A stretch of DNA of 64,000 nt from Methanoregula sp. (GTDB taxonomy: Archaea > Halobacteriota > Methanomicrobia > Methanomicrobiales > Methanospirillaceae): NCBI RefSeq assembly GCF_028712425.1, contig NZ_JAQTQD010000006.1, forward strand, positions 1-64,000. The letters are read 5' to 3'. The notes below the pieces were generated by a model. It did no database searches and was not told the DNA's origin. It saw only the letters and a program-made list of their open reading frames with translations. The position numbers and the translations under genes are program-made. Of the stretch, positions 1-64,000 are shown in pieces (the first letter of the stretch is position 1; each line of letters opens with the position of its first letter).

Positions 1-51
1 TACTTCTCCGCCCTGAATCCAGTGCTCGTCCGGCCCCTCAACCAAAATGGT

Positions 52-101
52 TTTAATGGTATAATAATAACATGATGAATCAATCCAAAAGGAAATGAAT
101 C
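52..101 (+). promoter_or_regulatory. Promoter and RBS of the first regulator gene
   Basis: An A/T-rich TATA-like block lies at about 58-70, roughly 35 bp before the ATG at 102, which is normal archaeal spacing. A GGAAA purine run at 90-94 can serve as ribosome binding site. Bases 1-50 keep an open frame on both strands, so a neighbouring gene may end or start there, but I cannot decide which. Confidence 0.5.
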
Positions 102-473
102 ATGATCGAAAAAACAATCCACCTGTTTACGGACAAGGAAGAGGAATTCATCAACCTCCTTGTCAGGATCGGAACAAAGCAGACCATCGCAAAGACGCTC
201 GTGCTTTTTGCAAGACTGAAGAAGGCCACAAGCTATGACATCGAACACGGGGCAGACCTCCGCCAGCCTGAGGTGAGTGTTGCGGTGAAGTACCTTGAAG
301 GGAAAGGATGGATCGAGAACCGGGAATCCGTTACCCCTACTAAGGGGCGCCCGATAAAGATCTGGACCCTGAAGGTTCCGGTAAAGAAGATCCTTGATAC
401 CATCAGGATGGAGAAAGAGGACGAGCTGAACTCACGACTGGAGATGATCCGGAAGGTACGGAGTTTTGCGTGA
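102..473 (+). CDS. Winged-helix transcriptional regulator (ArsR/TrmB-like)
   Basis: A 123-residue protein with one winged-helix DNA-binding domain filling about residues 30-95. The segment ATSYDIEHGADLRQPEVSVA reads as helix-turn-helix, followed by YLEGKGWIENR and a basic wing (TPTKGRPIKIW). The C-terminal 30 residues are charged and probably helical, which suits a dimerisation helix. There is no ligand domain or Cys metal site, so the signal it answers is unknown. It stands alone, upstream of a convergent cupin/sirohaem operon. The small size and fold are typical of methanogen regulators; the family is assigned by fold and not by a diagnostic motif. Confidence 0.75.
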   Translation: MIEKTIHLFTDKEEEFINLLVRIGTKQTIAKTLVLFARLKKATSYDIEHGADLRQPEVSVAVKYLEGKGWIENRESVTPTKGRPIKIWTLKVPVKKILDTIRMEKEDELNSRLEMIRKVRSFA

Positions 474-645
474 ATGGCCGGAATCCCGGCCTGATACCTT
501 TTTTCAACCCGTGGCACTCTCTTTCGCGCAGGTTTACCAACCCGGGCATGGACTGTACACGAGGACCGGCATTTCCTCTCACATTCCGCAAAGAACAACA
601 ACACCGTGCAAAGCTCCGCTCTGCGACCGGCTCATTTAAAAAAAG

Positions 646-990
646 TTACAGGAGTCTGGAGTCTTTTCCTTTTCCCGTGGTAAGCATCTTCACGACCAGA
701 ACTCGAAATACTGCTTTGCTCTCGTTCTTCCAGGTGTGAGCAATCATCGCAGGACTCTCCACAACAGAGTCCCTGCCAACGCTCTGCCGCTCCTCACCGA
801 TTTCAACAACGCCCGTTCCTTCAAGCACATAGAAGAAGACATCGACCGGTGTGACATGTTTCTTGAGCGATTCCCCGGGCTTCAGCGTGATGACCACTGC
901 TGCAGTATCAGGGGCTTCGAATACTTTCCGTACATCGACATTGTGCGGGTTTTTCACTGATTCCAGTTTTGCTACTTCAGTGATTTTCAT
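646..990 (-). CDS. Small single-domain cupin protein
   Basis: A 114-residue beta-barrel protein. Cupin motif 1 is recognisable from LKPGESLKKHVTPVDVFFYV (H45) to E57, and motif 2 ends in AMIAHTWKNES (H85). Only part of the usual His/His/Glu metal set is present, so metal binding and any enzyme activity are uncertain. It starts one base after the stop of the upstream sirohaem protein, so the two are almost certainly co-transcribed and probably translationally coupled. The substrate cannot be read from the sequence. Confidence 0.8.
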   Translation of the reverse strand: MKITEVAKLESVKNPHNVDVRKVFEAPDTAAVVITLKPGESLKKHVTPVDVFFYVLEGTGVVEIGEERQSVGRDSVVESPAMIAHTWKNESKAVFRVLVVKMLTTGKGKDSRLL

Positions 991-991
991 C

Positions 992-1678
992 TCATCTCAC
1001 CTGTTCAACTGGTATATAGGGCAGGAGTGATAAGAGCTCGGATCGGATCGTTTCCATCCCGACACGCTCCATAAACCGGGCGGTCCTCTCGTGCGGTTTC
1101 GCCTGGTCGCAGTAATACCCGGCAAGCCTCTCAGCGCAGTCAACCGCATCCGCTGCCGACAGGTTGCGGGCGATGATGTCCGCGAACCTCGGCCGCGTCC
1201 CGGCATTGCCCCCGAAGAGGATCGTCCATCCCTTGTTCGTCCCCATGATCCCGATGTCCCGGGTATGGCTCTCGCCGCAACAGCGGGGGCAGCCCGAAAT
1301 CCCGATCTTGATCTTCGCCGGGAACATCTTGTCCCTGAACCGTTCATCAATCGCCCGGGCCATCGCAATCGCGTCCTGGTTGGCAAATTTGCACATCTCT
1401 GTGCCAAGGCATGCCTGCACGAACTTGACGCATGGGGCGGTCTCGGGTTTGGCGAGCGGCCCCAGTTCATCGATCACCTTCTGCACATCGCCCGGCTGGA
1501 GGCCCACGAGCGCAATCCGCTGGCCGCTCGTCACCTTCAGCATCGGGACCTTATAAGCCCGGGCGACCTGTGCGACCTTCTCAAGATCTTCCGGCGTCAC
1601 GAGGCCGGCCGGCATCCATGTCACGACCGCATAAGTCATCCCGTCGCGTTGCCGGATCGCTCCTTTCGGATCTGCCAT
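992..1678 (-). CDS. Small sirohaem/4Fe-4S sulfite/nitrite reductase-like protein
   Basis: A 228-residue protein of the nitrite/sulfite reductase family in its short archaeal form. An N-terminal ferredoxin-like half (VTWMPAGLVTPEDLEKVAQV, residues 19-38) is followed by the cofactor signature C90-x5-C96 and C130-x3-C134 (GCPRCCGES), which in this family holds a 4Fe-4S cluster coupled to sirohaem. Full assimilatory enzymes are more than twice as long, so this is one half-repeat only. Such short homologues are common in methanogens and their physiological reaction (sulfite, nitrite or another redox role) is mostly unsettled. It leads an operon with the cupin gene. The family is clear; the reaction is not. 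Confidence 0.85.
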   Translation of the reverse strand: MADPKGAIRQRDGMTYAVVTWMPAGLVTPEDLEKVAQVARAYKVPMLKVTSGQRIALVGLQPGDVQKVIDELGPLAKPETAPCVKFVQACLGTEMCKFANQDAIAMARAIDERFRDKMFPAKIKIGISGCPRCCGESHTRDIGIMGTNKGWTILFGGNAGTRPRFADIIARNLSAADAVDCAERLAGYYCDQAKPHERTARFMERVGMETIRSELLSLLPYIPVEQVR

Positions 1679-2186
1679 TTCCCTCTCACCTTCACGATTC
1701 CCTTTTTCCGTTTGGGATTATCTTTATTGTGTCCGGGTACGCATGAACGGGTAATACTGAGGGGGTTTTTGAAAAAAATGCCACGGCCAATGGCTGCAGG
1801 GGTTTCAGGGAGCCTTCCTGACAATTTCAGGCCGGGCCCGGCCCTTCGACCCCCGGCATTTGTTTTCCTGTGACCAGGAATTCCGGAATGGGAACCGGGG
1901 AGGTATTCCGGCACCAGTATCGCAGGTGCCGGCAGACATCATAAATCGTCGTGGAGCAGATCGAATGCCGGTTTGTCGCGGAACAGATACCGATACAGGA
2001 TCTTCTTTATGGCAAAAAGCCAGTCATTCCACACGCATCCACCACCCGTTGGACAGGTATGTCGCCATCAACACAGACCATTGTTTCTGATGCCTGCCGT
2101 AAGCCTCCGTGAAAAACTGGTGGAGAATGCCGGAACGCCGGTTACCGGTTGGAACCGTTTCGCATTCCGGTCATTCCGGCAGTATT
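1679..2186. other. Intergenic stretch without a convincing gene
   Basis: About 500 bp. The right-hand promoter of the leftward sirohaem operon probably lies near 1710-1735, where the minus strand reads CAATAAAGATAATC. A 14-bp perfect palindrome, GGCCGGGCCCGGCC, sits at 1830-1843. Short open frames on both strands have no ribosome binding site and look like random reading of the DNA. Confidence 0.4.
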
Positions 2187-2345
2187 CTATGATTTGCTTT
2201 CTTTTTCCTTCATCCAGCATTCATAGTGGTACGTTTTATTGTCTGTCCAGACCGTGTCATCGTGAATTTTCAATAACTGCCCGCACCGATGACACACCTT
2301 CCGTATCCAGGTTACCGGGGTAATTTCCTTCATCATCATCACCAT
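2187..2345 (-). CDS. Tiny zinc-finger-like protein (52 aa)
   Basis: A 52-codon frame that is easy to miss because of its size. It reads MVMMMKEITPVTWIRKVCHR and continues with CGQLL. Cys18 and Cys21 form a CxxC knuckle, and HYEC (His40, Cys43) supplies a second pair, so the spacing fits one bound zinc. Several ATG codons cluster at 2331-2345; the first is given as start, but one at 2333-2339 is equally possible. It lies 65 bp downstream of another small Cys-rich gene on the same strand. Function unknown. Support is the Cys/His pattern, reasonable composition and the neighbours; there is no homologue I can name. Confidence 0.5.
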   Translation of the reverse strand: MVMMMKEITPVTWIRKVCHRCGQLLKIHDDTVWTDNKTYHYECWMKEKESKS

Positions 2346-2410
2346 TTACCTGCTTCGTGGGTACTCTTAACCTTCTTCTCCTCAGGTATTCGCGCCGGTG
2401 TTTTCCGGGT

Positions 2411-2752
2411 TTATTGCGAGAGATACTGTTTTTCCCTTTTTGCGTGTTCATGGATCACGCAGCCCGCCGTAGTACATCTCCAGAGGTTTCTCTCGCCGGA
2501 CCCTGTCCGGATCAGGATCATCGGCCTGCGACATACGCAGCAGAATACCTTTCTTACGGATTCCTTCACGGTCTTTCCCTCGCGCCGGATTACATCGAAA
2601 AGACACGCAATCCCCAGCCGGTCCGGCAGGGCGATGATTGCAGGGCATCCTTTACACTCGCGTGCATCAGCGCACTCCGGCCGGGCCCTGGCCACAAGCG
2701 TCCTCATGTCCTGAACTGCAAGGTAGATCTTCTCCATTTTTTTGTCGCTCAT
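2411..2752 (-). CDS. Uncharacterised Cys-rich zinc-ribbon protein
   Basis: A 113-residue protein with a strong ribosome binding site (GGAGGAT just before the ATG on the minus strand). The N-terminal third has Cys27, Cys33 and Cys36 (ECADARECKGC). The C-terminal part has a zinc-ribbon arrangement: C71-C72-x-C74 and, after about 18 residues, C93-x4-C98 followed by H101 and H103. No membrane segment or signal peptide is seen. It sits in a run of small leftward genes, three of them Cys-rich. I do not recognise the family; nucleic-acid or protein binding through the ribbon is a guess. Confidence 0.7.
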   Translation of the reverse strand: MSDKKMEKIYLAVQDMRTLVARARPECADARECKGCPAIIALPDRLGIACLFDVIRREGKTVKESVRKVFCCVCRRPMILIRTGSGERNLWRCTTAGCVIHEHAKREKQYLSQ

Positions 2753-2856
2753 AAATATCCTCCACCTGATGAAATTTCAGATACGGTTCCCTATTCCCGT
2801 GCTGTCACTGACGGGAATATCCGGACCGTTATGACAATAACCGATGAATACCACCG

Positions 2857-2955
2857 TTATTGAAACAACAATCTTGTCATCACAGCGATGAGACACCAGA
2901 TAATCAGGAGAGCCACAAGTCCCCAGAATATCTGCTCCACCGTATAATATTCCAA
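2857..2955 (-). CDS. Tiny single-span membrane protein (32 aa, TTG start)
   Basis: A frame of 32 codons beginning with TTG, preceded at six bases by a good Shine-Dalgarno match AGGTGA (2962-2967 on the minus strand). The product is a short polar head (MEYYTVEQIF), a hydrophobic span WGLVALLIIWCLIAVM of 16-18 residues and a basic tail TRLLFQ, as expected for a small membrane peptide. The charge pattern suggests the C-terminus is cytoplasmic. An internal GTG at 2938-2940 is an alternative start. Function unknown. Confidence 0.45.
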   Translation of the reverse strand: MEYYTVEQIFWGLVALLIIWCLIAVMTRLLFQ

Positions 2956-3116
2956 ACCGGTTCACCTGCCGTTTTACCCTGTTTTCCGGTCTCCGATCCG
3001 GATTCCATCACATGGTCCGGGAGATACCCGGAACACGCCGCATTGTTCAACCCCGATAAATCCGGAAATTAATCCGACAAGATTTGCCGGCCGGCGATTT
3101 TTCCCCTTAACGTTCA

Positions 3117-3344
3117 CTAGTATGTCCGCCGGGATGATCGTGCGTTCCGGTTCTGTAATAACTGCATGAACTGCGGGTTCCGCGGGCATTCGTACGGATT
3201 TTTACCCTGCTCCGGGTTCCACTTCCCCTCCATCGGGTTGAACCGTGCCGGGCACGATACCTCTTCAACGAGCGGTGAATGTATTCCCGGCACCATCCGG
3301 GTTATGATGTGTTCGCAGTCCCTGCAGAACGAATGAATACTCAT
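3117..3344 (-). CDS. Small Cys-containing orphan protein (75 aa)
   Basis: A 75-residue protein with a credible ribosome binding site (GAGGAAA about eight bases before the ATG). It opens MSIHSFCRDCEHIITRMVPG, giving a CxxC at residues 7-10, with single Cys at 31 and 53 that could complete a metal site. The tail is rich in Asn, Arg and Ser. It is probably cytoplasmic and is the first gene of the leftward group of small proteins. I recognise no family. Confidence 0.6.
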   Translation of the reverse strand: MSIHSFCRDCEHIITRMVPGIHSPLVEEVSCPARFNPMEGKWNPEQGKNPYECPRNPQFMQLLQNRNARSSRRTY

Positions 3345-3747
3345 GGTACGATTTCCTCTTCTGAATAACCATCAGGGATATCCTGACCTATCGTCCGGGC
3401 GATGTTCATTGACTTTTAAATGACGCCCTGTGCAAGCAGAACCGGATGAACAGAAAAGATGAGGAGAGTTATGGTTTTATTGCCGTGGTATAGGGGACTT
3501 TACGATGTTGTATGGTGAATTGAAGGAAGTGTTCAATGTGTAATTATCTTTTAAGCACATCCGGTGTGAGTCATTACACAAAGAAATACACAAGCTCATC
3601 GCATCACTCCCGTATAGTATTGTGCCGGATGACAATAAGTAGTTTCAGGCTCATGGCTGCGGGAATCCCGGGGGACTCCAGGTCAGGGACGATTACGCCA
3701 CTCTTTTCGCTCCCGGGGATTTTTTTGATCAGCCTGATATCAGGAGG
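3345..3747. other. Intergenic stretch, no gene seen
   Basis: About 400 bp between the small-protein group and the UPF0316 gene. It has a moderately A/T-rich centre (3410-3560) that could hold the promoter of the leftward small genes. Frames here are short and without ribosome binding sites. I see no repeat or strong hairpin. Confidence 0.35.
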
Positions 3748-4350
3748 TTACTTCTTCCTGCCCTGGCCGGCAAGGGTGTGCACCATACCCGTGAAGGACC
3801 GGAGTTCCCGCTGTCGGAATACTCCTTCGTTCACGTATCGCACATCCTCGATGGAGAAGAACGCTTTCGGATTGATCCGGTCGATGCGGTCTGTAATATG
3901 GGAGATTTCCGACCGGTTGACAAGGGAAAGGATCATCGTCACGGATCCCCGGGAGCCCAGGGCTTCGATGCAGGTCACTCCATGGTTCTCCTCCTTAAGA
4001 GAGGATACGATTGCATCGCGGGATTCATCAGCTGTGACAATCCGCAGGATAACCATGCCGAGGGATAACCGTTCTTCGACAACGAGCCCGACGTAGGTCC
4101 CCATCGCAAACCCCAGCGCGAACGCGAGAACGTTTGCGATATTGGCAAGGTCGTTCATCACGATCCCGGCCGCGAGCAGCCAGATCACGATCTCGAAGAA
4201 CGCGATCACTGTGGCAAGGAGACGGATCCCTTTTGAAATGAAAACGATGCGTACCGTCTCCATCGTAACATCACAGACGCGGGCCAGAAAGATCAACAGG
4301 GGCAGGATCACCCATGCATACAGTTCGGGGCTGATTATGAAAAGTTCCAT
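3748..4350 (-). CDS. UPF0316 family membrane protein (DUF2179 domain)
   Basis: A 200-residue protein with three membrane segments in its first half (about residues 11-30, 42-62 and 70-92), followed by a soluble DUF2179-type domain with the pattern VTCIEALGSRGSVTMILSLV. The order membrane part then small alpha/beta domain, and the motif DVTMETVRIVFISKG near residue 27, match UPF0316. In bacteria DUF2179 domains are found in membrane proteins of unknown role and may sense small molecules. The gene is alone on its strand; the downstream side holds no partner. Family confident, role unknown. Confidence 0.85.
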   Translation of the reverse strand: MELFIISPELYAWVILPLLIFLARVCDVTMETVRIVFISKGIRLLATVIAFFEIVIWLLAAGIVMNDLANIANVLAFALGFAMGTYVGLVVEERLSLGMVILRIVTADESRDAIVSSLKEENHGVTCIEALGSRGSVTMILSLVNRSEISHITDRIDRINPKAFFSIEDVRYVNEGVFRQRELRSFTGMVHTLAGQGRKK

Positions 4351-4536
4351 TCACTCGCCTAAAGGTGTCATCCATACGAGGACGATAATCAAGGAATATT
4401 GCATAAATCTATATCAACATTCTCTGCACGTTGTGATTTACATATATTGATAGACCGTGAACAATTTTCATAAGAGCATCTGCCGGAGGGAGGTCCCGGC
4501 AGTTCCGGAATATCATCCCGCGAGTCTGAATGCCGC

Positions 4537-4821
4537 ATGCTGTCGCTCCGCCCGTCCCCCGAGCTTACACCGGACGAGATTGAGCGCGGCTTATCCAATA
4601 TCATTTTTGATGGACTTACCACACATGCATTCGTTACGCTCACAAGCGGCATCTTCCTCATCGCGTACGGGAAGGACATGCGGAACTTCTCGACGGCGGG
4701 GGGTATCCGGGACATCATGCGGTTCCCGGTCAACGGTATGGACATCCAGTCCGACAATTACGCCCTGCGGTGCCGGCCCGATCAGAAATCACAGAAGAAC
4801 CGCAACGGACCGGTTCCCTGA
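4537..4821 (+). pseudogene. MFS transporter stub (N-terminal remnant)
   Basis: The first 45 codons resemble the opening of archaeal major-facilitator transporters: a short cytoplasmic lead, then IERGLSNIIFDGLTTHAFVT and LTSGIFLIAY, which is the first membrane helix. After that the frame loses hydrophobicity (GKDMRNFSTAGGIRDIMRFP) and ends after 94 residues, whereas MFS proteins need about 400. The rest of the transporter is absent before the kinase gene at 4938, so this is a deletion remnant. A small functional membrane protein cannot be excluded. Confidence 0.55.
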
Positions 4822-4937
4822 GGGCAGGATACCAGTGCGAATTCCCGGCAGTGCTGGTATAAATATCTGGAATACAAGAGGATACATCCATGGAACTGAT
4901 TTCATGACAATCACCCTTCCGGCCATGGTTGCTGAAC

Positions 4938-6458
4938 ATGCCTGAAAAGATCGCGATACTATACGTTGATGACGAGCCCGATCTGCTCGTGATTGGCAGG
5001 CAGTTCCTCGAAACCCCGGGTGATTTCACAGTAAGTACGGCAGAATCCGTTGCTGATGCCAAGGCTATACTCATTAACAAGCCCTTTGATGCGATTGTCT
5101 CAGACTACCAGATGCCGGGAACGAACGGGATCGAATTCCTGAAGTATGTACGGCAACGATATCCGGACACGCCGTTCATTCTCTTTACCGGCCGGGGCCG
5201 CGAAGAGGTAGTGATCGAAGCAATCAATAACGGTGCGGAGGCCTATCTCCAGAAAGGCGGGGCTCCTCTCCCGCAGTTCGCGGAACTCGCCCAGAAGATC
5301 CGGGTTGCCGTGGACAAGTGCCGCGCCATCAGGGCGCTACAGCGACAGACCGTTGTTCTGGGGGAGCGGGTCAAGGAGCTCGCCTGCCTGTACAAACTGA
5401 CGGAAATCGTTAATGCACCGGAAATATCCCTTGAGGGGATGCTGAAAGAGACAGTCGATCTTATTCCATCGGGTTACCAGCATCCAAAATTTACACGTGC
5501 TCATATCATGTTCAGAGGGGCGGAATTTAGTACGCCGGGATTCCAGCGTTCAATCTGGAACCAGAACTTCCCGCTTTTCGTTGACGGGGAATGGGCCGGA
5601 TCTGTCGAAGTCTCATATAACGGGGAATGGGCCGACGCAAATAGCGCACCGTTTCTGGCAGAGGAGAGCTCCCTTCTCAGGGGTCTCGTTCGCCTTCTGG
5701 AGAATGGTATCGCCCGGAAGATCGCTGATGACCGGCTAAGGGATAACTGCGGAATCAGAGCGCCCGAAACCCTGAATGTTGCCGATCCCGTTCTGAAGGG
5801 CGAACGCGATTTGCGCCTTGCGGCCGAAAAGGATCTGAAACGATCGCGGGCACTGCAGGAGCAGCTGCTCCGCGAGGTCCGGCAGAGCGTGAAGAATAAC
5901 CTGCACACCGTCCACGATCTCCTCGGGCTCCAGTCAAAATATATTCGCGATGACAAGGTCCTCACTGCCCTGCAGGAGAGCCAGAACCGGATAAAAGCGA
6001 TGGCCCTTGTCCACGAAATAGTATACCAGTCCCCGGAAATCGCCAACATCGACCTCGACCTCTATGTAAAATCCCTCGGGAAAAACCTGTTTGAATTTTA
6101 CAGCCGGAAAGGAAGGGAGATTATTCTGCGCACCGACATTCCCGGTGTCACTCTCGGCGTGAATACCGCAATTCCTATCGGCCTGATTCTCAATGAGCTG
6201 ATGTCGAATGCGTTGAAACATGCATTCCCGAACAGGAACACCGGGGAGATCTTCATCAGGGTCCGGAAAAAGGACCGGAACATTTCTATCGGGTTCCGCG
6301 ATGACGGGGCGGGGATGCCACGTGACCTGAACTGGCGCGACACCAGGTCGCTGGGACTCCGCATGGTCTTCTCAATCGTGGGGCAGATGAAAGGCACGAT
6401 CGGTCTCGACCGCAGCAGGGGGACGGAATTTTCCATGGTGCTGGAAGAGCGGAAATGA
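4938..6458 (+). CDS. Receiver-histidine kinase hybrid with degenerate H-box
   Basis: A 506-residue soluble signalling protein. Residues 1-120 are a response-regulator receiver with acidic pocket D11-D12, phospho-acceptor D56 (AIVSDYQMP), T84 and K106. A middle region (about 140-270) is GAF-like. Residues 300-380 match the HisKA_2 dimerisation domain and 400-503 an HATPase with N-box NELMSNALKHAF, G1 DDGAGMP and G2 SLGLRM. The usual HHRVKNN phospho-acceptor motif is replaced by R315-Q316-SVKNN, so the normal His is missing although the ATP site looks intact. An in-frame TTG lies nine bases upstream, but the ATG gives the normal receiver N-terminus. There is no membrane segment and no partner regulator next to it. 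Confidence 0.88.
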   Translation: MPEKIAILYVDDEPDLLVIGRQFLETPGDFTVSTAESVADAKAILINKPFDAIVSDYQMPGTNGIEFLKYVRQRYPDTPFILFTGRGREEVVIEAINNGAEAYLQKGGAPLPQFAELAQKIRVAVDKCRAIRALQRQTVVLGERVKELACLYKLTEIVNAPEISLEGMLKETVDLIPSGYQHPKFTRAHIMFRGAEFSTPGFQRSIWNQNFPLFVDGEWAGSVEVSYNGEWADANSAPFLAEESSLLRGLVRLLENGIARKIADDRLRDNCGIRAPETLNVADPVLKGERDLRLAAEKDLKRSRALQEQLLREVRQSVKNNLHTVHDLLGLQSKYIRDDKVLTALQESQNRIKAMALVHEIVYQSPEIANIDLDLYVKSLGKNLFEFYSRKGREIILRTDIPGVTLGVNTAIPIGLILNELMSNALKHAFPNRNTGEIFIRVRKKDRNISIGFRDDGAGMPRDLNWRDTRSLGLRMVFSIVGQMKGTIGLDRSRGTEFSMVLEERK

Positions 6459-6540
6459 GGGATATTCCTCATTATAAAGATCGTTCGAAATCAACGTTCT
6501 GATCCTGACCTGTTTCGTCGTTACGTGAAAACCCGGGATG

Positions 6541-7125
6541 TCACAGCACGGTTGATGTAATGATCCCAATAATCTGCTGCGCTGTTGCCGGGTCCAGGAT
6601 CTTCGCAAGCACCAATCCCGCCACTGCCGCGAACACAGCCCAGAACACTTTTTTCACCTGCTCGTTCTTGCCGACGAGGTCGATGACAGAGCCCGTGTCC
6701 GCTTTCATCGCATTGCGGACGAACTTTGGCAGGAAGACAAAGAGCGGAAGGAAGAGGATCGCAGCCCCGATGAACGCGAGCGTTATCTCCGTCCGCCCCG
6801 CAAGAAACAATCCGGCCGGCACGGCAAAGATCCCTGCCAGGAGCGCTGCGAGGCCGACCTCCCCGAACCAGAAGTAATGCCGCTTCTCTGTATAGTTCAC
6901 CCGTTCGGCCTCTGTCAGCGCAGCTATGTCGAAAATGCCGATGACAGAAAGCATCCCGTACCAGACCGCGTGCGTCTCCTCCGGGTCAGCGACAATGCCG
7001 AGAAAGAGGATGCCAACCGGTATGACCATAAGGATCAGCGGCAGGTGCGCGAGAAGAAAAATGAGGGCGAGCAGGAGCCCGGTACCGCAGATCGCAGCCC
7101 GGGTCTGCCATTCTGATTCGAACAT
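6541..7125 (-). CDS. Orphan multi-span membrane protein
   Basis: A 194-residue membrane protein. The start at 7125 is chosen for its strong GGAGG Shine-Dalgarno six bases upstream; the longer open frame upstream is out-of-family sequence. It opens MFESEWQTRAAICG, then has about five hydrophobic segments (roughly residues 12-45, 60-75, 92-115, 118-137 and 165-190), with a charged loop NAMKADTGSVIDLVGKNEQ before the last span. A decayed paralogue lies at 13025-13411. It is the last of four leftward orphan genes that may form one transcript. I do not recognise the family. Confidence 0.7.
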   Translation of the reverse strand: MFESEWQTRAAICGTGLLLALIFLLAHLPLILMVIPVGILFLGIVADPEETHAVWYGMLSVIGIFDIAALTEAERVNYTEKRHYFWFGEVGLAALLAGIFAVPAGLFLAGRTEITLAFIGAAILFLPLFVFLPKFVRNAMKADTGSVIDLVGKNEQVKKVFWAVFAAVAGLVLAKILDPATAQQIIGIITSTVL

Positions 7126-7168
7126 CAGCGTCCCTCCGGAACCTAACATTCGTAGATGATCATTGTCC

Positions 7169-7648
7169 TCACTCCCGGTTTTCACTCGTGTCCGCTGCGA
7201 TGGCGAACTCGTAGACCGGGCTGATGTACCCGTGGTTTTGTGGGGAAAAGTCCCGCTTCTTCCCGCGCTGGATGATCTTCCGGCGGGCTGTCCTGATCCG
7301 TACCGTGTGGATGCCCGGGGCCCGGGGATAGACCCTGCGGCCATCGATATCCGTCATCTTCTGGTACGGCGGGATTTCGAACCAGTCCGGCCAGAAGCGG
7401 ACACCTTTCGGGATGTCCGATTCCCGGAAGAGATCCTGCAGGCGCATCGGGGACACATTGTCGTAGATGATGTCCACGATCAGGTCCGTGTCCTCTTCGT
7501 CCGGGTCCAGTTCGAGCTCATAGAAGATCGGGTTGCGCCGTACTTCATCAAGCGTGAGCGGTGTGTCTTTCGTCAGCGGTTCAAGGCCGGAGAAGGTTCC
7601 CCGGTACAGGCCGGTCACGGTCGCGACCGGTTTGTTCTCATTAATCAT
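7169..7648 (-). CDS. Uncharacterised soluble protein (159 aa)
   Basis: A 159-residue acidic protein without signal peptide or membrane segment. The middle is rich in Asp/Glu (ELELDPDEEDTDLIVDIIYD), and the C-terminal third is basic (RTARRKIIQRGKKRDFSPQN), ending in a polar tail. The start codon overlaps the last eight bases of the small membrane protein upstream, so the two are coupled. It belongs to the orphan four-gene group 6541-8653. No family recognised; a structural or binding role in a membrane-associated assembly is only a guess from its neighbours. Confidence 0.65.
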   Translation of the reverse strand: MINENKPVATVTGLYRGTFSGLEPLTKDTPLTLDEVRRNPIFYELELDPDEEDTDLIVDIIYDNVSPMRLQDLFRESDIPKGVRFWPDWFEIPPYQKMTDIDGRRVYPRAPGIHTVRIRTARRKIIQRGKKRDFSPQNHGYISPVYEFAIAADTSENRE

Positions 7649-7802
7649 GATATACCTCCATTATTCGTTCGTGCTCGTCCCTCAGTCGTTTGAACTCCTC
7701 CACGATCTCATCGTACCTGCCGATCCGCTGGTGGATCATGAACAGGATGGGATAGAGGGGAAGGACAACGCCGAGGAGGAGCCCGAGGATTTCTGTTTCC
7801 AT
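7641..7802 (-). CDS. Small holin/YvrJ-like membrane protein (53 aa)
   Basis: Taken from the ATG at 7802, the product is 53 residues: an N-terminal hydrophobic span (ETEILGLLLGVVLPLYPILF) followed by a charged amphipathic helix ending EEFKRLRDEHERIMEVYHD. This layout, one span then a coiled-coil-like tail, is that of BhlA/YvrJ-type holin-like proteins of bacteria, but the sequence is too short for firm assignment. The frame open upstream of 7802 runs through repeat DNA and is not counted. The stop overlaps the next gene by eight bases. Confidence 0.6.
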   Translation of the reverse strand: METEILGLLLGVVLPLYPILFMIHQRIGRYDEIVEEFKRLRDEHERIMEVYHD

Positions 7803-7863
7803 GATGGTGTGGCTCCGTGGAAAAAAACCGGAAGAAGAATTGACACCCCCTTGCGCCTCCGAG

Positions 7864-7910
7864 TGGTTCTTCAGAACCATGAGGATGAGAAGAACTCAAA
7901 AGAGTTCTTC
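7864..7910 (+). repeat. Two-hairpin intergenic element, copy 1
   Basis: First hairpin: TGGTTC-TTCA-GAACCA (7864-7879). Second hairpin: GAAGAACTC-AAAA-GAGTTCTTC (7889-7910), a perfect 9-bp stem. A purine-rich linker TGAGGATGA joins them. The same plan recurs at 8047, 8669, 8814, 13601, 52373, 52421 and 52485 with different but still paired stem bases. Confidence 0.8.
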
Positions 7911-7914
7911 GTAG

Positions 7915-8040
7915 ATCCCAGCCCCCAAGGGGGCGGGGGCGCTGAGGATGTCTCAGCATTACCTGTACGAGAATCATCACTGGTTGGACAGGTAATTCTG
8001 GAGTCATCGCTTCGGGGGGGTGCCCACGCGGCGGGGGCTT
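7915..8040 (+). repeat. Longer hairpin-mosaic repeat (family B), divergent copy
   Basis: This shares a block order with 28725-28990 and 38641-38845: a C-run/G-run hairpin (GCCCCC-AA-GGGGGC), a short hairpin with GAT in the loop (TGAG-GATGT-CTCA) and then ATTACCTG. Here ATTACCTGT is matched by a downstream ACAGGTAAT, forming a long stem-loop across 7960-8000. It is bracketed directly by two-hairpin elements on both sides. Similarity to the other copies is partial. Confidence 0.5.
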
Positions 8041-8046
8041 GTCCGA

Positions 8047-8094
8047 CTGGTTCATCAGAACCAGGAGAATGAGAAGAACGCTTCAGCGTTCTTC
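8047..8094 (+). repeat. Two-hairpin intergenic element, copy 2
   Basis: First hairpin CTGGTTC-ATCA-GAACCAG (8047-8064), linker GAGAATGA, second hairpin GAAGAACGC-TTCA-GCGTTCTTC (8073-8094). Both stems are perfect. It lies downstream of the 167-residue gene (leftward) and upstream of the 53-residue gene. Confidence 0.8.
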
Positions 8095-8149
8095 GAGCCC
8101 CCGAGAGCGTCAAATCTCTTCCTGATTCTTCCTGATTCGGATTATCTCT

Positions 8150-8653
8150 CTACGCGAGTGCCGCCACCGAGTCCGCCCAGGTCTCGACCCGGGTTCGGAT
8201 TGCGTCATCCGAGTACGAGGTGATGCTGACCGATTCGCGGGTGAACGTGACCATGTAGATCTCCCCGCCGGCATCGTGGCATTTCAGGGTTGCCGAGTAG
8301 GACTCGTGGGAAGTGTCCCGGACCGGTGTGCCCCCGTGGGCGTTGGCAAGGTCCGTGTTCTCCAGGAGCGCGGTTGCGCCGGCATTGAACCCGGCAATTG
8401 TGATGAACTTCGCTGAGTCCGTCCCGACAACTTTTGCATCGTTGTCCTGGTACGCGATCTTTGCCACGTAGGATTCCTTAGTCTTCTCGACCGGTGCATG
8501 GTTGACACCGGCGCTCTCATAGGCTGTGCAGGCAAACGGGTTGTCGGTAGTGACCGACTGGACGATCGTGTTGAACGCTGCCACATTTTCTATCGGGGCC
8601 GCGAGCTTGCGGACCGCCGACTTTACTACGGTTTTCTGTACGAAATCTGCCAT
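8150..8653 (-). CDS. Uncharacterised 167-aa protein (DUF1659/DUF2922-like guess)
   Basis: A 167-residue protein starting MADFVQKTVVKSAVRKLAAP, with a ribosome binding site GGAGA before the ATG. It is rich in Thr, Ala and Ser and has no signal peptide or membrane span. Alternating hydrophobic patterns (YVAKIAYQDNDAKVVGTD, IYMVTFTRESVSITSYSD) suggest beta sheet. The last 15 residues read as a helix. In bacteria, small beta-rich DUF1659/DUF2922 proteins are encoded beside YvrJ-like holin-like peptides, and here a comparable peptide follows; that parallel is my inference and not a motif match. It is probably the first gene of the leftward group. Confidence 0.65.
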   Translation of the reverse strand: MADFVQKTVVKSAVRKLAAPIENVAAFNTIVQSVTTDNPFACTAYESAGVNHAPVEKTKESYVAKIAYQDNDAKVVGTDSAKFITIAGFNAGATALLENTDLANAHGGTPVRDTSHESYSATLKCHDAGGEIYMVTFTRESVSITSYSDDAIRTRVETWADSVAALA

Positions 8654-8668
8654 TTTTGAATCTCCTGA

Positions 8669-8715
8669 GGGTCCATCAGAACCCGAAGGAAGAGAAGAAT
8701 CCGTAAGGATTCTTC
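8669..8715 (+). repeat. Two-hairpin intergenic element, copy 3
   Basis: First hairpin GGGTCC-ATCA-GAACCC with one mismatch (8669-8684), linker GAAGGAAGA, second hairpin GAAGAATCC-GTAA-GGATTCTTC (8694-8715). It lies immediately upstream of the 167-residue gene's start and would be in its 5' leader, in opposite orientation to the gene. Confidence 0.75.
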
Positions 8716-8813
8716 GAACTCCCTGGATCCGTTTCGAACTCCTCCATTTGTTCTCATCAGAGAGATTCTCCGAATCCCTCTCGTTTCTGCGTCATCGGGG
8801 CCCCTTTGACAGC

Positions 8814-8860
8814 GAAGAATGCAGGTGCATTCTTCTCGTCCACGGGGTTCTGCAGAACCC
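8814..8860 (-). repeat. Two-hairpin intergenic element, copy 4 (inverted)
   Basis: Read on the minus strand: first hairpin GGGTTC-TGCA-GAACCC (8845-8860), then a nine-base linker, then GAAGAATGC-ACCT-GCATTCTTC (8814-8835). The inner three stem pairs differ from the other copies but still pair. Together with copy 3 it fills part of the gene-free stretch 8654-9082; the remainder is A/T-rich and without a gene. Confidence 0.75.
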
Positions 8861-8982
8861 ATTGGACATACAATAGTAGAACCTGGTAGGCTATCTGTCT
8901 GGATGAATAAATTTTGAAAAGCAAAATTAGAGAGAATTGCGGGGGATTCAGGAGAATCGGGGCACAGATATTTGGAATTGGG

Positions 8983-9012
8983 GTGCGCAAAAATGTTAAA
9001 TGGATTTGGTTA
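8983..9012 (+). repeat. 30-bp direct repeat, left copy
   Basis: A perfect 30-base sequence starting GTGCGCAAAAATGTTAAATG occurs again in the same orientation at 10416-10445. The two copies enclose 1.4 kb holding exactly the three-gene MazF-type operon and its operator. This suggests insertion by site-specific recombination, or deletion by recombination between the copies. No integrase gene lies between them. Confidence 0.85.
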
Positions 9013-9082
9013 ATGCCGGGAATTCACAGAAGAGGCGGGGTATCCTGTGTCGGGTATCGATCAGGTATAGCAGAGATAATGA

Positions 9083-9409
9083 TTAATCCAGGCCCATCAG
9101 GTCCCGGATGAGCGCCGCGATTGCGAGCCGGTGGTCTTCCCCAATCGTTCCGATCCGGTGGTGGAACCGCTCCCGGTCCAGGGAGACCATCTGAAAGACA
9201 AGGGCGATGCTCTCAGTGTCGAGACCGTTATGCTCATCGGGGGAGATGGCGTGCGTATGCGAGAGCCGTGCGGTGTTTACGTTGCTTGTCAGTGGGACGA
9301 CCATGACAATACCGTTGGCGCTTCCGAAAATGATCGCCGACCGTATCCCCCGCTGCTCGTGTCCTTTCCCATCGGTGAGATCAACGAGCCAGATGTCGCC
9401 GCTCTTCAT
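9083..9409 (-). CDS. PemK/MazF-family endoribonuclease toxin
   Basis: A 108-residue SH3-like barrel protein. The opening MKSGDIWLVDLTDGKGHEQR followed by GIRSAIIFG is the MazF/PemK N-terminal signature (GDIW...G.E..G.RPA), with the usual Pro replaced by Ser. The middle VVPLTSNVNTARLSHTHAI and LVFQMVSLDRERF also fit the family, whose members cut mRNA. It is the third gene of a leftward operon, four bases after the preceding gene. The usual small AbrB or MetJ-type antitoxin is missing; the two upstream proteins are the candidates for that role. Confidence 0.85.
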   Translation of the reverse strand: MKSGDIWLVDLTDGKGHEQRGIRSAIIFGSANGIVMVVPLTSNVNTARLSHTHAISPDEHNGLDTESIALVFQMVSLDRERFHHRIGTIGEDHRLAIAALIRDLMGLD

Positions 9410-9413
9410 CCGG

Positions 9414-9950
9414 TCAGTGCTCCAGCGATTTGAGTGAGGCTCTCTGCCAGAGCCCCGTCTCCTTTTTCAGTTCTTCGAGATCCTTTGGAGTCGGCGTGTA
9501 CAGGAACTCCTTTGCTTTTGAAACACCGAGCGCGATCTGCGCCTCGGAATAGAAGGGTTTGAGCTCTTTGACCTGCCTCAGGGCTTCGAGCGGGCTGCTC
9601 TGGTACCGGAACGCATAGAACCCGTAGGTGGCTCCCACTTCGAGCGGCACGGGTTTGAGGCCGAAGATCCTGCCGAGATCCGCGGCGATCGCTTTCTCAG
9701 CCGCGTTCAGCCGTGTGCCGGTCTCGTGTTTCTCGAATTCGCGGGTATGAGCGAACAAATCTTTCGTCAGGTCCGGCGAGTACGGGCCACGGACGTACAG
9801 GCTGCAAGGGTACCCGAGATCGACGCCTTTGAGCTCAAGCAGGCAGACGAGTTTCTGGGCAATGAGCCGGTCATCGAACTCTCCGATATCCGGATTGAAG
9901 CCGAGTTCTTTATAGAATGCAATCACTTTTTTCCGTTTTTCCATAATCAT
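9414..9950 (-). CDS. Uncharacterised YwgA/SocA-like protein, candidate antitoxin
   Basis: Read from the ATG at 9950, which overlaps the stop of the regulator gene as ATGA, the product is 178 residues. The N-terminus (KVIAFYKELGFNPDIGEFDD then RLIAQKLVCLLELKGVDLGY) and the sequence SLYVRGPYSPDLTKDLF resemble the winged-helix-like YwgA or phage-associated SocA/DUF4065 type proteins, in which a G-P-Y/F-S/D turn is typical. The rest is helical and charged. Lying between a DNA-binding protein and a MazF toxin, it is a plausible antitoxin or antitoxin partner. The family assignment is tentative. Confidence 0.65.
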   Translation of the reverse strand: MIMEKRKKVIAFYKELGFNPDIGEFDDRLIAQKLVCLLELKGVDLGYPCSLYVRGPYSPDLTKDLFAHTREFEKHETGTRLNAAEKAIAADLGRIFGLKPVPLEVGATYGFYAFRYQSSPLEALRQVKELKPFYSEAQIALGVSKAKEFLYTPTPKDLEELKKETGLWQRASLKSLEH

Positions 9951-10300
9951 ACCCCGCAGTGGAGGAACCTGCACAGCCAGGCCCGGATCCTTTCCCATTC
10001 GTCCAGTCCCTCGGGCGTGATGGTATAGAGTTCGAGCTCTTTTCCTTCAGATACGATCTTTTCCGACACAAGGTATCCCATCTCTTTTAAGACATTCAGG
10101 TTGGCATACAGCACGCCGTCGCTGATGTCGAGCGCCGCCCGGAGTTCGCGATAGGTTGCCCCATCGGGCCCGAGCACCGAGAGGCTCGATAACAGTTTCA
10201 GCCGCACGAGCGAGAAGACTTTCGCGTTGAGCCCCCCGGATTCATCCAGGATAGCGAGGATATCGTTTGGCACCAGGTCCCACTCCCGTGTTCTATTCAT
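9947..10300 (-). CDS. Winged-helix regulator of the MazF operon
   Basis: A 117-residue protein whose centre is a winged helix: LKLLSSLSVLGPDGATYREL, then RAALDISDGVLYANLNVLKE and MGYLVSEKIVSEGKELELYT for the wing. The final helix (GLDEWERIRAWLCRFL) is of the kind used for dimerisation in PadR/MarR-like regulators. It is the first gene of the operon, and an 11-bp tandem repeat lies directly upstream (10318-10340), so autoregulation is likely. It may be the DNA-binding half of a split antitoxin. Confidence 0.8.
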   Translation of the reverse strand: MNRTREWDLVPNDILAILDESGGLNAKVFSLVRLKLLSSLSVLGPDGATYRELRAALDISDGVLYANLNVLKEMGYLVSEKIVSEGKELELYTITPEGLDEWERIRAWLCRFLHCGV

Positions 10301-10317
10301 ACTGGCCGGCGGCCCGG

Positions 10318-10340
10318 GTTATTTACTTTGTTATTTACTT
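10318..10340 (-). promoter_or_regulatory. Tandem operator upstream of the MazF operon
   Basis: The sequence GTTATTTACTT occurs twice in tandem (10318-10328 and 10330-10340), one base apart, so the two sites lie on nearly the same face of the helix. The minus strand just upstream reads TTTAAACTTTAAG, a suitable TATA region. Position between TATA and start codon fits repression by the winged-helix protein. Confidence 0.65.
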
Positions 10341-10415
10341 AAAGTTTAAAGTGAAGAAGGGTAGTGGGCACGTGGAGATTAGGAGGGGGGCAAGGCGCGA
10401 CGGTAAAGAATGAAT

Positions 10416-10445
10416 GTGCGCAAAAATGTTAAATGGATTTGGTTA
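10416..10445 (+). repeat. 30-bp direct repeat, right copy
   Basis: Identical in all 30 positions to 8983-9012. It lies just upstream of the toxin operon promoter, and the sequences outside the two copies differ at once. Confidence 0.85.
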
Positions 10446-10537
10446 CCTTACATCATTGCAACTGAGTCGCGTGACAAGCCAGGGCGTCTTTGTATTGACA
10501 GGCACCGGAAGAAATAATCACCGCAATCTGCCTTTTT

Positions 10538-11092
10538 TTAGAGATTTTCAATAAGACCTCTGATTACACCACGATATCGTTCTGCATCAATCCCTAAATG
10601 ACGAGCAGCGTTTTTGGAAACTTCATCCGTGATTGCAGCGAAACCGGCTCTGCATTCCTGCGGATATTGGCTGTGAATCTCGTCCAGGAGTTTCCGATAC
10701 GGTAGTGACGAATTCCATAGAATCGCATAGATATCACAAGCATCCTTTGTCAGCTTGTCATCCTTCGTTCGGTTCTGGATCGATACGAGTTTCGTCGCAA
10801 GCAACATAACTGGAGGCGGTATTAGTAATTCAACTCCATCCAAAGTGACTGCCACACCCGTACTTTCTTTGAATACTCTCCCGGATTACGGGTTCATCCA
10901 GGACATTAAAACCAAAGACATCTTTTTGTTTCGGATGGATCGTGTCAACCATCACGTCGATGTATAAATAAAATAGATCGTACATTCCGATTTTTTGTGC
11001 AACTTCTTTTGTCACTACTTCCCCGGTATCTTTTTTTATTATCTTGCAATAGCGAAAAGAACCTCCGGGGAATAGCCGATTTTCTGGATTTT
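10538..11092 (-). pseudogene. Decayed nucleotidyltransferase (AbiEii-like)
   Basis: Two reading frames on the minus strand join into one product. The upstream part runs from a stop near 11092 without a start codon (NPENRLFPGGSFRYCKIIKK and on to VFGFNVLDEPVIR). The second frame takes over near 10880 (RVFKESTGVAVTLDGVELLI), then PPPVMLLATKLVSIQNRTKD and ACDIYAILW. The last part is characteristic of AbiEii/AbiGii-type nucleotidyltransferases, in which K..D.DIY is conserved. The catalytic N-terminus (GGT...S.D.D) is missing. So it has a frameshift and is cut off at its 5' end. The base composition is more A/T-rich than the neighbourhood, which suggests acquired DNA. Confidence 0.65.
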
Positions 11093-11392
11093 AAACCATC
11101 TTCCGATAATTCTCAATATATCAAAGGTCTTCGAGATTTATCGAATAACAATACCGTTTTTTGTTTTGTGAAACTTGGATCTTTTGGCAAGGAAGGAATA
11201 TCCCAAAATGTTGACGAATTCTATTTGCTCCCAATCGTTGATCTTCAAAAAATCATAGAAGAGAAATACTCAGCTTTTCTTGTAAAAGTAAACCATATCC
11301 GACCTAAAAACGCAAATTCTCATCACACAAAAATCAAGAAAAACAGTATTACTCAATTCAAAGACAATTGGAATTGTATCGTCCAACGATGA
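10997..11392 (+). pseudogene. A/T-rich gene fragment, C-terminal part only
   Basis: A frame of 131 codons on the plus strand that overlaps the 5' remnant of the nucleotidyltransferase; only about 11070-11392 (IADFLDFKPSSDNSQYIKGL onward) reads like a protein. The composition (many Asn, Lys, Ile, Ser) differs from the host genes. The end, HIRPKNANSHHTKIKKNSIT, is strongly basic. It has no credible start or ribosome binding site and stops four bases before the convergent RNase III gene. I take it as the tail of an acquired gene of unknown function, possibly of a restriction or toxin system. Confidence 0.4.
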
Positions 11393-11395
11393 AAA

Positions 11396-11899
11396 TTATT
11401 TCAATTTTCTATCCATTGCTTCCAGTTCAGGCTTGAATATTTTTGATATACACTTTTTTACTTCAGACATTGAACTATTGCTGTCTAAGTAAATCGCACC
11501 GATGAGCGCCTCTACTGTATCCGAATACAGAGTCCTTGATGCTTCTTCTAGTTTCTCTCCACTTCCGGCTCTGTGCTGGATGAAGTTTTCTTCGAGAAGA
11601 TGCAGTCGTCTTCCGACTTCCGCAAGCTGCAGATTATTTTCCAAATCAGCTTTTGAAATGGTGATGTCACCTTTGGTCTTCAGCCCTTTATCCATCAAAA
11701 GAGAGATGAAACCGGCCTTCAGAACAGCATCGCCAAGTGTTGCGTAAACTGACTGATGTGGGCAGACGTGCGCCCCGACTGGTTTCTCTTTCTGCTCTTT
11801 CGAAAATGTCGGGTGCGTTAAGGCTCGAAGTAATTCGTTTTTATCTGTGAAGGTGTATCCTAACTGTTTTTCGATTCCCTGGATCTTAGCCGGATCCAT
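11396..11899 (-). CDS. Stand-alone RNase III domain protein with altered active site
   Basis: A 167-residue protein that is almost entirely one RNase III domain: LGYTFTDKNELLRALTHPTF (13-32), LGDAVL (55-60) and SDTVEALIGAIYLD (126-139). D57, D127 and E130 match three of the four classical metal ligands. The signature ERLEFLGD reads QSVYATLGD, so both of its Glu positions are lost (Ser50 and Ala53). No double-stranded RNA-binding domain follows. It may cut RNA weakly, or only bind it. It lies nine bases downstream of a transglutaminase gene on the same strand. RNase III proteins are uncommon in archaea. Confidence 0.85.
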   Translation of the reverse strand: MDPAKIQGIEKQLGYTFTDKNELLRALTHPTFSKEQKEKPVGAHVCPHQSVYATLGDAVLKAGFISLLMDKGLKTKGDITISKADLENNLQLAEVGRRLHLLEENFIQHRAGSGEKLEEASRTLYSDTVEALIGAIYLDSNSSMSEVKKCISKIFKPELEAMDRKLK

Positions 11900-11908
11900 A
11901 ATCCTCCA

Positions 11909-12931
11909 TCACCCACTCTTATACCAATAACCATTCGGATAATAAATGGTGATTTCACCTGCATCATGGAAGTATTTTCCACCAGGGTATTTTGATTGCC
12001 AATCAAGATTCATCCAGTATTGGGTCACTCCGTCTTTAGTCCTCGTATGATATGCAACGCTCTTGGTATTGTATCGTTTAACGATATAGGATGCCACCTT
12101 ATCCATACAGGCTTTGTTCGAACAAACCATAACTTCAGGATAGGCATGACCCTTGCCGTCTTCGTTATATGCTGTTACAATTCTTGTACTTCCGCCAATT
12201 GACTGCACAATAGATCCGACCGTGATCGCGAAGTCATCACAATCCCCTTTCAAACCGAGCTGAATTGTCCGGCTGGCCGGGGAGAAATACTCAGATCCTT
12301 TGGGATCATTAACGTAGGTCCATTTTTTGTAAACTGCTTCCCACAAATCGCAGATTTGTGCAATGTTATAATTTCCTTTGTGCGAATTTGGGACGAGCGA
12401 CACCGCAAAATCCCTTGTTGTCGGATTTGTATAATCCATCGCGTTTTTAATTTTAATTGCAGTTTCACTTTCTTTCGACTGAATCCGAGTTGGTTCCGTT
12501 GTTGGAAGATCCTGCCCCCCGGTAGGTGAAATAATATTTTCATTGTCGGAATCGGAAAGACCACTTACAAAACCCATGACCATCGGGCCTGCGATAACAA
12601 CAGCAATGATACCAACAATCAGGCCAAAAACGATAGTGCTATACGATCCGCTGCTCGATGATGATTCAGCGGGCTGTTCATATTCAGGAATATATGCAGC
12701 GTCAATCGCATCCGATTCAATGCCCTCATCAGAGTGATCAACAGGATACAGACGATTATCAATGATTACATACTCTTGTCCATCTTTTACAGCGTGGACC
12801 GCATCTTCGACAATCATTTCCTCATCATCGATGTAAAACGTTTCTTGACCTTGGACGATGAAGGTCTCATCAAATTCCTCATCGGCATCGTCTTCGGGTT
12901 GATAATTACGTCGTCCTCTTCTTCGTACCAT
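11909..12931 (-). CDS. Membrane-anchored transglutaminase-like protein
   Basis: A 340-residue protein. The first 95 residues are very acidic and predicted cytoplasmic. One membrane span lies at about 98-122 (STIVFGLIVGIIAVVIAG). The C-terminal half is a transglutaminase-like domain with Cys231 (KGDCDDFAI), His262 (GHAYPEV) and Asp310 (WMNLDW) as the catalytic triad. The domain should lie outside the cell, where it could act as a protease or cross-linker. Similar proteins are frequent in methanogens and their substrates are unknown. It is probably the first gene of an operon with the RNase III-like gene, an odd pairing. Confidence 0.85.
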   Translation of the reverse strand: MVRRRGRRNYQPEDDADEEFDETFIVQGQETFYIDDEEMIVEDAVHAVKDGQEYVIIDNRLYPVDHSDEGIESDAIDAAYIPEYEQPAESSSSSGSYSTIVFGLIVGIIAVVIAGPMVMGFVSGLSDSDNENIISPTGGQDLPTTEPTRIQSKESETAIKIKNAMDYTNPTTRDFAVSLVPNSHKGNYNIAQICDLWEAVYKKWTYVNDPKGSEYFSPASRTIQLGLKGDCDDFAITVGSIVQSIGGSTRIVTAYNEDGKGHAYPEVMVCSNKACMDKVASYIVKRYNTKSVAYHTRTKDGVTQYWMNLDWQSKYPGGKYFHDAGEITIYYPNGYWYKSG

Positions 12932-13024
12932 TTAGTTTCTCTTTGTCCCGTTTATTGATTAATTTTTATTTTTATATCGGCAATACCCCGATGAAAAAAA
13001 GAGTTATGAATCGGGTTTTTCCGA

Positions 13025-13411
13025 CTACATGTCCATCCCCGTAATTAGTCCGACAATCTGCTGAGTTGTCCCCCGATCCAGCACCTGGGCGAGCACCAGT
13101 CCAGCCATCGAGATGAAGAAGATCCAGAAGACTTTCTTTACCTGCTCGTTCTTCCCAAACGTATAGATCGCCGCATCGGTGTCCGCCTTCATCCCGAGCC
13201 GGATTATCTTCAGCAGGAAAACAAAGAGCGGCAGGAACAAGACCGCAGCCCCAATGAATACCAGGGAGATCTCGGTCCGATCTGCAAAACCAGATCCCTG
13301 ATGGGATCGCAATGATCGCAGCCAGATCACCCGATCCAACACCCCTTCCCGATTCCCCCGGCCCCACACTTCCCCAAAACCCTTCCTCCAAATCGATTCA
13401 AAAGGCACCAA
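13025..13411 (-). pseudogene. Truncated, frameshifted paralogue of the 6541-7125 membrane protein
   Basis: The C-terminal 80 residues (DRTEISLVFIGAAVLFLPLF, then KNEQVKKVFW and a last membrane span) align closely with the intact protein at 6541. The N-terminus keeps VPFESIW, corresponding to MFESEW, but about 100 residues between are deleted. A neighbouring frame contains LAAIIAIPSGIWF, which matches the segment before DRTEIS, so a single-base frameshift occurs near 13288. It is no longer functional. Its 5' end overlaps a dispersed repeat starting at 13397. Confidence 0.75.
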
Positions 13412-13580
13412 TTAAGCTATTTTTAGAGCCTGAAATGACCCCCATATACAAAAAATAACGCCAATTCACCATCCGTTCCAAAACCGCACCCTGTAATTCG
13501 CCAAAAAAAGCGATTCCCCAAAAACCTGACTTTCAAAATGGCCTCCGATCCGAAAAATAAGCCCAAATCAAAGAGATGGT
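13397..13580 (+). repeat. Dispersed intergenic repeat (family C), copy 1
   Basis: About 180 bp closely related to 31927-32112. Both begin CAAAAGGCACCAATTAAGC, share CCGTTCCAAAAC in the middle and end in an identical block of more than 35 bases that starts GGCCTCCGATCCGAAAAATA. It is noncoding on both strands. It fills most of the gene-free stretch 13412-13775 together with the two following repeats. Confidence 0.75.
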
Positions 13581-13600
13581 TTTTCCACAAACCTGAACTC

Positions 13601-13646
13601 GAAGAACGCTGACGCGTTCTTCTCGACCTCCTGGTCTGATGACCAG
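13601..13646 (-). repeat. Two-hairpin intergenic element, copy 5 (inverted)
   Basis: On the minus strand: CTGGTC-ATCA-GACCAG (13631-13646), linker GAGGTCGA, then GAAGAACGC-GTCA-GCGTTCTTC (13601-13622). Both stems are perfect. It is placed between a complete and a partial copy of repeat family C. Confidence 0.8.
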
Positions 13647-13654
13647 TCGGTTTT

Positions 13655-13703
13655 TCAAAATGGGCTCCGATTCGAAAAATACGCCCAAATCAACGAGATA
13701 ATT
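13655..13703 (+). repeat. Partial copy of repeat family C
   Basis: Repeats the 3' end of the family (CTCCGATTCGAAAAATACGC and about 20 further bases) with a few substitutions relative to 13541-13580, in the same orientation. Confidence 0.65.
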
Positions 13704-13775
13704 TTCAGTGGGAGAGACACTTCGAAGAGGTCTCCATGTAACACCCGATTTCTAAGAAAAAAAAGTTTGGCCGGG

Positions 13776-15428
13776 TTAATACCCGCCCATACCCGGGGGC
13801 ATACCGCCCATGCCACCCATGCCGCCGGGAGGCATCCCTCCGGCCGGCCCGGCGGATTTCTGGGCTGCGATGATGTCGTCGATGCGGAGGATCATGACGG
13901 CTGCCTCAGTTGCACTGGAGATGGCCTGCGTCTTCACGCGCAGCGGCTCGACAATGCCCGCCTTCAGCATGTCGGCCGGTTTTTTGGTATTCGCATCGAG
14001 CCCCACCGTCTTCTTCCCGGCCTGGTGATCCGAGCGGAGCGCGACAAGGATATCGATCGCATCCGCCCCGGAATTCTCGGCAAGGGTCCGCGGGATGATC
14101 TCCACCGATGCGGCAAACGCTTCGATGGCGAGCTGGGCCCGGCCACCGACCGTTACTGCATGCTCGCGGAGCCGGAGCGAGAGCTCGACTTCAGGAGCCC
14201 CGCCACCGGCAACGACCTTCTTCCCTTCGACAACAACCGAGACAACCATCAGGGCATCGTGGATGGCCCGTTCGAGTTCATCGACAACGTGCACCGTACC
14301 GCCCCGGACAACAATCGAGACCGCTTTGGGATTCCTGCACTTCGAGACATAGATCATCTCATCGCCCGAGACCTTTTTCTCCTCCACAAGGCCGGCAGAC
14401 CCGAGGTCATTCTTGGTGATGGCATCAAGGCTCATCACGATGGTTGCCCCGGTTGCCCGGGCCAGGTTCTCGCTGTCACTCTTCTTGACCCGGCGGACGG
14501 CAAAGATGCCGGCCTTTGCCAGGTAGTGCTGGGCAAGATCGTCGATCCCTTTCTGGCAGAAGAGGACATTCGCGCCGCTTTTTACCACCTTGTCCACCAT
14601 GGCACGCACCATGTGCTCCTCCTCGTCGAGGAACGCTGCGACCTGCCCGGGAGTGGAGATGTTGATCTTCGCGTTCACTTCGGTCTTCTTGAACTCCAGC
14701 GCCGTGTTGAGGATCAGGATCTTTGCACTGGTCACGGACTTGGGCATGGCCGGGTGGGTCCGCTCCTTGTCGATGACCATCCCTTCAATGAGGGTTGTGT
14801 CGTCAACTGAGCCGCCGACCTTTTTCGTGACATTGATGTGGGCAAGGTCGGCTTTCCCGTCTGGATCCACGACAGAGGAGACCGCTTTCACGATGATATC
14901 GCTGAGAAGGTCTTTTCTTACTTCCGCGTTCTTGCCGCTCAGGGCAGTAATGGAGATCATCTTCAGCATGGCGGTGTCGGACGGCTTCACGGAAATGGCA
15001 ATGCCATCGAGAATCGAAAGCGCCTTCTCGGCAGCCATCTGGTACCCTTCCGCGATCACGGTCGGGTGGACGCCCTGGGCAACCAGCCCTTCGGCGCTTT
15101 TTAAGAGTTCGCCGGCAATGACAACCGAGGACGTTGTGCCGTCGCCGACCTCGTCGTCCTGGGTCTTTGCTACTTCCACGATCATCTTTGCTGCCGGGTG
15201 TTCGATGTCCATCTCTTTTAAGATCGTCACCCCGTCGTTCGTGATCGTGATGTCCCCGATGCCATCGATGAGCATCTTGTCCATTCCCTTGGGGCCGAGC
15301 GTTGAGCGGACTGCCGCTGCAACGGCCTTTGCCGCCGCAAAGTTACTGTTCTGGGCCTCCTCTCCCCGGTTCCGGGTAGTTCCTTCTTTCAGGATAATAA
15401 TGGGTTGTCCCCCGAGTTGTTGCGACAT
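13776..15428 (-). CDS. ths: Thermosome subunit (group II chaperonin)
   Basis: A 550-residue chaperonin. The equatorial ATP site is clear from [12 protein letters not shown] and [15 protein letters not shown] near residues 92-108. Apical and intermediate domains follow at expected spacing, and the C-terminal [13 protein letters not shown] tail is typical of archaeal thermosomes. It assembles into a double-ring complex that folds proteins using ATP in the cytoplasm. Length is normal for the family. It is monocistronic, with an A/T-rich promoter region near 15555-15600. Methanogens often have several subunit genes, so the Greek-letter name cannot be assigned here. Confidence 0.97.
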
Positions 15429-15713
15429 TGATATACCTCGTTTTTTCCGCTGGTGTTCCGACGGTCTGTTACCACCGCTGTGCGGACATCATCTCCATGA
15501 AAATAAAAATTCGTCAGCCCTTATCCGGGCGATTGATGGTTGACCTCATCACCAGATGATAAAAATGATGGGGCGTGCTCGTGTTTATGTGTATCCATTT
15601 TTCATGAACGGAAGGTCACATCCTGCAGGTCACACACCCCATGAATGCCCGGTTCTTGCGGCTCCTGTCAGGCATCCTGGTCCGTCCACTAGAGAAAGGA
15701 GATAAATGCTTCA

Positions 15714-15923
15714 ATGATATCATCTGTCATGAAAAAGGGCAGAAAGAAAGCCGGGCATGACGACCTCAAAGAGCAGGTTCATGGAGAGCATGGTGCCGGC
15801 GGGGAAACCCATGACACTCCCGGGGGGATCGATGCTGTCCGGGCCCTCCAGCTGATCACCATAGCGTTCCTGCTCATCCTCCTGGTCGGGTTCTTCTTCC
15901 ACACGGTTCTGAAAATGATCTGA
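15714..15923 (+). CDS. Small tail-anchored membrane protein (69 aa)
   Basis: A 69-residue protein with a basic and polar N-terminal part (KKGRKKAGHDDLKEQVHGEH) and one C-terminal membrane span (LQLITIAFLLILLVGFFFHT). This is a tail-anchor layout with the N-terminus in the cytoplasm. The start could be the second Met (15729). A purine-rich AGGAG lies upstream near 15697 but is nearer to an ATG at 15705 that opens only a three-codon frame. Function unknown; no operon partner. Confidence 0.55.
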   Translation: MISSVMKKGRKKAGHDDLKEQVHGEHGAGGETHDTPGGIDAVRALQLITIAFLLILLVGFFFHTVLKMI

Positions 15924-15946
15924 CCTGGGTTCCGGTAACGCGGGTA

Positions 15947-16459
15947 CTACCGGGTCAGCCAGCTCCTGTACTCCTCAGTGGCGTCTTTCATCTCTTCCCA
16001 GAGCCACACCATCCGGTCAAGGAACCAGAGTTTTCCACAATAGACAAGGACAATGCCAAAAAGGATCGGCCACAGGTCGAAAACAAGGAGCCCCCAGAGG
16101 ACAAAGAGCATCCCAACGCCTGAGATCACGGACAGGATGTTCGGTACCGTGCGGTGGCGGGCCGGCACAGGGACAGCATCGCGGTTCAGCCAGATCCGTT
16201 CCCCGAAGACCGCCTTCGATGCCCAGTGGTCGAACGAGGCAGGTTCCCGGAAGATCCGGGGGTTCAGCCAGGTCCAGAGGAGGGCAAGGGCAACCGGCAC
16301 GACCGCCCACCAGCCGAGCCAGAGCCGGCTGGTGAACGCGAGAACGAGAACGGGGAGGACAGTGTTGCGCAGGGCAACGCTCCACGGATTTGCATGCCGG
16401 CGCCATGCTGCATCGTCAAGAGCAAATGCCTTTGCAACAGTTCGTTCGATGGTCATCAT
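15947..16459 (-). CDS. DUF6653-like membrane protein
   Basis: A 170-residue protein with four membrane segments in two pairs (about 30-65 and 108-143). Between them lies a polar loop with RIFREPASFDHWASKAVFGE and RIWLNRD, typical of the DUF6653 family. The first residues MMTIERTVAKAFALDD are soluble. Family members are found in methanogens and halophiles; no function is known to me. It converges on the small tail-anchored gene and follows the transporter operon on the same strand by about 60 bp. Confidence 0.7.
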   Translation of the reverse strand: MMTIERTVAKAFALDDAAWRRHANPWSVALRNTVLPVLVLAFTSRLWLGWWAVVPVALALLWTWLNPRIFREPASFDHWASKAVFGERIWLNRDAVPVPARHRTVPNILSVISGVGMLFVLWGLLVFDLWPILFGIVLVYCGKLWFLDRMVWLWEEMKDATEEYRSWLTR

Positions 16460-16515
16460 TTACCTGGTGCGTGGGAAACCTCATTATCTTCTCTGTCTGA
16501 TCCGCCTGCCCACGG

Positions 16516-17946
16516 TCACCTGCGGATCTTGTCGATGATCAGGTAGATGATAAGAATCCCCGCGATGAAGGTGGCGAGCCCTCCCGTCTGGAGCCATGCA
16601 TTCAGGTAATGGGCCCCGGCAATGTAGGTTGCGTCCGGAAACTCGAATCCTGAAACCAGGTGCACGCCAATGGTGACGAGAAGTGCAGCCGGGATCAGGT
16701 ACTTGCAGAGCGGGAAGACGACCCGGCTCATCAGGAACGATTGTTTGGTCTCGGACTCAAACACTTCCCGCGGCAAAAACCAGGTGAAGGCTATCGCCAT
16801 GATGACAGCAGAAAGGAGGAGCCCGATCGTGCCGATTGTCTCGTCCATGAGGTCGAGCACGGGGATGCCGCCAAGAGAGAGCCGTGCTGCGCTGAAACTC
16901 AGTGCCGGAATGATGCTCACCACAAGAAGGACACCGGTCAGTACTGCTGTGGTCCTTTTGCGGGTCCATGCGGTTGCTTCCTGTACCGAGCTGACGGAGA
17001 CCTCCAGCATGGAGATTGCCGAGGTAAATGCGGCAAAGAAGAGCACGACAAAGAAGGCCACGGCAACCACCTGCCCTGCCGGCATCAGGGAGAATGCAAG
17101 GGGGAGGGTCGCAAAGGCGAGTTCCGTGCCCGCGGAGGGGGAGAGCCCGAACGAGAAGACGACCGGGAAAATCACCAGTGCCGCAAGGAGCGAGACCGAG
17201 ACATCAGCACCGGTAATGATGAGGGACGAACGGGGGATATCCTCCTCCTTTGCCAGGTACGCACCATAGGTCAGGAGGATGCCCTCGCCCACCGAGAGGG
17301 AGAAGAATGCCTGCCCGAAAGCAGCGACCCAGACATCGGCATGAAGGAGGACGGAGAAGTCCGGGGTGAAGAGGAACCCGATGCCCTTCCCGAACCCGGG
17401 GAGCGTGGTGCAGTAGAGGACCATGACTCCAAGGATGATGACAATCAGGGGGACCATGGTCACCGAGACGCGCTCGATCCCATTCTTCACCCCCGCCGCA
17501 ACCACGAGCCCGGTCAGGAGGACGGCGATGACCGCAAAGATGACGGGCAGGTACGAGCCGGTGAACGTGGCAAACGTCCCAGCACTCCCGGTTGCAAAGA
17601 ACAGGGTATACGCGATCGTCCAGCCGGTGATGACAAGGTAATAACTCAGGATCAGGAAGATGGTTGCGCAGACGAGCCACCCGATGATGCGGAATCCAGG
17701 CCGGACAGCCCTGAACGCACTCACAACCGTTCCCCGGAAATGGCGGCCCATGGTGATCTCGAGGATCATCAGCGGGAGGCCGAAGGCAAAGACTGCGATG
17801 AGGTAGGGGACAAGGTAGGCACCCCCTCCGTTCTCACCCAGCATCGCCGGGAACCGCCAGATGTTGCCGATCCCTACGGCGGCGCCGATAGCAGCAAGGA
17901 TGAAGACCGCGTGCGACGACCAGCGTTCCTTTGTCTCCGCACTCAT
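16516..17946 (-). CDS. Sodium-dependent symporter of the NSS (SNF) family
   Basis: A 476-residue transporter with 11-12 membrane helices. The first helix contains AAIGAAVGIGNIWRFPAMLG, the signature of NSS proteins (amino-acid and neurotransmitter symporters of the LeuT type), in which unwound helix 1 binds sodium and substrate. The next sequence ENGGGAYLVPY is equally typical. The start at 17946 is chosen because its ATG overlaps the stop of the upstream antiporter gene (ATGA). So the two transporters are translationally coupled. The substrate is most likely an amino acid, but the sequence does not say which. Confidence 0.93.
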   Translation of the reverse strand: MSAETKERWSSHAVFILAAIGAAVGIGNIWRFPAMLGENGGGAYLVPYLIAVFAFGLPLMILEITMGRHFRGTVVSAFRAVRPGFRIIGWLVCATIFLILSYYLVITGWTIAYTLFFATGSAGTFATFTGSYLPVIFAVIAVLLTGLVVAAGVKNGIERVSVTMVPLIVIILGVMVLYCTTLPGFGKGIGFLFTPDFSVLLHADVWVAAFGQAFFSLSVGEGILLTYGAYLAKEEDIPRSSLIITGADVSVSLLAALVIFPVVFSFGLSPSAGTELAFATLPLAFSLMPAGQVVAVAFFVVLFFAAFTSAISMLEVSVSSVQEATAWTRKRTTAVLTGVLLVVSIIPALSFSAARLSLGGIPVLDLMDETIGTIGLLLSAVIMAIAFTWFLPREVFESETKQSFLMSRVVFPLCKYLIPAALLVTIGVHLVSGFEFPDATYIAGAHYLNAWLQTGGLATFIAGILIIYLIIDKIRR

Positions 17947-19508
17947 GATCTCTCCCGGTCTTCCTCCGGGGATTTGGCTGGTCCCCACGTGAAACCGGAT
18001 CCCCAGGGCCAACCTCCTTCAGGGGGTTCGGGTCCTTCCGGTGGCATCGCCTTCTCGCCCAGGATGATACGACGGACCGTCTGGGCTGAATCCGGCGTCG
18101 TGAGGATGAGGAGGGTGTCCCCGTCTTCGAGCACCGTTGCCCCGCGGGGCGAGAACTGCTCGCTGCCCTTGCCGATCAGGATGATCAGCGTTCCGGCCGG
18201 CAGGTCGAGGTTCACGATCTGCTTTCCGGCTGCCGGGGAGCCCTGGGGGACAACGAGCTCGAAGAGTTCATTGCGGGAGTCCTGTGGCGAATCCAGTTCC
18301 ATCCCGAAGCGCGACCTGCCGGGAAGCGGTGCGGCAAGGCCCAGGTGTTTTGCCACGAACGGGATCGAGGTGCCATGAAGCAGGGCGGAGGCGATCACCA
18401 TGAAGAAGACCAGGTTGAAAAAGACGTTCGCCTCCGGTACACCGGCAATGAGCGGGAACGTGGAGAGCACGATAGGGGCGGCGCCGCGGAGCCCCACCCA
18501 GGAGATCATCACTTTCTCGTTCTTCTTCATCTTCCACGGGAGGAGCGAGAGATACACGGCAATCGGGCGGGCAACAAAGATCAGGACAAAGGATATGATG
18601 ATGCCCGGGACGAGGATGGGCATGAGCTCGGAGGGGAAGACAAAGAGCCCGAGCGCGAGGAAGAGCGTGATCTGCATCAGCCATGCAACCCCCTCGTGGA
18701 ACCGGACAAGACTCTTCTTGTGGACGATGGCGCTGTTCCCGATGACGAGCCCGGCAATGTAGGCGGCAAGGAACCCATTGCCCCCGACAATCGTGGTCAG
18801 GCCATAGATGAGAAGGGCAGACGCCAGGGTCATGACCGCGTACAGGCCTTCGTACTCCAGTTTCACGACATTGATCAGCCAGGCCGCACCCTTCCCCATG
18901 CCGTACCCCATAAGGCCCCCGACCGCCATCTGCTGGACAAAGAGCGGGATGAGCGATAAGAACGAGGTGCCGGGCTGCATCAGGAGCGAGATAGCCCCGA
19001 TGGTGAGGAGGATGGCCATGGGGTCGTTGCTGCCTGATTCGAATTCAAGCAGCGGCCGCAGGTTTCCCTTGAGGCTGGCCCGCCGTGAGCGGAGGATCGA
19101 GAAGACCGCAGCAGCATCGGTGGACGAGACGATCGCTCCAAGGAGGAAACCTTCAAGCGGGGAGAACCCGAGCAGGAAGATCGCGGCAGCGCAGACGATC
19201 AGGGCCGTGAGGGCAACACCCACCGTCGAGAGCATGAGGCCCTTGTACAGGATCGGCCGTACCTCGATCCACCGCGTGTCCATGCCTCCCGAGAAGAGGA
19301 TGAGGGCAAGGCCGACAACGCCTATGGTCTGCGCTGCAAGGGGATCGTCGAAGTAGATCCCCCCCGGGCCTTCGGAACCGGCAAACATACCGACAAGGAT
19401 GAAGATCAACAGCGCGGGGAGGCCCAGCCTGCCCGAGACTTTATTGGCGATGATGCTGAGCAGGATAAGGACTGCTGCACCGGCAAGGAGGTATTCTATC
19501 GGTATCAT
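17943..19508 (-). CDS. Potassium/proton antiporter, CPA1 type with TrkA-C domain
   Basis: A 521-residue membrane protein with about 12 spans followed by a soluble tail. FESGSNDPMAILLT (near residue 158) carries the Asn-Asp pair of CPA1 cation/proton antiporters. Residues about 410-485 form a TrkA-C/RCK-C-like domain (VVPQGSPAAGKQIVNLDLPA and the pattern DGDTLLILTTPD), as in the NhaP2/CvrA group that exports potassium or sodium in exchange for protons. The tail ends in a Pro/Gly-rich stretch. It leads the operon with the NSS transporter. Ion specificity is inferred from the family. Confidence 0.92.
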   Translation of the reverse strand: MIPIEYLLAGAAVLILLSIIANKVSGRLGLPALLIFILVGMFAGSEGPGGIYFDDPLAAQTIGVVGLALILFSGGMDTRWIEVRPILYKGLMLSTVGVALTALIVCAAAIFLLGFSPLEGFLLGAIVSSTDAAAVFSILRSRRASLKGNLRPLLEFESGSNDPMAILLTIGAISLLMQPGTSFLSLIPLFVQQMAVGGLMGYGMGKGAAWLINVVKLEYEGLYAVMTLASALLIYGLTTIVGGNGFLAAYIAGLVIGNSAIVHKKSLVRFHEGVAWLMQITLFLALGLFVFPSELMPILVPGIIISFVLIFVARPIAVYLSLLPWKMKKNEKVMISWVGLRGAAPIVLSTFPLIAGVPEANVFFNLVFFMVIASALLHGTSIPFVAKHLGLAAPLPGRSRFGMELDSPQDSRNELFELVVPQGSPAAGKQIVNLDLPAGTLIILIGKGSEQFSPRGATVLEDGDTLLILTTPDSAQTVRRIILGEKAMPPEGPEPPEGGWPWGSGFTWGPAKSPEEDRERS

Positions 19509-19581
19509 GGTCGTTGTTCACCCTTCCCGGCCGTAGCTGGCAGGGCCTGCTGTTCCATCCCGCTGCGACTGTTTTTTAAAG

Positions 19582-20640
19582 TCATTTGCGTGGTATCCCC
19601 TGTTCTCCTGTTGTCTCCCGCACCCGGATGTCGATCTGCCGGAACGGCATCTCGATGCCTTCTTTCCCGAACCGCCGGAGGATCTCCCGGTTGATCCAGT
19701 CTTCGGTCTCCCACTGGAAGCTAAAGTCGTTGATCCATAGAGTAAGCTGTCCGTTGAGTGCGGACTCCCCGAACTCGCGGAGAAAGACCTCGGGAGCCGG
19801 CTCGGAAATGACCCACGGGGTCTTCTCCACAGCGTCCCGCGCAATGGAGAGGAGGATCTCCGTGACCCTGTCCATGTCCGTCCCGTAGGCAACGGAGAAC
19901 GCGATCCGGACTTTGAGGGTGGTGTCGGGCATGGAGTAATTGGTGACAACATTCGAGGTGACCTTGGTGTTGGGGATGGTCACGATCTGGCTGTCCATGG
20001 TCCGGATCCGGGTGCTCCGTGCCCCGAGACTGATGACATCGCCAAAGAACGTGTCGATCCGGACCCGGTCGCCCAGGCGGAAGGGCTTGTCGGTGGCAAT
20101 GACGATGCCGGCGAAGAAATTGCCAATGATGTCCTGTGCGGCAAGGGCAACGGCAATCCCGGCTATCCCGGCGGCTGCGAGGAACGCCGTGATATCGATC
20201 TCGAAGATGTGCAAAAGGATGAGGAAGACAACAAACCAGGTGACATATTTTACGATGTGGAGGAGGATCTGGATGATCCGGTCAAGGTCGGCTTCCGTCC
20301 GCTCTGCAATGAGGGTGCCGTACGTCCTGATAAGGTTGGTGAGGAAGGCCGAGACCGCCCAGGCTGCAAGGAGGATGAAGACCGCGTTGATGATCTGGCT
20401 CGTGCTGTAACTGCCCAGGGTTTCCGGGACAAGGCCGTACTGGGTGAGCGCAATATAGACCGAGAGGAGGACGATCCAGATGAGAAGGGGGGTGCTCACC
20501 GCGTTCAGGACGATCTCGTCCAGGTGGGTGGTTGTCTGTTCGGCCTTCTTCTTCAGCCACCAGAGAATGCCGTACGCGATGGCCGCGATGACAAGCCCGA
20601 TGACAATCGTGATGGAAGCGTAGAGTATGTTCTCGATCAT
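19582..20640 (-). CDS. mscS: Mechanosensitive channel, MscS family (larger form)
   Basis: A 352-residue channel. Membrane spans are at about 5-28, 50-68, 83-103 and 125-147; the pore helix with its Gly/Ala pattern (AAAGIAGIAVALAAQDIIGN) is at 156-175. The beta domain (GDRVRIDTFFGDVISLGARS) follows, then the C-terminal alpha/beta domain. It releases solutes during osmotic downshock. The ATG at 20640 gives a natural membrane start (MIENILYASITIVIG). A second, shorter MscS gene lies at 23170. It follows the antiporter operon on the same strand. Confidence 0.95.
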   Translation of the reverse strand: MIENILYASITIVIGLVIAAIAYGILWWLKKKAEQTTTHLDEIVLNAVSTPLLIWIVLLSVYIALTQYGLVPETLGSYSTSQIINAVFILLAAWAVSAFLTNLIRTYGTLIAERTEADLDRIIQILLHIVKYVTWFVVFLILLHIFEIDITAFLAAAGIAGIAVALAAQDIIGNFFAGIVIATDKPFRLGDRVRIDTFFGDVISLGARSTRIRTMDSQIVTIPNTKVTSNVVTNYSMPDTTLKVRIAFSVAYGTDMDRVTEILLSIARDAVEKTPWVISEPAPEVFLREFGESALNGQLTLWINDFSFQWETEDWINREILRRFGKEGIEMPFRQIDIRVRETTGEQGIPRK

Positions 20641-20855
20641 CTCAGGCGGTCCCCGGCGCTGCAAAGACTTCGTTCTTTTTGTTCAAGACTGTTCCCTCGT
20701 CACGTTCCGTGCCAGTTGGATCATACTCTCTTTTGTCCGGTTTAAATGCATATTGTCTCCTGCCCGGCCCGTTCGGTCTGCGGGAGGAGAAAACGATAAC
20801 GGAATAACGGGCCGGGGCCTTTTTTCAAGGCGTTCCGGACGGACCCGTCACCTTG

Positions 20856-21989
20856 TCAGAAGAGCCACATCTTCCGTGGTGAATAATCGGTCAGTACATG
20901 CCGGTAATCGTCAAACCACCGTGCCAGGGGATTTGCCTTGAAGACCATGAATTTCCCGATGTTTGCCGGGTCGGCAGCCTGGTGGTACCGCATGAAGACA
21001 TGCCCGGCGGTCTTCCCCACAACCTCGATCTTGCCGGTTGCATGCGACATGACAAAACGTGCCCGTTTTGCAAGCCCCGAGCAGGCCTGCCAGGACTTCT
21101 GGAGGATCTCGTAGGACTGCTCGACGGGCACCTGGAAGACCTGGTTCCCAAGAGACGGCCGGCACTGGAAGACATAATACGGGGAGATCCCGGCAAACGA
21201 GACTTTCCGGAAGAGCGTGGTGAGCGTATCCGGGTCATTATTGATACCGTTTAAAATGGGGGTCTGGTTCACGACTGCCACACCGGCCTTCCGGAGTGCA
21301 TCGGCAGCCTGCATCGAGACTTCGGTCAGCTCGCGGGGGTGGTTGTAGTGCGCCATCACGTAGATCCGTTTCTCCGGCGTGCTGTAGCGCGAGAGGACTA
21401 AAAGGAGTTCCGGGTCATTGAGGATCCGGTACGGGTTGTACGCGAGCAGCTTGCTCCCGATCCGGATGATATTGACGTGAGGGATTTCCCGGAGCTCGCG
21501 GAGGACTCCTTCCAGCCTTCGCGTCTCCAGCATGAGGGGGTCGCCCCCGCTCAAAAGGATATTGGTGATCTCCTTGTGCTCGCGGATATAGTCAAGCGAG
21601 CCGGAGATGTCCTTTACCGTCTCGCGTTCGCAGGACATAAAGAGGCGTTTCCGGAAACAGAAGCGACAGATGCCGCCACAGACATCGGTGAGGAGAAGAA
21701 GGCCGGTCTGGTCATACTTGTGCTGGAGGCCGGGTTTTTTCGTATAGTCCTTCTCGCAGGAGGGATCGCTTGACCCGCAGCCGGCGAGTTCGGACGCATC
21801 GGGGATTACGATCCTCCTGAGTGGGTCGTCCCGATCCTTCCAGTCGATTAAGGAGAGGTAGTAATCGTTCGTGCGGAACGGGAACGTGTCCGTCACGCTC
21901 TCCATCATCTGCCTCTCCTTTGGGGCAAGCCCGACGTGGTTGTCGAGCTCGGCTACGGTAGTAATGTATCTGGGGTTCACTAGTATCAC
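20856..21989 (-). CDS. KamA-family radical SAM aminomutase
   Basis: A 377-residue enzyme with the radical SAM cluster motif C104-x3-C108-x2-C111 (DVCGGICRFCFRKR). It also has the lysine 2,3-aminomutase hallmarks ILLSGGDPLML and YVMAHYNHPREL, and a PLP-binding region near the C-terminus. Methanogens use lysine 2,3-aminomutase (AblA) with an acetyltransferase (AblB) to make N-acetyl-beta-lysine as osmolyte. No acetyltransferase lies next to it, and at 377 residues it is shorter than classical KamA, so a different amino-acid substrate such as glutamate is possible. The family is certain. Confidence 0.9.
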   Translation of the reverse strand: MILVNPRYITTVAELDNHVGLAPKERQMMESVTDTFPFRTNDYYLSLIDWKDRDDPLRRIVIPDASELAGCGSSDPSCEKDYTKKPGLQHKYDQTGLLLLTDVCGGICRFCFRKRLFMSCERETVKDISGSLDYIREHKEITNILLSGGDPLMLETRRLEGVLRELREIPHVNIIRIGSKLLAYNPYRILNDPELLLVLSRYSTPEKRIYVMAHYNHPRELTEVSMQAADALRKAGVAVVNQTPILNGINNDPDTLTTLFRKVSFAGISPYYVFQCRPSLGNQVFQVPVEQSYEILQKSWQACSGLAKRARFVMSHATGKIEVVGKTAGHVFMRYHQAADPANIGKFMVFKANPLARWFDDYRHVLTDYSPRKMWLF

Positions 21990-22195
21990 CTCGTTTCCGG
22001 GTATTGTCTCTGTCCGTCAGAGGACAGGGGCGAGCAGTGCAGAAATAATTCGCATCATGAACAGGAATGGAAGAAACCTGGATGCACTACTCAGTGAACG
22101 TTTTTTTAGGGGCCTATCCTTTAAACCTTTTTTGTAATTCCCAAAAGGGAGAGGAAAAAGAGAAGCCGGGGGTGTATCCCCGCATGGAAACGGAT

Positions 22196-23029
22196 TCACT
22201 CGGTGACCGGAATGAGTTTTCCGCGGAGCTTCTCTTCGATCTTAAGGTGCAGCATCTCGATGACATTGGTCACCACACCCCGTACCTGGTGGACGAGAAA
22301 CTCGTCGTTCCGGAAGAACTCGTGGTCCGTCTTGCTGTTGAACTCTGCCCCGTGGGTCCGAAAGCCGATCCCAAACGGGGCAAGGATATACCCCAGCTGC
22401 TCGAAGTTCAGCCAGATGTCCATTGCCGTCTTGATGGCCCCGTCCTCGTGGCCGTTGACTAGGATCCCGGCGATCTTGCCTTCGGTATGCCCGGGCTTTT
22501 TTAAGTGATAGACATTGTTCATGCAGGTTGTCCGGTCCAGGAAGGCTTTCAGCCGGGCCGACATGCCGTTCCAGTTGATGGGGGAGACGACAATGACCGC
22601 CTTCGATGCTGCAAGCATCTGGTGGAATGCCGGCATGTCGTCCTTTGCATTCCGGCAGGGGTAGGTGCAGGACCCGGCCCGCACCGCGTAACAGCACCAG
22701 CAGTAATCGATATGGTGCTCCGAGAGATTGAACCGGCGAAACGAGATGTTTCGTTCCCGGAGGAATTTCTCGGCAAGGTCTGCCATAAAGCCGGTGTTTC
22801 CGGCCCGGTGGGTGCTGCCGTTGATGAGGAGGACATCGAAAGGTTTGCCATCGTACGTGAGCTGCTTCCTTCCGGAATCCTCCATGAATTCCGCGGACGG
22901 GCTGTGGCAGGCCGGGCAGCCTTTGGGCGGTTTTTCTCCCTCGAAGACAAAGCCGCAGACAGTACATCTCCACCGGACTGCCGTGCCGGGGACGAGTCTG
23001 GAACCGGGTTGTGCTGGTTCGGGATGCAT
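22196..23029 (-). CDS. Rubredoxin-flavodoxin fusion (NADPH-dependent FMN reductase-like)
   Basis: A 277-residue protein. Residues 18-48 are a rubredoxin-like iron site, C22-x2-C25 and C38-x2-C41 (WRCTVCGFVFEG, GCPACH). Residues 62-240 are an iron-sulfur flavoprotein/FMN reductase fold with FDVLLINGSTHRAGNTGFMA at the phosphate-binding loop and SPINWNGMSARLKAFLDRT. Extra Cys residues in CWCCYAVRAGSC may hold a cluster or take part in redox. It probably moves electrons between a flavin and an iron centre, for example in oxygen or peroxide defence. Single gene, no partner reductase adjacent. Confidence 0.88.
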   Translation of the reverse strand: MHPEPAQPGSRLVPGTAVRWRCTVCGFVFEGEKPPKGCPACHSPSAEFMEDSGRKQLTYDGKPFDVLLINGSTHRAGNTGFMADLAEKFLRERNISFRRFNLSEHHIDYCWCCYAVRAGSCTYPCRNAKDDMPAFHQMLAASKAVIVVSPINWNGMSARLKAFLDRTTCMNNVYHLKKPGHTEGKIAGILVNGHEDGAIKTAMDIWLNFEQLGYILAPFGIGFRTHGAEFNSKTDHEFFRNDEFLVHQVRGVVTNVIEMLHLKIEEKLRGKLIPVTE

Positions 23030-23169
23030 GAGAACAGGACTCCTGAACAGGATGCGCTGACATTAGACTGGGGGCCAAAAAAGAAAAAGGTTGTTCATGC
23101 GGCACCCTGCGACGGGGAGAGAACGCGGGGGATCGCCTTGTCCTCCCCGCAGAATCAGCTTTCTTCCCC

Positions 23170-24006
23170 TTATACTCCCTTCCCGTCTTTTGGCGCCGGC
23201 GCTGGTGCGGGCCGGTCCTGGAGCCAGACGGTGCGTTGAGGGAAGGGGACCGTGAACCCTTCCTGTGCGAGCGTATCCTTGATCTTCGAGAGCATCGCGA
23301 TCCGTACCGACCACCATTCCCGGGACGGTGCCCAGATCCGCACCATAATGTTGACGCCGTTCTCTCCCAGTTCATCCACGAAGACCGAGGGCGGGGGATT
23401 GTGCAGCACGAAAGGATGTGCCGCAAGAAGTCCCTCGATGATCCGGATTGCCTTCCGGGCATCATCCGAGTGCCGGATCGTGATCCGGTACTCGAACCTC
23501 CGTGCCTGGTTTGCCACGTAATTGGTGATCTCGGAGTTGAAGACCGTCTCGTTCGGGATCCGGATGTATATGCCTTCAAATGTCTTGAGGGTGGTCGAGA
23601 GGATCCGGATATCCTCGATAGTCCCGGTCGTGGTGCCGATGCTGACAGTGTCCCCGATCTTCACCGGCCGTTCAAAGAGGAGGAATACACCGGATCCAAC
23701 ATTGGTGACGAGCCGCTGGCTGGCAAACCCGATGATGATACCGGCCGTTCCCCCGATCAGGAGGAGTTCCCCGAAATCCACGTGGAAACTGGGAAGGCTG
23801 ACAAAGATCCCGGCAAGGATGATGGCTGCCTGCGCAAGCCGGACAATCTTGACCAGCTCGTCGGCCTTTACCTTGTCCGCGAGGCCCTTCTTGATATATA
23901 CCCCGACAATCCTCGCGATGATAACAGAGACTGCCACGATGATCGAGAAGACCAGCAGGTCAGAGACCGTGACATTCCCGTACACAACGGTGGAGAGCAG
24001 TACCAT
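23170..24006 (-). CDS. Small mechanosensitive channel, MscS family
   Basis: A 278-residue channel with an N-terminal span, two further spans and the pore segment ELLLIGGTAGIIIGFASQRL (74-93). The beta domain has RPVKIGDTVSIGTTTGTIED, and the C-terminal domain ends in a Pro/Ala-rich tail. It is of the minimal MscS type common in archaea. Its start lies six bases from the stop of the DUF432 gene, so they form an operon. A regulatory or assembly link between the two is likely but unproven. Confidence 0.94.
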   Translation of the reverse strand: MVLLSTVVYGNVTVSDLLVFSIIVAVSVIIARIVGVYIKKGLADKVKADELVKIVRLAQAAIILAGIFVSLPSFHVDFGELLLIGGTAGIIIGFASQRLVTNVGSGVFLLFERPVKIGDTVSIGTTTGTIEDIRILSTTLKTFEGIYIRIPNETVFNSEITNYVANQARRFEYRITIRHSDDARKAIRIIEGLLAAHPFVLHNPPPSVFVDELGENGVNIMVRIWAPSREWWSVRIAMLSKIKDTLAQEGFTVPFPQRTVWLQDRPAPAPAPKDGKGV

Positions 24007-24012
24007 GGTGCC

Positions 24013-24732
24013 TCACCCCACCCCGTGTTCCATCAGGAAGCTCTTCTTCTCCACGTCCACCATGAGGATCTTCCTGGCCTGGATCACGGGGATTGCCAGG
24101 GTCATCCCGTCCCGCAGGGGCTGTTCCTGCAGCCGGGTCTCGGCGATCATTTTCGAGAAGATGGTCATCTCGCCGGTCATGGCAGCGCCGGTGTCAAAGT
24201 ACAGGGGCATGAAGTAGGAATCAAATACCGCCCGGGACACCTCCACCCAGTTCCGGCCCGTGTTTCTGAGGGTGAGCTGCAGCACCCCTTCGCGGGCAGG
24301 ATCGATCACCGGTACTGTATCAGAGACGCGGCTTTGGCAAAACCGGGTGATCACGCCATTCTCGGGAGAGCCGTACAGGGAATACTTGGGCTGGCACAGG
24401 GAGAATACATCGAGGAGCACATAGTCCCCGTTCTTTTCAATGAAAACACCGATCTCTACGGGGAATACCAGAAAGACGGTCTTCTCCGACTCGGGCGCAA
24501 TGAATACGGGAGGAAAGACGATCTCAAGAATCCGCGTCACTTCCTTGGGGAGGTTTATGGGCTCGACCGGGTGGATGAAGACCGCGGAGCCTTCCGAGAT
24601 GAGGGTCTTTTCTACGTGGCTGTCCTGGCAGGTGCGGCGGTAACGGAAGAACCCGCCTTCCCTTTCGATACTGATGCTGAATATGCCATCGGCGTCATGG
24701 ATACAGGGCCAGGGGAATGAGCCAAACATCAT
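24013..24732 (-). CDS. DUF432 family protein
   Basis: A 239-residue soluble protein starting MMFGSFPWPCIHDADGIFSI, with a GGAGGAT ribosome binding site before the ATG at 24732. The pattern IFIEKNGDYVLLDVFSL and the composition rich in beta strands match DUF432, which is found in methanogens and often beside MscS genes, as here. No catalytic motif is visible. Being upstream and co-transcribed, it may modulate the channel. A longer frame upstream of 24732 is not used because it lacks a ribosome binding site. Confidence 0.8.
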   Translation of the reverse strand: MMFGSFPWPCIHDADGIFSISIEREGGFFRYRRTCQDSHVEKTLISEGSAVFIHPVEPINLPKEVTRILEIVFPPVFIAPESEKTVFLVFPVEIGVFIEKNGDYVLLDVFSLCQPKYSLYGSPENGVITRFCQSRVSDTVPVIDPAREGVLQLTLRNTGRNWVEVSRAVFDSYFMPLYFDTGAAMTGEMTIFSKMIAETRLQEQPLRDGMTLAIPVIQARKILMVDVEKKSFLMEHGVG

Positions 24733-25035
24733 GGTACGATCCTCCGGCAGGAAAACGCCATGCCGGTGTTCCGGGGAAACGGGCCGGACTGCGTGGTGAC
24801 GGGTATCCTGCACACTACTGGTATGCTGCCGGATCCCATAATCATCCCCCTAAAGAGCGTGACGCGGGGTATTCCAGCATTCCGAGTTGGAGCTACAGAT
24901 AGCCTTCCGTGTTGAACTGTCCATTCGAATCGTCCGTGATTTGTTGCTGGATTGTAATTTTGGGAACAGTAGTATTAAGATCTGTGTTAGAAAAAGTTCC
25001 AGTGGAAATGATTTTCGTTATGGGGTTTTGATCTC

Positions 25036-25075
25036 ATTATGTGCAATATTTTGTAATTATGTGCAAGATTGTAAC
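25036..25075 (+). promoter_or_regulatory. Tandem 20-bp repeat, likely operator of the RelE-type module
   Basis: Two adjacent direct repeats begin ATTATGTGCAA (25036-25055 and 25056-25075). A TATA-like TATTTAATC follows at about 25080-25088 and the antitoxin gene starts 100 bp later. Direct repeats before the TATA box fit autoregulation by the antitoxin. The rest of the gene-free stretch 24733-25186 is A/T-rich, with no gene I accept. Confidence 0.55.
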
Positions 25076-25186
25076 AATGTATTTAATCTTGTAAGTTCTA
25101 TTAGATTATGGCAAAGAGTTTTTTTGACTTTGTCCATGGAAAGAGGCAAGAGGGTTGGATCCTCTAGGCAGAGGAGAATGTGCGAT

Positions 25187-25438
25187 ATGCTATCGATAAA
25201 CGCAAACGAGAAACAAAATGCTACCAAGCGGATTCCTGTCACTCCGTCTACCTGGGAACGATTATCGCTATTGAAGCGGCCCGGGGAGTCGTTTGATGAC
25301 CTGATATTGTATTTAATTGAGTCCGGGCAAAAACAACGTCTTATGGATGATCTTGATGTAGCGGCTGCCGAACCCTCGATACCATGGGCAGAGGCGGTGG
25401 ATAAGCTCGGCCTGAGAAATGTTATTCATCAAGCCTAA
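25187..25438 (+). CDS. Antitoxin of a RelE/ParE-type pair
   Basis: An 83-residue protein when read from the ATG at 25187, ten bases after a GAGGAG ribosome binding site. The opening MLSINANEKQNATKRIPVTP and TWERLSLLKRPGESFDDLIL are a ribbon-helix-helix-like DNA-binding start, as in archaeal antitoxins whose second half (IPWAEAVDKLGL) wraps the toxin. The toxin gene begins 20 bases before its end. It should neutralise the toxin and repress the operon. The longer upstream frame is rejected for lack of signals. Confidence 0.8.
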   Translation: MLSINANEKQNATKRIPVTPSTWERLSLLKRPGESFDDLILYLIESGQKQRLMDDLDVAAAEPSIPWAEAVDKLGLRNVIHQA

Positions 25439-25676
25439 CGCGATAAAATTTCTGGATCTGCTCCCTGAGAAGGATAAGCGGATTGTGGGGGATCACATCT
25501 CCAGGCTGGATGGGCAGTGGCCTCCGGCTGGTGATCTTGAAAAGTTATATGACTGCCGTTATCGGATGCACATCTCGCGCCGGTACACGGTGTTCATCGA
25601 GTATGATGGCAAGGACGTAACAGTCCTGCAGATCATGACGATTGAACAGGCCCATAAGCGATATGGGCACATCTAA
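25419..25676 (+). CDS. RelE/ParE-superfamily toxin
   Basis: An 85-residue protein with the RelE fold pattern: IKPNAIKFLDLLPEKDKRIV (helix pair), LYDCRYRMHISRRYTVFIEY (central sheet with basic residues) and DVTVLQIMTIEQAHKRYGHI. Members of this group cut mRNA on the ribosome or inhibit gyrase. The Arg/Tyr residues near the end (HKRYGH) are of the RelE-like type. The 20-base overlap with the antitoxin ensures coupled synthesis. It is complete and looks functional. Confidence 0.85.
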   Translation: MLFIKPNAIKFLDLLPEKDKRIVGDHISRLDGQWPPAGDLEKLYDCRYRMHISRRYTVFIEYDGKDVTVLQIMTIEQAHKRYGHI

Positions 25677-25890
25677 TCTTTTTTGATTCTTGACATCTCG
25701 TTCCTGAGGGCCTCGACTGCCGCTTTCGAGGGTTTGTCAGTTTTGCTATCTTTGCTAGTTTCTTTTTTTGGTAGCGTTGCTTGTCCTTTTTGTTCCTGCA
25801 TTCCTTGCATCGATGCTCGTAATAGAAACGGCCGTGTTTGATGTTATGAGGGAAGGCGACCAGTGCGGCGAGGGAAACGTATCCCCTTCC
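25673..25890 (-). pseudogene. Remnant of a small zinc-binding protein, frameshifted
   Basis: On the minus strand one frame reads FPHNIKHGRFYYEHRCKECR followed by NKKDKQRYQ, with a CxxC knuckle. Another frame continues with TSKDSKTDKPSKAAVEALRN and MSRIKKD to a stop overlapping the toxin stop. The two frames meet at a run of seven A; eight A would fuse them. No start codon is present after the upstream stop at 25891. So it is a 5'-truncated, frameshifted gene or an A-run sequencing error. Confidence 0.4.
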
Positions 25891-25912
25891 TCAACGGGTT
25901 TTCCTGCCGCGA

Positions 25913-27508
25913 TCACTCCCGGTCCAGTACCCGGGTGGACTTCCGGATCTCACGGACCGTGCCAGCCATCCCCTCGATCTGGAAGAGGACACGGGAGAAC
26001 TCGCTTCCCGAAGGCGTCATTCTTGCAGTAAACCGCCTCAGGTACTCGCGGTACTGGGTGGTGATAATGTCCCGCAGCCGGTCGTCCTGCATGCGCATGG
26101 ACTCGTTGATCTCATCGGTGATTTCAGGGAAGGATTCTCCCAGGGTCCGTAGGTTCATGGTACACGGGATGAGGGTATACTCAAGTGCCTCCCGGGACTC
26201 TTCCGCGAGGACGATCCCCCGTTCCTGGATATGGTGGATCATCTCCACGAGTTCCGCGGTCTGGATGGCGAGTACCTGGCCGAGCTTGGAGATGCGGACA
26301 AGGCCGGCAATCCGTGCAGCCTCCTGTGGGGAGAGGTCGCGTGCCGAGACCTCGAGCGCAGCGCTGCTGATCTGCAAATCAAGGTAGGTGGCATAATCCT
26401 GGAGCTGCAGCACCTGGGGAGAGTACTTCTTCGGGTCGCGGATTATGCCCTCCAGTTCTGCGAGCAGTTTTCCCGGCATGGTCAGGAGGTGGCCTATCTC
26501 CTGCTCCACCTGCTTCATGGCCTCATGAGTTGCAGAAGGCAGGGGTGAGGCGATATGCCGGGTAACAAAGACCACGTCGTCCTCCCTGCCCGGGACAAGC
26601 CGCACCATGAGCCGTTCAAAGTGCCGGATGAGGATGAGGAAGATGATGCAGCAGATGACATTGAAGATGAGGTGGGCATTTGCCGCCTGCTGGCCGGCAT
26701 CCCCGCCGAGGGATACGATGAGGTCCGTGAAGGGCCCAAGGAACGGCAGGAAGATCAAAACGCCGATGAAACTGAAGAGGAAATGGGCAACGGCTGCACG
26801 CTTTGCGGAGGTGTTCATCCGGGACGCGACAATGAGGGCGGTTGTCGGCGTGCCAAGGTTGGCGCCAAGGATGATCGGGATTGCCGCTTCCGTTGTCAAA
26901 AGGCCGCTCTGGGACATGACGACAACAAGCCCCGTGGTAACGGAACTGGACTGGAAGATGTTGGTGATGATGAATCCGAACGCGATCTGCAAAAAGACCG
27001 TGTCCATGAGGGCCACGAGCGCGATCAGCTGCGGGTCGGTGCGGTAGGGTACGAGGACCGCCGAGATGAGCGAGAGAGAGAAGAAGACGAGACCGAAGTA
27101 GAAGATCGGACGGCCGAAGATCCGGTATTTCCCGGGGATGATGCCCACGACAAAACCGATAAGGATGAAGACCGGGGCAAAGGCGGTCAGGTTCAGGGCA
27201 ACCAGCTGGGAGGTCAGTGTCGTCCCCACGTTTGCCCCGAAGATGATCCCGAGCGATGCCGTAAAGGAGATGATCCCGGCGTTGACGAGGCCTACCGTGA
27301 TGACGGTTGTCGCCGTGCTGGACTGGACGAGCGAGGTGACAACGGCACCGGTGATCGTCCCCCGCACCGGCGTTTTCGTGAACCGCTGGATGAGGGAGCG
27401 GAACATCTCCCCGCCGGCGACCTGCACCTCGCGGGAGAACTGCTCGATCCCGTACAGGAAGAGGATGATACCCGGGATGATGGCGAAGAGAAGTTCCCAG
27501 GACGCCAT
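25913..27508 (-). CDS. Na/Pi cotransporter family protein with PhoU-like tail
   Basis: A 531-residue protein. The membrane part (about 1-310) has two inverted repeats, each with the family's QSS motif (VQSSTATTVITVG at 62 and FQSSSVTTGLVVV near 186). The cytoplasmic C-terminus (about 330-520) is helical and PhoU-like. It takes up phosphate with sodium, or acts as a phosphate efflux valve in some members. Length and order are normal for the NptA/YjbB type. It stands between the RelE module and the universal stress gene, on the same strand as the latter. Confidence 0.93.
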   Translation of the reverse strand: MASWELLFAIIPGIILFLYGIEQFSREVQVAGGEMFRSLIQRFTKTPVRGTITGAVVTSLVQSSTATTVITVGLVNAGIISFTASLGIIFGANVGTTLTSQLVALNLTAFAPVFILIGFVVGIIPGKYRIFGRPIFYFGLVFFSLSLISAVLVPYRTDPQLIALVALMDTVFLQIAFGFIITNIFQSSSVTTGLVVVMSQSGLLTTEAAIPIILGANLGTPTTALIVASRMNTSAKRAAVAHFLFSFIGVLIFLPFLGPFTDLIVSLGGDAGQQAANAHLIFNVICCIIFLILIRHFERLMVRLVPGREDDVVFVTRHIASPLPSATHEAMKQVEQEIGHLLTMPGKLLAELEGIIRDPKKYSPQVLQLQDYATYLDLQISSAALEVSARDLSPQEAARIAGLVRISKLGQVLAIQTAELVEMIHHIQERGIVLAEESREALEYTLIPCTMNLRTLGESFPEITDEINESMRMQDDRLRDIITTQYREYLRRFTARMTPSGSEFSRVLFQIEGMAGTVREIRKSTRVLDRE

Positions 27509-27649
27509 TGTCTGTTCCTTACGGGTGGGCCTTCACTGCCCGGGCCGTGCTGCGGTGCATCACCGGTTGTCCCGGGTATCGCTCTGCAATCGTGCCAGAA
27601 AAAGACCGGTTATCCAACCGCATGGCAGGGGAAAGAATTGCGTGTCGCG

Positions 27650-28525
27650 TCATGCTCCCCCGTTCCCTGCCGTGATCAGGACCGGCCGGTGCGCCCGCCG
27701 CACGACCGCGTTCGTTGTGCTGCCAAGAAAGAGCGACCGGAGTTCCCGCATCCAGCCCTCGCCCTTCGGGCTCATCAGGATGAGCGTTGCAGAAAGCCGG
27801 TCGGCGGTTGCCGTGATATCGTCTGGGGGATAGCCGACATGGACCACGGGCTCCACATCGAGTCCCCTGCCCGCAAGCTCCTGTGCAATTCCTGCCAGCT
27901 TCTCCTTTGCATCCCCGACAGCTGCCTGGATCTCTTCTTTGGATTCGCCCTTGTCGATTATGTGGAGAAGGGTGACCTTCCCGGGTGCCGGGATCCGGGA
28001 AAGGCAGGCGAGCGCGTCGCGTGACGGCTCCGAGAAATCGAGCGGCACGAGGATGCGGGAGAACAGGTTCGGCCGGCCGGCCATGGAACAGGACTCCGGT
28101 GGGAAGCGCATGAGGAGGACCGGTGTCTTTGCATGCCGGATAACGTTTGCCGACACGCTGCCAAGGAGGATATTCTCTATCGTGTTTTTGCCGCGGGCAC
28201 CCATAACGATGAGGTCTGCCTTCTCCCGCTCTGCCTTCTCGAGGATGGTGAGCGGGATATTTCCCTGCATAATCGTGTTCACGAGCGTTTCGATCTCAGT
28301 GTCCGCGACGAGCCCGGCCTGTTCCAGCACTCTCTGGTTCTCTTTGATCAGGATCTTCGCATTCTCGATCTTCGGCTCATGCTCCCATCCGCGCAGCGAC
28401 GCCCGGGTTGCATCGACCACGTGAAGGAGGAAGACCTTTTTTATCCCCGGGATATCCTTTACGTACTCAAGCACCTTCTGCGAGTCCGGGGAGAAATCCG
28501 TTGGCAGCAGAACGTTCTCAAACAT
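27650..28525 (-). CDS. Universal stress protein with two UspA domains
   Basis: A 291-residue tandem UspA protein. Domain 1 (1-145) has the nucleotide-binding G-2x-G-9x-G-S pattern in GARGKNTIENILLGS. Domain 2 (155-288) has PKGEGWMRELRSLFLGS in the same place, with the first Gly changed. Both start with the usual ILVPLDFS/VLLPTDFS strand. It is cytoplasmic and probably binds ATP; tandem Usp proteins support survival under stress. The upstream side holds a long hairpin-repeat region and not a partner gene. Confidence 0.93.
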   Translation of the reverse strand: MFENVLLPTDFSPDSQKVLEYVKDIPGIKKVFLLHVVDATRASLRGWEHEPKIENAKILIKENQRVLEQAGLVADTEIETLVNTIMQGNIPLTILEKAEREKADLIVMGARGKNTIENILLGSVSANVIRHAKTPVLLMRFPPESCSMAGRPNLFSRILVPLDFSEPSRDALACLSRIPAPGKVTLLHIIDKGESKEEIQAAVGDAKEKLAGIAQELAGRGLDVEPVVHVGYPPDDITATADRLSATLILMSPKGEGWMRELRSLFLGSTTNAVVRRAHRPVLITAGNGGA

Positions 28526-28724
28526 GTTTCCTGCTCCTGATTGTTAGATGGTTGTCCGGTTATTTAAGGCAATGTCAGATGGCAGGAGGGTAACGTGTCA
28601 GAGAATACCTGTCACAGCATAAACAGGTCAGGCAAAAGAGGGGATGATGGTACCTTTATGTTCCCCTGAGAATTTTCAAAAAAAAGTACTCTGGTGAATA
28701 CCAGTTTCCTATTTCGATCACACC

Positions 28725-28990
28725 CCCCCTTGCACCAGCCCTGCCTCGAGGGGGCGAGGGCACAGGCGATGCCTCCATATTACCTGAATGGGATACTCCG
28801 ACGAGGTGTTGCTTTCATAAAAAGGAAATTGATTCCGCCGCGGGGCGCCCTTCGGGAAGGTAATCGTCGCATCAGCGAGGATTACCTGGAGAAGGCATCA
28901 GCCTTCGACTTTGGCAGCGGCCGTTCATCACAAGCGGGGGTATGGGGGCATCAGCCCCCATCATTATACCATTCCATTTTATTCAGGGAA
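28725..28990 (+). repeat. Hairpin-mosaic repeat (family B) carrying an inserted two-hairpin unit
   Basis: Related to 38641-38845 and more distantly to 7915-8040. Shared blocks in order are: a G/C hairpin, GGCGATGCCTC, TATTACCTGAA, GCCGCGG, and at the end TATGGGGGCATCAGCCC. Relative to the 38-kb copy, 53 bp (28855-28907) are inserted between two TTCG copies. The insert consists of a long hairpin (28858-28887) and GAAGGC-ATCA-GCCTTC (28891-28906), both with ATCA loops. A further hairpin TGGGGGC-ATCA-GCCCCCA is at 28943-28960. The gene-free stretch 28526-29034 otherwise holds only an inverted repeat ACCTGT/ACAGGT near 28604-28630. Confidence 0.7.
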
Positions 28991-29034
28991 TACCTGTTTT
29001 AGTCATACGATTGTCTCCATTTACACTTGTCCCG

Positions 29035-30249
29035 TTATCTCCCCTCTGTGATGCATGCGCCCTTGTCATCATACGTGCAATACTCGCCCTTGTAGAACCA
29101 GTTCCGGTACACGATGGGCGTGATGATGGTGGTGAGCAGGCTCATCAGCACGAGTGCCACGTACACACCCTGCCCGATGATCCCGGCTTCGAGGCCGATA
29201 AGCGCAACAATCATCGCCACCTCCCCGCGGGGAGCCATGCCAAAGCCCACGATGAGCGAGTCCTTGCCACAGAGCCCGCCGAGTTTTGCCGGGATACCGC
29301 AGCCGATCACTTTCGTGATGATGGCAACAAGGGTCAGGGCCACGAGGAAGAGGATGATCTCCGGGGTGACCTGGTGGAGGTCGGCGATGATCCCGAGCGA
29401 GACAAAGAAGATCGAGGCAAAGATGATCTGGAGGTACTCCGCTCCTTCCTTGAGGCTGTGGCTCTGGTGGAGTTCCACGTCCTTGAACGAGACGCCGGCA
29501 ATGAACGCCCCCACGATCGCCGAGAGCCCGACCAGTTCGGCAAGCATGGCGTACAGGAACGCGAGCATCATCGCAAAGATGAAGATGAACTCCGGGTATT
29601 TCCGGACAAAAGATGTCGCGTCGAGCCGTACGAGGAATTTGCTGACAACGAGCAGGCCGAATGCCGCCGCAATGACAATGAACGCTATTGCCTTGACCGT
29701 CACAACAGCGATGCCGAGGTAGGAGAACGATCCTCCCACCACGTCCATACTGATGGCAAGCACGAGCAGCGCAAGGATGTCGTCGATGACCGCGGCCCCG
29801 ATGATCGCTTTTGCCGCCTCAGTCTGGAGCTTGCCGAGTTCTTTGAGGACATTTGCCGTGATCGCAATGCTCGTTGCTGTGCAGGCTGTCCCGACGAAGA
29901 TGGCGCTTGCCGAATCGAAACCGAAGAGGACGGCAAGCCACCAGCCGCCAATCCACGGCACGATGACACCGATTGCGGCAATGGCAAAGTTCCGCGGGTG
30001 GAGGATATCCTTCATGTTGAACTCGAAGCCGATCACAAAGAGCAGGATTACTGCCCCGAGATGGGCAAGACTTCTGACAAAGTCCGTGTAAGTGATCCAC
30101 CCAAGAACGCTCGGGCCAACAAGGAGGCCGACCAGGATGAGGCCGATGACGGCCGACTGGTTGATCCGCGATGCGATAAGGTATCCTCCGAGCGCCACGA
30201 AGAGGAGCAGGCTCATCTGGAATTCAGGTGAGGTAAAGAGGCTCTCCAT
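29035..30249 (-). CDS. CPA2-type cation/proton antiporter (KefB/NapA-like)
   Basis: A 404-residue membrane protein with about 12 spans. AAVIDDILALLVL contains the Asp-Asp pair of electrogenic CPA2 antiporters. IGFEFNMKDIL and AFIAGVSF are further family signatures. There is no RCK/TrkA-N domain after the membrane part, only a short charged tail (YCTYDDKGACITEGR). It probably exchanges sodium for protons. The ATG at 30249 starts MESLFTSPEFQMSLLLF; the open frame upstream has no membrane character. It diverges from the AlbA-2 gene. Confidence 0.92.
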   Translation of the reverse strand: MESLFTSPEFQMSLLLFVALGGYLIASRINQSAVIGLILVGLLVGPSVLGWITYTDFVRSLAHLGAVILLFVIGFEFNMKDILHPRNFAIAAIGVIVPWIGGWWLAVLFGFDSASAIFVGTACTATSIAITANVLKELGKLQTEAAKAIIGAAVIDDILALLVLAISMDVVGGSFSYLGIAVVTVKAIAFIVIAAAFGLLVVSKFLVRLDATSFVRKYPEFIFIFAMMLAFLYAMLAELVGLSAIVGAFIAGVSFKDVELHQSHSLKEGAEYLQIIFASIFFVSLGIIADLHQVTPEIILFLVALTLVAIITKVIGCGIPAKLGGLCGKDSLIVGFGMAPRGEVAMIVALIGLEAGIIGQGVYVALVLMSLLTTIITPIVYRNWFYKGEYCTYDDKGACITEGR

Positions 30250-30368
30250 TGGATCATACTGGGAAAGAAGAGTAAAAACTCTTTGTGACGGGCGGAGGGG
30301 GACTCTTCCTGACTCCGGTTTCTCCAGAGCAACACTATGAAAAGGGAGGAGAAACCAAATTCTGTACA

Positions 30369-31790
30369 ATGCCCGAATCACCGGCACCGGCCCTCCACGA
30401 ATCCGAAACGGTTGAATTCAAGGAATCCTTCGATCGGGAAGTGGTTGCTTCCGCCGGTGCATTCGCGAATACCCATGGCGGGACAATTTTCATCGGAATA
30501 AACGATCGCGGGAATGCTGTCGGGACACTGATTGGTACCGAATCTTTCAAAGATTGGGCTAATACGATTTCACAGAGCACCGAACCCCGCATCATTCCGG
30601 AGATTGAAGAAATATCCCGCGAGGGCAGGGCCGTGGCAGCGATCTACATCAGGGAAAACCCGCTCAAACCGGTCTCAGTCCGGGCCAGATGCTACCGGAG
30701 AGTGGGCGCCAGCAACCGCGTCATGCAACCCCACGAGATCGCAGAAATGCACCTTCAATCCGTTGGCGGCTGCTGGGACCTGACACCTGCATCGAATACG
30801 ACATTTGAAGATCTCGATACCGCCAGAATCGCCGATTACATCAGAAAAGCAAATGAGACAGGCAGGCGGAATATCACAGCAGGCGAAGCTCCGCACACGG
30901 TACTCCAGAAGATCGGTCTGATCAACGGCACTACTCCGACTTGGGCAGCACTTCTCCTCTTTGGGAAAGATCCACAACGCTTCCTATCGCAGGCAACCAT
31001 CCACTGCGGTCTCTTTGACACTGATGGGATCAGCGTCCTTGATGATCGCATGGTCCGGGGTACGATCATTGAACAGGTGAACGATGCGATGGAGTTTATC
31101 CGGAAGAATATCCGGGTTGCATTCGTGATGACCGGGGAACCTGAACGCAAACAGGTGTGGGATTACCCGGTTGAGGCCCTCCGTGAAGCGGTTATCAACG
31201 CAGCCTGTCACCGTGACTATACAATCAGCTCTGCCGGAGAAATCCGGATACTGAACGATTCTCTCAAAATCTGGAGCCCGGGCCGGCTGGCTACCGGCAT
31301 TACGTTGCCCGAACTTTTCACCCCGCATGCATCGGTCCTCAGGAACAAGGGAATCGCCCAGGTGCTGTATGATATCGGCTTGATCGAACGGTGGGGCGGA
31401 GGAATCCAAAAGATACGGAGTGCCAGCGAGGCCGCGGGCATCCCCGAACCGGTCTTCCAGGAAGACCAGGGTTTTTCGGTACTATTCCGGAAAGATCTGT
31501 TCAATCCCGATGCTCTGAGCCAGATGGGCTTGAATCGCCGGCAGATCCAAGCTCTCGAATACATTCGGGCGAGAGGGAAGATAACCAATTCAGAATTCCA
31601 GACACTGGCTTCGATAAGAAAGCGGCAGGCGAGTGCGGACCTCGCGGATCTCGAACGGCGCGAGATAGTTTCCCGCGTCGGCAGAACTGGCAAAGGTACC
31701 CACTACATTCTCAAAGGGGCGCCAAAGGGGCAAAAGGGGCAGAATACGGGCACGTTGGAGGTTCGTTCCGACGTAGTTAAAGGGGCATAG
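30369..31790 (+). CDS. AlbA-2/Schlafen-like ATP-binding regulator with winged helix
   Basis: A 473-residue protein. Residues 10-130 are an AlbA_2 domain (ESETVEFKESFDREVVASAG, FANTHGGTIFIGINDRG), typical of Schlafen-like nucleic-acid binding proteins. Residues 250-400 are a RecG-C/HATPase_c_4-like domain (PVEALREAVINAACHRDYTI, GIAQVLYDIGLIERWGGGIQ). The C-terminus has a winged helix (LNRRQIQALEYIRARGKITN). These are usually regarded as transcriptional regulators, and some take part in phage defence. The ATG at 30369 lacks a good ribosome binding site; an upstream GTG frame from 30285 is possible. Confidence 0.88.
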   Translation: MPESPAPALHESETVEFKESFDREVVASAGAFANTHGGTIFIGINDRGNAVGTLIGTESFKDWANTISQSTEPRIIPEIEEISREGRAVAAIYIRENPLKPVSVRARCYRRVGASNRVMQPHEIAEMHLQSVGGCWDLTPASNTTFEDLDTARIADYIRKANETGRRNITAGEAPHTVLQKIGLINGTTPTWAALLLFGKDPQRFLSQATIHCGLFDTDGISVLDDRMVRGTIIEQVNDAMEFIRKNIRVAFVMTGEPERKQVWDYPVEALREAVINAACHRDYTISSAGEIRILNDSLKIWSPGRLATGITLPELFTPHASVLRNKGIAQVLYDIGLIERWGGGIQKIRSASEAAGIPEPVFQEDQGFSVLFRKDLFNPDALSQMGLNRRQIQALEYIRARGKITNSEFQTLASIRKRQASADLADLERREIVSRVGRTGKGTHYILKGAPKGQKGQNTGTLEVRSDVVKGA

Positions 31791-31926
31791 GGATATAATG
31801 ATGTACTTCCCGCGCATTGTTCGAAAAGCACCTTAAGGTACTCCCTCGGAAAATTTTTTCTCGTGTCTCAAATCTGATGGTTTTTACCATTCTCTGGCTC
31901 CAGCGGCCGTTCCTGCAAGAATCGCG

Positions 31927-32112
31927 TATCCAAAAGGCACCAATTAAGCACTTTTTGGAGGCTGAAATACTACCAAAATGCATAAAATAACGTCAATAGA
32001 GCCTCCGTTCCAAAACAACACGATATAATTCACCAAAAAACGCGAGTTCGCAAAAACCCGTTTTTTAATTTGGCCTCCGATCCGAAAAATAAGCCCAAAT
32101 CAAAGAGATAAT
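31927..32112 (+). repeat. Dispersed intergenic repeat (family C), copy 2
   Basis: Same block order as 13397-13580, with an identical 3' block starting GGCCTCCGATCCGAAAAATA. Here the sequence beyond the left end differs from the truncated gene found at the 13-kb copy. The remainder of the gene-free stretch 31791-32164 has no open frame of note. Confidence 0.75.
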
Positions 32113-32164
32113 GTTATGTCCGGAAGCCTTCGGGAAAGACCCTCTTCACGAGAGAATCCCCCCC

Positions 32165-33058
32165 TCACACCCACCCGCTTGCCGCCCACCCAATCAAAAA
32201 CCCAATAATTGTCCCGCCACAAATCGGCGGCAGCCCGGCCTGAGGTTTACCGGACATAACGAAGTACAACAGCACGACAAGCCCGGCAACCGATCCGAGG
32301 ATCGCCCCGAGCGCCGGGAGATTGATGAGCCCGCCAAGGCGTGAGCCTTTCAGGAAAACATTGGCCGAGACCACGAGGATCGCGGGCATGATCATGTCGC
32401 CCATCCCGATGATGAACGCAGCCCGCTCGCCGCCATCGCTGATCTTCCCGACCCCCTCTTTGATGAACGAGTAGTCCTTCCGCTTGGGAATGACAAAGAG
32501 GATGGGCGTTTTCTGGTCGATGACGCCCTCCGCCAGCGTGATCATGTGTTTTGTCTTGTATACCGAGATCGCATCGTACGCAGCGAGCAGGACGAGGAGG
32601 ATGAGCACCGGGAGTACCTCAAGCGATGCGCCGAAGATCGCAGCAACACCGGCCCCGATCAGGATGCCCAGGCCGTCGATAACGTACCATTCCGGATATT
32701 TATACAAAAGAACAATGGCAAGGATGGCGAGGATGACCGCGATGACCATCGCCGGGTCGGTCTCTCCCATGGCGGCAAACGTGACAGCCGCAAAGATGTA
32801 GCAGAACGTCAGGAAGATGGAGATCCCGATGACCGCCGCGATGACCCGCTTCATATCATACTTGATCAGGAGAAGGAGGAACGCCGTGAATACGAGCAGG
32901 ATGCCGATGAACCAGACCGGGTTTGCCAGGTCTTCGGGATCCTCGAAGGCCACGATGCCCGAGGCCTGGACGGGGAGCGAGAGGAGGACAGCTCCGATCT
33001 CCACGGCAAGGAGGAGGAGCGGCATTGCAATGAGGGGGGCAAGGTTCCTGGTATCCAT
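32165..33058 (-). CDS. Presenilin/SPP-family intramembrane aspartyl protease
   Basis: A 297-residue membrane protein with nine predicted spans. The catalytic pair is visible: Tyr161-Asp162 (LLAAYDAISVYK) and Gly218-x-Gly220-Asp221 (FIIGMGDMIMP). In place of PAL near the C-terminus it has GLPP (275-278). The length and the Asp positions agree with the structurally known presenilin homologue PSH of a related methanogen, Methanoculleus marisnigri. It should cut single-span membrane proteins within the bilayer; natural substrates in archaea are unknown. It diverges from the small membrane gene at 33130. Confidence 0.94.
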   Translation of the reverse strand: MDTRNLAPLIAMPLLLLAVEIGAVLLSLPVQASGIVAFEDPEDLANPVWFIGILLVFTAFLLLLIKYDMKRVIAAVIGISIFLTFCYIFAAVTFAAMGETDPAMVIAVILAILAIVLLYKYPEWYVIDGLGILIGAGVAAIFGASLEVLPVLILLVLLAAYDAISVYKTKHMITLAEGVIDQKTPILFVIPKRKDYSFIKEGVGKISDGGERAAFIIGMGDMIMPAILVVSANVFLKGSRLGGLINLPALGAILGSVAGLVVLLYFVMSGKPQAGLPPICGGTIIGFLIGWAASGWV

Positions 33059-33129
33059 TCGATATCTCCGGTTGTTGTCACGGCACGATTTTAGTTAGAT
33101 TAATTAGTGCGCTCTCATTATCTAAAAGC

Positions 33130-33444
33130 ATGGAGATACGCGAGTACTTACCCGATATCCTGCTCACGGTCGTCATGGTCGTATCGACCCTCGTCCTCAT
33201 TCTCCGGTTCTGGCAGGACCTGATCATCGCGGTTGCGGCAGCCTTAATGATGCTCTCGATCGGGGGGCTCTTCCTCTCGCTCGAAATCAAGATGCGCCGG
33301 CTCGAACAGAGCGTGATCACCCGCGAGCGCATGCTCCGGACAAACCTCGAAGAGATCTCCACCCGGATGGTGGAGAAGTACGACATGGCTATCACCCATC
33401 TCGACGAACACGTGGCCGAGCTCTCCCGGCGGGCATATCGGTAA
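33130..33444 (+). CDS. Small membrane protein with coiled-coil tail
   Basis: A 104-residue protein. Two closely spaced hydrophobic segments (about 9-26 and 31-52: LLTVVMVVSTLVLILRF, LIIAVAAALMMLSIGGLFLS) are followed by a charged helix (SLEIKMRRLEQSVITRERML) that continues to the end, consistent with a coiled coil in the cytoplasm. It lies 24 bp upstream of the FEN1 gene in the same direction, so they are probably co-transcribed. Family unknown to me; a link with DNA repair is not implied by sequence. Confidence 0.7.
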   Translation: MEIREYLPDILLTVVMVVSTLVLILRFWQDLIIAVAAALMMLSIGGLFLSLEIKMRRLEQSVITRERMLRTNLEEISTRMVEKYDMAITHLDEHVAELSRRAYR

Positions 33445-33468
33445 CCGGACGATCAGGGCTGAAAGAGA

Positions 33469-34470
33469 ATGGGCGTTGCATTACGGGATATCATCGCGGA
33501 CTACAAGACACCGGTCAGCTGGGAGGCCCTCCCGGGCATAGCGGCAGTGGATGGCAACAACACCCTGTACCAGTTCCTCACTATCATCCGGCAGCCGGAT
33601 GGCACGCCCCTGATGGACCGGCAGGGGAGGGTCACCTCCCACCTCTCCGGCATCCTCTTCCGGATCTCGAACTTCATGGCAAAGGGGATCAAGCCGGTCT
33701 TTGTCTTCGATGGGAAGCCCACGCAGCTGAAACAGGCGACGATCGATGAGCGCCGGAAGCTCCGCGACGCTGCGGGCGAGAAATGGCGGGAAGCGGTTGA
33801 ACGCGGGGACGAAGCCGAGGCGTACAAGCAGGCCCGGTCATCGACACGGGTCGACGCCACCATCATCGAGACCTCCAAACAGCTGCTGGGCCTGATGGGA
33901 ATCCCGGTGGTGCAGGCACCGGGCGAAGGCGAGGCGCAGGCAGCGTTCATGGTTGCCCGGGGCGATTGCCGGTATGTTGTTTCTCAGGACTACGATACGC
34001 TCCTCTTCGGAGCCCCGACGCTTGTACGCAACCTGACTGTTTCCGGGAAACGGAAGATCCGGGGGAGGCAGATCACGGTGAATCCGGAACGCATCGTGCT
34101 CGCGGAGGCACTTGCCGGACTGAAACTGACCCGCGAGCAGCTCATCGAGATCGGCATCCTCGTGGGGACGGACTTTAACCCGGGCGTTGAGGGCGTTGGC
34201 GCAAAGACCGGCCTGAAGATCGTGCAGAAGGGGGAATTTGCGGCTAAACTCAAAGAGAAGCAGCCGGACTTCGACCCCGCTCCAGTGATGGAGATGTTCC
34301 TCAAACCCCCGGTCACGACCGAGTACTCGGTTGCTGCGGGGCACCCGGATGCTGAGGGGATCAAAAAGATGCTCTGCGATGGCTACGACTTCTCGGAAGA
34401 GCGGGTGGACAAGGCGCTCGAAGGGTTCTCGGTCAAGGCCGGGCAGAAGACGCTCGAGAGCTGGTTCTGA
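33469..34470 (+). CDS. fen: Flap endonuclease 1
   Basis: A 333-residue structure-specific nuclease. The XPG-N domain carries D28 ([12 protein letters not shown]) and D81 (FVFDGKPT); the XPG-I domain has E153/E155 ([11 protein letters not shown]) and D174/D176 ([10 protein letters not shown]); [16 protein letters not shown] is the helix-hairpin-helix region. The final eight residues QKTLESWF are a PCNA-interacting PIP box. It removes 5' flaps during Okazaki-fragment processing and base-excision repair. Length and all active-site residues are normal. Confidence 0.97.
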
Positions 34471-34558
34471 ACGCATCCACAAGGTTTCTCTTTTCCTGTC
34501 GCCTATCTTCATCAGACAGCCAGCCGGCCAGCTCTGAACCGGCGGGCGAGGAATCATC

Positions 34559-35194
34559 ATGAAGAAGGATCTGGTCTCCCCGCAGTACGCATTTCTCGTT
34601 GAAAAAGCCAGAGAACTCGGTGCGAAAGATGCTAAAGTGATCCCGGCCGCGGAAATCGTTGTCGAGAACCGCGTCCCGCTCAAATGCCGGGCGGGATGCA
34701 TCGCGTACGGGAAGAAGCTGACCTGCCCCCCCTATGTCCCGACCCCGGATGAGTTCCGGAAGATCCTTTCCGAGTACCGGTATGCCCTGCTCGCGAAGTA
34801 CATCTCACCGGCAGAGGCAGACCCGGATGTGATCTGCTCGATCTACAAGTACTGGCTCGACCCGGCTGCGCCTGAAGACAGGAAGGAGCAGGCAACACAG
34901 TTCTGGAGAGACCATTTCAACGGCACCGGTGCGTTCGCCCCGATGATGCTCGAACTCGAACGGACGGCATTCAATGCCGGCAACCCCTTCGCGCTCGCGT
35001 TCATCAATGGCTCGTGCCGGCTCTGCGAGACCTGCAATGTCAAGGGTGGCGTCTGTATCCACCCCACGCAGGCACGGATCCCCGAGCACGCGGTCGGCGT
35101 CAACATGGTGAAGACCGCAGAGAAAGCCGGAATGCCGATCCGGTTCCCGGTACAGGGACACCCGGAACTGATGGCGCTCCTTCTTATAGACTGA
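34559..35194 (+). CDS. DUF2284 metal-binding protein
   Basis: A 211-residue cytoplasmic protein with clustered Cys: CRAGCIAYGKKLTCPPYVP (residues 41-59) and CRLCETCNVKGGVCIHP (near 154-170), which match DUF2284 and look suited to one or two iron-sulfur clusters or metals. These proteins are frequent in methanogens and clostridia and are of unknown function. The start at 34559 has a GAGGAATC purine run before the ATG. It precedes a metallo-beta-lactamase gene by 28 bp in the same direction, so the two may be co-expressed. Confidence 0.88.
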   Translation: MKKDLVSPQYAFLVEKARELGAKDAKVIPAAEIVVENRVPLKCRAGCIAYGKKLTCPPYVPTPDEFRKILSEYRYALLAKYISPAEADPDVICSIYKYWLDPAAPEDRKEQATQFWRDHFNGTGAFAPMMLELERTAFNAGNPFALAFINGSCRLCETCNVKGGVCIHPTQARIPEHAVGVNMVKTAEKAGMPIRFPVQGHPELMALLLID

Positions 35195-35222
35195 GCGCGA
35201 TGGAACCACTGAGGATGAGATA

Positions 35223-36158
35223 ATGACCGAACGCCAGCTGAAACCGGCCGACCGGGTCGAGATCACGGTCCTTGTGGATAACTACACGGACTCGCTTATC
35301 AACACCCCGTCAACACCTGTTGACCGCCGGCTGCCGTACAACCCGGACCGCAGGCTACTGGCCGAGCACGGTCTCTCCTGCCACGTGAAGGTGTTCTCCG
35401 GGAATAAGGAGCACGCGATCCTGCTGGATGCCGGGCTCTCCGATACGTGCCTGCCCTGGAATGCCTTCCAGGTGGGGGTCTCCCTTGCCGGGATCGAAGC
35501 GGTTGTCTTAAGCCACGGCCACTACGACCATACCGGCGCACTCGAACATGCTGTTGCGGGCGCAGGGCGGCAGGTCCCGCTCATTGCCCACCCGGATGCC
35601 TTCCTCCCCCGCAGGCGGAATATTCCCGGAGCGGGCGTCTTCGGCCAGCGATCTCCGGACATTGTGGCACTGAAGAAGGCCGGGGCCGACATCAAAATGC
35701 GCAGCAAACCCTCGACCCTTGCCGCCGGCCATATCCTTGTGACGGGTGAAGTGGAGTGGAAGGTCCGGTTCGAGAAGGGTCTGCCCGGGGCAGAGATTGA
35801 GCGGGACGGGAAATGGACCCCCGATTCGATCCGTGATGACCAGGCACTCGTGATGAACGTGAAAGAGAAGGGACTTGTCGTGGTAAGCGGGTGTGCCCAT
35901 GCGGGGATCATCAACACCGTGGAATATGCAAAGAGGATCACCGGAATCGATCGCGTCCACGCGGTCCTCGGGGGATTCCACCTCTCCGGCAAGGCGTACG
36001 AGAAGATTGTGCCACCGACCATCGATGCGATGAAGAAGATTAACCCGGATTATATCGTCCCCATGCACTGCACCGGCTGGACCACGATCAACCGGTTCAT
36101 GGGTGCGATGCCCGAGAAGTGTATCCTGAACACCGTCGGGACAACATACGTGTTCTGA
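35223..36158 (+). CDS. Metallo-beta-lactamase-fold hydrolase (RFAP-synthase-like group)
   Basis: A 311-residue MBL-fold protein. The metal motif is SHGHYDHTGAL near residue 98; further ligands are in SGCAHAGIINTVEYAKRITG and MHCTGWTT. This form, with SGCAHAGI, is the group once annotated as 7,8-dihydropterin-6-methyl-4-(beta-D-ribofuranosyl)-aminobenzene 5'-phosphate synthase. That reaction would fit methanopterin synthesis, but the annotation is weakly supported for most members. It follows DUF2284 closely. Family certain, substrate unknown. Confidence 0.9.
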   Translation: MTERQLKPADRVEITVLVDNYTDSLINTPSTPVDRRLPYNPDRRLLAEHGLSCHVKVFSGNKEHAILLDAGLSDTCLPWNAFQVGVSLAGIEAVVLSHGHYDHTGALEHAVAGAGRQVPLIAHPDAFLPRRRNIPGAGVFGQRSPDIVALKKAGADIKMRSKPSTLAAGHILVTGEVEWKVRFEKGLPGAEIERDGKWTPDSIRDDQALVMNVKEKGLVVVSGCAHAGIINTVEYAKRITGIDRVHAVLGGFHLSGKAYEKIVPPTIDAMKKINPDYIVPMHCTGWTTINRFMGAMPEKCILNTVGTTYVF

Positions 36159-36203
36159 TACGCCGGATCTTTTTCAAAATGTATGGAGAGTTACCTCTTC
36201 CTC

Positions 36204-36596
36204 TCAGCACTTCGCTTCGCAGTCAAATGCGGCAGCCGGGTCCTCGGTCTCCCGTGCCGCGCACTGCTCCACGCAGGCCTTGCATGAGGCAAATTTCCGA
36301 TCAGTCACGAGCGTACAGCTCCCGCCGCTGGAATCGCACCGTGCGTACTGCCGGCACTTATCACCGAGACGGTACTCCATCGTGCAGACTTCCGGTGCAT
36401 TGGCACCGCAGGCAAGGTCGAGGCCGTGGCAGCTGGTTATGCCACAGGATGACCCGGAGGGAAAGGGTTCGGTTGTTACCGGAGAGACCGGCGGCACGGG
36501 TTTTGTGTCCGGCGGTGCAGACATGCAGCCGGCAAACAGCACAACAGCCGTCAGCAGCGTAACGACGACAAGGGTAAAAACTACAGGGTATTTCAT
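36204..36596 (-). CDS. Cys-rich lipoprotein
   Basis: A 130-residue secreted protein. The N-terminus is a signal peptide (MKYPVVFTLVVVTLLTAVVL) ending in the lipobox FAGC, so Cys23 should be lipid-modified. A Pro/Thr-rich linker follows, then about 75 residues with twelve Cys (CGITSCHGLDLACGANAPEV, CKACVEQC) that probably form disulfides on the cell surface. No known domain is recognised. It converges with the metallo-beta-lactamase gene and diverges from YcaO. Confidence 0.75.
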   Translation of the reverse strand: MKYPVVFTLVVVTLLTAVVLFAGCMSAPPDTKPVPPVSPVTTEPFPSGSSCGITSCHGLDLACGANAPEVCTMEYRLGDKCRQYARCDSSGGSCTLVTDRKFASCKACVEQCAARETEDPAAAFDCEAKC

Positions 36597-36771
36597 GGCA
36601 GATCAGTTCTCCGGTTGACTATTCATCCCGGACACTATTTATCGGTTTATTTAGCTGCGAATTCTCTCGCAGTTTTGACTGGTAGTAATCCCGCATGGGC
36701 ATGTATAAACCCCGGCAGCGAGAAACCTCTCCATACAGAAACTGTCCCGAATACAGCCCGGTGATCCACAG

Positions 36772-37983
36772 ATGCAGATCCGATCGTGCAAAAAAACCTA
36801 CAACAACGAGACCCAGCGTGCCGTCCCCCTTGATGAAACCCTTGCCCGGATCGAGCCGAAAGTCCCGGCTGCCGGGATCACCCGTGTTGCCGACATCACG
36901 AGCCTGGACCGGATCGGGATCCCGGTCTTCTCCTGCATCCGGCCCACCGCGGAATCGGGGGCCATCACCGTGTACAACGGGAAAGGGGCAACAGTCGAGG
37001 AATCCAGGATCTCGGCGATCATGGAAGGCATCGAGCGCTACTCGGCCGAGGTGCACGACCGCGAGATCCGGGTCGCACTGCCTGACGAGATGAGGATGGA
37101 GGGGCCCGTCCTCGACCCAAACGACCTCATCCTCCCGGAAGGTGCACAGACCGACCGCTTCCTGTCCTGGTGCCGAGGATACGATATCGCACAGGGAGAG
37201 GAACTCTGGGTCCCGGCCTTTGCGGTCTTCCACCCGCTCCCCTTCCAGTACCGGGGGCCCATGCGGACCAACACGAACGGGCTCGCGTCCGGTAACACCC
37301 GTGAGGAGGCAATCTTCCACGCGCTCTCCGAAGTGGTTGAGCGGGACGCATGGTCGCTCGTGGAGTCTACCCGCGACACCGGCCCGGCAGTCATCGATAT
37401 CGATGATCCCGCGATCCGCGATATGCAGAAAAAATTCGCCGATGCACAGGTCGACGTGATTGTCCGCGACATCACGAGCGACATCGGCATCCCCACGATG
37501 GCGGCGGTTGCCGATGACGTGCTGACAAAAGACCCGATGCTTCTTACCATCGGCATCGGCACGCACACCAGCGCACGGATCGCAGTGATGCGGGCGCTCA
37601 CCGAGGTTGCCCAGAGCCGGCTCACCCAGATCCACGGGGCACGTGAGGACACGACCCTTGCCGAGATGCGGAAGAGGATGGGCTACGAGCGGGCAAAGCG
37701 GATCAACGGGTACTGGTACCGCGACAACGGGACCATCCCCTACAAGGATGTTCCATCCTCCGACAGTGACGATTTCAAGAAAGACATTGAGTTCATTATT
37801 GAATCCCTTAAAAAACAGGGTCTTGACCGGGTCATTGTCGTTGACCTGACCCGGGAAGAGATCGGGATACCAGTGGTCCGGGTCATTGTGCCGGGTCTTG
37901 AAGTCTTCGCCATGGACCCGGAGCGGAAAGGCGAGCGGGTGAAGAATGCAGCGGATCATCATCTTTCTCGGGCCAAGCCTTGA
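36772..37983 (+). CDS. ycaO: YcaO-domain thioamidation protein
   Basis: A 403-residue YcaO enzyme. The family's ATP/Mg motifs are visible: AIMEGIERYSAEVHD (near 82), ALSEVVERDAWSLV (near 184) and the segment MRALTEVAQSRLTQ (near 272). In methanogens the YcaO protein, together with TfuA, converts a glycine of methyl-coenzyme M reductase McrA to thioglycine. The next gene here is tfuA, overlapping by 38 bases, so this role is very likely. The C-terminal 60 residues are partly encoded in the overlap region. An A/T-rich promoter region lies near 36635-36655. Confidence 0.94.
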   Translation: MQIRSCKKTYNNETQRAVPLDETLARIEPKVPAAGITRVADITSLDRIGIPVFSCIRPTAESGAITVYNGKGATVEESRISAIMEGIERYSAEVHDREIRVALPDEMRMEGPVLDPNDLILPEGAQTDRFLSWCRGYDIAQGEELWVPAFAVFHPLPFQYRGPMRTNTNGLASGNTREEAIFHALSEVVERDAWSLVESTRDTGPAVIDIDDPAIRDMQKKFADAQVDVIVRDITSDIGIPTMAAVADDVLTKDPMLLTIGIGTHTSARIAVMRALTEVAQSRLTQIHGAREDTTLAEMRKRMGYERAKRINGYWYRDNGTIPYKDVPSSDSDDFKKDIEFIIESLKKQGLDRVIVVDLTREEIGIPVVRVIVPGLEVFAMDPERKGERVKNAADHHLSRAKP

Positions 37984-38599
37984 GCGGGAAGCAGCAGAGG
38001 AGATCCTTCCCGCAGAGTATCGGCCGCCGGCAAAACGCGGGGACCTCCTGCGGGCAGCAGAAGATGGTGCTACCATCATCGGGCTGATCGACGGCGTATT
38101 CCATCAGGAATCTGCTGTTGCCCACCGCGAGATCCTTGCCGCTGTAAAGAAGGGGGTCCGGGTAGTCGGAGCCTCCAGCATGGGGGCGCTCCGGGCCGCC
38201 GAGATGGACACGCTGGGTATGACCGGGATCGGCGAGGTGTACCGGATGTACAAGAGCGGGGAACTGATCTCTGACGATGAAGTGGCGCTTGTCTTCGACC
38301 CGGAGACAGGGCTTTCCCTATCAGAACCTTTGGTGAATATCCGGTTCACGCTGAAGGCGGCAGAAACGGAAGGGATCATCAGTGGACAGGATCACGCAGC
38401 CCTGCTCGCTGCTGCCAGGTCTGTTTTTTACCCGCAACGCACTTACCCGAAGATCGTCTCAGCGACCGGGGAATCGCTTGCCGGGGAGACACGGGATCGG
38501 TTCCTTTCATGGGTGAAGGATCACGCCGTGGACCGGAAGAGGCTGGACGCGATCGAGGCACTAAAGTATATCGATGATCTCGCAGCACAAAAATCCTAA
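37946..38599 (+). CDS. tfuA: TfuA-like protein, partner of YcaO
   Basis: A 217-residue protein of the TfuA family. The start RIIIFLGPSLEREAAEEILP and the motifs IGLIDGVFHQESAVAHREIL and GVRVVGASSMGALRAAEMDT are characteristic. TfuA enhances YcaO-dependent thioamide formation, probably by supplying activated sulfur. The long overlap with ycaO indicates strict co-expression. The gene looks complete, and the next DNA is a noncoding repeat. Confidence 0.93.
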   Translation: MQRIIIFLGPSLEREAAEEILPAEYRPPAKRGDLLRAAEDGATIIGLIDGVFHQESAVAHREILAAVKKGVRVVGASSMGALRAAEMDTLGMTGIGEVYRMYKSGELISDDEVALVFDPETGLSLSEPLVNIRFTLKAAETEGIISGQDHAALLAAARSVFYPQRTYPKIVSATGESLAGETRDRFLSWVKDHAVDRKRLDAIEALKYIDDLAAQKS

Positions 38600-38640
38600 T
38601 AAAGGAACGTTTTGCTCTTGAAAATTCCTCTTTTTTAGAT

Positions 38641-38845
38641 TGAACTTCCCCCTCTTGCGCCACCAATCCCCCCACAGGGGGGACAGGGCGCATGGCGATG
38701 CCTCTGTATTACCTGAAATAGATACCCGACATGGAGTTGTTACTTGTAATAAGAAATTGAAGCCGCCGCGGCGCGCCCTTCGACTTCGGCGGCAAGCATC
38801 TTAATGGGAGTATGGGGGCATCAGCCCTATCATAAATTCAAAAAT
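38641..38845 (+). repeat. Hairpin-mosaic repeat (family B), uninterrupted copy
   Basis: Contains a hairpin CCCCCC-ACA-GGGGGG inside an outer TGCGCC/GGCGCA pairing, then TGGCGATGCCTCTG and TATTACCTGAAA, a long stem GCCGCCG/CGGCGGC, and ends TATGGGGGCATCAGCC. It lies between the convergent ends of tfuA and the lipid synthase gene. At TTCG (38779-38782) the 28-kb copy has 53 extra bases. Confidence 0.7.
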
Positions 38846-38870
38846 ATTCCCCAGAAAAGAAAAAGGTTTT

Positions 38871-39467
38871 TTACTCCACCTTCGCCCACACATAGGCGAA
38901 CCGCTGGAGTGCCGTGATGTGACCAAAGAAGCCAAAGAGGACGAGCATCCAGCCAAAGAGGGTGAGCCCGAAGATACTGGCCGGGTACAGGAGGCTCGCG
39001 ATACCCACGACAAGGATCATGACCAGCCTGTCCGCACGCCCGAGGACACCGCCATAGTACCGCCCGACCCCTACTGCCTGCGCCTGGGTGCCAAGATAGG
39101 ATGACATCAGGACACCAGTCAGGGCAAAGACACCAATCTGCCACGGAACAAGGCCGCCGGCAAAGATACCGGTGATAATGAAGATGTCTGCATACCGGTC
39201 CACGGCATGGTCGAGGAAGTCGCCCCTCTTGCTCTGGGCCTTCATCTCGCGGGCAACGGCTCCGTCCATGGCATCGCAGAATGCATTGAGCGCAACCGCC
39301 ACAACAGCCCAGAAAACCATGTTGAAGAAGAAGAGGAGCCCTGCCGCCATCGATGCGAGGAGGGCTGCGATTGTGAAGAAGTTCGGGGTGAGCCCGCATC
39401 GTATGGCAACGGCGACCAGCGGATCGAAATAGACCTTGACGCTGGAGCGGTACTGGTCAAGGGTCAC
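38871..39467 (-). CDS. CDP-alcohol phosphotransferase (archaetidylinositol-phosphate synthase type)
   Basis: A 198-residue membrane enzyme with six spans. The catalytic motif D-x2-D-G-x2-A-R...G-x3-D-x3-D is complete: D65, D68, G69, A72, R73, G82, D86, D90 (CDAMDGAVAREMKAQSKRGD). It transfers inositol phosphate, or a similar polar head, onto CDP-archaeol to make archaeal phospholipids. It is the last gene of the six-gene leftward operon and overlaps the AK6 gene by four bases. The head group is inferred from archaeal relatives. Confidence 0.92.
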   Translation of the reverse strand: MTLDQYRSSVKVYFDPLVAVAIRCGLTPNFFTIAALLASMAAGLLFFFNMVFWAVVAVALNAFCDAMDGAVAREMKAQSKRGDFLDHAVDRYADIFIITGIFAGGLVPWQIGVFALTGVLMSSYLGTQAQAVGVGRYYGGVLGRADRLVMILVVGIASLLYPASIFGLTLFGWMLVLFGFFGHITALQRFAYVWAKVE

Positions 39468-39976
39468 AGGTGCGCCTCCAAAAAGGACGACCAGTCGATG
39501 TGGCCGAAGTCCGCCGGGATCTCCCCGCGGACGAACGCCTCGATCCGGTCTGCGCAGTACGGCGCATGACGGCCGGTGGTATCGAGCTCGAAGATATGAG
39601 AGGGGTTGTGCTCCTCCACGGTCTCGATGAGACAGGAGTCAAGGGCTTCCGCCTCGGCATTTTCCCGGATCTTGGCAGCGCGGTACTTGCGCTGCTTCAG
39701 GCGAGCCTTAAGCTCGTCGGGCCGGCACCGGAGGACCACTACGCGGTCGCAGGGGAGCAGGTGGGCGAAATGGCCCTCTACAAACCCGTCTACCGGTTTG
39801 AACTCAGCGACCCACCGGTCCACATCAACGATCTGGACATCGCGCTTCTCGTCTTCACCGGTAACATACGGCCCGATCGTGTCAGTGATGTGGACAACAG
39901 TGTGCCCGCGGCGTGCCAGCTCGTCCGCTATGACCGACTTACCGGTGCCGGGCGTGCCGGTGATGCCGCACATCAT
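39464..39976 (-). CDS. AK6/Fap7-type adenylate kinase
   Basis: A 170-residue P-loop kinase. The Walker A GITGTPGTGKSVIADELARR is at residues 4-23, and CRPDELKARLKQRKYRAAKI is the lid region with basic residues. The sequence ETVEEHNPSHIFELDTTGR is typical of the archaeal AK6 group. Members act as adenylate kinase and help in ribosomal small-subunit maturation. It overlaps hisC by four bases and the lipid synthase by four, in an ordered operon. Confidence 0.92.
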   Translation of the reverse strand: MMCGITGTPGTGKSVIADELARRGHTVVHITDTIGPYVTGEDEKRDVQIVDVDRWVAEFKPVDGFVEGHFAHLLPCDRVVVLRCRPDELKARLKQRKYRAAKIRENAEAEALDSCLIETVEEHNPSHIFELDTTGRHAPYCADRIEAFVRGEIPADFGHIDWSSFLEAHL

Positions 39977-41031
39977 AGGCTGTTGATCACCTCAAGGAAA
40001 AGTTCATTCTCCCAGTCCGCGCCAATACTGGCACGAATATAGTGGTCTTCAAGACCGGAGAAACTCCGGCAGGAACGAACCACCACACCCTTTCGTGCCA
40101 GCTCCTCCACGACCTCGTCGCTCTTGTGGGGTGAGATATCGATCATGACAAAATTTGCATCGGATGGCAGGACGGGGAATTTCACCTCTTCCGTAAATCG
40201 CTTGCGCCAGTGCTTCACCTGCGCTATGTAGCGATCCGCACGTTCCCTGTCAGCCAGCGCCGCTGCAGCGGCGGCCATGGAAACAGCATTGACCGCAAAC
40301 GGGGTCCCGGCCCGGTTATACCACGGCGGGAGCCAGCGGGGCGTGAAGGCATACCCGACCCGGAGCCCGGCAAGGGCGTAGACCTTGGAGAGGGTCCGGC
40401 CAAGGACAAGGTTCTCGTGCTTTCTCATCAGCGGGAGGTAATCGATCCCCGAGAACTCCACGTAAGCATTGTCCAGGAAGAGCAGGCCCTCGATCCCTTC
40501 GAGGATCTCTTCGATAACCGGAACCGGGGTCGCATTCCCGGTCGGGTTGTTGGGGGAGCAGAGGACCGTGACCTTTGCGTCCTTCGCTTCTTTCAACACC
40601 TTCCTGGGATCGACCGAGAAGTCTGCTTCCCGGGGAACCGTTGCTGTCTCTGCACCCTGCCCCATCGCGGCGAGCGCGTAAAAGGAGAAGGTCGGGGTCG
40701 AGATCACGACCTTCTCGCCAGGTTCGACCAGCGTGCGGAAGAGGGTCTCGATGACGCCATCCATCCCGACACCGGTAACGAAGTGCTCGTGTGCATAGGT
40801 GGCCCGGAGGGCGCTCATGAGGACGCTGACCTTCTCGTCCGGGTAGCGGTTGACTGTTTTTAATGCCTCTTCCGCTGCGGCAAGTGCCGAAGGGGAAAGG
40901 GGCTCGGGATTCTCGTTGCTCGCGAGCCGGGCGATGCGGGTCATGCCGTACTCGCGGGCGATATCCTCCGCTTTCTTTGCGAAGACGTAACCGCTTTTCT
41001 TCTTGTAGCAGGACCTAACCAAGCGTTCCAT
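39973..41031 (-). CDS. hisC: Histidinol-phosphate aminotransferase
   Basis: A 352-residue PLP enzyme of fold type I. RLASNENPEPLSPSALAAAE at the N-terminus, CSPNNPTGNATPVP in the middle and LGRTLSKVYALAGLRVGYAF with the PLP-binding Lys are typical of HisC. It makes histidinol phosphate from imidazole acetol-phosphate. The substrate could also be an aromatic amino acid, since methanogen HisC-like enzymes vary. Its start overlaps the end of argD by 17 bases. hisD lies 10 kb away, so histidine genes are scattered. Confidence 0.92.
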   Translation of the reverse strand: MERLVRSCYKKKSGYVFAKKAEDIAREYGMTRIARLASNENPEPLSPSALAAAEEALKTVNRYPDEKVSVLMSALRATYAHEHFVTGVGMDGVIETLFRTLVEPGEKVVISTPTFSFYALAAMGQGAETATVPREADFSVDPRKVLKEAKDAKVTVLCSPNNPTGNATPVPVIEEILEGIEGLLFLDNAYVEFSGIDYLPLMRKHENLVLGRTLSKVYALAGLRVGYAFTPRWLPPWYNRAGTPFAVNAVSMAAAAAALADRERADRYIAQVKHWRKRFTEEVKFPVLPSDANFVMIDISPHKSDEVVEELARKGVVVRSCRSFSGLEDHYIRASIGADWENELFLEVINSL

Positions 41032-42154
41032 TGAGGACCTTCACTACCGTGTCGATCTCGGCATTGCTGATGGTAAGCGGGGGCACGAGACGGAGGTTGC
41101 CGTCCGCTGCGCAGTTGACGAGCACGCCCTGCTCCGCACACTTCTTCTGGATCTCGGGACACTTGTCGCCAATGGTAATCCCGATCATGAGCCCCCGGAC
41201 ACGGGGATTGTATTTCGCAAGCCCGTTCCGAAAGCGCTCGCCCTTGACCACCACTTCCGGCAGGATCTTCTCGATCACACCGAGCGTGGCAAGGGAGGCG
41301 GCGCAGGCAAGCGGTCCACCGGCAAAGGTGCTCCCGTGCTCGCTTTTCTTAAACTCCAGATCTTCCCGGGCAGCGAGAGCTCCCATGGGGAACCCGCTCG
41401 CGATCCCTTTTGCCAGGGTAACGATATCCGGTTTCACCTTCGTGTGCTGAATGCCCAGCCACTTCCCCGTGCGGCCAAGACCGGTCTGTACCTCGTCCAC
41501 GATCATGAGAGCCCCGCTCTTGTCGCAGACTTCGCGGATTCCCTCAAAGAACGTGTCGGGAGGGATGATGACACCCGCTTCACCCTGGATCGGCTCGACA
41601 ATGACACCGGCGGTATCGGAATCAACGGCCTTTTTCAGGCCCTCGAGATCGCCATACTCAACGAAGGTCTTCTCCATACCGAGCGGTTCGAAAGGCTCGC
41701 GGATCGCGGGCTTGTGGGTGACGGCAAGGGAGCCGATCGTCCGCCCGTGGAACCCGTGGGTAAAGGCAACGAACTTCTTCTTCCCGGTCCTGACGCGGGC
41801 GAGTTTCAGGGCACCATCCGTGGCTTCAGCTCCCGAGTTCGAGAAGAATGCCTTGTGCATCCCGGTGATTTCGACAACTTTCTTCGCCACCTCACCCTGG
41901 TGCGGGACATAGTAGAGATTAGAGCAGTGGATTAACTGGTGAGCCTGGTCGCAGATCGCCTTTACGACCTCCGGGTGGCAGTGGCCGGTGCTGCAGACCG
42001 CAATCCCTGCAACGCAGTCGATATACTCCTTCCCTTCTCCATCCCAGACCTTTGATCCTTCCCCTTTGACAATTGCCATGTCACGGGAGAACGCAGGCAT
42101 GAAATAGCGCTCGTCAAGCGCTTTCATCTGTTGTGTTGTTTCCATTCCCATCAC
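41015..42154 (-). CDS. argD: Acetylornithine aminotransferase
   Basis: A 379-residue class III PLP aminotransferase. The expected motifs are visible: CVAGIAVCSTGHCHPEVVKA at the N-terminus, FHGRTIGSLAVTHKP, MIVDEVQTGLGRTGKWLG and TLAKGIASGFPMGALAA with the PLP-binding Lys. It transfers the amino group between glutamate and N-acetylornithine in arginine synthesis; some archaeal homologues also serve lysine synthesis. Three Met codons near the start make the exact N-terminus uncertain by up to three residues. Confidence 0.94.
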   Translation of the reverse strand: MMGMETTQQMKALDERYFMPAFSRDMAIVKGEGSKVWDGEGKEYIDCVAGIAVCSTGHCHPEVVKAICDQAHQLIHCSNLYYVPHQGEVAKKVVEITGMHKAFFSNSGAEATDGALKLARVRTGKKKFVAFTHGFHGRTIGSLAVTHKPAIREPFEPLGMEKTFVEYGDLEGLKKAVDSDTAGVIVEPIQGEAGVIIPPDTFFEGIREVCDKSGALMIVDEVQTGLGRTGKWLGIQHTKVKPDIVTLAKGIASGFPMGALAAREDLEFKKSEHGSTFAGGPLACAASLATLGVIEKILPEVVVKGERFRNGLAKYNPRVRGLMIGITIGDKCPEIQKKCAEQGVLVNCAADGNLRLVPPLTISNAEIDTVVKVLNGTLG

Positions 42155-42182
42155 GTTTTTGTATTTCTCAGATTATCTTTGA

Positions 42183-43100
42183 TTATTCGTATTCGATGGT
42201 TGCCGGGGGTTTTGCCGTTACATCGTAGACAACCCGGGCAACACTCGGGATATCGGCAGTGATTCTCGACCCGATCTTCATGAGATGGTCGAACGGGATA
42301 TTGACCGGTTCAGCGGTCATCGCATCCCGCGAATGGACCGCTCTCACCGCCACGATCCACCCGTGGATCCGGTTGTCGCCCTTGACACCGGTCCCGAGAC
42401 CGAGCAGGGCTGCAAAGCACTGCCAGGGGCGGTATTTCTCTACCAGTTCGTCCTCGACAATCCAGTTGGCTTCGCGGACAACGGCGATCTTCTCTTTCGT
42501 TGCCTCCCCGATCACTCTCACCGAGAGGCCGGGGCCGGGGAAGGGCATCCGGTACTGGATCTCCTTTGGCAGGCCAAGGGCACCGGCAACCTCGCGGACT
42601 TCATCCTTGTACAGGTCGCGGATCGGCTCGATCACGTTCGTGAACTCCATCTTTGTCGGCATCCCTCCCACGTTGTGGTGGCTCTTGATCCCGCCCTGGC
42701 TCTCGATGATGTCTGGATAAATCGTGCCCTGCAGGAGACATTTTGCCCCATTCTTCTTTGCTTCGCGCTCGAAGACGCGGATGAAGCGTTCGCCAACCGC
42801 CTTGCGCTTCGCCTCAGGATCAATGATACCTTTCAGTGCTCCGAGGAACTCGTCCTCTGCCTGGACGACATCGAGAGAGATAGTGCTGAATACCTGCCGG
42901 ATCCGGTCGGTCTCGCCCTTCCGCATCAGGCCGGTGTCGATATAGATCGGGATGAGGTTATCCCCGATAGCCCGGGCAGCGAGGGCGGCACAGACCGAAC
43001 TGTCCACCCCACCCGAGAGGGCCATGACGACCTTCTCAGACCCTGCAGATGTTTTGATCTCCTCAATTGCCTTTGCAATGAACTGTTCCGTGTTAACCAT
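42183..43100 (-). CDS. guaAB: GMP synthase, ATP-pyrophosphatase (synthetase) subunit
   Basis: A 305-residue protein with the pyrophosphatase P-loop [20 protein letters not shown] and the C-terminal dimerisation domain typical of GuaA ([34 protein letters not shown]). The glutamine amidotransferase domain is missing because in most archaea it is a separate protein; that gene is not in the window. It aminates XMP to GMP. Start at 43100 is chosen for the standard MVNTEQF; the upstream frame adds nonfamily residues. It follows pyrG by 16 bp. Confidence 0.95.
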
Positions 43101-43116
43101 AGGTTTAATCGTGCTC

Positions 43117-44697
43117 CTATTTCGTCCGCTTATTCGCCCTGCATGCCTCGACAAAGCCCAGGTAGGGCGGCGACGGTTTTATCGGCCGCGACTTGAACTC
43201 CGGGTGGAACTGGGTGGCAAGGAAGAACGGGTGTTCCGGGAGTTCCAGGCACTCCATCCGGTTCTTGTTTGTTGCCGAGAAGACGAGCCCTGCCTTCTCG
43301 AGTGTGAGGATATACTTCGGGTTCACCTCATACCGGTGCCGGTGCCGCTCGACCACCTGCTCTTCTCCGTAGAGTTTCCGCGCCAGGGTGCCATCGCGGA
43401 TATCGGCCGTGTAGTTGCCAAGGCGCATCGTCCCGCCCAGCTCGTGGAGTCCTTCCTGCTCGGGCAGGAGGGCAATGACATGAGTCCCTTCGCCGAACTC
43501 CTCGCTCGTGGCATCGGCAATGCCTGCCTTGTGGCGGGCATATTCAACGGTTGCCAGCTGGAACCCAAGACAGAGCCCGAGGAAGGGCACCTTATTCTCG
43601 CGAGCGAACTGGATAGCCTCGATCTTCCCTTCGATCCCGCGTTTGCCAAAGCCGCCCGGGATGAGGATGCCGTCATAGTCTTTTAAGGAGCAGCGCTCGT
43701 ACCGCTCGGCATCCAGCCACGCAATCTTTACCTCCGTGGAGAGGGCCCGACCGGCATGCTTGAGCGCTTCCTTGATGCTGATGTATACGTCCTCGATGCC
43801 ATACTTGCTGACGATTGCAACCGTGACCCGGTTCGTGTACTCCTTGTTGACAACCCAGTACCACGAAGTGTCTGCGTCCTTCCGGTCGAGGCCGAGATGG
43901 GCGGAGAGGACATCGGCAATGCCCTCCTTCTCCATCTCCATCGGGACCGCATAGGTGTCCGGAGCGGTTGCTGCCGAGATGACCGCGTTCTGGGGGAGAT
44001 CGCAGAACGCCGAGATCTTGCGCTTGGTGCTGGCGCTCATCGGGTGCTCGCTCCTGCCGACAATGATGTCCGCGTGGAGACCCAGTTCCCGCAGTGCCTT
44101 CACCGAGTGCTGCGTGGGCTTGGTCTTCATGTCGCCCATCGTGTCTGCCGGGATCAGGGTCACATGGATCAGGACAGAATCATGCTCGGGGAGCTCTCCC
44201 CGCATCTGGCGGATCGCTTCCAGGAAGGGCATGCTCTCGATGTCGCCGACAGTACCGCCTACTTCGACAAGGCAGATCTCCGCTTTTTTCCCGTCCGGGA
44301 ACTCCTCATCGGCCGCCAGCCGTATACAGGTCTTGATCTGATCGGTGATGTGGGGGATGATCTGGACAGTGTCACCTAAGAAGGCGCCGCGGCGTTCCTT
44401 CTCGATCACCGTGCGGTACACCTTACCGGTCGTGATATTGTGGGATGCCGTGAGCTCGATGTCAAGGAAACGCTCGTAATTGCCAAGGTCAAGGTCCACT
44501 TCGCTCCCGTCCTTTAAGACAAAGACCTCGCCGTGCTGTACCGGATTCATCGTGCCGGCATCGATATTCAGGTAGGGGTCGATCTTGACCGCGGTGACGC
44601 GGTATCCCCGGTTTTTCAGGATACGGCCCACGGATGCCGCCGTGATCCCCTTGCCCAGTCCGCTCATCACACCGCCGGTAACAATAATGTACTTCAC
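43117..44697 (-). CDS. pyrG: CTP synthase
   Basis: A 526-residue enzyme. The start is the GTG at 44697, preceded by GGGGAG, giving the family N-terminus [20 protein letters not shown]. The synthase domain includes [12 protein letters not shown] and [20 protein letters not shown]. The C-terminal glutamine amidotransferase has its nucleophile in [12 protein letters not shown] near residue 376. It aminates UTP to CTP. It is the first gene of the six-gene operon, so nucleotide, amino-acid and lipid genes share a transcript. Confidence 0.97.
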
Positions 44698-44840
44698 GTG
44701 ATCTCCCCGATTGCTGTATAGGTTGCTCATAATCCGTATTAGTGTTATTGTACTGCGGCGGGGGGAGACCGTTTTTCACACCTCCGGATTTCAATTCCAA
44801 GGAAGAAAGTTCATGTAGACACAGATGAAAAATAAGAGGC

Positions 44841-45536
44841 ATGAAATCCAGGTATTTCCTGACCGTTGTTGCTTTGATCCTGGTCGCAGCACTCGCAATC
44901 CCCCCGGTTGCCGCTGCCACAGGAGCAGATCCTGCAACAGAATACTTCAATATGGCACAGGTTGCCATCGGCAATGGAGAGTATAGCCGGGCTGTCGAAC
45001 TCTTTGACAAGGCACTTTCCGAGAACATGACTCTGATCAGCCAGAGCGATACGCTCATGTATCTCTATAAGGACAAGGCCGCCGCGCTTGCTGACATGGG
45101 AAAATATGACGATGCCCTTACGACCGTAAATGCGGGACTCGTGCAGTTCAAGAACAGTACCGGGATGTGGAACAATAAGGGATACATCCTGTTCAGGATG
45201 GGCCGCTACAACGAGGCCGTTGATGCCTATAGCCAGGCCGTGACCATTGACCCGGCATACGAAAAGGGCTGGATCAACAAGGGCGACGCCCTGGTAAAGG
45301 CCGGAAGGGCCGGCGAGGCAATTGAAGCCTACAACAAGGCCCTCAGCCTGGACCCGGAGAGCAGCTCGGCAAAGGAAGGACTTGCAACAGCCCAGAAAGA
45401 GGCCGGACCCGGTTCAATGCTCATCATCCTTGTCGTCATTGTCATCGTCGCTGCGGGAGCAGCCGTGTGGTATGTCAAGTTCCGCAACGCAGACGCCAGG
45501 GATACAGGTTCCAAAAAGAGCGGAAAGAAAGAATAA
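44841..45536 (+). CDS. Exported TPR protein with C-terminal membrane anchor
   Basis: A 231-residue protein. A signal peptide (MKSRYFLTVVALILVAALAI, cleaved near PPVAAA) leads into four TPR units (for example AVELFDKALSENMTL, WNNKGYILFRMGRYNEAVDA, WINKGDALVKAGRAGEAIEA). A membrane span (MLIILVVIVIVAAGAAVWYV) and a short basic tail end the chain. The TPR domain is therefore outside the cell, held to the membrane. It may act as a scaffold in the envelope. Monocistronic. Confidence 0.85.
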   Translation: MKSRYFLTVVALILVAALAIPPVAAATGADPATEYFNMAQVAIGNGEYSRAVELFDKALSENMTLISQSDTLMYLYKDKAAALADMGKYDDALTTVNAGLVQFKNSTGMWNNKGYILFRMGRYNEAVDAYSQAVTIDPAYEKGWINKGDALVKAGRAGEAIEAYNKALSLDPESSSAKEGLATAQKEAGPGSMLIILVVIVIVAAGAAVWYVKFRNADARDTGSKKSGKKE

Positions 45537-45572
45537 TTTTTCCTGATACATCCATTATCCTTTTTTTGAGGA
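45537..45572 (+). terminator. T-rich terminator between convergent genes
   Basis: After the stop of the TPR gene there are TTTTTCC and then a run of seven T at 45561-45567. Poly-T tracts without a strong hairpin are the usual termination signal in archaea. The thioesterase gene ends from the other side seven bases later. Confidence 0.4.
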
Positions 45573-45578
45573 TTCTGT

Positions 45579-46016
45579 TTATTTCGTTTCTTTGGTTACT
45601 GTGAATGCAGCAGAAGTCCGTGAGAGCAGGAATCTCTCCCCACCGTTGTCTGCCCAGACCTCGGCCTCGCAGAATGCTACCCGGCGTCCTTTCCTTATGA
45701 CCCGGCCTTCGGCCGTGATCGATCCTTTGCGGATGCCCCGGAGGAAACTGGTAGATTCCGAGATGGTTGCAATCCCCTCGCCATCAGACAGTTGAGTGTA
45801 GATGGCAAGCGCCATCGCTTCATCAGCAAGGGCAACAAGCATCCCGCCCTGGAGCCAGCCCACACCGTTGTGCATGTCCGGCCGTACCTGCATCGCCAGC
45901 TCGGCCTCCCCGTTACCGGCACTCACGACATCAATGTCCATCAGACAGAAGAAGGGGTTTGCTGCCCGGCCGTTTTGCTGTATCCGTTCGCGATAGTTCA
46001 TAGTCTTCTTATGCAT
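45579..46016 (-). CDS. PaaI-type hotdog-fold thioesterase
   Basis: A 145-residue hotdog protein. HNGVGWLQGGMLVALADEAM is the active-site stretch of PaaI/YbdB-type acyl-CoA thioesterases, in which the Asp/Glu in ADEA is catalytic and the Gly-Gly pair binds the thioester. It also has ISESTSFLRGIRKGSITAEG and CEAEVWADNG. It hydrolyses an acyl-thioester that cannot be named from sequence. It stands alone between convergent and divergent neighbours. Confidence 0.9.
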   Translation of the reverse strand: MHKKTMNYRERIQQNGRAANPFFCLMDIDVVSAGNGEAELAMQVRPDMHNGVGWLQGGMLVALADEAMALAIYTQLSDGEGIATISESTSFLRGIRKGSITAEGRVIRKGRRVAFCEAEVWADNGGERFLLSRTSAAFTVTKETK

Positions 46017-46112
46017 CTTTTGCCGGGCGGGGATTAAGATTCCCTTTTTTCGTGCAGGTTCACCCTGCGCAGGGTGCCGGGTTAATAAGCCACAACGATC
46101 GACCTCTCCTCT

Positions 46113-46343
46113 ATGCAGGACACAGAAACCAAAGAGATGCTTGCAGACCTCATCTGGCTGAACGCGGTCATTGCAACGGAACTAATCCAGATCACGGAAA
46201 ATACATCGGCAATCCTCCGGAAATCAGCTCCCCCGGCAAGCTGCCTGACCGAACATCATGCACTGCGAGAAACTGCACTTGCCATGGCAGAGAAGTACCG
46301 GCCCGGCACAATGCTCTCCCAGCACCTCATGAAGCACCAGTAG
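46113..46343 (+). CDS. Uncharacterised small helical protein (76 aa)
   Basis: A 76-residue protein reading MQDTETKEMLADLIWLNAVI at the N-terminus. It is mostly helix by composition, with a conserved-looking hydrophobic face (LADLIWLNAVIATELIQITE) and a His-rich end (HHALRETALAMAEKYRPGTM). No membrane segment or Cys. It lies between the thioesterase and a glycosyltransferase with no clear operon. Family not recognised; ribosome binding site weak. Confidence 0.5.
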   Translation: MQDTETKEMLADLIWLNAVIATELIQITENTSAILRKSAPPASCLTEHHALRETALAMAEKYRPGTMLSQHLMKHQ

Positions 46344-46493
46344 AGTCGTGATCATGGCAGGATTACCACTAATGTTATTGGGAATCTTTCCCAACCATTA
46401 TGCAGGTTATCCTGCCACGATCCTTTCCGTGAACACTGTATTAGTTGCAGAGGACGCAGCAGGGTACGGATCCCGGCCTGACGCATTAAAACC

Positions 46494-47201
46494 ATGATTC
46501 CCGAACCAGCACCCTACCATAGTCTCGTCATCCCCGCCTATAACGAAGAGGCCCGGATCATCCCGCTTCTTGAAAGCATTGCGGAGTTTGACGGAGAACT
46601 CATCATTGTCTGCGATGGAACAGACCGGACCGCAGAGATTGTGAAAACAATCTCTGCCCGCCGCACAGACCTTATCATCCGGTGCCTTGAATTTGATCAC
46701 CGGCTGGGAAAAGGCGGGGGCGTCCGGGCCGGTCTTGCTGCGGCACGGGCACCGCTGGTTGGGTATTTCGATGCGGACGGTTCGACCAGCCCTGGCGAGA
46801 TGCTCCGCCTCTTCTCGGCGCTGGATTCCGCGGACGGCGCAATCGGTTCCCGGTGGGTACCCGGATCCAACCTTACGGTCCGGCAGGGATGGATGCGGAG
46901 GATGGAGAGCCGGGGGTTCAACCTGATCATGAGGATCCTGTACGGGCTCCCGTATCACGACACTCAGTGTGGTGCCAAGGTCTTCAGGAAAGCCGCGGTG
47001 GATGCCGTCCTGTCATCGATGCTCTCCAACGGGTTCGAGTTCGATGTCGAACTTCTCTGGCGGCTTCGTTCTGCAGGATACACAATCGTCGAAGTCCCCA
47101 TAGAATGGCGGAACAAGGGTGACTCGCGGGTGAAGAAGCGGGACATGATCGGGATGCTTGCCGGCCTCATCCGTGTCCGCCTGCACCGGGGCGGGGCATG
47201 A
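46494..47201 (+). CDS. Family 2 glycosyltransferase (dolichyl-phosphate hexose synthase-like)
   Basis: A 235-residue GT2 enzyme without membrane spans. SLVIPAYNEEARIIPLLESI is the nucleotide-sugar site, YFDADGSTSPGEMLRL holds the DxD-like metal motif, and RILYGLPYHDTQCGAKVFRK is typical of ALG5/DPM1-like enzymes, which charge dolichyl phosphate with a sugar for glycosylation. The stop overlaps the start of the following TPR gene as ATGA, so it is coupled to the TPR/ATPase pair, an unusual setting. Confidence 0.9.
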   Translation: MIPEPAPYHSLVIPAYNEEARIIPLLESIAEFDGELIIVCDGTDRTAEIVKTISARRTDLIIRCLEFDHRLGKGGGVRAGLAAARAPLVGYFDADGSTSPGEMLRLFSALDSADGAIGSRWVPGSNLTVRQGWMRRMESRGFNLIMRILYGLPYHDTQCGAKVFRKAAVDAVLSSMLSNGFEFDVELLWRLRSAGYTIVEVPIEWRNKGDSRVKKRDMIGMLAGLIRVRLHRGGA

Positions 47202-49015
47202 CAATGCCGGGACATGAGGTGACGACACGGGAGGCGTTCCGGCTCTTCGAAGACGGCAGGTACCAGGAGTCACTCGCTGTCTGCAACCGGTTGCTGGAGG
47301 CGGAAAAGGACCCGGCTCTCGAAGTCCTTGCGGCAACAAACCTTTACCATACCGGCCGGTTCGAGGATGCCGAGGTATTCTTCCGCGACCTGGCCGTGAG
47401 GATGCCGGACTCATCGTATGTCCACAGTTATCTGGGAAAAGTACTGGAGGCAAGGGGCGATGATGAGGCGACATCCGAATATGCCGCGGCAGTGCGGCTG
47501 GACCCTGCCAACCAGGATGCCCTGAGGAGTTATGCCGGGTACCTCCTCTCCCGCAACGACTTCCGGGGAGCTCTGCCATTGTTGTTCCATCTCACGAAAC
47601 TGGCTGGAACAGAGAAGGATACCGGTAACCTGGTGCGGGCACTTATTGGCTGTGGAAGGGGGGATGAAGCGCTTGCGATCCTCAAGGCGCAGGGAGGGAT
47701 ACAGGCGTTCGTATCGGAATACATCGAAGCGCTCCTCCAGGTACAGGACTTCCGGGCCGCATCAGAGCACGCGCATTCTGTATGGCAGTCAACACACGAC
47801 CCTGCCATGCTCCGGATCTCTCTTGATGCATGTGCCCGGTATGATACCGCCACGGCGCTCGAAACCTATGCTTCTGTCCTGCAGGAGCAGCCGGACGGAC
47901 CGCTGTTCTTCGACTATGTCCATGCCCTCCATTCCGCGGGAAGGCCCCGTGATGCACTGAAGGCTGTGTTCGACCTCCTCACTCTCTTCCCGGACGAGCC
48001 GGAGTACCGCCTTGCCGAGTGCGACCTGCTTGGTGCTACCGGAGATACGGCACGGGCACTGGAACGGTACGGGCACCTTGTGCAGGATGAGCTGGCTGCC
48101 AAAACCGACATGGTCATCCTCGGGCGAATCATTGGCGGGTACCGGAGGTTCCTGACCCGGACCCTGCCCGCAGATGAAGCGGAGCGCCATCTCCTCAAGA
48201 CCGTATCGCGTGACCTGAACGTGGTGAGCCTGCTTGAGACCGCCCGGTTCTACGAGGAGACCGGAAATCCTGCCATGGCCCGATCCTGGTATTACCGGGC
48301 ATACCGGGCGGACTTCCTTGCCGGGGGGCCGGACTATGCGCTATTCCTTGCAGCAAACGGGGAGGAGCGCGAGTGCGAGAAGGTGATGATCTATATCCTG
48401 TCCAATGTCCGGAAAGGGTCCGATCTTGTACGGGTGGCTGCCCTCATTGTTGAGGGGACCGGCAGGATGCACACCATGAAGCGCCTTATGGAATTGTTGA
48501 TCCGGAAACTGGAGGACCAGGCAGAATCACTCACCACAGATGGCAGGGAACTCCTTGCCAATGCGTTCTTCCATTCAGCGACAAATGCACTGGAGGCTGC
48601 TGATTACCCGGCCTGCAAGTTTCTCTGCCTCCGGGGCATCGATGCCCTGCCGGCCCACCCGAAGACATTACCGATGGAAGACTATCTTGCCCTTCTTGTG
48701 CGCTGCAAGGAGCAGGCTCTTGCGGACAGTCCCGTCCTGCCGGCACACCAGCCAGTGGAGGATCCGGGCACCGCGCCTGCCGGGAGCATCCTCACGGAAC
48801 AACTCGGCCTTTCAGAGCAGGAGCAGAAGATCGTTTCGTTCCTCCGCCTCCACCGGAAGACAAGCGAGATGGAACTCCGCACCCTCCTTGGGACGCGGAG
48901 GATTGCCGGGGTGGTGAACCGGCTGGTACAGAAAGCTGCATCTCGGGGGATCAGCCTGATTGCGAAGAAAGGGATGGGAGAAGACGGGGAGATCTATGAG
49001 TATATCGGATCCTGA
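47198..49015 (+). CDS. Large TPR protein with C-terminal winged helix
   Basis: A 605-residue protein. About ten TPR-like helix pairs fill residues 10-500 (for example AFRLFEDGRYQESLAVCNRL, YLGKVLEARGDDEATSEYAA). A winged-helix domain closes the chain (LSEQEQKIVSFLRLHRKTSE followed by LRTLLGTRRIAGVVNRLVQK). No signal peptide or span, so it is cytoplasmic and likely binds both protein and DNA. It starts inside the glycosyltransferase stop and ends 20 bases into the BrxD-like ATPase gene. That double overlap says the three are made together and perhaps form a complex. Confidence 0.85.
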   Translation: MTMPGHEVTTREAFRLFEDGRYQESLAVCNRLLEAEKDPALEVLAATNLYHTGRFEDAEVFFRDLAVRMPDSSYVHSYLGKVLEARGDDEATSEYAAAVRLDPANQDALRSYAGYLLSRNDFRGALPLLFHLTKLAGTEKDTGNLVRALIGCGRGDEALAILKAQGGIQAFVSEYIEALLQVQDFRAASEHAHSVWQSTHDPAMLRISLDACARYDTATALETYASVLQEQPDGPLFFDYVHALHSAGRPRDALKAVFDLLTLFPDEPEYRLAECDLLGATGDTARALERYGHLVQDELAAKTDMVILGRIIGGYRRFLTRTLPADEAERHLLKTVSRDLNVVSLLETARFYEETGNPAMARSWYYRAYRADFLAGGPDYALFLAANGEERECEKVMIYILSNVRKGSDLVRVAALIVEGTGRMHTMKRLMELLIRKLEDQAESLTTDGRELLANAFFHSATNALEAADYPACKFLCLRGIDALPAHPKTLPMEDYLALLVRCKEQALADSPVLPAHQPVEDPGTAPAGSILTEQLGLSEQEQKIVSFLRLHRKTSEMELRTLLGTRRIAGVVNRLVQKAASRGISLIAKKGMGEDGEIYEYIGS

Positions 49016-50297
49016 ACGGATGGAGAAGAACCGGCTCGAGAGTATCAACATCATCAATGCGCTCCGGCGGGGAACTGTTCCTGCGGGAGGGCTGGAGCGG
49101 ATCGCTGTCGGCCTGGAAGTGGAAGAGGGGGTTATCGGAAAACAGCTGGACTATGTGGCCGGAGGCGGCGGAGACCTCAAGTTCATCCGTGGCGAGTACG
49201 GGAGCGGCAAGACGTTTCTGGTCGCACGATCCCTTGAGATTGCCCGGTCCAAGGGATTCGTCACCTCCCACATCGTGATCTCCCCCGGAACCCCCCTGCA
49301 CAAGCTCCGGGGAGTGTACCAGCAGGTGTGTGCCAACCTCCGGACTACAGGCGAAGAACATGCCCTGAAGGCGATTATCGATACATGGCTCTTCAACATC
49401 GAGGAGCGGATCCTCTCTGTCAGCGGGGAGGCCGAAAACGATGCAGCACTCGAAACTGCAACGGAACGGGAGATCGAGACCTCCCTTGCAGGGATCTCCT
49501 CGCTGAACTCTGCACTTGCCGCCACCCTGCGGACCTATTACCGGGCAAGTAATGCCGGCGACTTCGCGCTTGCCCAGGCAGCACTCGGGTGGATTGCCGC
49601 AGAGCCGAACATTGGCCGGGAACTGAAGGCTAAGGCCGGAATAAAGGGCGACATCGATGATTCGGTTGCCTTCATCTTCCTCCAGGGGCTCGTTTCGATC
49701 ATCCATGGTGCCGGGTACAGCGGCCTTGCGATCGCTGTCGACGAACTGGAGACGACCCAGGCGCTCCAGCGCAACCAGCGCGAGAAGGCGTACCAGGTGC
49801 TTGTCCGGCTCATCGATGCGATTGACAAGGGGGAGATGCCCCGCTGTTTCTTCCTCTTCACCGGAACACCGGCATTGTTCGACGGTTCACGCGGGATCCG
49901 GTCCCTTCCCCCGCTCTACGACCGGATCAGCGTGGCTCAGACCGACGGCTTCACAAATCCCCGGCAGCCGCAGATCCCTCTTTCGAAGTTTGACACGGCA
50001 AAGCTCGAGCTCGTGGCACTCAGGGTCGTGGATGTCTATGCACAGGCCTATTCCGAACCCGACCGGGAACGCATATCCCACCGGTTCATCCGGGCGATGA
50101 TCCGGAAGATTACTACCCGGTTCGGGGGGCGGGTCGACATCATCCCGCGAATATTCTTAAAAGAGTTTGTCGATATCCTCGACAAGTGTGAGCTGTACGA
50201 GGACTATAATCCCCATGATGCCTATGATTTCGATGCCGGCCACCTCAGGGGCGAACTGAAAAAAGAGGAAGAAGCCGTCATGGTTGTCACGTTCTGA
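48996..50297 (+). CDS. BrxD-like (DUF2791) ATP-binding protein
   Basis: A 433-residue P-loop ATPase. Walker A is IRGEYGSGKTFLVARSLE (near 64), Walker B is GLAIAVDELETTQALQ, and a sensor-like FLFTGTPALFDGSRGI follows. The layout matches DUF2791, the ATPase called BrxD in some BREX phage-defence systems and related to Orc/Cdc6-like AAA proteins. None of the other BREX genes (methylase PglX, phosphatase PglZ, helicase, BrxC) is present nearby. Start 48996 has GGGGAG four bases upstream. Its partner appears to be the TPR/winged-helix protein. Role unknown. Confidence 0.85.
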   Translation: MSISDPERMEKNRLESINIINALRRGTVPAGGLERIAVGLEVEEGVIGKQLDYVAGGGGDLKFIRGEYGSGKTFLVARSLEIARSKGFVTSHIVISPGTPLHKLRGVYQQVCANLRTTGEEHALKAIIDTWLFNIEERILSVSGEAENDAALETATEREIETSLAGISSLNSALAATLRTYYRASNAGDFALAQAALGWIAAEPNIGRELKAKAGIKGDIDDSVAFIFLQGLVSIIHGAGYSGLAIAVDELETTQALQRNQREKAYQVLVRLIDAIDKGEMPRCFFLFTGTPALFDGSRGIRSLPPLYDRISVAQTDGFTNPRQPQIPLSKFDTAKLELVALRVVDVYAQAYSEPDRERISHRFIRAMIRKITTRFGGRVDIIPRIFLKEFVDILDKCELYEDYNPHDAYDFDAGHLRGELKKEEEAVMVVTF

Positions 50298-50351
50298 CCG
50301 TCACAGGCAGGATCACCTTTATTTTAAGCCACGACATCACATGCTCTTTCC

Positions 50352-50882
50352 ATGAACGGGATGCGCCTCCTGCTGGTCATTGCTGCCCTTTTGTTCATCG
50401 CGTTACCGGTATCAGCGGAGGTCACCCTCACGATCAATGCTACCCCCGCGTCAGCCCGCATCGGTGATACGATCATCCTGAACGGGACGGTCAGCGGGAC
50501 CACCACCATCGCGGTGTTTCTTTTCCTTACCGGTGATGGTCTTGACACGCGGGGCGTTGCACTCGATAACCTCAACATCCCTGCCGGAAGGGGGATGTTC
50601 ACGACAGCCCCGGTCCAGCTCACGGATGGAACATGGACTTATACCTGGGATACATCCGTGATCCTTGGCACACTAAAATCCGGGATGTACACGGTGTATG
50701 TCGTGGACAGTCCGGTCGACCGTCTCCGCCCGGTGATGCCCCATTACGCAACCGCTGATATTGAATTCCATCCTGCCGCTCATCCCCCGGAGGAGACACC
50801 GCTCCACCCCCTGCTTCCCCTGTGCGCTGTTGTGCTGGCCATGGGCCTGGTCCTGTGGCTGCGTAAAAACCAGGCGTTGTGA
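50352..50882 (+). CDS. Secreted membrane-anchored beta-sandwich protein
   Basis: A 176-residue exported protein. A signal peptide (MNGMRLLLVIAALLFIALPV, then SAEV) is followed by an Ig-like/S-layer-type domain (LTINATPASARIGDTIILNG, VYVVDSPVDRLRPV) resembling the repeats of DUF3821-type surface proteins of Methanomicrobiales. It ends in a membrane span (LLPLCAVVLAMGLVLWLRKN) with a basic tail. It should be a small cell-surface protein. It lies 54 bp downstream of the ATPase, and co-transcription is possible. The 196 bp after it contain a GGGGAG-ACCA-CTCCCC hairpin (50964-50979). Confidence 0.75.
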   Translation: MNGMRLLLVIAALLFIALPVSAEVTLTINATPASARIGDTIILNGTVSGTTTIAVFLFLTGDGLDTRGVALDNLNIPAGRGMFTTAPVQLTDGTWTYTWDTSVILGTLKSGMYTVYVVDSPVDRLRPVMPHYATADIEFHPAAHPPEETPLHPLLPLCAVVLAMGLVLWLRKNQAL

Positions 50883-51078
50883 GGCTATTCCGGGGATCAG
50901 TACTTTTCTGATTCTTCCCCCCTGGACTCTGGATTGTCAGGAGCCCTGGAGCTGCCCACAACTGGGGAGACCACTCCCCTGCTAGAAGTGCAGTCCTGAA
51001 TGGAGAATGATCCTCACCGGTGTCCCGCCACCTGCAGAAAGACCGGAAGAAACAAAATGGAAAAAGAGGTATTACAGA

Positions 51079-52323
51079 TCAAAGGGCGCGCCGGACCTTT
51101 ACGGACTGGGAGTGGGCATGGAGACCTTCCGCTTCCGCAATCGTCTCCACGATATCGCCGATTGCCTCAAGCCCGTCCCGGTCGATGATCTCAACCGATG
51201 CCGTCTTGCAGAAGTGCGCAACATCCAGCCCCGAGTACATCTTCGAGTACCCTGCCGTGGGAAGACAATGGTTGGTGCCGACTGCATAATCGCCACAGGC
51301 AACCGCCGAGTACCGGCCTACGAAGATGGCACCGGCATTCTGCACTTTGGTCACTACCGAGAGGGGATCGGCCACCTGGATTGAGAGGTGCTCGGGTGCG
51401 ACAACATCGGATGCCGCGATAGCTTCGTTAATGTCCTTCACCACCGTATAGCCGGAGTTTTTCAGCGCCTCGACGATGATCTCCTTCCGGGGAGCCTCTG
51501 CTACCATCTTCTCGATCTCTTTTCCCACTTTTACCGGGAGGGCGGGATCGGTCGTGATCAGGATACAGGCAGCATTCGGGTCGTGCTCGGCTTGTGCGAG
51601 AACGTCGGCAGCAACGACCTTCGGGTGGGCCGTACTGTCCGCGATGATCCCAATCTCGCTCGGGCCTGCCGGGAAATCGATCTCCGCGTGCTCGCGGAGC
51701 ATTATCTTTGCGAGGGTAACATAGACATTGCCGGGGCCAACAATTTTCTGGACCGACCGTATGGATTCCGTGCCAAGCGCCATGGCAGCAACTGCCTGTG
51801 CGCCGCCTGCCTGGTAGATCTCGGTGACACCTGCGATGTCAAGCGCAACAAGGGTCAGGGGCTTGATGGGCGGGGGGGAGCAGGCGCAGATCTCCTTTAC
51901 CCCGGCAACCTTTGCGGGAACGGCACACATCAGTGCAGATGACGGGTAGGCCGCCCTGCCACCCGGAACGTAAAGGCCAACCCGGTTCAGGGCTGTGGTC
52001 TTCATCCCGAGGACAACGCCGGGCTCCATCTCCTCGAACCAGAGATCGCGGGGCCGCTGGCGTTCGTGGAAGCGTTCAATCCGGGCATGCGCTTCGATCA
52101 GGGCTTCGACAACCTGCGCATCGACTTCATCGTACGCAGATTCACGTTCCTCATCGGTAACCGCAACATGCTCCAGCGTGCAGTATTTTTTTGCCAGATC
52201 GATGAGTGCGGCATCCCCTTCGTTTTTCACGCGCCCGATGATCCCGGTAACGGTTTCACGTGCATCCTCAAGGCTCGTTTTGCGTGCAGCGAGCCATGCA
52301 TCGATCCCGACTGCCTTCCACAT
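51079..52323 (-). CDS. hisD: Histidinol dehydrogenase
   Basis: A 414-residue zinc enzyme for the last two oxidations of histidine synthesis. Typical stretches are LNRVGLYVPGGRAAYPSSAL, IVGPGNVYVTLAKIMLREHA, DFPAGPSEIGIIADSTAHPK, AEHDPNAACIL and GDYAVGTNHCLPTAG. Length and motifs are normal. It is separate from hisC (39973). Upstream lie three two-hairpin elements (52373-52530), which would belong to its promoter or leader region. Confidence 0.96.
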   Translation of the reverse strand: MWKAVGIDAWLAARKTSLEDARETVTGIIGRVKNEGDAALIDLAKKYCTLEHVAVTDEERESAYDEVDAQVVEALIEAHARIERFHERQRPRDLWFEEMEPGVVLGMKTTALNRVGLYVPGGRAAYPSSALMCAVPAKVAGVKEICACSPPPIKPLTLVALDIAGVTEIYQAGGAQAVAAMALGTESIRSVQKIVGPGNVYVTLAKIMLREHAEIDFPAGPSEIGIIADSTAHPKVVAADVLAQAEHDPNAACILITTDPALPVKVGKEIEKMVAEAPRKEIIVEALKNSGYTVVKDINEAIAASDVVAPEHLSIQVADPLSVVTKVQNAGAIFVGRYSAVACGDYAVGTNHCLPTAGYSKMYSGLDVAHFCKTASVEIIDRDGLEAIGDIVETIAEAEGLHAHSQSVKVRRAL

Positions 52324-52372
52324 AGTGCCAATATTTTCTACTGGAAAGGTTGTTAAGGTTTGTGCATTCGAA

Positions 52373-52420
52373 GAAGTCCATCAGGACTTCGAGAAAGAGA
52401 AGAACGCATCAGCGTTCTTC
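52373..52420 (+). repeat. Two-hairpin intergenic element, copy 6
   Basis: First hairpin GAAGTCC-ATCA-GGACTTC (52373-52390), linker GAGAAAGA, second hairpin GAAGAACGC-ATCA-GCGTTCTTC (52399-52420). Both stems are perfect and both loops are ATCA. It is the left member of a cluster of three in the gene-free stretch 52324-52728, which otherwise shows no gene. Confidence 0.8.
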
Positions 52421-52465
52421 GAAGAATCCTAACGGATTCTTCTCATTTCTCGGGTTTGATAACCC
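52421..52465 (-). repeat. Two-hairpin intergenic element, copy 7 (inverted)
   Basis: Directly abuts copy 6 in mirror orientation. On the minus strand: GGGTT-ATCA-AACCC (52452-52465), linker GAGAAATGA, then GAAGAATCC-GTTA-GGATTCTTC (52421-52442). Confidence 0.75.
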
Positions 52466-52484
52466 TCCAAATTTTGAAGTCCGA

Positions 52485-52530
52485 CAGGCAAGAAGGCCTG
52501 GAGGAGGAGAAGAACGCGGAAGCGTTTTTT
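52485..52530 (+). repeat. Two-hairpin intergenic element, copy 8 (G-U paired)
   Basis: First hairpin CAGGC-AAGAAG-GCCTG (52485-52500), linker GAGGAGGA, second hairpin GAAGAACGC-GGAA-GCGTTTTTT (52509-52530). Two positions of the second stem pair only as G-U, which is stable in RNA but not in a DNA duplex. It could double as a terminator because of its T run. Confidence 0.65.
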
Positions 52531-52728
52531 AAAAGGTTTGGACGGCCCCGTCAGAATCAGGGAGAATCTGGTTTGGAGATTCCAGGATTGTGCAACGGGC
52601 TGGAGCAGGAAGCGCCCATTACATTCATCCTGCTGACGGGGCACCCTGATAATCGTTACCTCCGGCACAAGGGAACAACAAGGGCTATTGCCCTTCAGAA
52701 CGCACATGAATGACAGGAACGTGGGATC

Positions 52729-53784
52729 ATGGGAAGCCCTTACCTGAACGGCAATGAAGCAATCATCCTGTCAACGCATAACGTGGTTATCAACACGACA
52801 CCGGCAGAAGCGATCCTGACCAGCCAGCGCCTTATCCTTGTTGACGCCCGCAACTCGCGGCTGCGGCCGCAGGACATCCCCTTTGCATCAGTAGAGACAG
52901 TCACTATTGGAGAGAATACCGAGATGGACCCGGTCCTCTCCCTTTCCATTGTGCTTCCGGATGAGACACGCCACACCCTCGGTATCGTCTTCCCGCAGGC
53001 TCCCCGGCAGAAACGGACCAGTGAACGGGATGAATGGGCTGCAAAGATCCGGGAGATGAGCCTTGGTGAACAGAAGGAGGGCGGGGTGAAACCCGCTGAA
53101 CTCCTGCCTCCGTGGGTAGCCGGTGAACTCCCCGAAGAGGAGGGCGGTGCCGGTACGGGAGCCTTACCGGGAGCGGAAGGGCATGTCAATCCCCCTCTTG
53201 TACCACGGAAGCCCCGCGCAAAAGCTTCCTCCGGTAACCGCCGCGTCTTCCTCGCAGCCGGAATCGCGCTGATCCTGGTGATTGCCTGCATTGCAGCGGT
53301 CATTTTCCTGGGACCCGCCTTTACCGGCAGTCCTGCGAAAACACCCGTAACAGCCGTTCCCACGGATACTGTGCCGCCAGCCACACCATCACCCGTTGTC
53401 ACGGAGCAGCCGACGGCTGTCGCAACACCGGAGCCCATGGAGACACCGGAAACCACACCCGTTGTGACGGCAACTACGATTCCTGAAGCAACGCAGGCCC
53501 CGGCTCCCCAGCTCTCGGGGGTCTGGGTCAGGATCCAGTACGATGGACAGTACTCGGCATCGTATGGGACCTCAGGACGCATCAGGGAAGTTACCACAAG
53601 CGGGGAACAGTACTACCAGATCCCGGCTAAAGACCAGATTGTCGATGCTACAGTCCAGAAACTGGATGCATCAGGGGACCTTCTCACAGTGTCCATCTAC
53701 TATAATGGTGCCCGGTTCGCGAGCAGTTCCTCCACCAAACCTTACGGGACTGCCGAGATCCATGCGGACTTACGGGCTGCCTGA
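52729..53784 (+). CDS. Membrane protein with PH-like N-terminus, paralogue of 56900-58558
   Basis: A 351-residue protein. The N-terminal domain (1-110) opens MGSPYLNGNEAIILSTHNVV and has TSQRLILVDARNSRLRPQDI, a pleckstrin/bPH-like pattern that should be cytoplasmic. One span lies at about 173-195 (VFLAAGIALILVIACIAAVI). After a Pro/Thr linker (200-262) comes an outside domain with VWVRIQYDGQYSASYGTSGR and IVDATVQKLDASGDLLTVSI. The paralogue at 56900 has the same order. The two flank modABC. Function unknown; the stop overlaps the convergent modC end by 15 bases. Confidence 0.75.
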   Translation: MGSPYLNGNEAIILSTHNVVINTTPAEAILTSQRLILVDARNSRLRPQDIPFASVETVTIGENTEMDPVLSLSIVLPDETRHTLGIVFPQAPRQKRTSERDEWAAKIREMSLGEQKEGGVKPAELLPPWVAGELPEEEGGAGTGALPGAEGHVNPPLVPRKPRAKASSGNRRVFLAAGIALILVIACIAAVIFLGPAFTGSPAKTPVTAVPTDTVPPATPSPVVTEQPTAVATPEPMETPETTPVVTATTIPEATQAPAPQLSGVWVRIQYDGQYSASYGTSGRIREVTTSGEQYYQIPAKDQIVDATVQKLDASGDLLTVSIYYNGARFASSSSTKPYGTAEIHADLRAA

Positions 53785-54480
53785 CGGGCAGTGGCATACG
53801 GAACAGGTATCCGGAATGAATCCGGAATCGCCTTCCCACTCCTTTTTTCCGGAACAAAGCACGATAGCATTGTTCCCGATTTCCCTGCTGTCGGCCACCC
53901 GGTGAGTGACAAGAATACAGGGGATATCCATCATGGTCACAACTTCCCTTATCAGTTCCTTTACCGCTGCCGTGCTTTCAATATCCAGCGAGGAGAAGGG
54001 TTCGTCCATCATCAGGAGGGATGGTTGTATGGCAATAGCCCTTCCGAGAGCCACACGCTGTTTCTGACCTCCTGAAAGGTTGGATGCCCTGACACCGGCC
54101 AGTTCGTCGAGGTGCATCAATCCCACCATCTGTGAGACCCGTTCGGCTATCTCCTGACGCGGGAGCCCCTGTGCCCGGAGACCGTAAGCGATGTTTTCGT
54201 GAACGGTAAGGTGGGGGAATACCGCTGCATTCTGGAAGACGTACCCAATCCTCCGCCGCTCAATGGGTATACAGATCTCCTTTGCAGGTTCGCAGAGAGT
54301 GGACCCGGAAAGCCTGACATATCCGGTATCTGGATCGAGGAGCCCGGCTATGATGTTCAGGGTTGTCGATTTCCCCGACCCGTTACCCCCCATGAGAACG
54401 AGGATTTTCCCCGGTTCGACGGAAAGAGTGAGATCGAGCGTGAAGTCCCGCAGCTTTTTAGAGATCACTGCTTCAAGCAT
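53770..54480 (-). CDS. modC: Molybdate/tungstate ABC transporter ATPase
   Basis: A 236-residue ABC ATPase. Walker A LVLMGGNGSGKSTTLN, signature NLSGGQKQRVALGRAIA, Walker B LLMMDEPFSSLDIE and the switch His in LVTHR are all intact. The C-terminal MOP/TOBE regulatory domain of classical ModC (about 350 residues) is absent, as in many archaeal forms. It powers uptake of molybdate or tungstate. Its start overlaps modB by eight bases, and modA-modB-modC run in this order on the minus strand. Confidence 0.92.
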   Translation of the reverse strand: MLEAVISKKLRDFTLDLTLSVEPGKILVLMGGNGSGKSTTLNIIAGLLDPDTGYVRLSGSTLCEPAKEICIPIERRRIGYVFQNAAVFPHLTVHENIAYGLRAQGLPRQEIAERVSQMVGLMHLDELAGVRASNLSGGQKQRVALGRAIAIQPSLLMMDEPFSSLDIESTAAVKELIREVVTMMDIPCILVTHRVADSREIGNNAIVLCSGKKEWEGDSGFIPDTCSVCHCPSGSP

Positions 54481-55324
54481 GGGGCATCCCTCTCCGGGTA
54501 ATGAGCCGTACCGAGATCATGATGATGAAGGAGATGATGACTAACAGAATGGAAATGGTCAGCCCCATGTCGAAATTGCTCTCCATCCCCACGTACACGG
54601 CAAGGGGCATGGTCTGGGTGACTCCGGGAAGGTTGCCGGCAAACATGATGGTGGCTCCGAATTCACCGAGTGCCCGCCCGAATGTCATGACTGCCCCGGA
54701 GAGCAACCCGCCTGCCGTGAGCGGGAGCGTAATGGTCAGGAATGTCCTGACTGGAGAAGCACCAAGAGTCCGCGCAGTGTACTCATAATTCTGGTCAAAC
54801 TGCTCGAACAGGGATTTTGCCTGCCGGATATAGAAGGGGGACGCGACAAAGATCTGCGCTATAATAACAGCGAGCGTTGTAAAAGCAATCGAGATCCCCA
54901 TCATGTGGAAGTACTTCCCGAGAAGTCCCATCCTGCCATAGAGGACGAGCAGGGCAAAACCGGCAACAGCCGGCGGCAGGACAAGCGGGAGATCGATGAG
55001 GGTGTCCACGATCACTTTGCCCGGATAATTGGAGCGACTGTGTACGAACGCAAACGGGGTGCCGACAAGGATGACGACAGTAAGCGAAATGACCGATGTA
55101 GTCAGGCTCAGCCATAAAGCACTGATGACCTGGGGATTCGACAGGGAGGCGAGGAAGAGCTCCGGGGTTGTCCGGAAGAAGAGAGCAGCAACCGGCAGCG
55201 CCAGATAGAGTGTAACAGAGAGTATCAGGATCGCTGCACCGAGGTAAGCAAGGAGGCGCCGATGTTTTTCCGACAGACTGCCAGGGGTTTTCATAACAAC
55301 TGGCGCCCGAACCGGGCGGGGCAT
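54473..55324 (-). CDS. modB: Molybdate/tungstate ABC transporter permease
   Basis: A 283-residue permease with six spans. The cytoplasmic EAA-like loop YTARTLGASPVRTFLTITLP and AVMTFGRALGEFGATIMFAG are diagnostic of ModB/WtpB-type permeases. An internal Met at 55294 (MKTPGSLSEKHRRLL) may be the true start, because residues before it are polar and no ribosome binding site precedes the first ATG. It follows modA by 44 bp. Confidence 0.93.
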   Translation of the reverse strand: MPRPVRAPVVMKTPGSLSEKHRRLLAYLGAAILILSVTLYLALPVAALFFRTTPELFLASLSNPQVISALWLSLTTSVISLTVVILVGTPFAFVHSRSNYPGKVIVDTLIDLPLVLPPAVAGFALLVLYGRMGLLGKYFHMMGISIAFTTLAVIIAQIFVASPFYIRQAKSLFEQFDQNYEYTARTLGASPVRTFLTITLPLTAGGLLSGAVMTFGRALGEFGATIMFAGNLPGVTQTMPLAVYVGMESNFDMGLTISILLVIISFIIMISVRLITRRGMPHA

Positions 55325-55368
55325 TCAATGATACGAGAAGGATTTGCAGGTATAAAAAACAAAAAGGA

Positions 55369-56325
55369 TTAGGGGGACCTGAACCCGTAGTCCGCGAGGT
55401 CCTGCTGGCCAATGGAAGAGAGCATGAATGTCTCGAAATTCGCTGCTGCACTCTTGCTCGTGGAATCCTTCATGACAGCGATCTGGTAGGTCTGGAGATA
55501 GTTCATAGACTTGGGAATGGAGATGGCCTGGTATTTGCTGGTGCCGGCTTTGTAGGTGGACTCGTACACGAACCCTGCGTCAACTTCACCGAGCGCAACC
55601 TTGCTGGCAACGGCCGGTTCCGAGGTCTCGTAGGTCACGACATTGTTGTACACGGAGGTGTTCCAGGCCGTGCCGTATTCATTGCTCTTTGCAAGGTTCT
55701 TCATGACTCCTGCGGTCGCGGTGCCTACCGGGACACTGCTGTCTGCCATTGCGATCTTCACGTTGGGTTTTGCAAGATCGGAGAGTGAGGTGATGCCTGC
55801 TGGATTATCCTTGGGCAGGATGACAATGACATAGTTTGTCGTGAGCTGCTTGACCGTGCCGGGCTCGAAGTACCCGCCAGTGCTGAGTTCGGTCGTGTAT
55901 TTCTGGCTGGCCGAGATGAAGACATCGGCATATGCCCCATTCTGCACCTGGGTCTTTAAGGCTTGGGTTCCTGCAAGGTTGAAGACAACCTTGTGCCCGG
56001 GATACATCTTCTCGAAGTCTGCGGCCAGTTTCGGCGAGACTCCCGAGAGTGACGCTGCGGTGTATGCAACAACGTTTCCTTCAGAATACGTGTACACCGG
56101 CTTTGGGGTTGTCGTAGCTGCTGCGGCAGGAGCGGCGGGTGCTGCCGTAGTTTCGGCAGGTGCGGCAGTCTGAACAGCTGCCGGAGCAACCGGTGCAGCG
56201 GTTGCAGACGGGGTTGCGGGGGCAGGTGTGCTGGAAGTACACCCGGCAATACATGCAGTCGCAAGCAGCAGACTGCAGACGATACCGATGAGAATAAGTG
56301 TTCGTGTCAATGGTTTCTGGTGCAT
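55369..56325 (-). CDS. modA: Molybdate/tungstate-binding lipoprotein
   Basis: A 318-residue substrate-binding protein. The start at 56325 has AGAGGAAC upstream and gives a signal peptide (LTRTLILIGIVCSLLLATAC) with lipobox IAGC. A Thr/Ala/Pro linker of about 60 residues (SSTPAPATPSATAAPVAPAA) follows. The mature domain has VVAYTAASLSGVSPKLAADF, ADVFISASQKY and VALGEVDAGFVYES, as in ModA/WtpA proteins. It binds the oxyanion outside the cell and delivers it to ModB. Molybdate and tungstate cannot be told apart by sequence alone. Confidence 0.93.
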   Translation of the reverse strand: MHQKPLTRTLILIGIVCSLLLATACIAGCTSSTPAPATPSATAAPVAPAAVQTAAPAETTAAPAAPAAAATTTPKPVYTYSEGNVVAYTAASLSGVSPKLAADFEKMYPGHKVVFNLAGTQALKTQVQNGAYADVFISASQKYTTELSTGGYFEPGTVKQLTTNYVIVILPKDNPAGITSLSDLAKPNVKIAMADSSVPVGTATAGVMKNLAKSNEYGTAWNTSVYNNVVTYETSEPAVASKVALGEVDAGFVYESTYKAGTSKYQAISIPKSMNYLQTYQIAVMKDSTSKSAAANFETFMLSSIGQQDLADYGFRSP

Positions 56326-56389
56326 AAGAATCGTTCCTCTGCTATAGTTTTTCCGCGTGCCAAACGTAAAACTATTTTCATTCACATCT

Positions 56390-56410
56390 GGATTAAGTTA
56401 AATATAGATT
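56390..56410 (-). promoter_or_regulatory. Promoter of modABC
   Basis: On the minus strand a TATA box TATATTTAA lies at 56398-56406, which puts the transcript start near 56373 and leaves a leader of about 50 bases before modA. Confidence 0.55.
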
Positions 56411-56542
56411 ATTGAAAAACCGGTAGCCCGGATTGTACTCCTCTTCAGTATTCCCGTGCTTACAGAGATGCAACGTACAGAGAGAGTAAAAAACTCTTGA
56501 GGAACCATATGCGCTATGCACCGATTAAAGTAAAATTATTAT

Positions 56543-56581
56543 GTTTAACAATATTACAAAGTTAAACAAAAAATATTATAA
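56543..56581 (+). promoter_or_regulatory. Inverted repeat with adjacent TATA in the mod intergenic region
   Basis: GTTTAAC (56543-56549) and GTTAAAC (56561-56567) form a 7-bp inverted repeat. A second TATA-like TATTATAAA (about 56573-56581) follows, pointing rightwards. A regulator of metal uptake may bind here. From this TATA to the gene at 56900 there are about 300 bp without a gene that I accept (56582-56899), with a partial GTGTCC/GGATACAC hairpin at 56604-56619 and a palindrome ATCCTCATGAGGAT near 56801. Confidence 0.4.
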
Positions 56582-56899
56582 ACCTTGAAAATACACACTT
56601 ATGTGTCCCTTTGGATACACGCACCAACCGGACGCATGCACACACAACAGGATTTACCCACATACCTCTGGTTTATGGGCCGGATGCCGGGAGCAGCACA
56701 TCCACGATTTGCCACGGCTTGATCCCAGGCAGAGTACCCGGTCCACACCTCACCTGTTTTTCCTTTCCGGTCCTGTAATCCAGCGGTAGAGTTTCTGGAT
56801 CCTCATGAGGATTCTCATAAAGCCATGGACGCTCGTTTCAGCGGCCGGCTAAAAAGCATATCTTCCCGTACAACAAAGATGAGAAGATACTGAGGAATC

Positions 56900-58558
56900 A
56901 TGAGCGTCCCGTACCTGAACCGCGGCGAATCCATTGTCCTGACAACTCACCGCGTGAGCGTCAGCTCTGTCCTGTACGACGCGATGCTGACCAACCAGCG
57001 CCTCATCCTCATGGACAGCCGGTATGACCGGCTCGAACCGGTGATGGTCCCGTTTCCTGAAATCGTGACTGTCAAAGGCGGCAAGGCTGCCACGGGTGAA
57101 CCGGCTATCATCCTCACGCTGAAAGAATCTGCCACGATCTCCGATTCGGGGCAGGTGAGTCTCATCTTCATCCAGAACCCCGGGGAGAAGCGCCGCCATG
57201 AGCGTGAACTCTGGGTGAAGCGGCTTATTGAGCTGGTCATCAGGGCACGCGAACAGGAGGCACAGAGCGCCGTTGTGCCGGTGGTAAAAAAGAACGGTCT
57301 CCAGCCATCGGTGAGGCGCTGGGAAGCTCCCGAGCCCGTCCGCCCACGGTCATCCGTGGCTGAACCTTCGCCGCCGGTTGCCGAGCCCGTTATCATCACC
57401 GAGCAGGAGCCGGATTCACTGGAGTTCTTCTTAGAGGAGAAGCCCCGCCAGGATGGAGCGGTTGAACAGGGACCCGAAACTCAGGAGGAGATCCTTTTGC
57501 CACTGCCGGTAGCGGCCCCAGGGGTCAACCCCGCTCGTCAAGATACCCTGGCGGAGGAGTTGTCCGGACAACAACCGGTTCCCGGACCGGATCCCCAACC
57601 GGACCATGAGATAGTTCCCCGCGATCTGTTCGCAGGCATCCACATCCCTCTGCCGAAGGATGAGCCGGTTGAACAACCACAGCCGGCACAAGAACAACCG
57701 GGACTTACAAGGGAATATCAAACGCAGGCACCCTTTGGGGACATTGTCCGTGCAGCGGCCAGTTCGCTTAACGTGCCCCGGGAAACTCCGGAACCAGAAC
57801 CGCATCCTGTGAATGAACCGGTTGTGAAGAAGACCTCCCCCCTTCCGGATCGCCCCCCAAAAATCGCTCCGGGCACCCTCCCTCCGCAGCAGACACCGGG
57901 CGAGAAACGCGAACTGCCCGGAACCTATTCGCCAGCGATCACTACTCTGCCAGTCCCTCCCGCATCAAAGAAACGATCCTCCAAAGCAGGGGATAAGAAA
58001 AAGAGTGCCGGCAAACCCAAAGCCCCCGTTCGGAAGTATCCTGTTGTTGCTGCTGTCCTTGCTGTCATTACCATTATCGTAATCCTTGCAGTGGCAGCGT
58101 TTGTTATAAACTCGCTCTATAGTTCACCGTACAGCGATACCGTCATCACGACCACCCCTTCCGCCGCGTCAAATCCCCCTCCGGAGCAGGTTGCGGCAGC
58201 CCCGCAGCCTGATGGTGTTTATGTCATGGTTACCTATCCGGGCGACTTTGCCGGTTCAGTGGGGAATCCCGGGCTCCTGTACCAAGTCTCCGGAAGGGGT
58301 AACCAGACCTTCACGGTCCTGATGACAAAGAGCATTGTCCAGGCAACAATCCGCAAACTGGATCAGTCTCCTGACCCGCTGACGGTCACGATCTACAACA
58401 ACAGCACCCTGCTTGCAAGCAGGACGGTGAATGCTCCCCAGGGCGAAGTGAACCTTCTCATAGATACCACAACCGCTGCTGCACCGGGGATGAGTGCAGA
58501 ACTCACGCCGGCCAGTGATAAACACCTGCTGGGAAATGGTTCACTGATCTATTATTGA
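56900..58558 (+). CDS. Membrane protein with PH-like N-terminus, longer paralogue
   Basis: A 552-residue protein with the same plan as 52729-53784. The N-terminus reads MSVPYLNRGESIVLTTHRVS and TNQRLILMDSRYDRLEPVMV (compare TSQRLILVDARNSRLRPQDI). A long Pro/Glu/Gln-rich cytoplasmic linker covers about 125-375. A span lies at about 379-405 (VVAAVLAVITIIVILAVAAF), and the external domain contains VYVMVTYPGDFAGSVGNPGL and QATIRKLDQSPDPLTVTIYN. GAGGAATC is the ribosome binding site. Function unknown; it may sense or scaffold at the membrane next to molybdate uptake. Confidence 0.75.
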   Translation: MSVPYLNRGESIVLTTHRVSVSSVLYDAMLTNQRLILMDSRYDRLEPVMVPFPEIVTVKGGKAATGEPAIILTLKESATISDSGQVSLIFIQNPGEKRRHERELWVKRLIELVIRAREQEAQSAVVPVVKKNGLQPSVRRWEAPEPVRPRSSVAEPSPPVAEPVIITEQEPDSLEFFLEEKPRQDGAVEQGPETQEEILLPLPVAAPGVNPARQDTLAEELSGQQPVPGPDPQPDHEIVPRDLFAGIHIPLPKDEPVEQPQPAQEQPGLTREYQTQAPFGDIVRAAASSLNVPRETPEPEPHPVNEPVVKKTSPLPDRPPKIAPGTLPPQQTPGEKRELPGTYSPAITTLPVPPASKKRSSKAGDKKKSAGKPKAPVRKYPVVAAVLAVITIIVILAVAAFVINSLYSSPYSDTVITTTPSAASNPPPEQVAAAPQPDGVYVMVTYPGDFAGSVGNPGLLYQVSGRGNQTFTVLMTKSIVQATIRKLDQSPDPLTVTIYNNSTLLASRTVNAPQGEVNLLIDTTTAAAPGMSAELTPASDKHLLGNGSLIYY

Positions 58559-58660
58559 TCCCGCCATTTCCTGGTGGTTTCGGGTACGGGAAGGATCCCG
58601 CTGCCTGACCTTATTGGTAATAAAGGGTGGCTGAGTCCCGGTTGCCCGGGGAATGCAGCA

Positions 58661-59296
58661 TCATATCTTCTCGTAATATTTCATGGAGCCGCAGGCACCG
58701 CAGTGACCACCAACGACAAGATAATCGGGAACAGTTTCGCCGCAACCGGGGCAGGTCACTGACTTCCACTTCTTCTTGGCCCTGACCTCAATCCTCACTT
58801 TTTCATACGAGAGGATTTCCCGCCCGGCGCTGAATATCTCATCCTGGAGCCGGTCACCCATCGTGTGCTTGTCATAGGCCGGGCTATTGGCATACCACAC
58901 ATCCAGAACAGGGTATTTTTTCATTTTCTGTAAGTCAACGTAAACCCTGACCGCTTCGGTTGTCGCCTTGTCAGACGGCCCGTTGAGCGTGATGGCAAAC
59001 TTCCCGATTGGGACAACCTTAAGCCGGTTGTTACCGGTAGTACAGTGGGCGATCACCTGAAGTGCGTCCGGGAGGCACTTGGGTGTCTCGCAGACCCCGT
59101 ATAATTTATCATCCGTGCTTACTCCCAGCAATTCAAGTGCATAGTCCACCATGAATGCGCCGATGAGGACACCAGGGGCTGCATAGGTATGGAAGGCGGA
59201 GAGTTGCTGGACCTGTTCCTGCAGGTTCGCGGGGACATGATGGGCGTCCATCACGGTTTTGAGTTTTTTATCTGGATAGCCATGCTTTCCGGTCAT
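58661..59296 (-). CDS. FmdE-family protein
   Basis: A 211-residue protein of the FmdE (formylmethanofuran dehydrogenase subunit E) family. The region HTYAAPGVLIGAFMVDYALE with CETPKCLPDALQVIAHCTTG is typical. A C-terminal zinc ribbon is present: CPGCGETVPDYLVVGGHCGA and CG. The true role of FmdE is unsettled; it co-purifies with molybdenum formylmethanofuran dehydrogenase in some species. Its position between modABC and fdhAB fits a role in Mo/W-pterin enzymes. Confidence 0.88.
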   Translation of the reverse strand: MTGKHGYPDKKLKTVMDAHHVPANLQEQVQQLSAFHTYAAPGVLIGAFMVDYALELLGVSTDDKLYGVCETPKCLPDALQVIAHCTTGNNRLKVVPIGKFAITLNGPSDKATTEAVRVYVDLQKMKKYPVLDVWYANSPAYDKHTMGDRLQDEIFSAGREILSYEKVRIEVRAKKKWKSVTCPGCGETVPDYLVVGGHCGACGSMKYYEKI

Positions 59297-59457
59297 GGTG
59301 ATCCGTTGGTATCATATCCGATAAACTTTTTATGATTGCTCTTTCGGGGCAGTTTTGCAGATGTGATTGTTTCCAGCCGGGTGACGGGATGCTTCTCTCT
59401 TTCACCAGAAATACCGGGATTTTTCAGGCCCGCCATATCTTTTCAGGGATCCTGCAG

Positions 59458-60030
59458 TTACCTGTCGGAATGTTTCGGTACAGATGAAGATTCGCCGGGA
59501 TAGTTGCAGATCATGAGGAGCGTGTCCATGTCGGCCTGTTCCGGACCCTGCAGAGAACCGGCTAACGTTGAGAGCGAGACGATGGATACCGGGATCTTCA
59601 TGCCAAATATATCCATGAAGGGAATCTCTCTCAGGGGCGCCCGGGCATAGTGCCGGACACTCCAGCGGTCCACGGCGACACCCATCCGTTCCAGGTACGT
59701 TGAGACACGGGAGTATGGCATTTCCGAGGAAAGCGTTCGGCAGAGATCCACGACCGGAGCGCCAATACGAGTGCCCGGGTAGAACGGCTCCGGGGGATTG
59801 ATGATCGTATCGCAGTTCTTACAATAGGACCGCCGGAGGATTACCCGAACGTCAGTTTTTTCCTCATCATCGACCAGCAGGGCAAACCGTTTCCTCCGTT
59901 CATCGTAGCCTGAGAGCCTGCTGCCGCACCGGGGGCAGGTGTTCCCGGCATGGAACCGGATACCGTCACAGGCAACGAGTGCGGTATGAATGATATTGAC
60001 AAGGAGCGGGGGGAAACGGCGGGGCCTCAT
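59458..60030 (-). CDS. Zinc-ribbon protein of unknown function, left flank of fdhAB
   Basis: A 190-residue protein. A four-Cys zinc site is split as C32-x2-C35 (NTCPRCGSRLSGYDE) and C70-x2-C73 (RSYCKNCDTII). Then comes FYPGTRIGAPVVDLCRTLSS and YSRVSTYLERMGVAVDRWSV, which has the look of a helix-turn-helix like those at the front of transposase-derived DUF6431-like proteins. The C-terminus matches 63689-64000. No catalytic DDE acids are visible, so it is more likely a regulator than a transposase. Its promoter region faces that of fdhA. Confidence 0.65.
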   Translation of the reverse strand: MRPRRFPPLLVNIIHTALVACDGIRFHAGNTCPRCGSRLSGYDERRKRFALLVDDEEKTDVRVILRRSYCKNCDTIINPPEPFYPGTRIGAPVVDLCRTLSSEMPYSRVSTYLERMGVAVDRWSVRHYARAPLREIPFMDIFGMKIPVSIVSLSTLAGSLQGPEQADMDTLLMICNYPGESSSVPKHSDR

Positions 60031-60151
60031 GAAACTACCCCTTTTTTGCGCGGATCGCAGTTTGCGCAACAACTTTGCAGAGCATTACCGGAATAGTGGC
60101 GTTTTTGACCAGAAAAAACCCGCTGGCCCCAAACCAATCCCCAATTTTCGG

Positions 60152-60224
60152 GCGTATCTCAATACGCATATATATAGATTTTACATAGATCCTAAATCAA
60201 GCAAAATTGCGTATTCAATTTTGC
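60152..60224 (+). promoter_or_regulatory. fdhAB promoter with two inverted repeats
   Basis: GCGTAT-CTCA-ATACGC (60152-60167) lies directly before the TATA box ATATATATAG (60168-60177). GCAAAATTG-CGTATT-CAATTTTGC (60201-60224) lies where transcription should start, about 25-30 bp downstream. The two are not the same sequence but both contain GCGTAT. One before the TATA box and one across the start site is a typical place for activator and repressor binding, respectively. A leader of about 100 bases follows. Confidence 0.7.
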
Positions 60225-60308
60225 GAAAACCACTGTCAGAGGTGTGTGTTCACGGAGGTTCCAGCCGTTGTTAGCTGGGGCTTTCGTGAGTGAGTGTATG
60301 GTGATATA

Positions 60309-62378
60309 ATGGCTAGTAGCACGAGTACTCTTAAGTATGTACCCACGACGTGCCCTTACTGCGGCGTAGGCTGTGGTCTGAACCTTGTTGTCAATGACGG
60401 CAAGCTCGTCGGGGTTGAACCGTATAAACGTAGCCCGATCAATGAAGGCAAACTCTGCCCCAAAGGAATGACCTGCTGGGAACATGTCCACAGCCCCGAC
60501 CGGCTGACCAGGCCGAAGATCAAGAAGAACGGCAAGTTCGTGGACGCAACCTGGGACGAGGCAATCGACCTGATTGCTAAGAAATTTTCGGAAATCTCCA
60601 AGAAGAACGGCCCCAAGGCTCTCGGGTTCCAGACCTCCTGTCGTACCGTCAACGAGGACTGCTATGCCCTGCAGAAACTCGCCCGGGTCGGATTCCAGAC
60701 CAACAATGTCGACAACTGCGCCCGTATCTGCCACGGCCCGTCCGTTGCCGGTCTCTCGCTCTCCTTTGGGTCCGGTGCAGCCACCAATCCGTTCGAAGAT
60801 GTCCTGAACTCCGACCTGATCGTCATGTGGGGTTCCAATGCAGTCGAGGCGCACCCGCTCGCGGGCCGCCGTGTCATGCAGGCCAAGAAGAAGGGAATCC
60901 CGATCGTTGTCGTTGACCCGCGGTACAGCACAACCGCACGGCTTGCCGATAAGTGGATCCGGTTCAACCCGTCGACCCACATTGCCCTTGCCAACTCCAT
61001 GATGTACTGGATCATTAAGGAAGGTCTCCAGAACACCGCGTTCATCAACGAGCGCACGAAAGGGTTCGATGACCTCAAGAAGACCGTTGAGAAGTATGCT
61101 GACTGCGAGGAGATCCACGGCGTCCCGCTCGAAACGGTCAAGTCATTTGCGCGCCAGTATGCCAGGGCAAAGAACGCGGTGATCATCTACTGTCTCGGCA
61201 TCACTGAGCTGACCACCGGTACCGACAATGTCCGTTCCATGGGCAACCTCGCCCTTCTCACCGGCAATGTCGGGCGCCCGGGTGTGGGTGTCAACCCGCT
61301 CCGTGGCCAGAACAACGTGCAGGGTGCCTGCGACATGGGCGCATACCCGAACGTTTACTCCGGCTACCAGGCATGCTCAGTTGCTGACAACCGTGCCAAG
61401 ATGGAGAAAGCATGGGGCATGAAAGAGGGCTCCCTGCCCGATTGGTACGGTTCAACCCTGACCGAACAGGTCAACGATGCCGGCAGTGTTGTCAAGGCAA
61501 TGTATTTCCTTGGCCTCAACCCGGTTGTCTCCTACCCGGACTCCAACCACGTCAAGAAGCAGCTGGAGAAACTCGACTTCTGCGTCTTCCAGGATATCTT
61601 CTGGACCGAGAGCTGCGAGTATGCGGACGTTGTCCTGCCCGGCACCTGCTTTGCCGAGAAGGACGGCACGTTCACCAGCGGTGAGCGCCGTGTCAACCGT
61701 GTGCGAAAGGCCGTGGATGGCCCCGGCGAGTCGAAGTACGACTGGGAGATCATCGGCATGGTGGCAAAGAAGATGGGCCTCAAGGGCTTTGAATGGAAGA
61801 CCGCAAAGGACGTCTGGGACGACATGCGGGCATGCACCCCGAACATGTTCGGCGTGACCTACGAGAAGATGGAGAAGCCCGAGTCCATCCACTGGCCCTG
61901 CCCGACCGTCGAGCACCCGGGAACCCCAATCCTCCACATCGGAAAATTCTCCGCTGCGGACGGCAAGGGCACCATGTTCGGCCTCGAGTACCGCCAGCCC
62001 GCGGAAGTTGCGGATGCGGAATACCCGTACACGCTCATGACCGGGCGTGTTATCTTCCACTACCACACCAGGACCCAGACCGATCGCGCAGCACAACTGC
62101 ACTACGAGGTTCCCGAAAACTATGTCCAGATCAATACCATCGATGCAAAGAAACTGGGCATCAAGGAAAACGAGAAGATCAAGGTGACAAGCCGCCGTGG
62201 CGAGTCCCTTGCCCTTGCACGGATATCTGAAGATGTTGCCCCGAAGGTACTGTACATGGCAATGCACTTTGCCGGCGGTGCAAACAATCTTACCAACACG
62301 GCGCTCGACCCGCTCTCCAAGATGCCGGAGCTCAAGCACTGTGCCGTCAGGGTCGAGAAGATTGCGGGGGCGAAGTAA
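60309..62378 (+). CDS. fdhA: Formate dehydrogenase alpha subunit (F420-type)
   Basis: A 689-residue molybdopterin oxidoreductase. The N-terminal 4Fe-4S site is C15-x2-C18-x3-C22 and C50 (CPYCGVGCGLN, KLCPKG). The active-site Mo/W ligand is Cys141, next to His142 (NCARICHGPS), so this is a Cys and not a selenocysteine enzyme. The chain continues with MWGSNAVEAHPLAGR, LLTGNVGRPGVGVNPLRGQN and the C-terminal MGD domain. It oxidises formate, with electrons going through FdhB to F420 or a hydrogenase/heterodisulfide reductase complex. Start 60309 has GGTGAT five bases upstream; fdhB follows without a gap. Confidence 0.97.
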   Translation: MASSTSTLKYVPTTCPYCGVGCGLNLVVNDGKLVGVEPYKRSPINEGKLCPKGMTCWEHVHSPDRLTRPKIKKNGKFVDATWDEAIDLIAKKFSEISKKNGPKALGFQTSCRTVNEDCYALQKLARVGFQTNNVDNCARICHGPSVAGLSLSFGSGAATNPFEDVLNSDLIVMWGSNAVEAHPLAGRRVMQAKKKGIPIVVVDPRYSTTARLADKWIRFNPSTHIALANSMMYWIIKEGLQNTAFINERTKGFDDLKKTVEKYADCEEIHGVPLETVKSFARQYARAKNAVIIYCLGITELTTGTDNVRSMGNLALLTGNVGRPGVGVNPLRGQNNVQGACDMGAYPNVYSGYQACSVADNRAKMEKAWGMKEGSLPDWYGSTLTEQVNDAGSVVKAMYFLGLNPVVSYPDSNHVKKQLEKLDFCVFQDIFWTESCEYADVVLPGTCFAEKDGTFTSGERRVNRVRKAVDGPGESKYDWEIIGMVAKKMGLKGFEWKTAKDVWDDMRACTPNMFGVTYEKMEKPESIHWPCPTVEHPGTPILHIGKFSAADGKGTMFGLEYRQPAEVADAEYPYTLMTGRVIFHYHTRTQTDRAAQLHYEVPENYVQINTIDAKKLGIKENEKIKVTSRRGESLALARISEDVAPKVLYMAMHFAGGANNLTNTALDPLSKMPELKHCAVRVEKIAGAK

Positions 62379-63530
62379 ATGGCAAAGAAAGGCGATATGC
62401 TCTATGCATGGACCAATGATGCCGGCCTCTTAAAGAAGGCGGAATGCGGCGGTGCGGTCACCGAGCTCCTCAAGTATGCGCTCGAGAGTAAGACCGTTGA
62501 TGCAGTGCTTGCCGTAACCCGCGGTGTTGACCTGTACGATGCAATCCCCGTTCTCGTCACCGACTCCAAAGAACTCGACAAGTGCGCCGGTTCGCTCCAC
62601 TGCGGTACCATCCTCATGTCGAAACTGGTGATGGAGTACGCACCCAAAATGTCCGGCAAGAAGATCGGCATGGTTGTCAAGGGCTGCGACATGATGGGCC
62701 TCCTTGAGATGGCAAAGCGCAACCTGGTCAACCTCGACAACATCGTCATGATCGGCGTCAACTGCGGCGGATCGGTCAGCCCGGTTGCTGCACGGAAGAT
62801 GATCAAGGAGAAGTTCGGCGTTGACCCGAACACCGTGACCAAGGAAGAGATCGACAAGGGCCAGTTCATCATCGAGTACGAGGGAGGCCACAAGGGCATC
62901 TCCATGGACGAACTCGAAGAGGCCGGCTATGGCCGCAGATCCAACTGCCGCCGCTGCAAAGTGAAGGTCCCCCGCCAGGCAGACCTTGCCTGCGGGAACT
63001 GGGGTGTCATCGGGCCCAAGGCAGGCAACGCAACCTTTGTCGAAGTCTGCTCCGAGAAGGGCGCAAAACTTCTCGATGGTGCGGTCAAGGCCAAGAAGCT
63101 CGCAACAGAGCCGGCAAATCCCAAGGGTATCGAGGTCCGTGGCAAAGTCGAGAGTGCCATGTTCAAGCTCGGCGACAAGTGGCGCAAGCACGACTTCGAG
63201 GCACTCGCACCGGTGCTCTGGGACACCATTGCAAAGGAGACCGGGCGCTGCATGAAGTGCCTGGCCTGCATCGAGCACTGCCCGGTCTGTGTCACCCGTG
63301 CTGACCAGTACAAGCAGCCCGAGATGATGGTCCGCCACGGGTTCATCCCGGCCGACCCGATGTTCCACCTGCGCCGGTTTGCGCACATATCCGACTCCTG
63401 TATCAACTGCGGTCAGTGCGAAGAATGCTGCCCGTGCGAGATCCCGCTTGCGCTCTTCAGCCACGCAATCCGCACGGAAGCTGACAGGGTTTTCGAGCCG
63501 AAACTCGGGAAGTCAGCTTATTCCAACTAA
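62379..63530 (+). CDS. fdhB: Formate dehydrogenase beta subunit (F420-reducing)
   Basis: A 383-residue protein of the FrhB/FdhB family. The N-terminal half has the F420/FAD-binding domain (AECGGAVTELLKYALESKTV, VVKGCDMMGLLEMAKR). The C-terminal half has two ferredoxin-like 4Fe-4S sites, CMKCLACIEHCPVC and CINCGQCEECCPCEIP. It takes electrons from FdhA to coenzyme F420. The ATG follows the fdhA stop directly (TAAATG), so translation is coupled. Confidence 0.97.
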   Translation: MAKKGDMLYAWTNDAGLLKKAECGGAVTELLKYALESKTVDAVLAVTRGVDLYDAIPVLVTDSKELDKCAGSLHCGTILMSKLVMEYAPKMSGKKIGMVVKGCDMMGLLEMAKRNLVNLDNIVMIGVNCGGSVSPVAARKMIKEKFGVDPNTVTKEEIDKGQFIIEYEGGHKGISMDELEEAGYGRRSNCRRCKVKVPRQADLACGNWGVIGPKAGNATFVEVCSEKGAKLLDGAVKAKKLATEPANPKGIEVRGKVESAMFKLGDKWRKHDFEALAPVLWDTIAKETGRCMKCLACIEHCPVCVTRADQYKQPEMMVRHGFIPADPMFHLRRFAHISDSCINCGQCEECCPCEIPLALFSHAIRTEADRVFEPKLGKSAYSN

Positions 63531-63688
63531 ATTTTTTCATTCCAAAACCGGTCCCACGAGAAAAAAGCAATACTCATCTCCAGAGATACGGCGAGGGACC
63601 CATGATGACGGGAGAGATCGGATCGATATCACCCGTCACCATTCTCTTCTCTTTAAAGACAGGACCGGTTCCTGATCCCCGCATCCCG

Positions 63689-64000
63689 TTATTCTTCCCG
63701 CACGCTGGTTGTCGTTTCCTCAAAGGGAGACGGGGCTGCACGTTTCGGATGCCCGCACGCGGCAAGCAGGTCCGCTGCACTCACGCTGCCCCCTGCCTGC
63801 ATCCCCATGGCGAGGGCTGAGTGGGAGACAATAGAAAGGGGGACCGTGAACCCGAACATATCCACACCGGGAACTGTACGCAGGTTATTCCGGATATAGT
63901 TCCGGACACTCCAGCGGTCGACAACAACCCCCATCTCATACAGGCAGGAAGAGACACGCGAGAAGGGCATGCTCCCGCCCAGCGTTACGCAGAGGTCCAC
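63689..64000 (-). CDS. Paralogue of the 59458 protein, right flank of fdhAB (partial)
   Basis: At least 103 residues; the start lies beyond the window edge. VDLCVTLGGSMPFSRVSSCL and YEMGVVVDRWSVRNYIRNNL align residue by residue with VDLCRTLSSEMPYSRVSTYL and the following part of the 59458 protein, and VDMFGFTVPLSIVS aligns with MDIFGMKIPVSIVS. The C-terminal tails differ. It points towards fdhB. Function unknown, as for its twin. Confidence 0.65.
   Translation of the reverse strand: MDLCVTLGGSMPFSRVSSCLYEMGVVVDRWSVRNYIRNNLRTVPGVDMFGFTVPLSIVSHSALAMGMQAGGSVSAADLLAACGHPKRAAPSPFEETTTSVREE

Follow-up and report, generated by a model that had tools for sequence, protein, structure and literature searches.

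The window analyzed here, a 64,000-nt stretch of the 2.67-Mb genome of Methanoregula sp. (G000), carries eight copies of a short element built from two adjacent hairpins, five on the forward strand and three on the reverse, all of them listed in the initial annotation. A check of the listed positions placed the forward copies at 7860, 8044, 8665, 52370 and 52482 and the reverse copies at 8810–8864, 13597–13649 and 52417–52469; the limits of the full units described below differ by a few nucleotides. Copy 1 (7857–7912, +) has the outer arms TCC/GGA, the inner hairpin GTGGTTC-TTCA-GAACCAT and a second hairpin (hp2) of GAAGAACTC-AAAA-GAGTTCTTC; it is flanked by CCCCCTTGCGCC and AGCCCCC..GGGGGCGGGGGCGC, which are parts of a larger dispersed repeat. 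Copy 2 (8041–8096, +) combines outer TCC/GAA and inner CTGGTTC-ATCA-GAACCAG with hp2 GAAGAACGC-TTCA-GCGTTCTTC, and copy 3 (8662–8717, +) has outer TCCT/AGGA and hp2 GAAGAATCC-GTAA-GGATTCTTC. Copy 4 (8812–8865, −), with hp2 GAAGAATGC-ACCT-GCATTCTTC, has a decayed first GA pair. Copy 5 (13599–13651, −) is formed by outer ACC/GGT, inner CTGGTC-ATCA-GACCAG and hp2 GAAGAACGC-GTCA-GCGTTCTTC. The remaining three form a cluster upstream of hisD: copy 6 (52366–52422, +; outer TTC/GAA, inner GAAGTCC-ATCA-GGACTTC, hp2 GAAGAACGC-ATCA-GCGTTCTTC), copy 7 (52419–52472, −; inner GGGTT-ATCA-AACCC, hp2 GAAGAATCC-GTTA-GGATTCTTC) and copy 8 (52482–52534, +; inner CAGGC..GCCTG). Copies 6 and 7 (at 52370 and 52417) stand tail to tail and have TTCTTCGAAGAA in common. 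The hp2 plan first proposed for all copies, GAAGAAnnC-N4-GnnTTCTTC, is exact in seven of the eight, but the 3' arm of copy 8 has decayed to GCGTTTTTT.

We also identified two reverse-strand genes in one gene-poor stretch. The gene at 8150–8653 encodes a 167-aa protein (MADFVQ...) that has no Pfam match, and the gene at 9083–9409 encodes a PemK/MazF-like toxin (PF02452, E 5.5e-19). The MADFVQ... family has several members, all of which have elements nearby; the others are at C17:1278–1781 and C35:848–1351 in G000 and at L164 16307–16810 in G033, a relative with a complete chromosome.

The hp2 pattern extends well beyond the window. With at most one mismatch it occurs at 52 places in the whole G000 genome versus none for a reversed-pattern control, and with at most two mismatches at 109 versus 18, which excludes chance. 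The initial annotation was right that the copies belong to a dispersed family, which proved larger than claimed: a covariance model built from the eight copies recovered approximately 125 non-overlapping elements in G000, which group into 72 clusters and almost all lie between genes as judged against simple in-house gene calls. G033 has approximately 108. Matches were found in 38 of 232 genomes in the search of related Methanomicrobiales that had been suggested, and their spread is patchy. The element is high-copy in seven Methanoregula species and in several members of the sister genus g20 of the same family. Other relatives in the order carry between one and five copies or lack it altogether, and it is absent from most related genomes. 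Among 84,980 prokaryote species, the exact hp2 pattern matched in Methanomicrobiales only, and it had no match in the IMG/VR viral contigs.

Each unit is approximately 54 nt long (48–62 nt) and follows a fixed plan. An outer arm of 3–4 bp is followed by GA/GA, an inner stem of 5–7 bp and a loop that is usually ATCA or a variant; after the outer arm of the first hairpin (hp1) come any one nucleotide, GA, GAAG-stem-CTTC and GA. The purine linker of the initial annotation is thus present but better read as GA, outer arm (GGA and variants), N and GA. Its two covarying hairpins also stand, but an outer helix below the first stem had been overlooked. The first stem runs on below a tandem GA/GA mismatch, with GA on both strands, into a covarying helix of 3–4 bp in which the linker arm pairs with the 3–4 nt just upstream of hp1. 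The outer arms vary widely (TCC/GGA, ACC/GGT, TTTC/GAAA, TCTC/GAGA, TGGT/ACCA, TGCT/AGCA, TGTC/GACA and AATC/GATT). GA also lies at either side of hp2; the base before hp2 and the first base after it are paired in 59% of all copies, and in most geometry classes this flanking pair forms in 50–69% versus 28–47% after shuffling.

The compensatory stem changes noted earlier recur in this much larger set and reach into the outer helix. Three complementary pairs join the outer arms in 68% of 130 distinct copies, for which outer-arm pairing was no condition of selection, versus a mean of 24% and a maximum of 34% in 1000 shuffles. The covariance model served only to harvest copies, and covariation was counted in later alignments. 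For three gapless sets, the only criteria of choice were the spacing of GA and the anchor GAAG..CTTC, with no pairing required; paired cells made up 94.3, 93.3 and 94.3% of these sets versus 82, 81 and 78% when shuffled, with covariation scores of 0.38, 0.36 and 0.46 versus 0.12–0.16. None of 500 shuffles reached the observed paired fraction or covariation score in any set, although the shuffles take no account of relatedness and these figures are not probabilities. Sliding the sets lowered the paired fraction to 33–53%. In hp2, 93% of 131 sequences have a standard fourth variable pair (mostly GC, CG or TA) versus 49% expected.

The GA/GA mismatches are kept at fixed places in 78–85% of copies. 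Among perfect hairpins of at least 7 bp in sampled intergenic DNA of G000, 103 of 236 are GA-flanked on both sides. Per 100 kb, the density of such GA-flanked hairpins is 9.4 for the window and 5.0 for G033, compared with 0.6, 0 and 0 for three Methanoregula that are not carriers; the GA/GA grammar is thus specific. RNA and DNA energy parameters alike predict modestly stronger folding for the GA strand, so this preference does not tell a DNA from an RNA intermediate. Searches against Rfam, including at permissive thresholds, yielded chance hits only and no match above the curated threshold. K-turns, C/D boxes and attC sites were dropped on anatomy alone, as the GA/GA is symmetric and without a bulge and there is no C/D or attC core.

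Comparison of orthologous loci revealed units that are present in one genome and missing from another. Approximately 35 of the G000 cluster loci have an orthologous locus in G033, with flank identities of 75–100%. Filled and empty pairs were identified by scanning for HSP gaps in place of a joined-flank search, which had yielded mostly array artefacts. Whole units of 53–57 nt are cleanly missing from the orthologous site of the other genome at at least eight distinct sites (shared sites counted once), and the ends of the missing segment match the ends of the fold: the unit starts with the outer arm and ends one to a few nucleotides past the last GA. At clean sites the empty allele departs from a perfect junction by −3 to +2 nt, and no target duplication is recognizable, the ambiguity being at most 1–3 nt. 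These insertion polymorphisms between species support one of the options initially raised, a mobile element recognized by its hairpins. No fixed target sequence or tetranucleotide was seen at the insertion points. Insertion positions do recur in two hosts, hp1 (GG^TC) and the fam2 repeat (CCCTTCGGGG^CGGCGGC).

Some insertions hit another copy of the element. At G033 L294, hp1 of an element is interrupted by a reverse unit of 54 nt (ATCCGAAACC...CTCTTCGAA). The orthologous element in G000 (C42:56322) is intact, and the interrupted halves of hp1 still match, which identifies the event as an insertion. In the G033 orthologue of window copy 3, a second unit likewise interrupts hp1 at this position, and hp2 (GAAGAACCC-GTCA-GGGTTCTTC) differs from GAAGAATCC..GGATTCTTC by a compensatory change from T-A to C-G. 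The nested arrangement was found at three further loci. The element at G000 C50:53089 has no counterpart at the orthologous G033 L158, nor in paralogues of its host. The hisD-upstream cluster is absent in G033 and at least partly present, at the same insertion point, in a further relative (G014); G033:742584 was rejected as an orthologue of the element at 52370 as the flanks differ. No gene was seen to carry an in-frame insertion of the kind known from Rickettsia palindromic elements; the one gene-like case checked is a decayed gene with a 56-nt insert that shifts the frame. Some copies are carried within larger repeats, and window copy 5 (at 13599) lies between direct repeats of approximately 56 nt that are single in G033 and part of a larger repeat unit. 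Recombination may explain copy 5 and, given these two observations, accounts for part of the spread.

The same genomes contain other dispersed repeats. A larger palindrome-rich repeat of approximately 250–430 nt (CCCCCTTGCGCC ... GGTATTACC ... GCCGCCGCGGGG ... ATGGGGGCATCAGCCCCCAT) hosts two-hairpin units and lies at 7835–8040 and 28721–28970 in the window and in the C18:151016 region (L057), C44 (L071) and C12 (L086) of G000. The copy at 28721–28970 (+) is of the type that hosts copy 1 and lacks the two-hairpin element, providing an empty comparison within the window. The whole C18:151016 copy is missing at the orthologous G033 L252, apparently an A-rich target. A second repeat of approximately 350–480 nt, with GAAATCC/GGATTTC near its ends, occurs in G000 at C14:33.6k, C18:106k, C5:28.9k, C46:1.6k and C8:117.7k (L089, L056, L075, L100 and L080, respectively); it looks MITE-like, since one copy is missing at the orthologous G033 L246 and a T6 run is duplicated. 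We also identified a two-hairpin unit of 45–49 nt that lacks the GA motifs (AGCTTCATTCCGAAGGAATGAAGCAGAGGGATTTTGAAAAATCCCTCT). It is cleanly present or absent (L287, L256, L249 and L075 versus L286/L194), and such a GA-less unit, of 48 nt, appears to move in the same way as the GA-flanked unit. Finally, the orthologous loci G000 C32:77672 (L067) and G033 L268 carry different numbers of a GA-flanked hairpin module from another repeat, the tandem unit being approximately 80 nt.

Placement and orientation bear on whether the element acts as RNA. Units occur in both orientations, in head-to-tail or tail-to-tail groups and in tandem arrays of up to nine; head-to-tail copies abut at fixed spacing even where they differ in sequence, and some copies are tail-to-tail pairs of the kind seen in copies 6 and 7. 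A structured regulatory, terminator or processing RNA, selected within the transcripts of neighboring genes, would be consistent with covarying stems and with tandem GA pairs that stabilize one strand. It would also fit the preference for convergent 3' regions, as clusters lie in 32 convergent (23 + 9) and 11 divergent (9 + 2) gaps versus 102 and 158, respectively, among background gaps of at least 80 nt, and the T6 runs that immediately precede certain elements (9 of 123 versus a 4% background). However, strand is even with respect to co-directional neighbor genes (27 same, 34 opposite), units come and go at orthologous genes of close species, they form tandem arrays, and most related genomes do without them. 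The RNA options of the initial annotation are therefore disfavored, and we regard a cis-acting RNA role as improbable. Nor does the complete G033 chromosome have any replichore (replication-strand) bias in unit orientation. Covariation itself has another possible source. At the hisD locus, both the insertion point and hp2 are identical in G000 and G014, but one has GAAGTCC-ATCA-GGACTTC as its hp1 and the other GGGGTTT-ATCA-AAACCC. Similarly, the upper stem and loop of hp2 were exchanged wholesale between G033 L110 (AACCC-GTCA-GGGTT) and G000 L058 (ATTTTCC-ATCG-GGTAAAT) in nearly identical surroundings. Such changes are unlikely to stem from point mutations that were later compensated; copying from another unit or template switching, which creates and maintains hairpins (PMC8794818), is likelier. 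The earlier statement that covariation implies selection on a folded form thus loses force even though the covariation is real: whole arms are replaced in one go at orthologous sites with near-identical flanks, and covariation alone is no proof of selection on a folded RNA. These replacements would suit decaying palindromic repeats in which quasi-palindrome template switching and conversion between copies mimic covariation and no fold is selected. Yet template switching across a stem would turn the GA/GA mismatches into pairs, and their persistence argues that the shape is still under some constraint. Mutational decay also leaves the clean insertion of whole units unexplained, and we consider this reading rather unlikely.

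The reading that remains probable, and that we favor, is a non-autonomous mobile DNA element of approximately 54 nt that is defined by its fold. Its extragenic location, high copy number, inverted dimers, tandem arrays, convergent-gene preference and lack of target duplication would also suit a true REP/REPIN family mobilized by a RAYT or another Y1 transposase of the IS200/IS605 type. The Y1_Tnp domain of RAYT and TnpA (PF01797) was, however, absent from all six carriers tested, though divergent Y1 proteins may escape the profile, which was positive in E. coli, other control genomes and four relatives. The units also lack a GTAG or CGTC tag. The REP/RAYT label of the initial annotation consequently fails, Y1/RAYT was rejected as the mobilizer, and membership in such a family is very improbable. 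Other candidate mobilizers were rejected as well: 10 of 11 carriers lack reverse transcriptase, and TnpB is found in carriers and non-carriers alike and is uncorrelated with carriage. In the search for Y2 transposases, the control genomes themselves gave no matches. No transposase-like gene was found between neighboring elements, and neither a transposase nor a repeated gene family goes along with them.

A fold-defined mobile element could spread as follows. The single strand with the GA pairs, exposed as DNA during replication or as an RNA copy, would fold, and a putative trans-acting enzyme would recognize it by shape. The folded unit would then be inserted beside or inside target hairpins. 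Copies would remain in the genome as selfish or near-neutral repeats, chiefly in gaps between convergent genes, while copying between units or template switching would renew the stems and allow the shape to outlive the sequence. More tentatively, and with somewhat more doubt than confidence, we suggest a class of archaeal mobile elements whose identity is the fold: GA-locked two-hairpin units that a putative shape-reading machinery cuts and joins at the fold ends, into or beside hairpins, and whose arms can be swapped with mobility kept. More than 100 copies in archaeal chromosomes, one of the genomes being complete, together with clean filled and empty sites would make the mechanism testable in a cellular genome; two-hairpin mobile units had previously been described from mitochondria, with no enzyme known. 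The arm replacements further illustrate that DNA elements can come to show textbook covariation through replacement at the level of hairpins, a warning against taking it alone as proof of a functional RNA.

The element shares features with several described systems, although no archaeal counterpart was found in the open-access literature. As in MITEs, the units are small, non-autonomous and intergenic, and larger companion repeats in the same genomes look MITE-like; unlike MITEs, they have neither a unit-spanning terminal inverted repeat nor a target-site duplication. REP/REPIN sequences with RAYT transposases fall into GTAG and CGTC superfamilies, and the CGTC superfamily is likewise without a known transposase (PMC3733652). 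The archaeal element shares with them short extragenic high-copy palindromes, inverted dimers, clusters and a preference for sites downstream of genes. In contrast, its unit has two hairpins in approximately 54 nt with ends that are the fold ends, its conserved ends are outer arm-GA and CTTC-GA rather than a GTAG/CGTC tag, and the six carriers tested have no RAYT. A different comparison is offered by the double-hairpin elements (DHEs), reportedly the subject of work by Paquin et al. in 2000. According to two sources, DHEs occur in the mitochondrial DNA of the fungi Allomyces and Schizosaccharomyces (PMC10085805, PMC2800124), and their lack of flanking duplication is the reason given for proposing an RNA route (PMC2800124). 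Like DHEs, the archaeal element has two adjacent hairpins in each short unit, mainly intergenic dispersal with insertion patterns that differ between close relatives, and no flanking duplication. It differs in residing in a chromosome at more than 100 copies, rather than in fungal mitochondrial DNA, and in its fixed GA/GA tandem mismatches and outer helix. Judged by analogy, DHEs are the closest described kind, the likeness being one of apparent working and not of membership.
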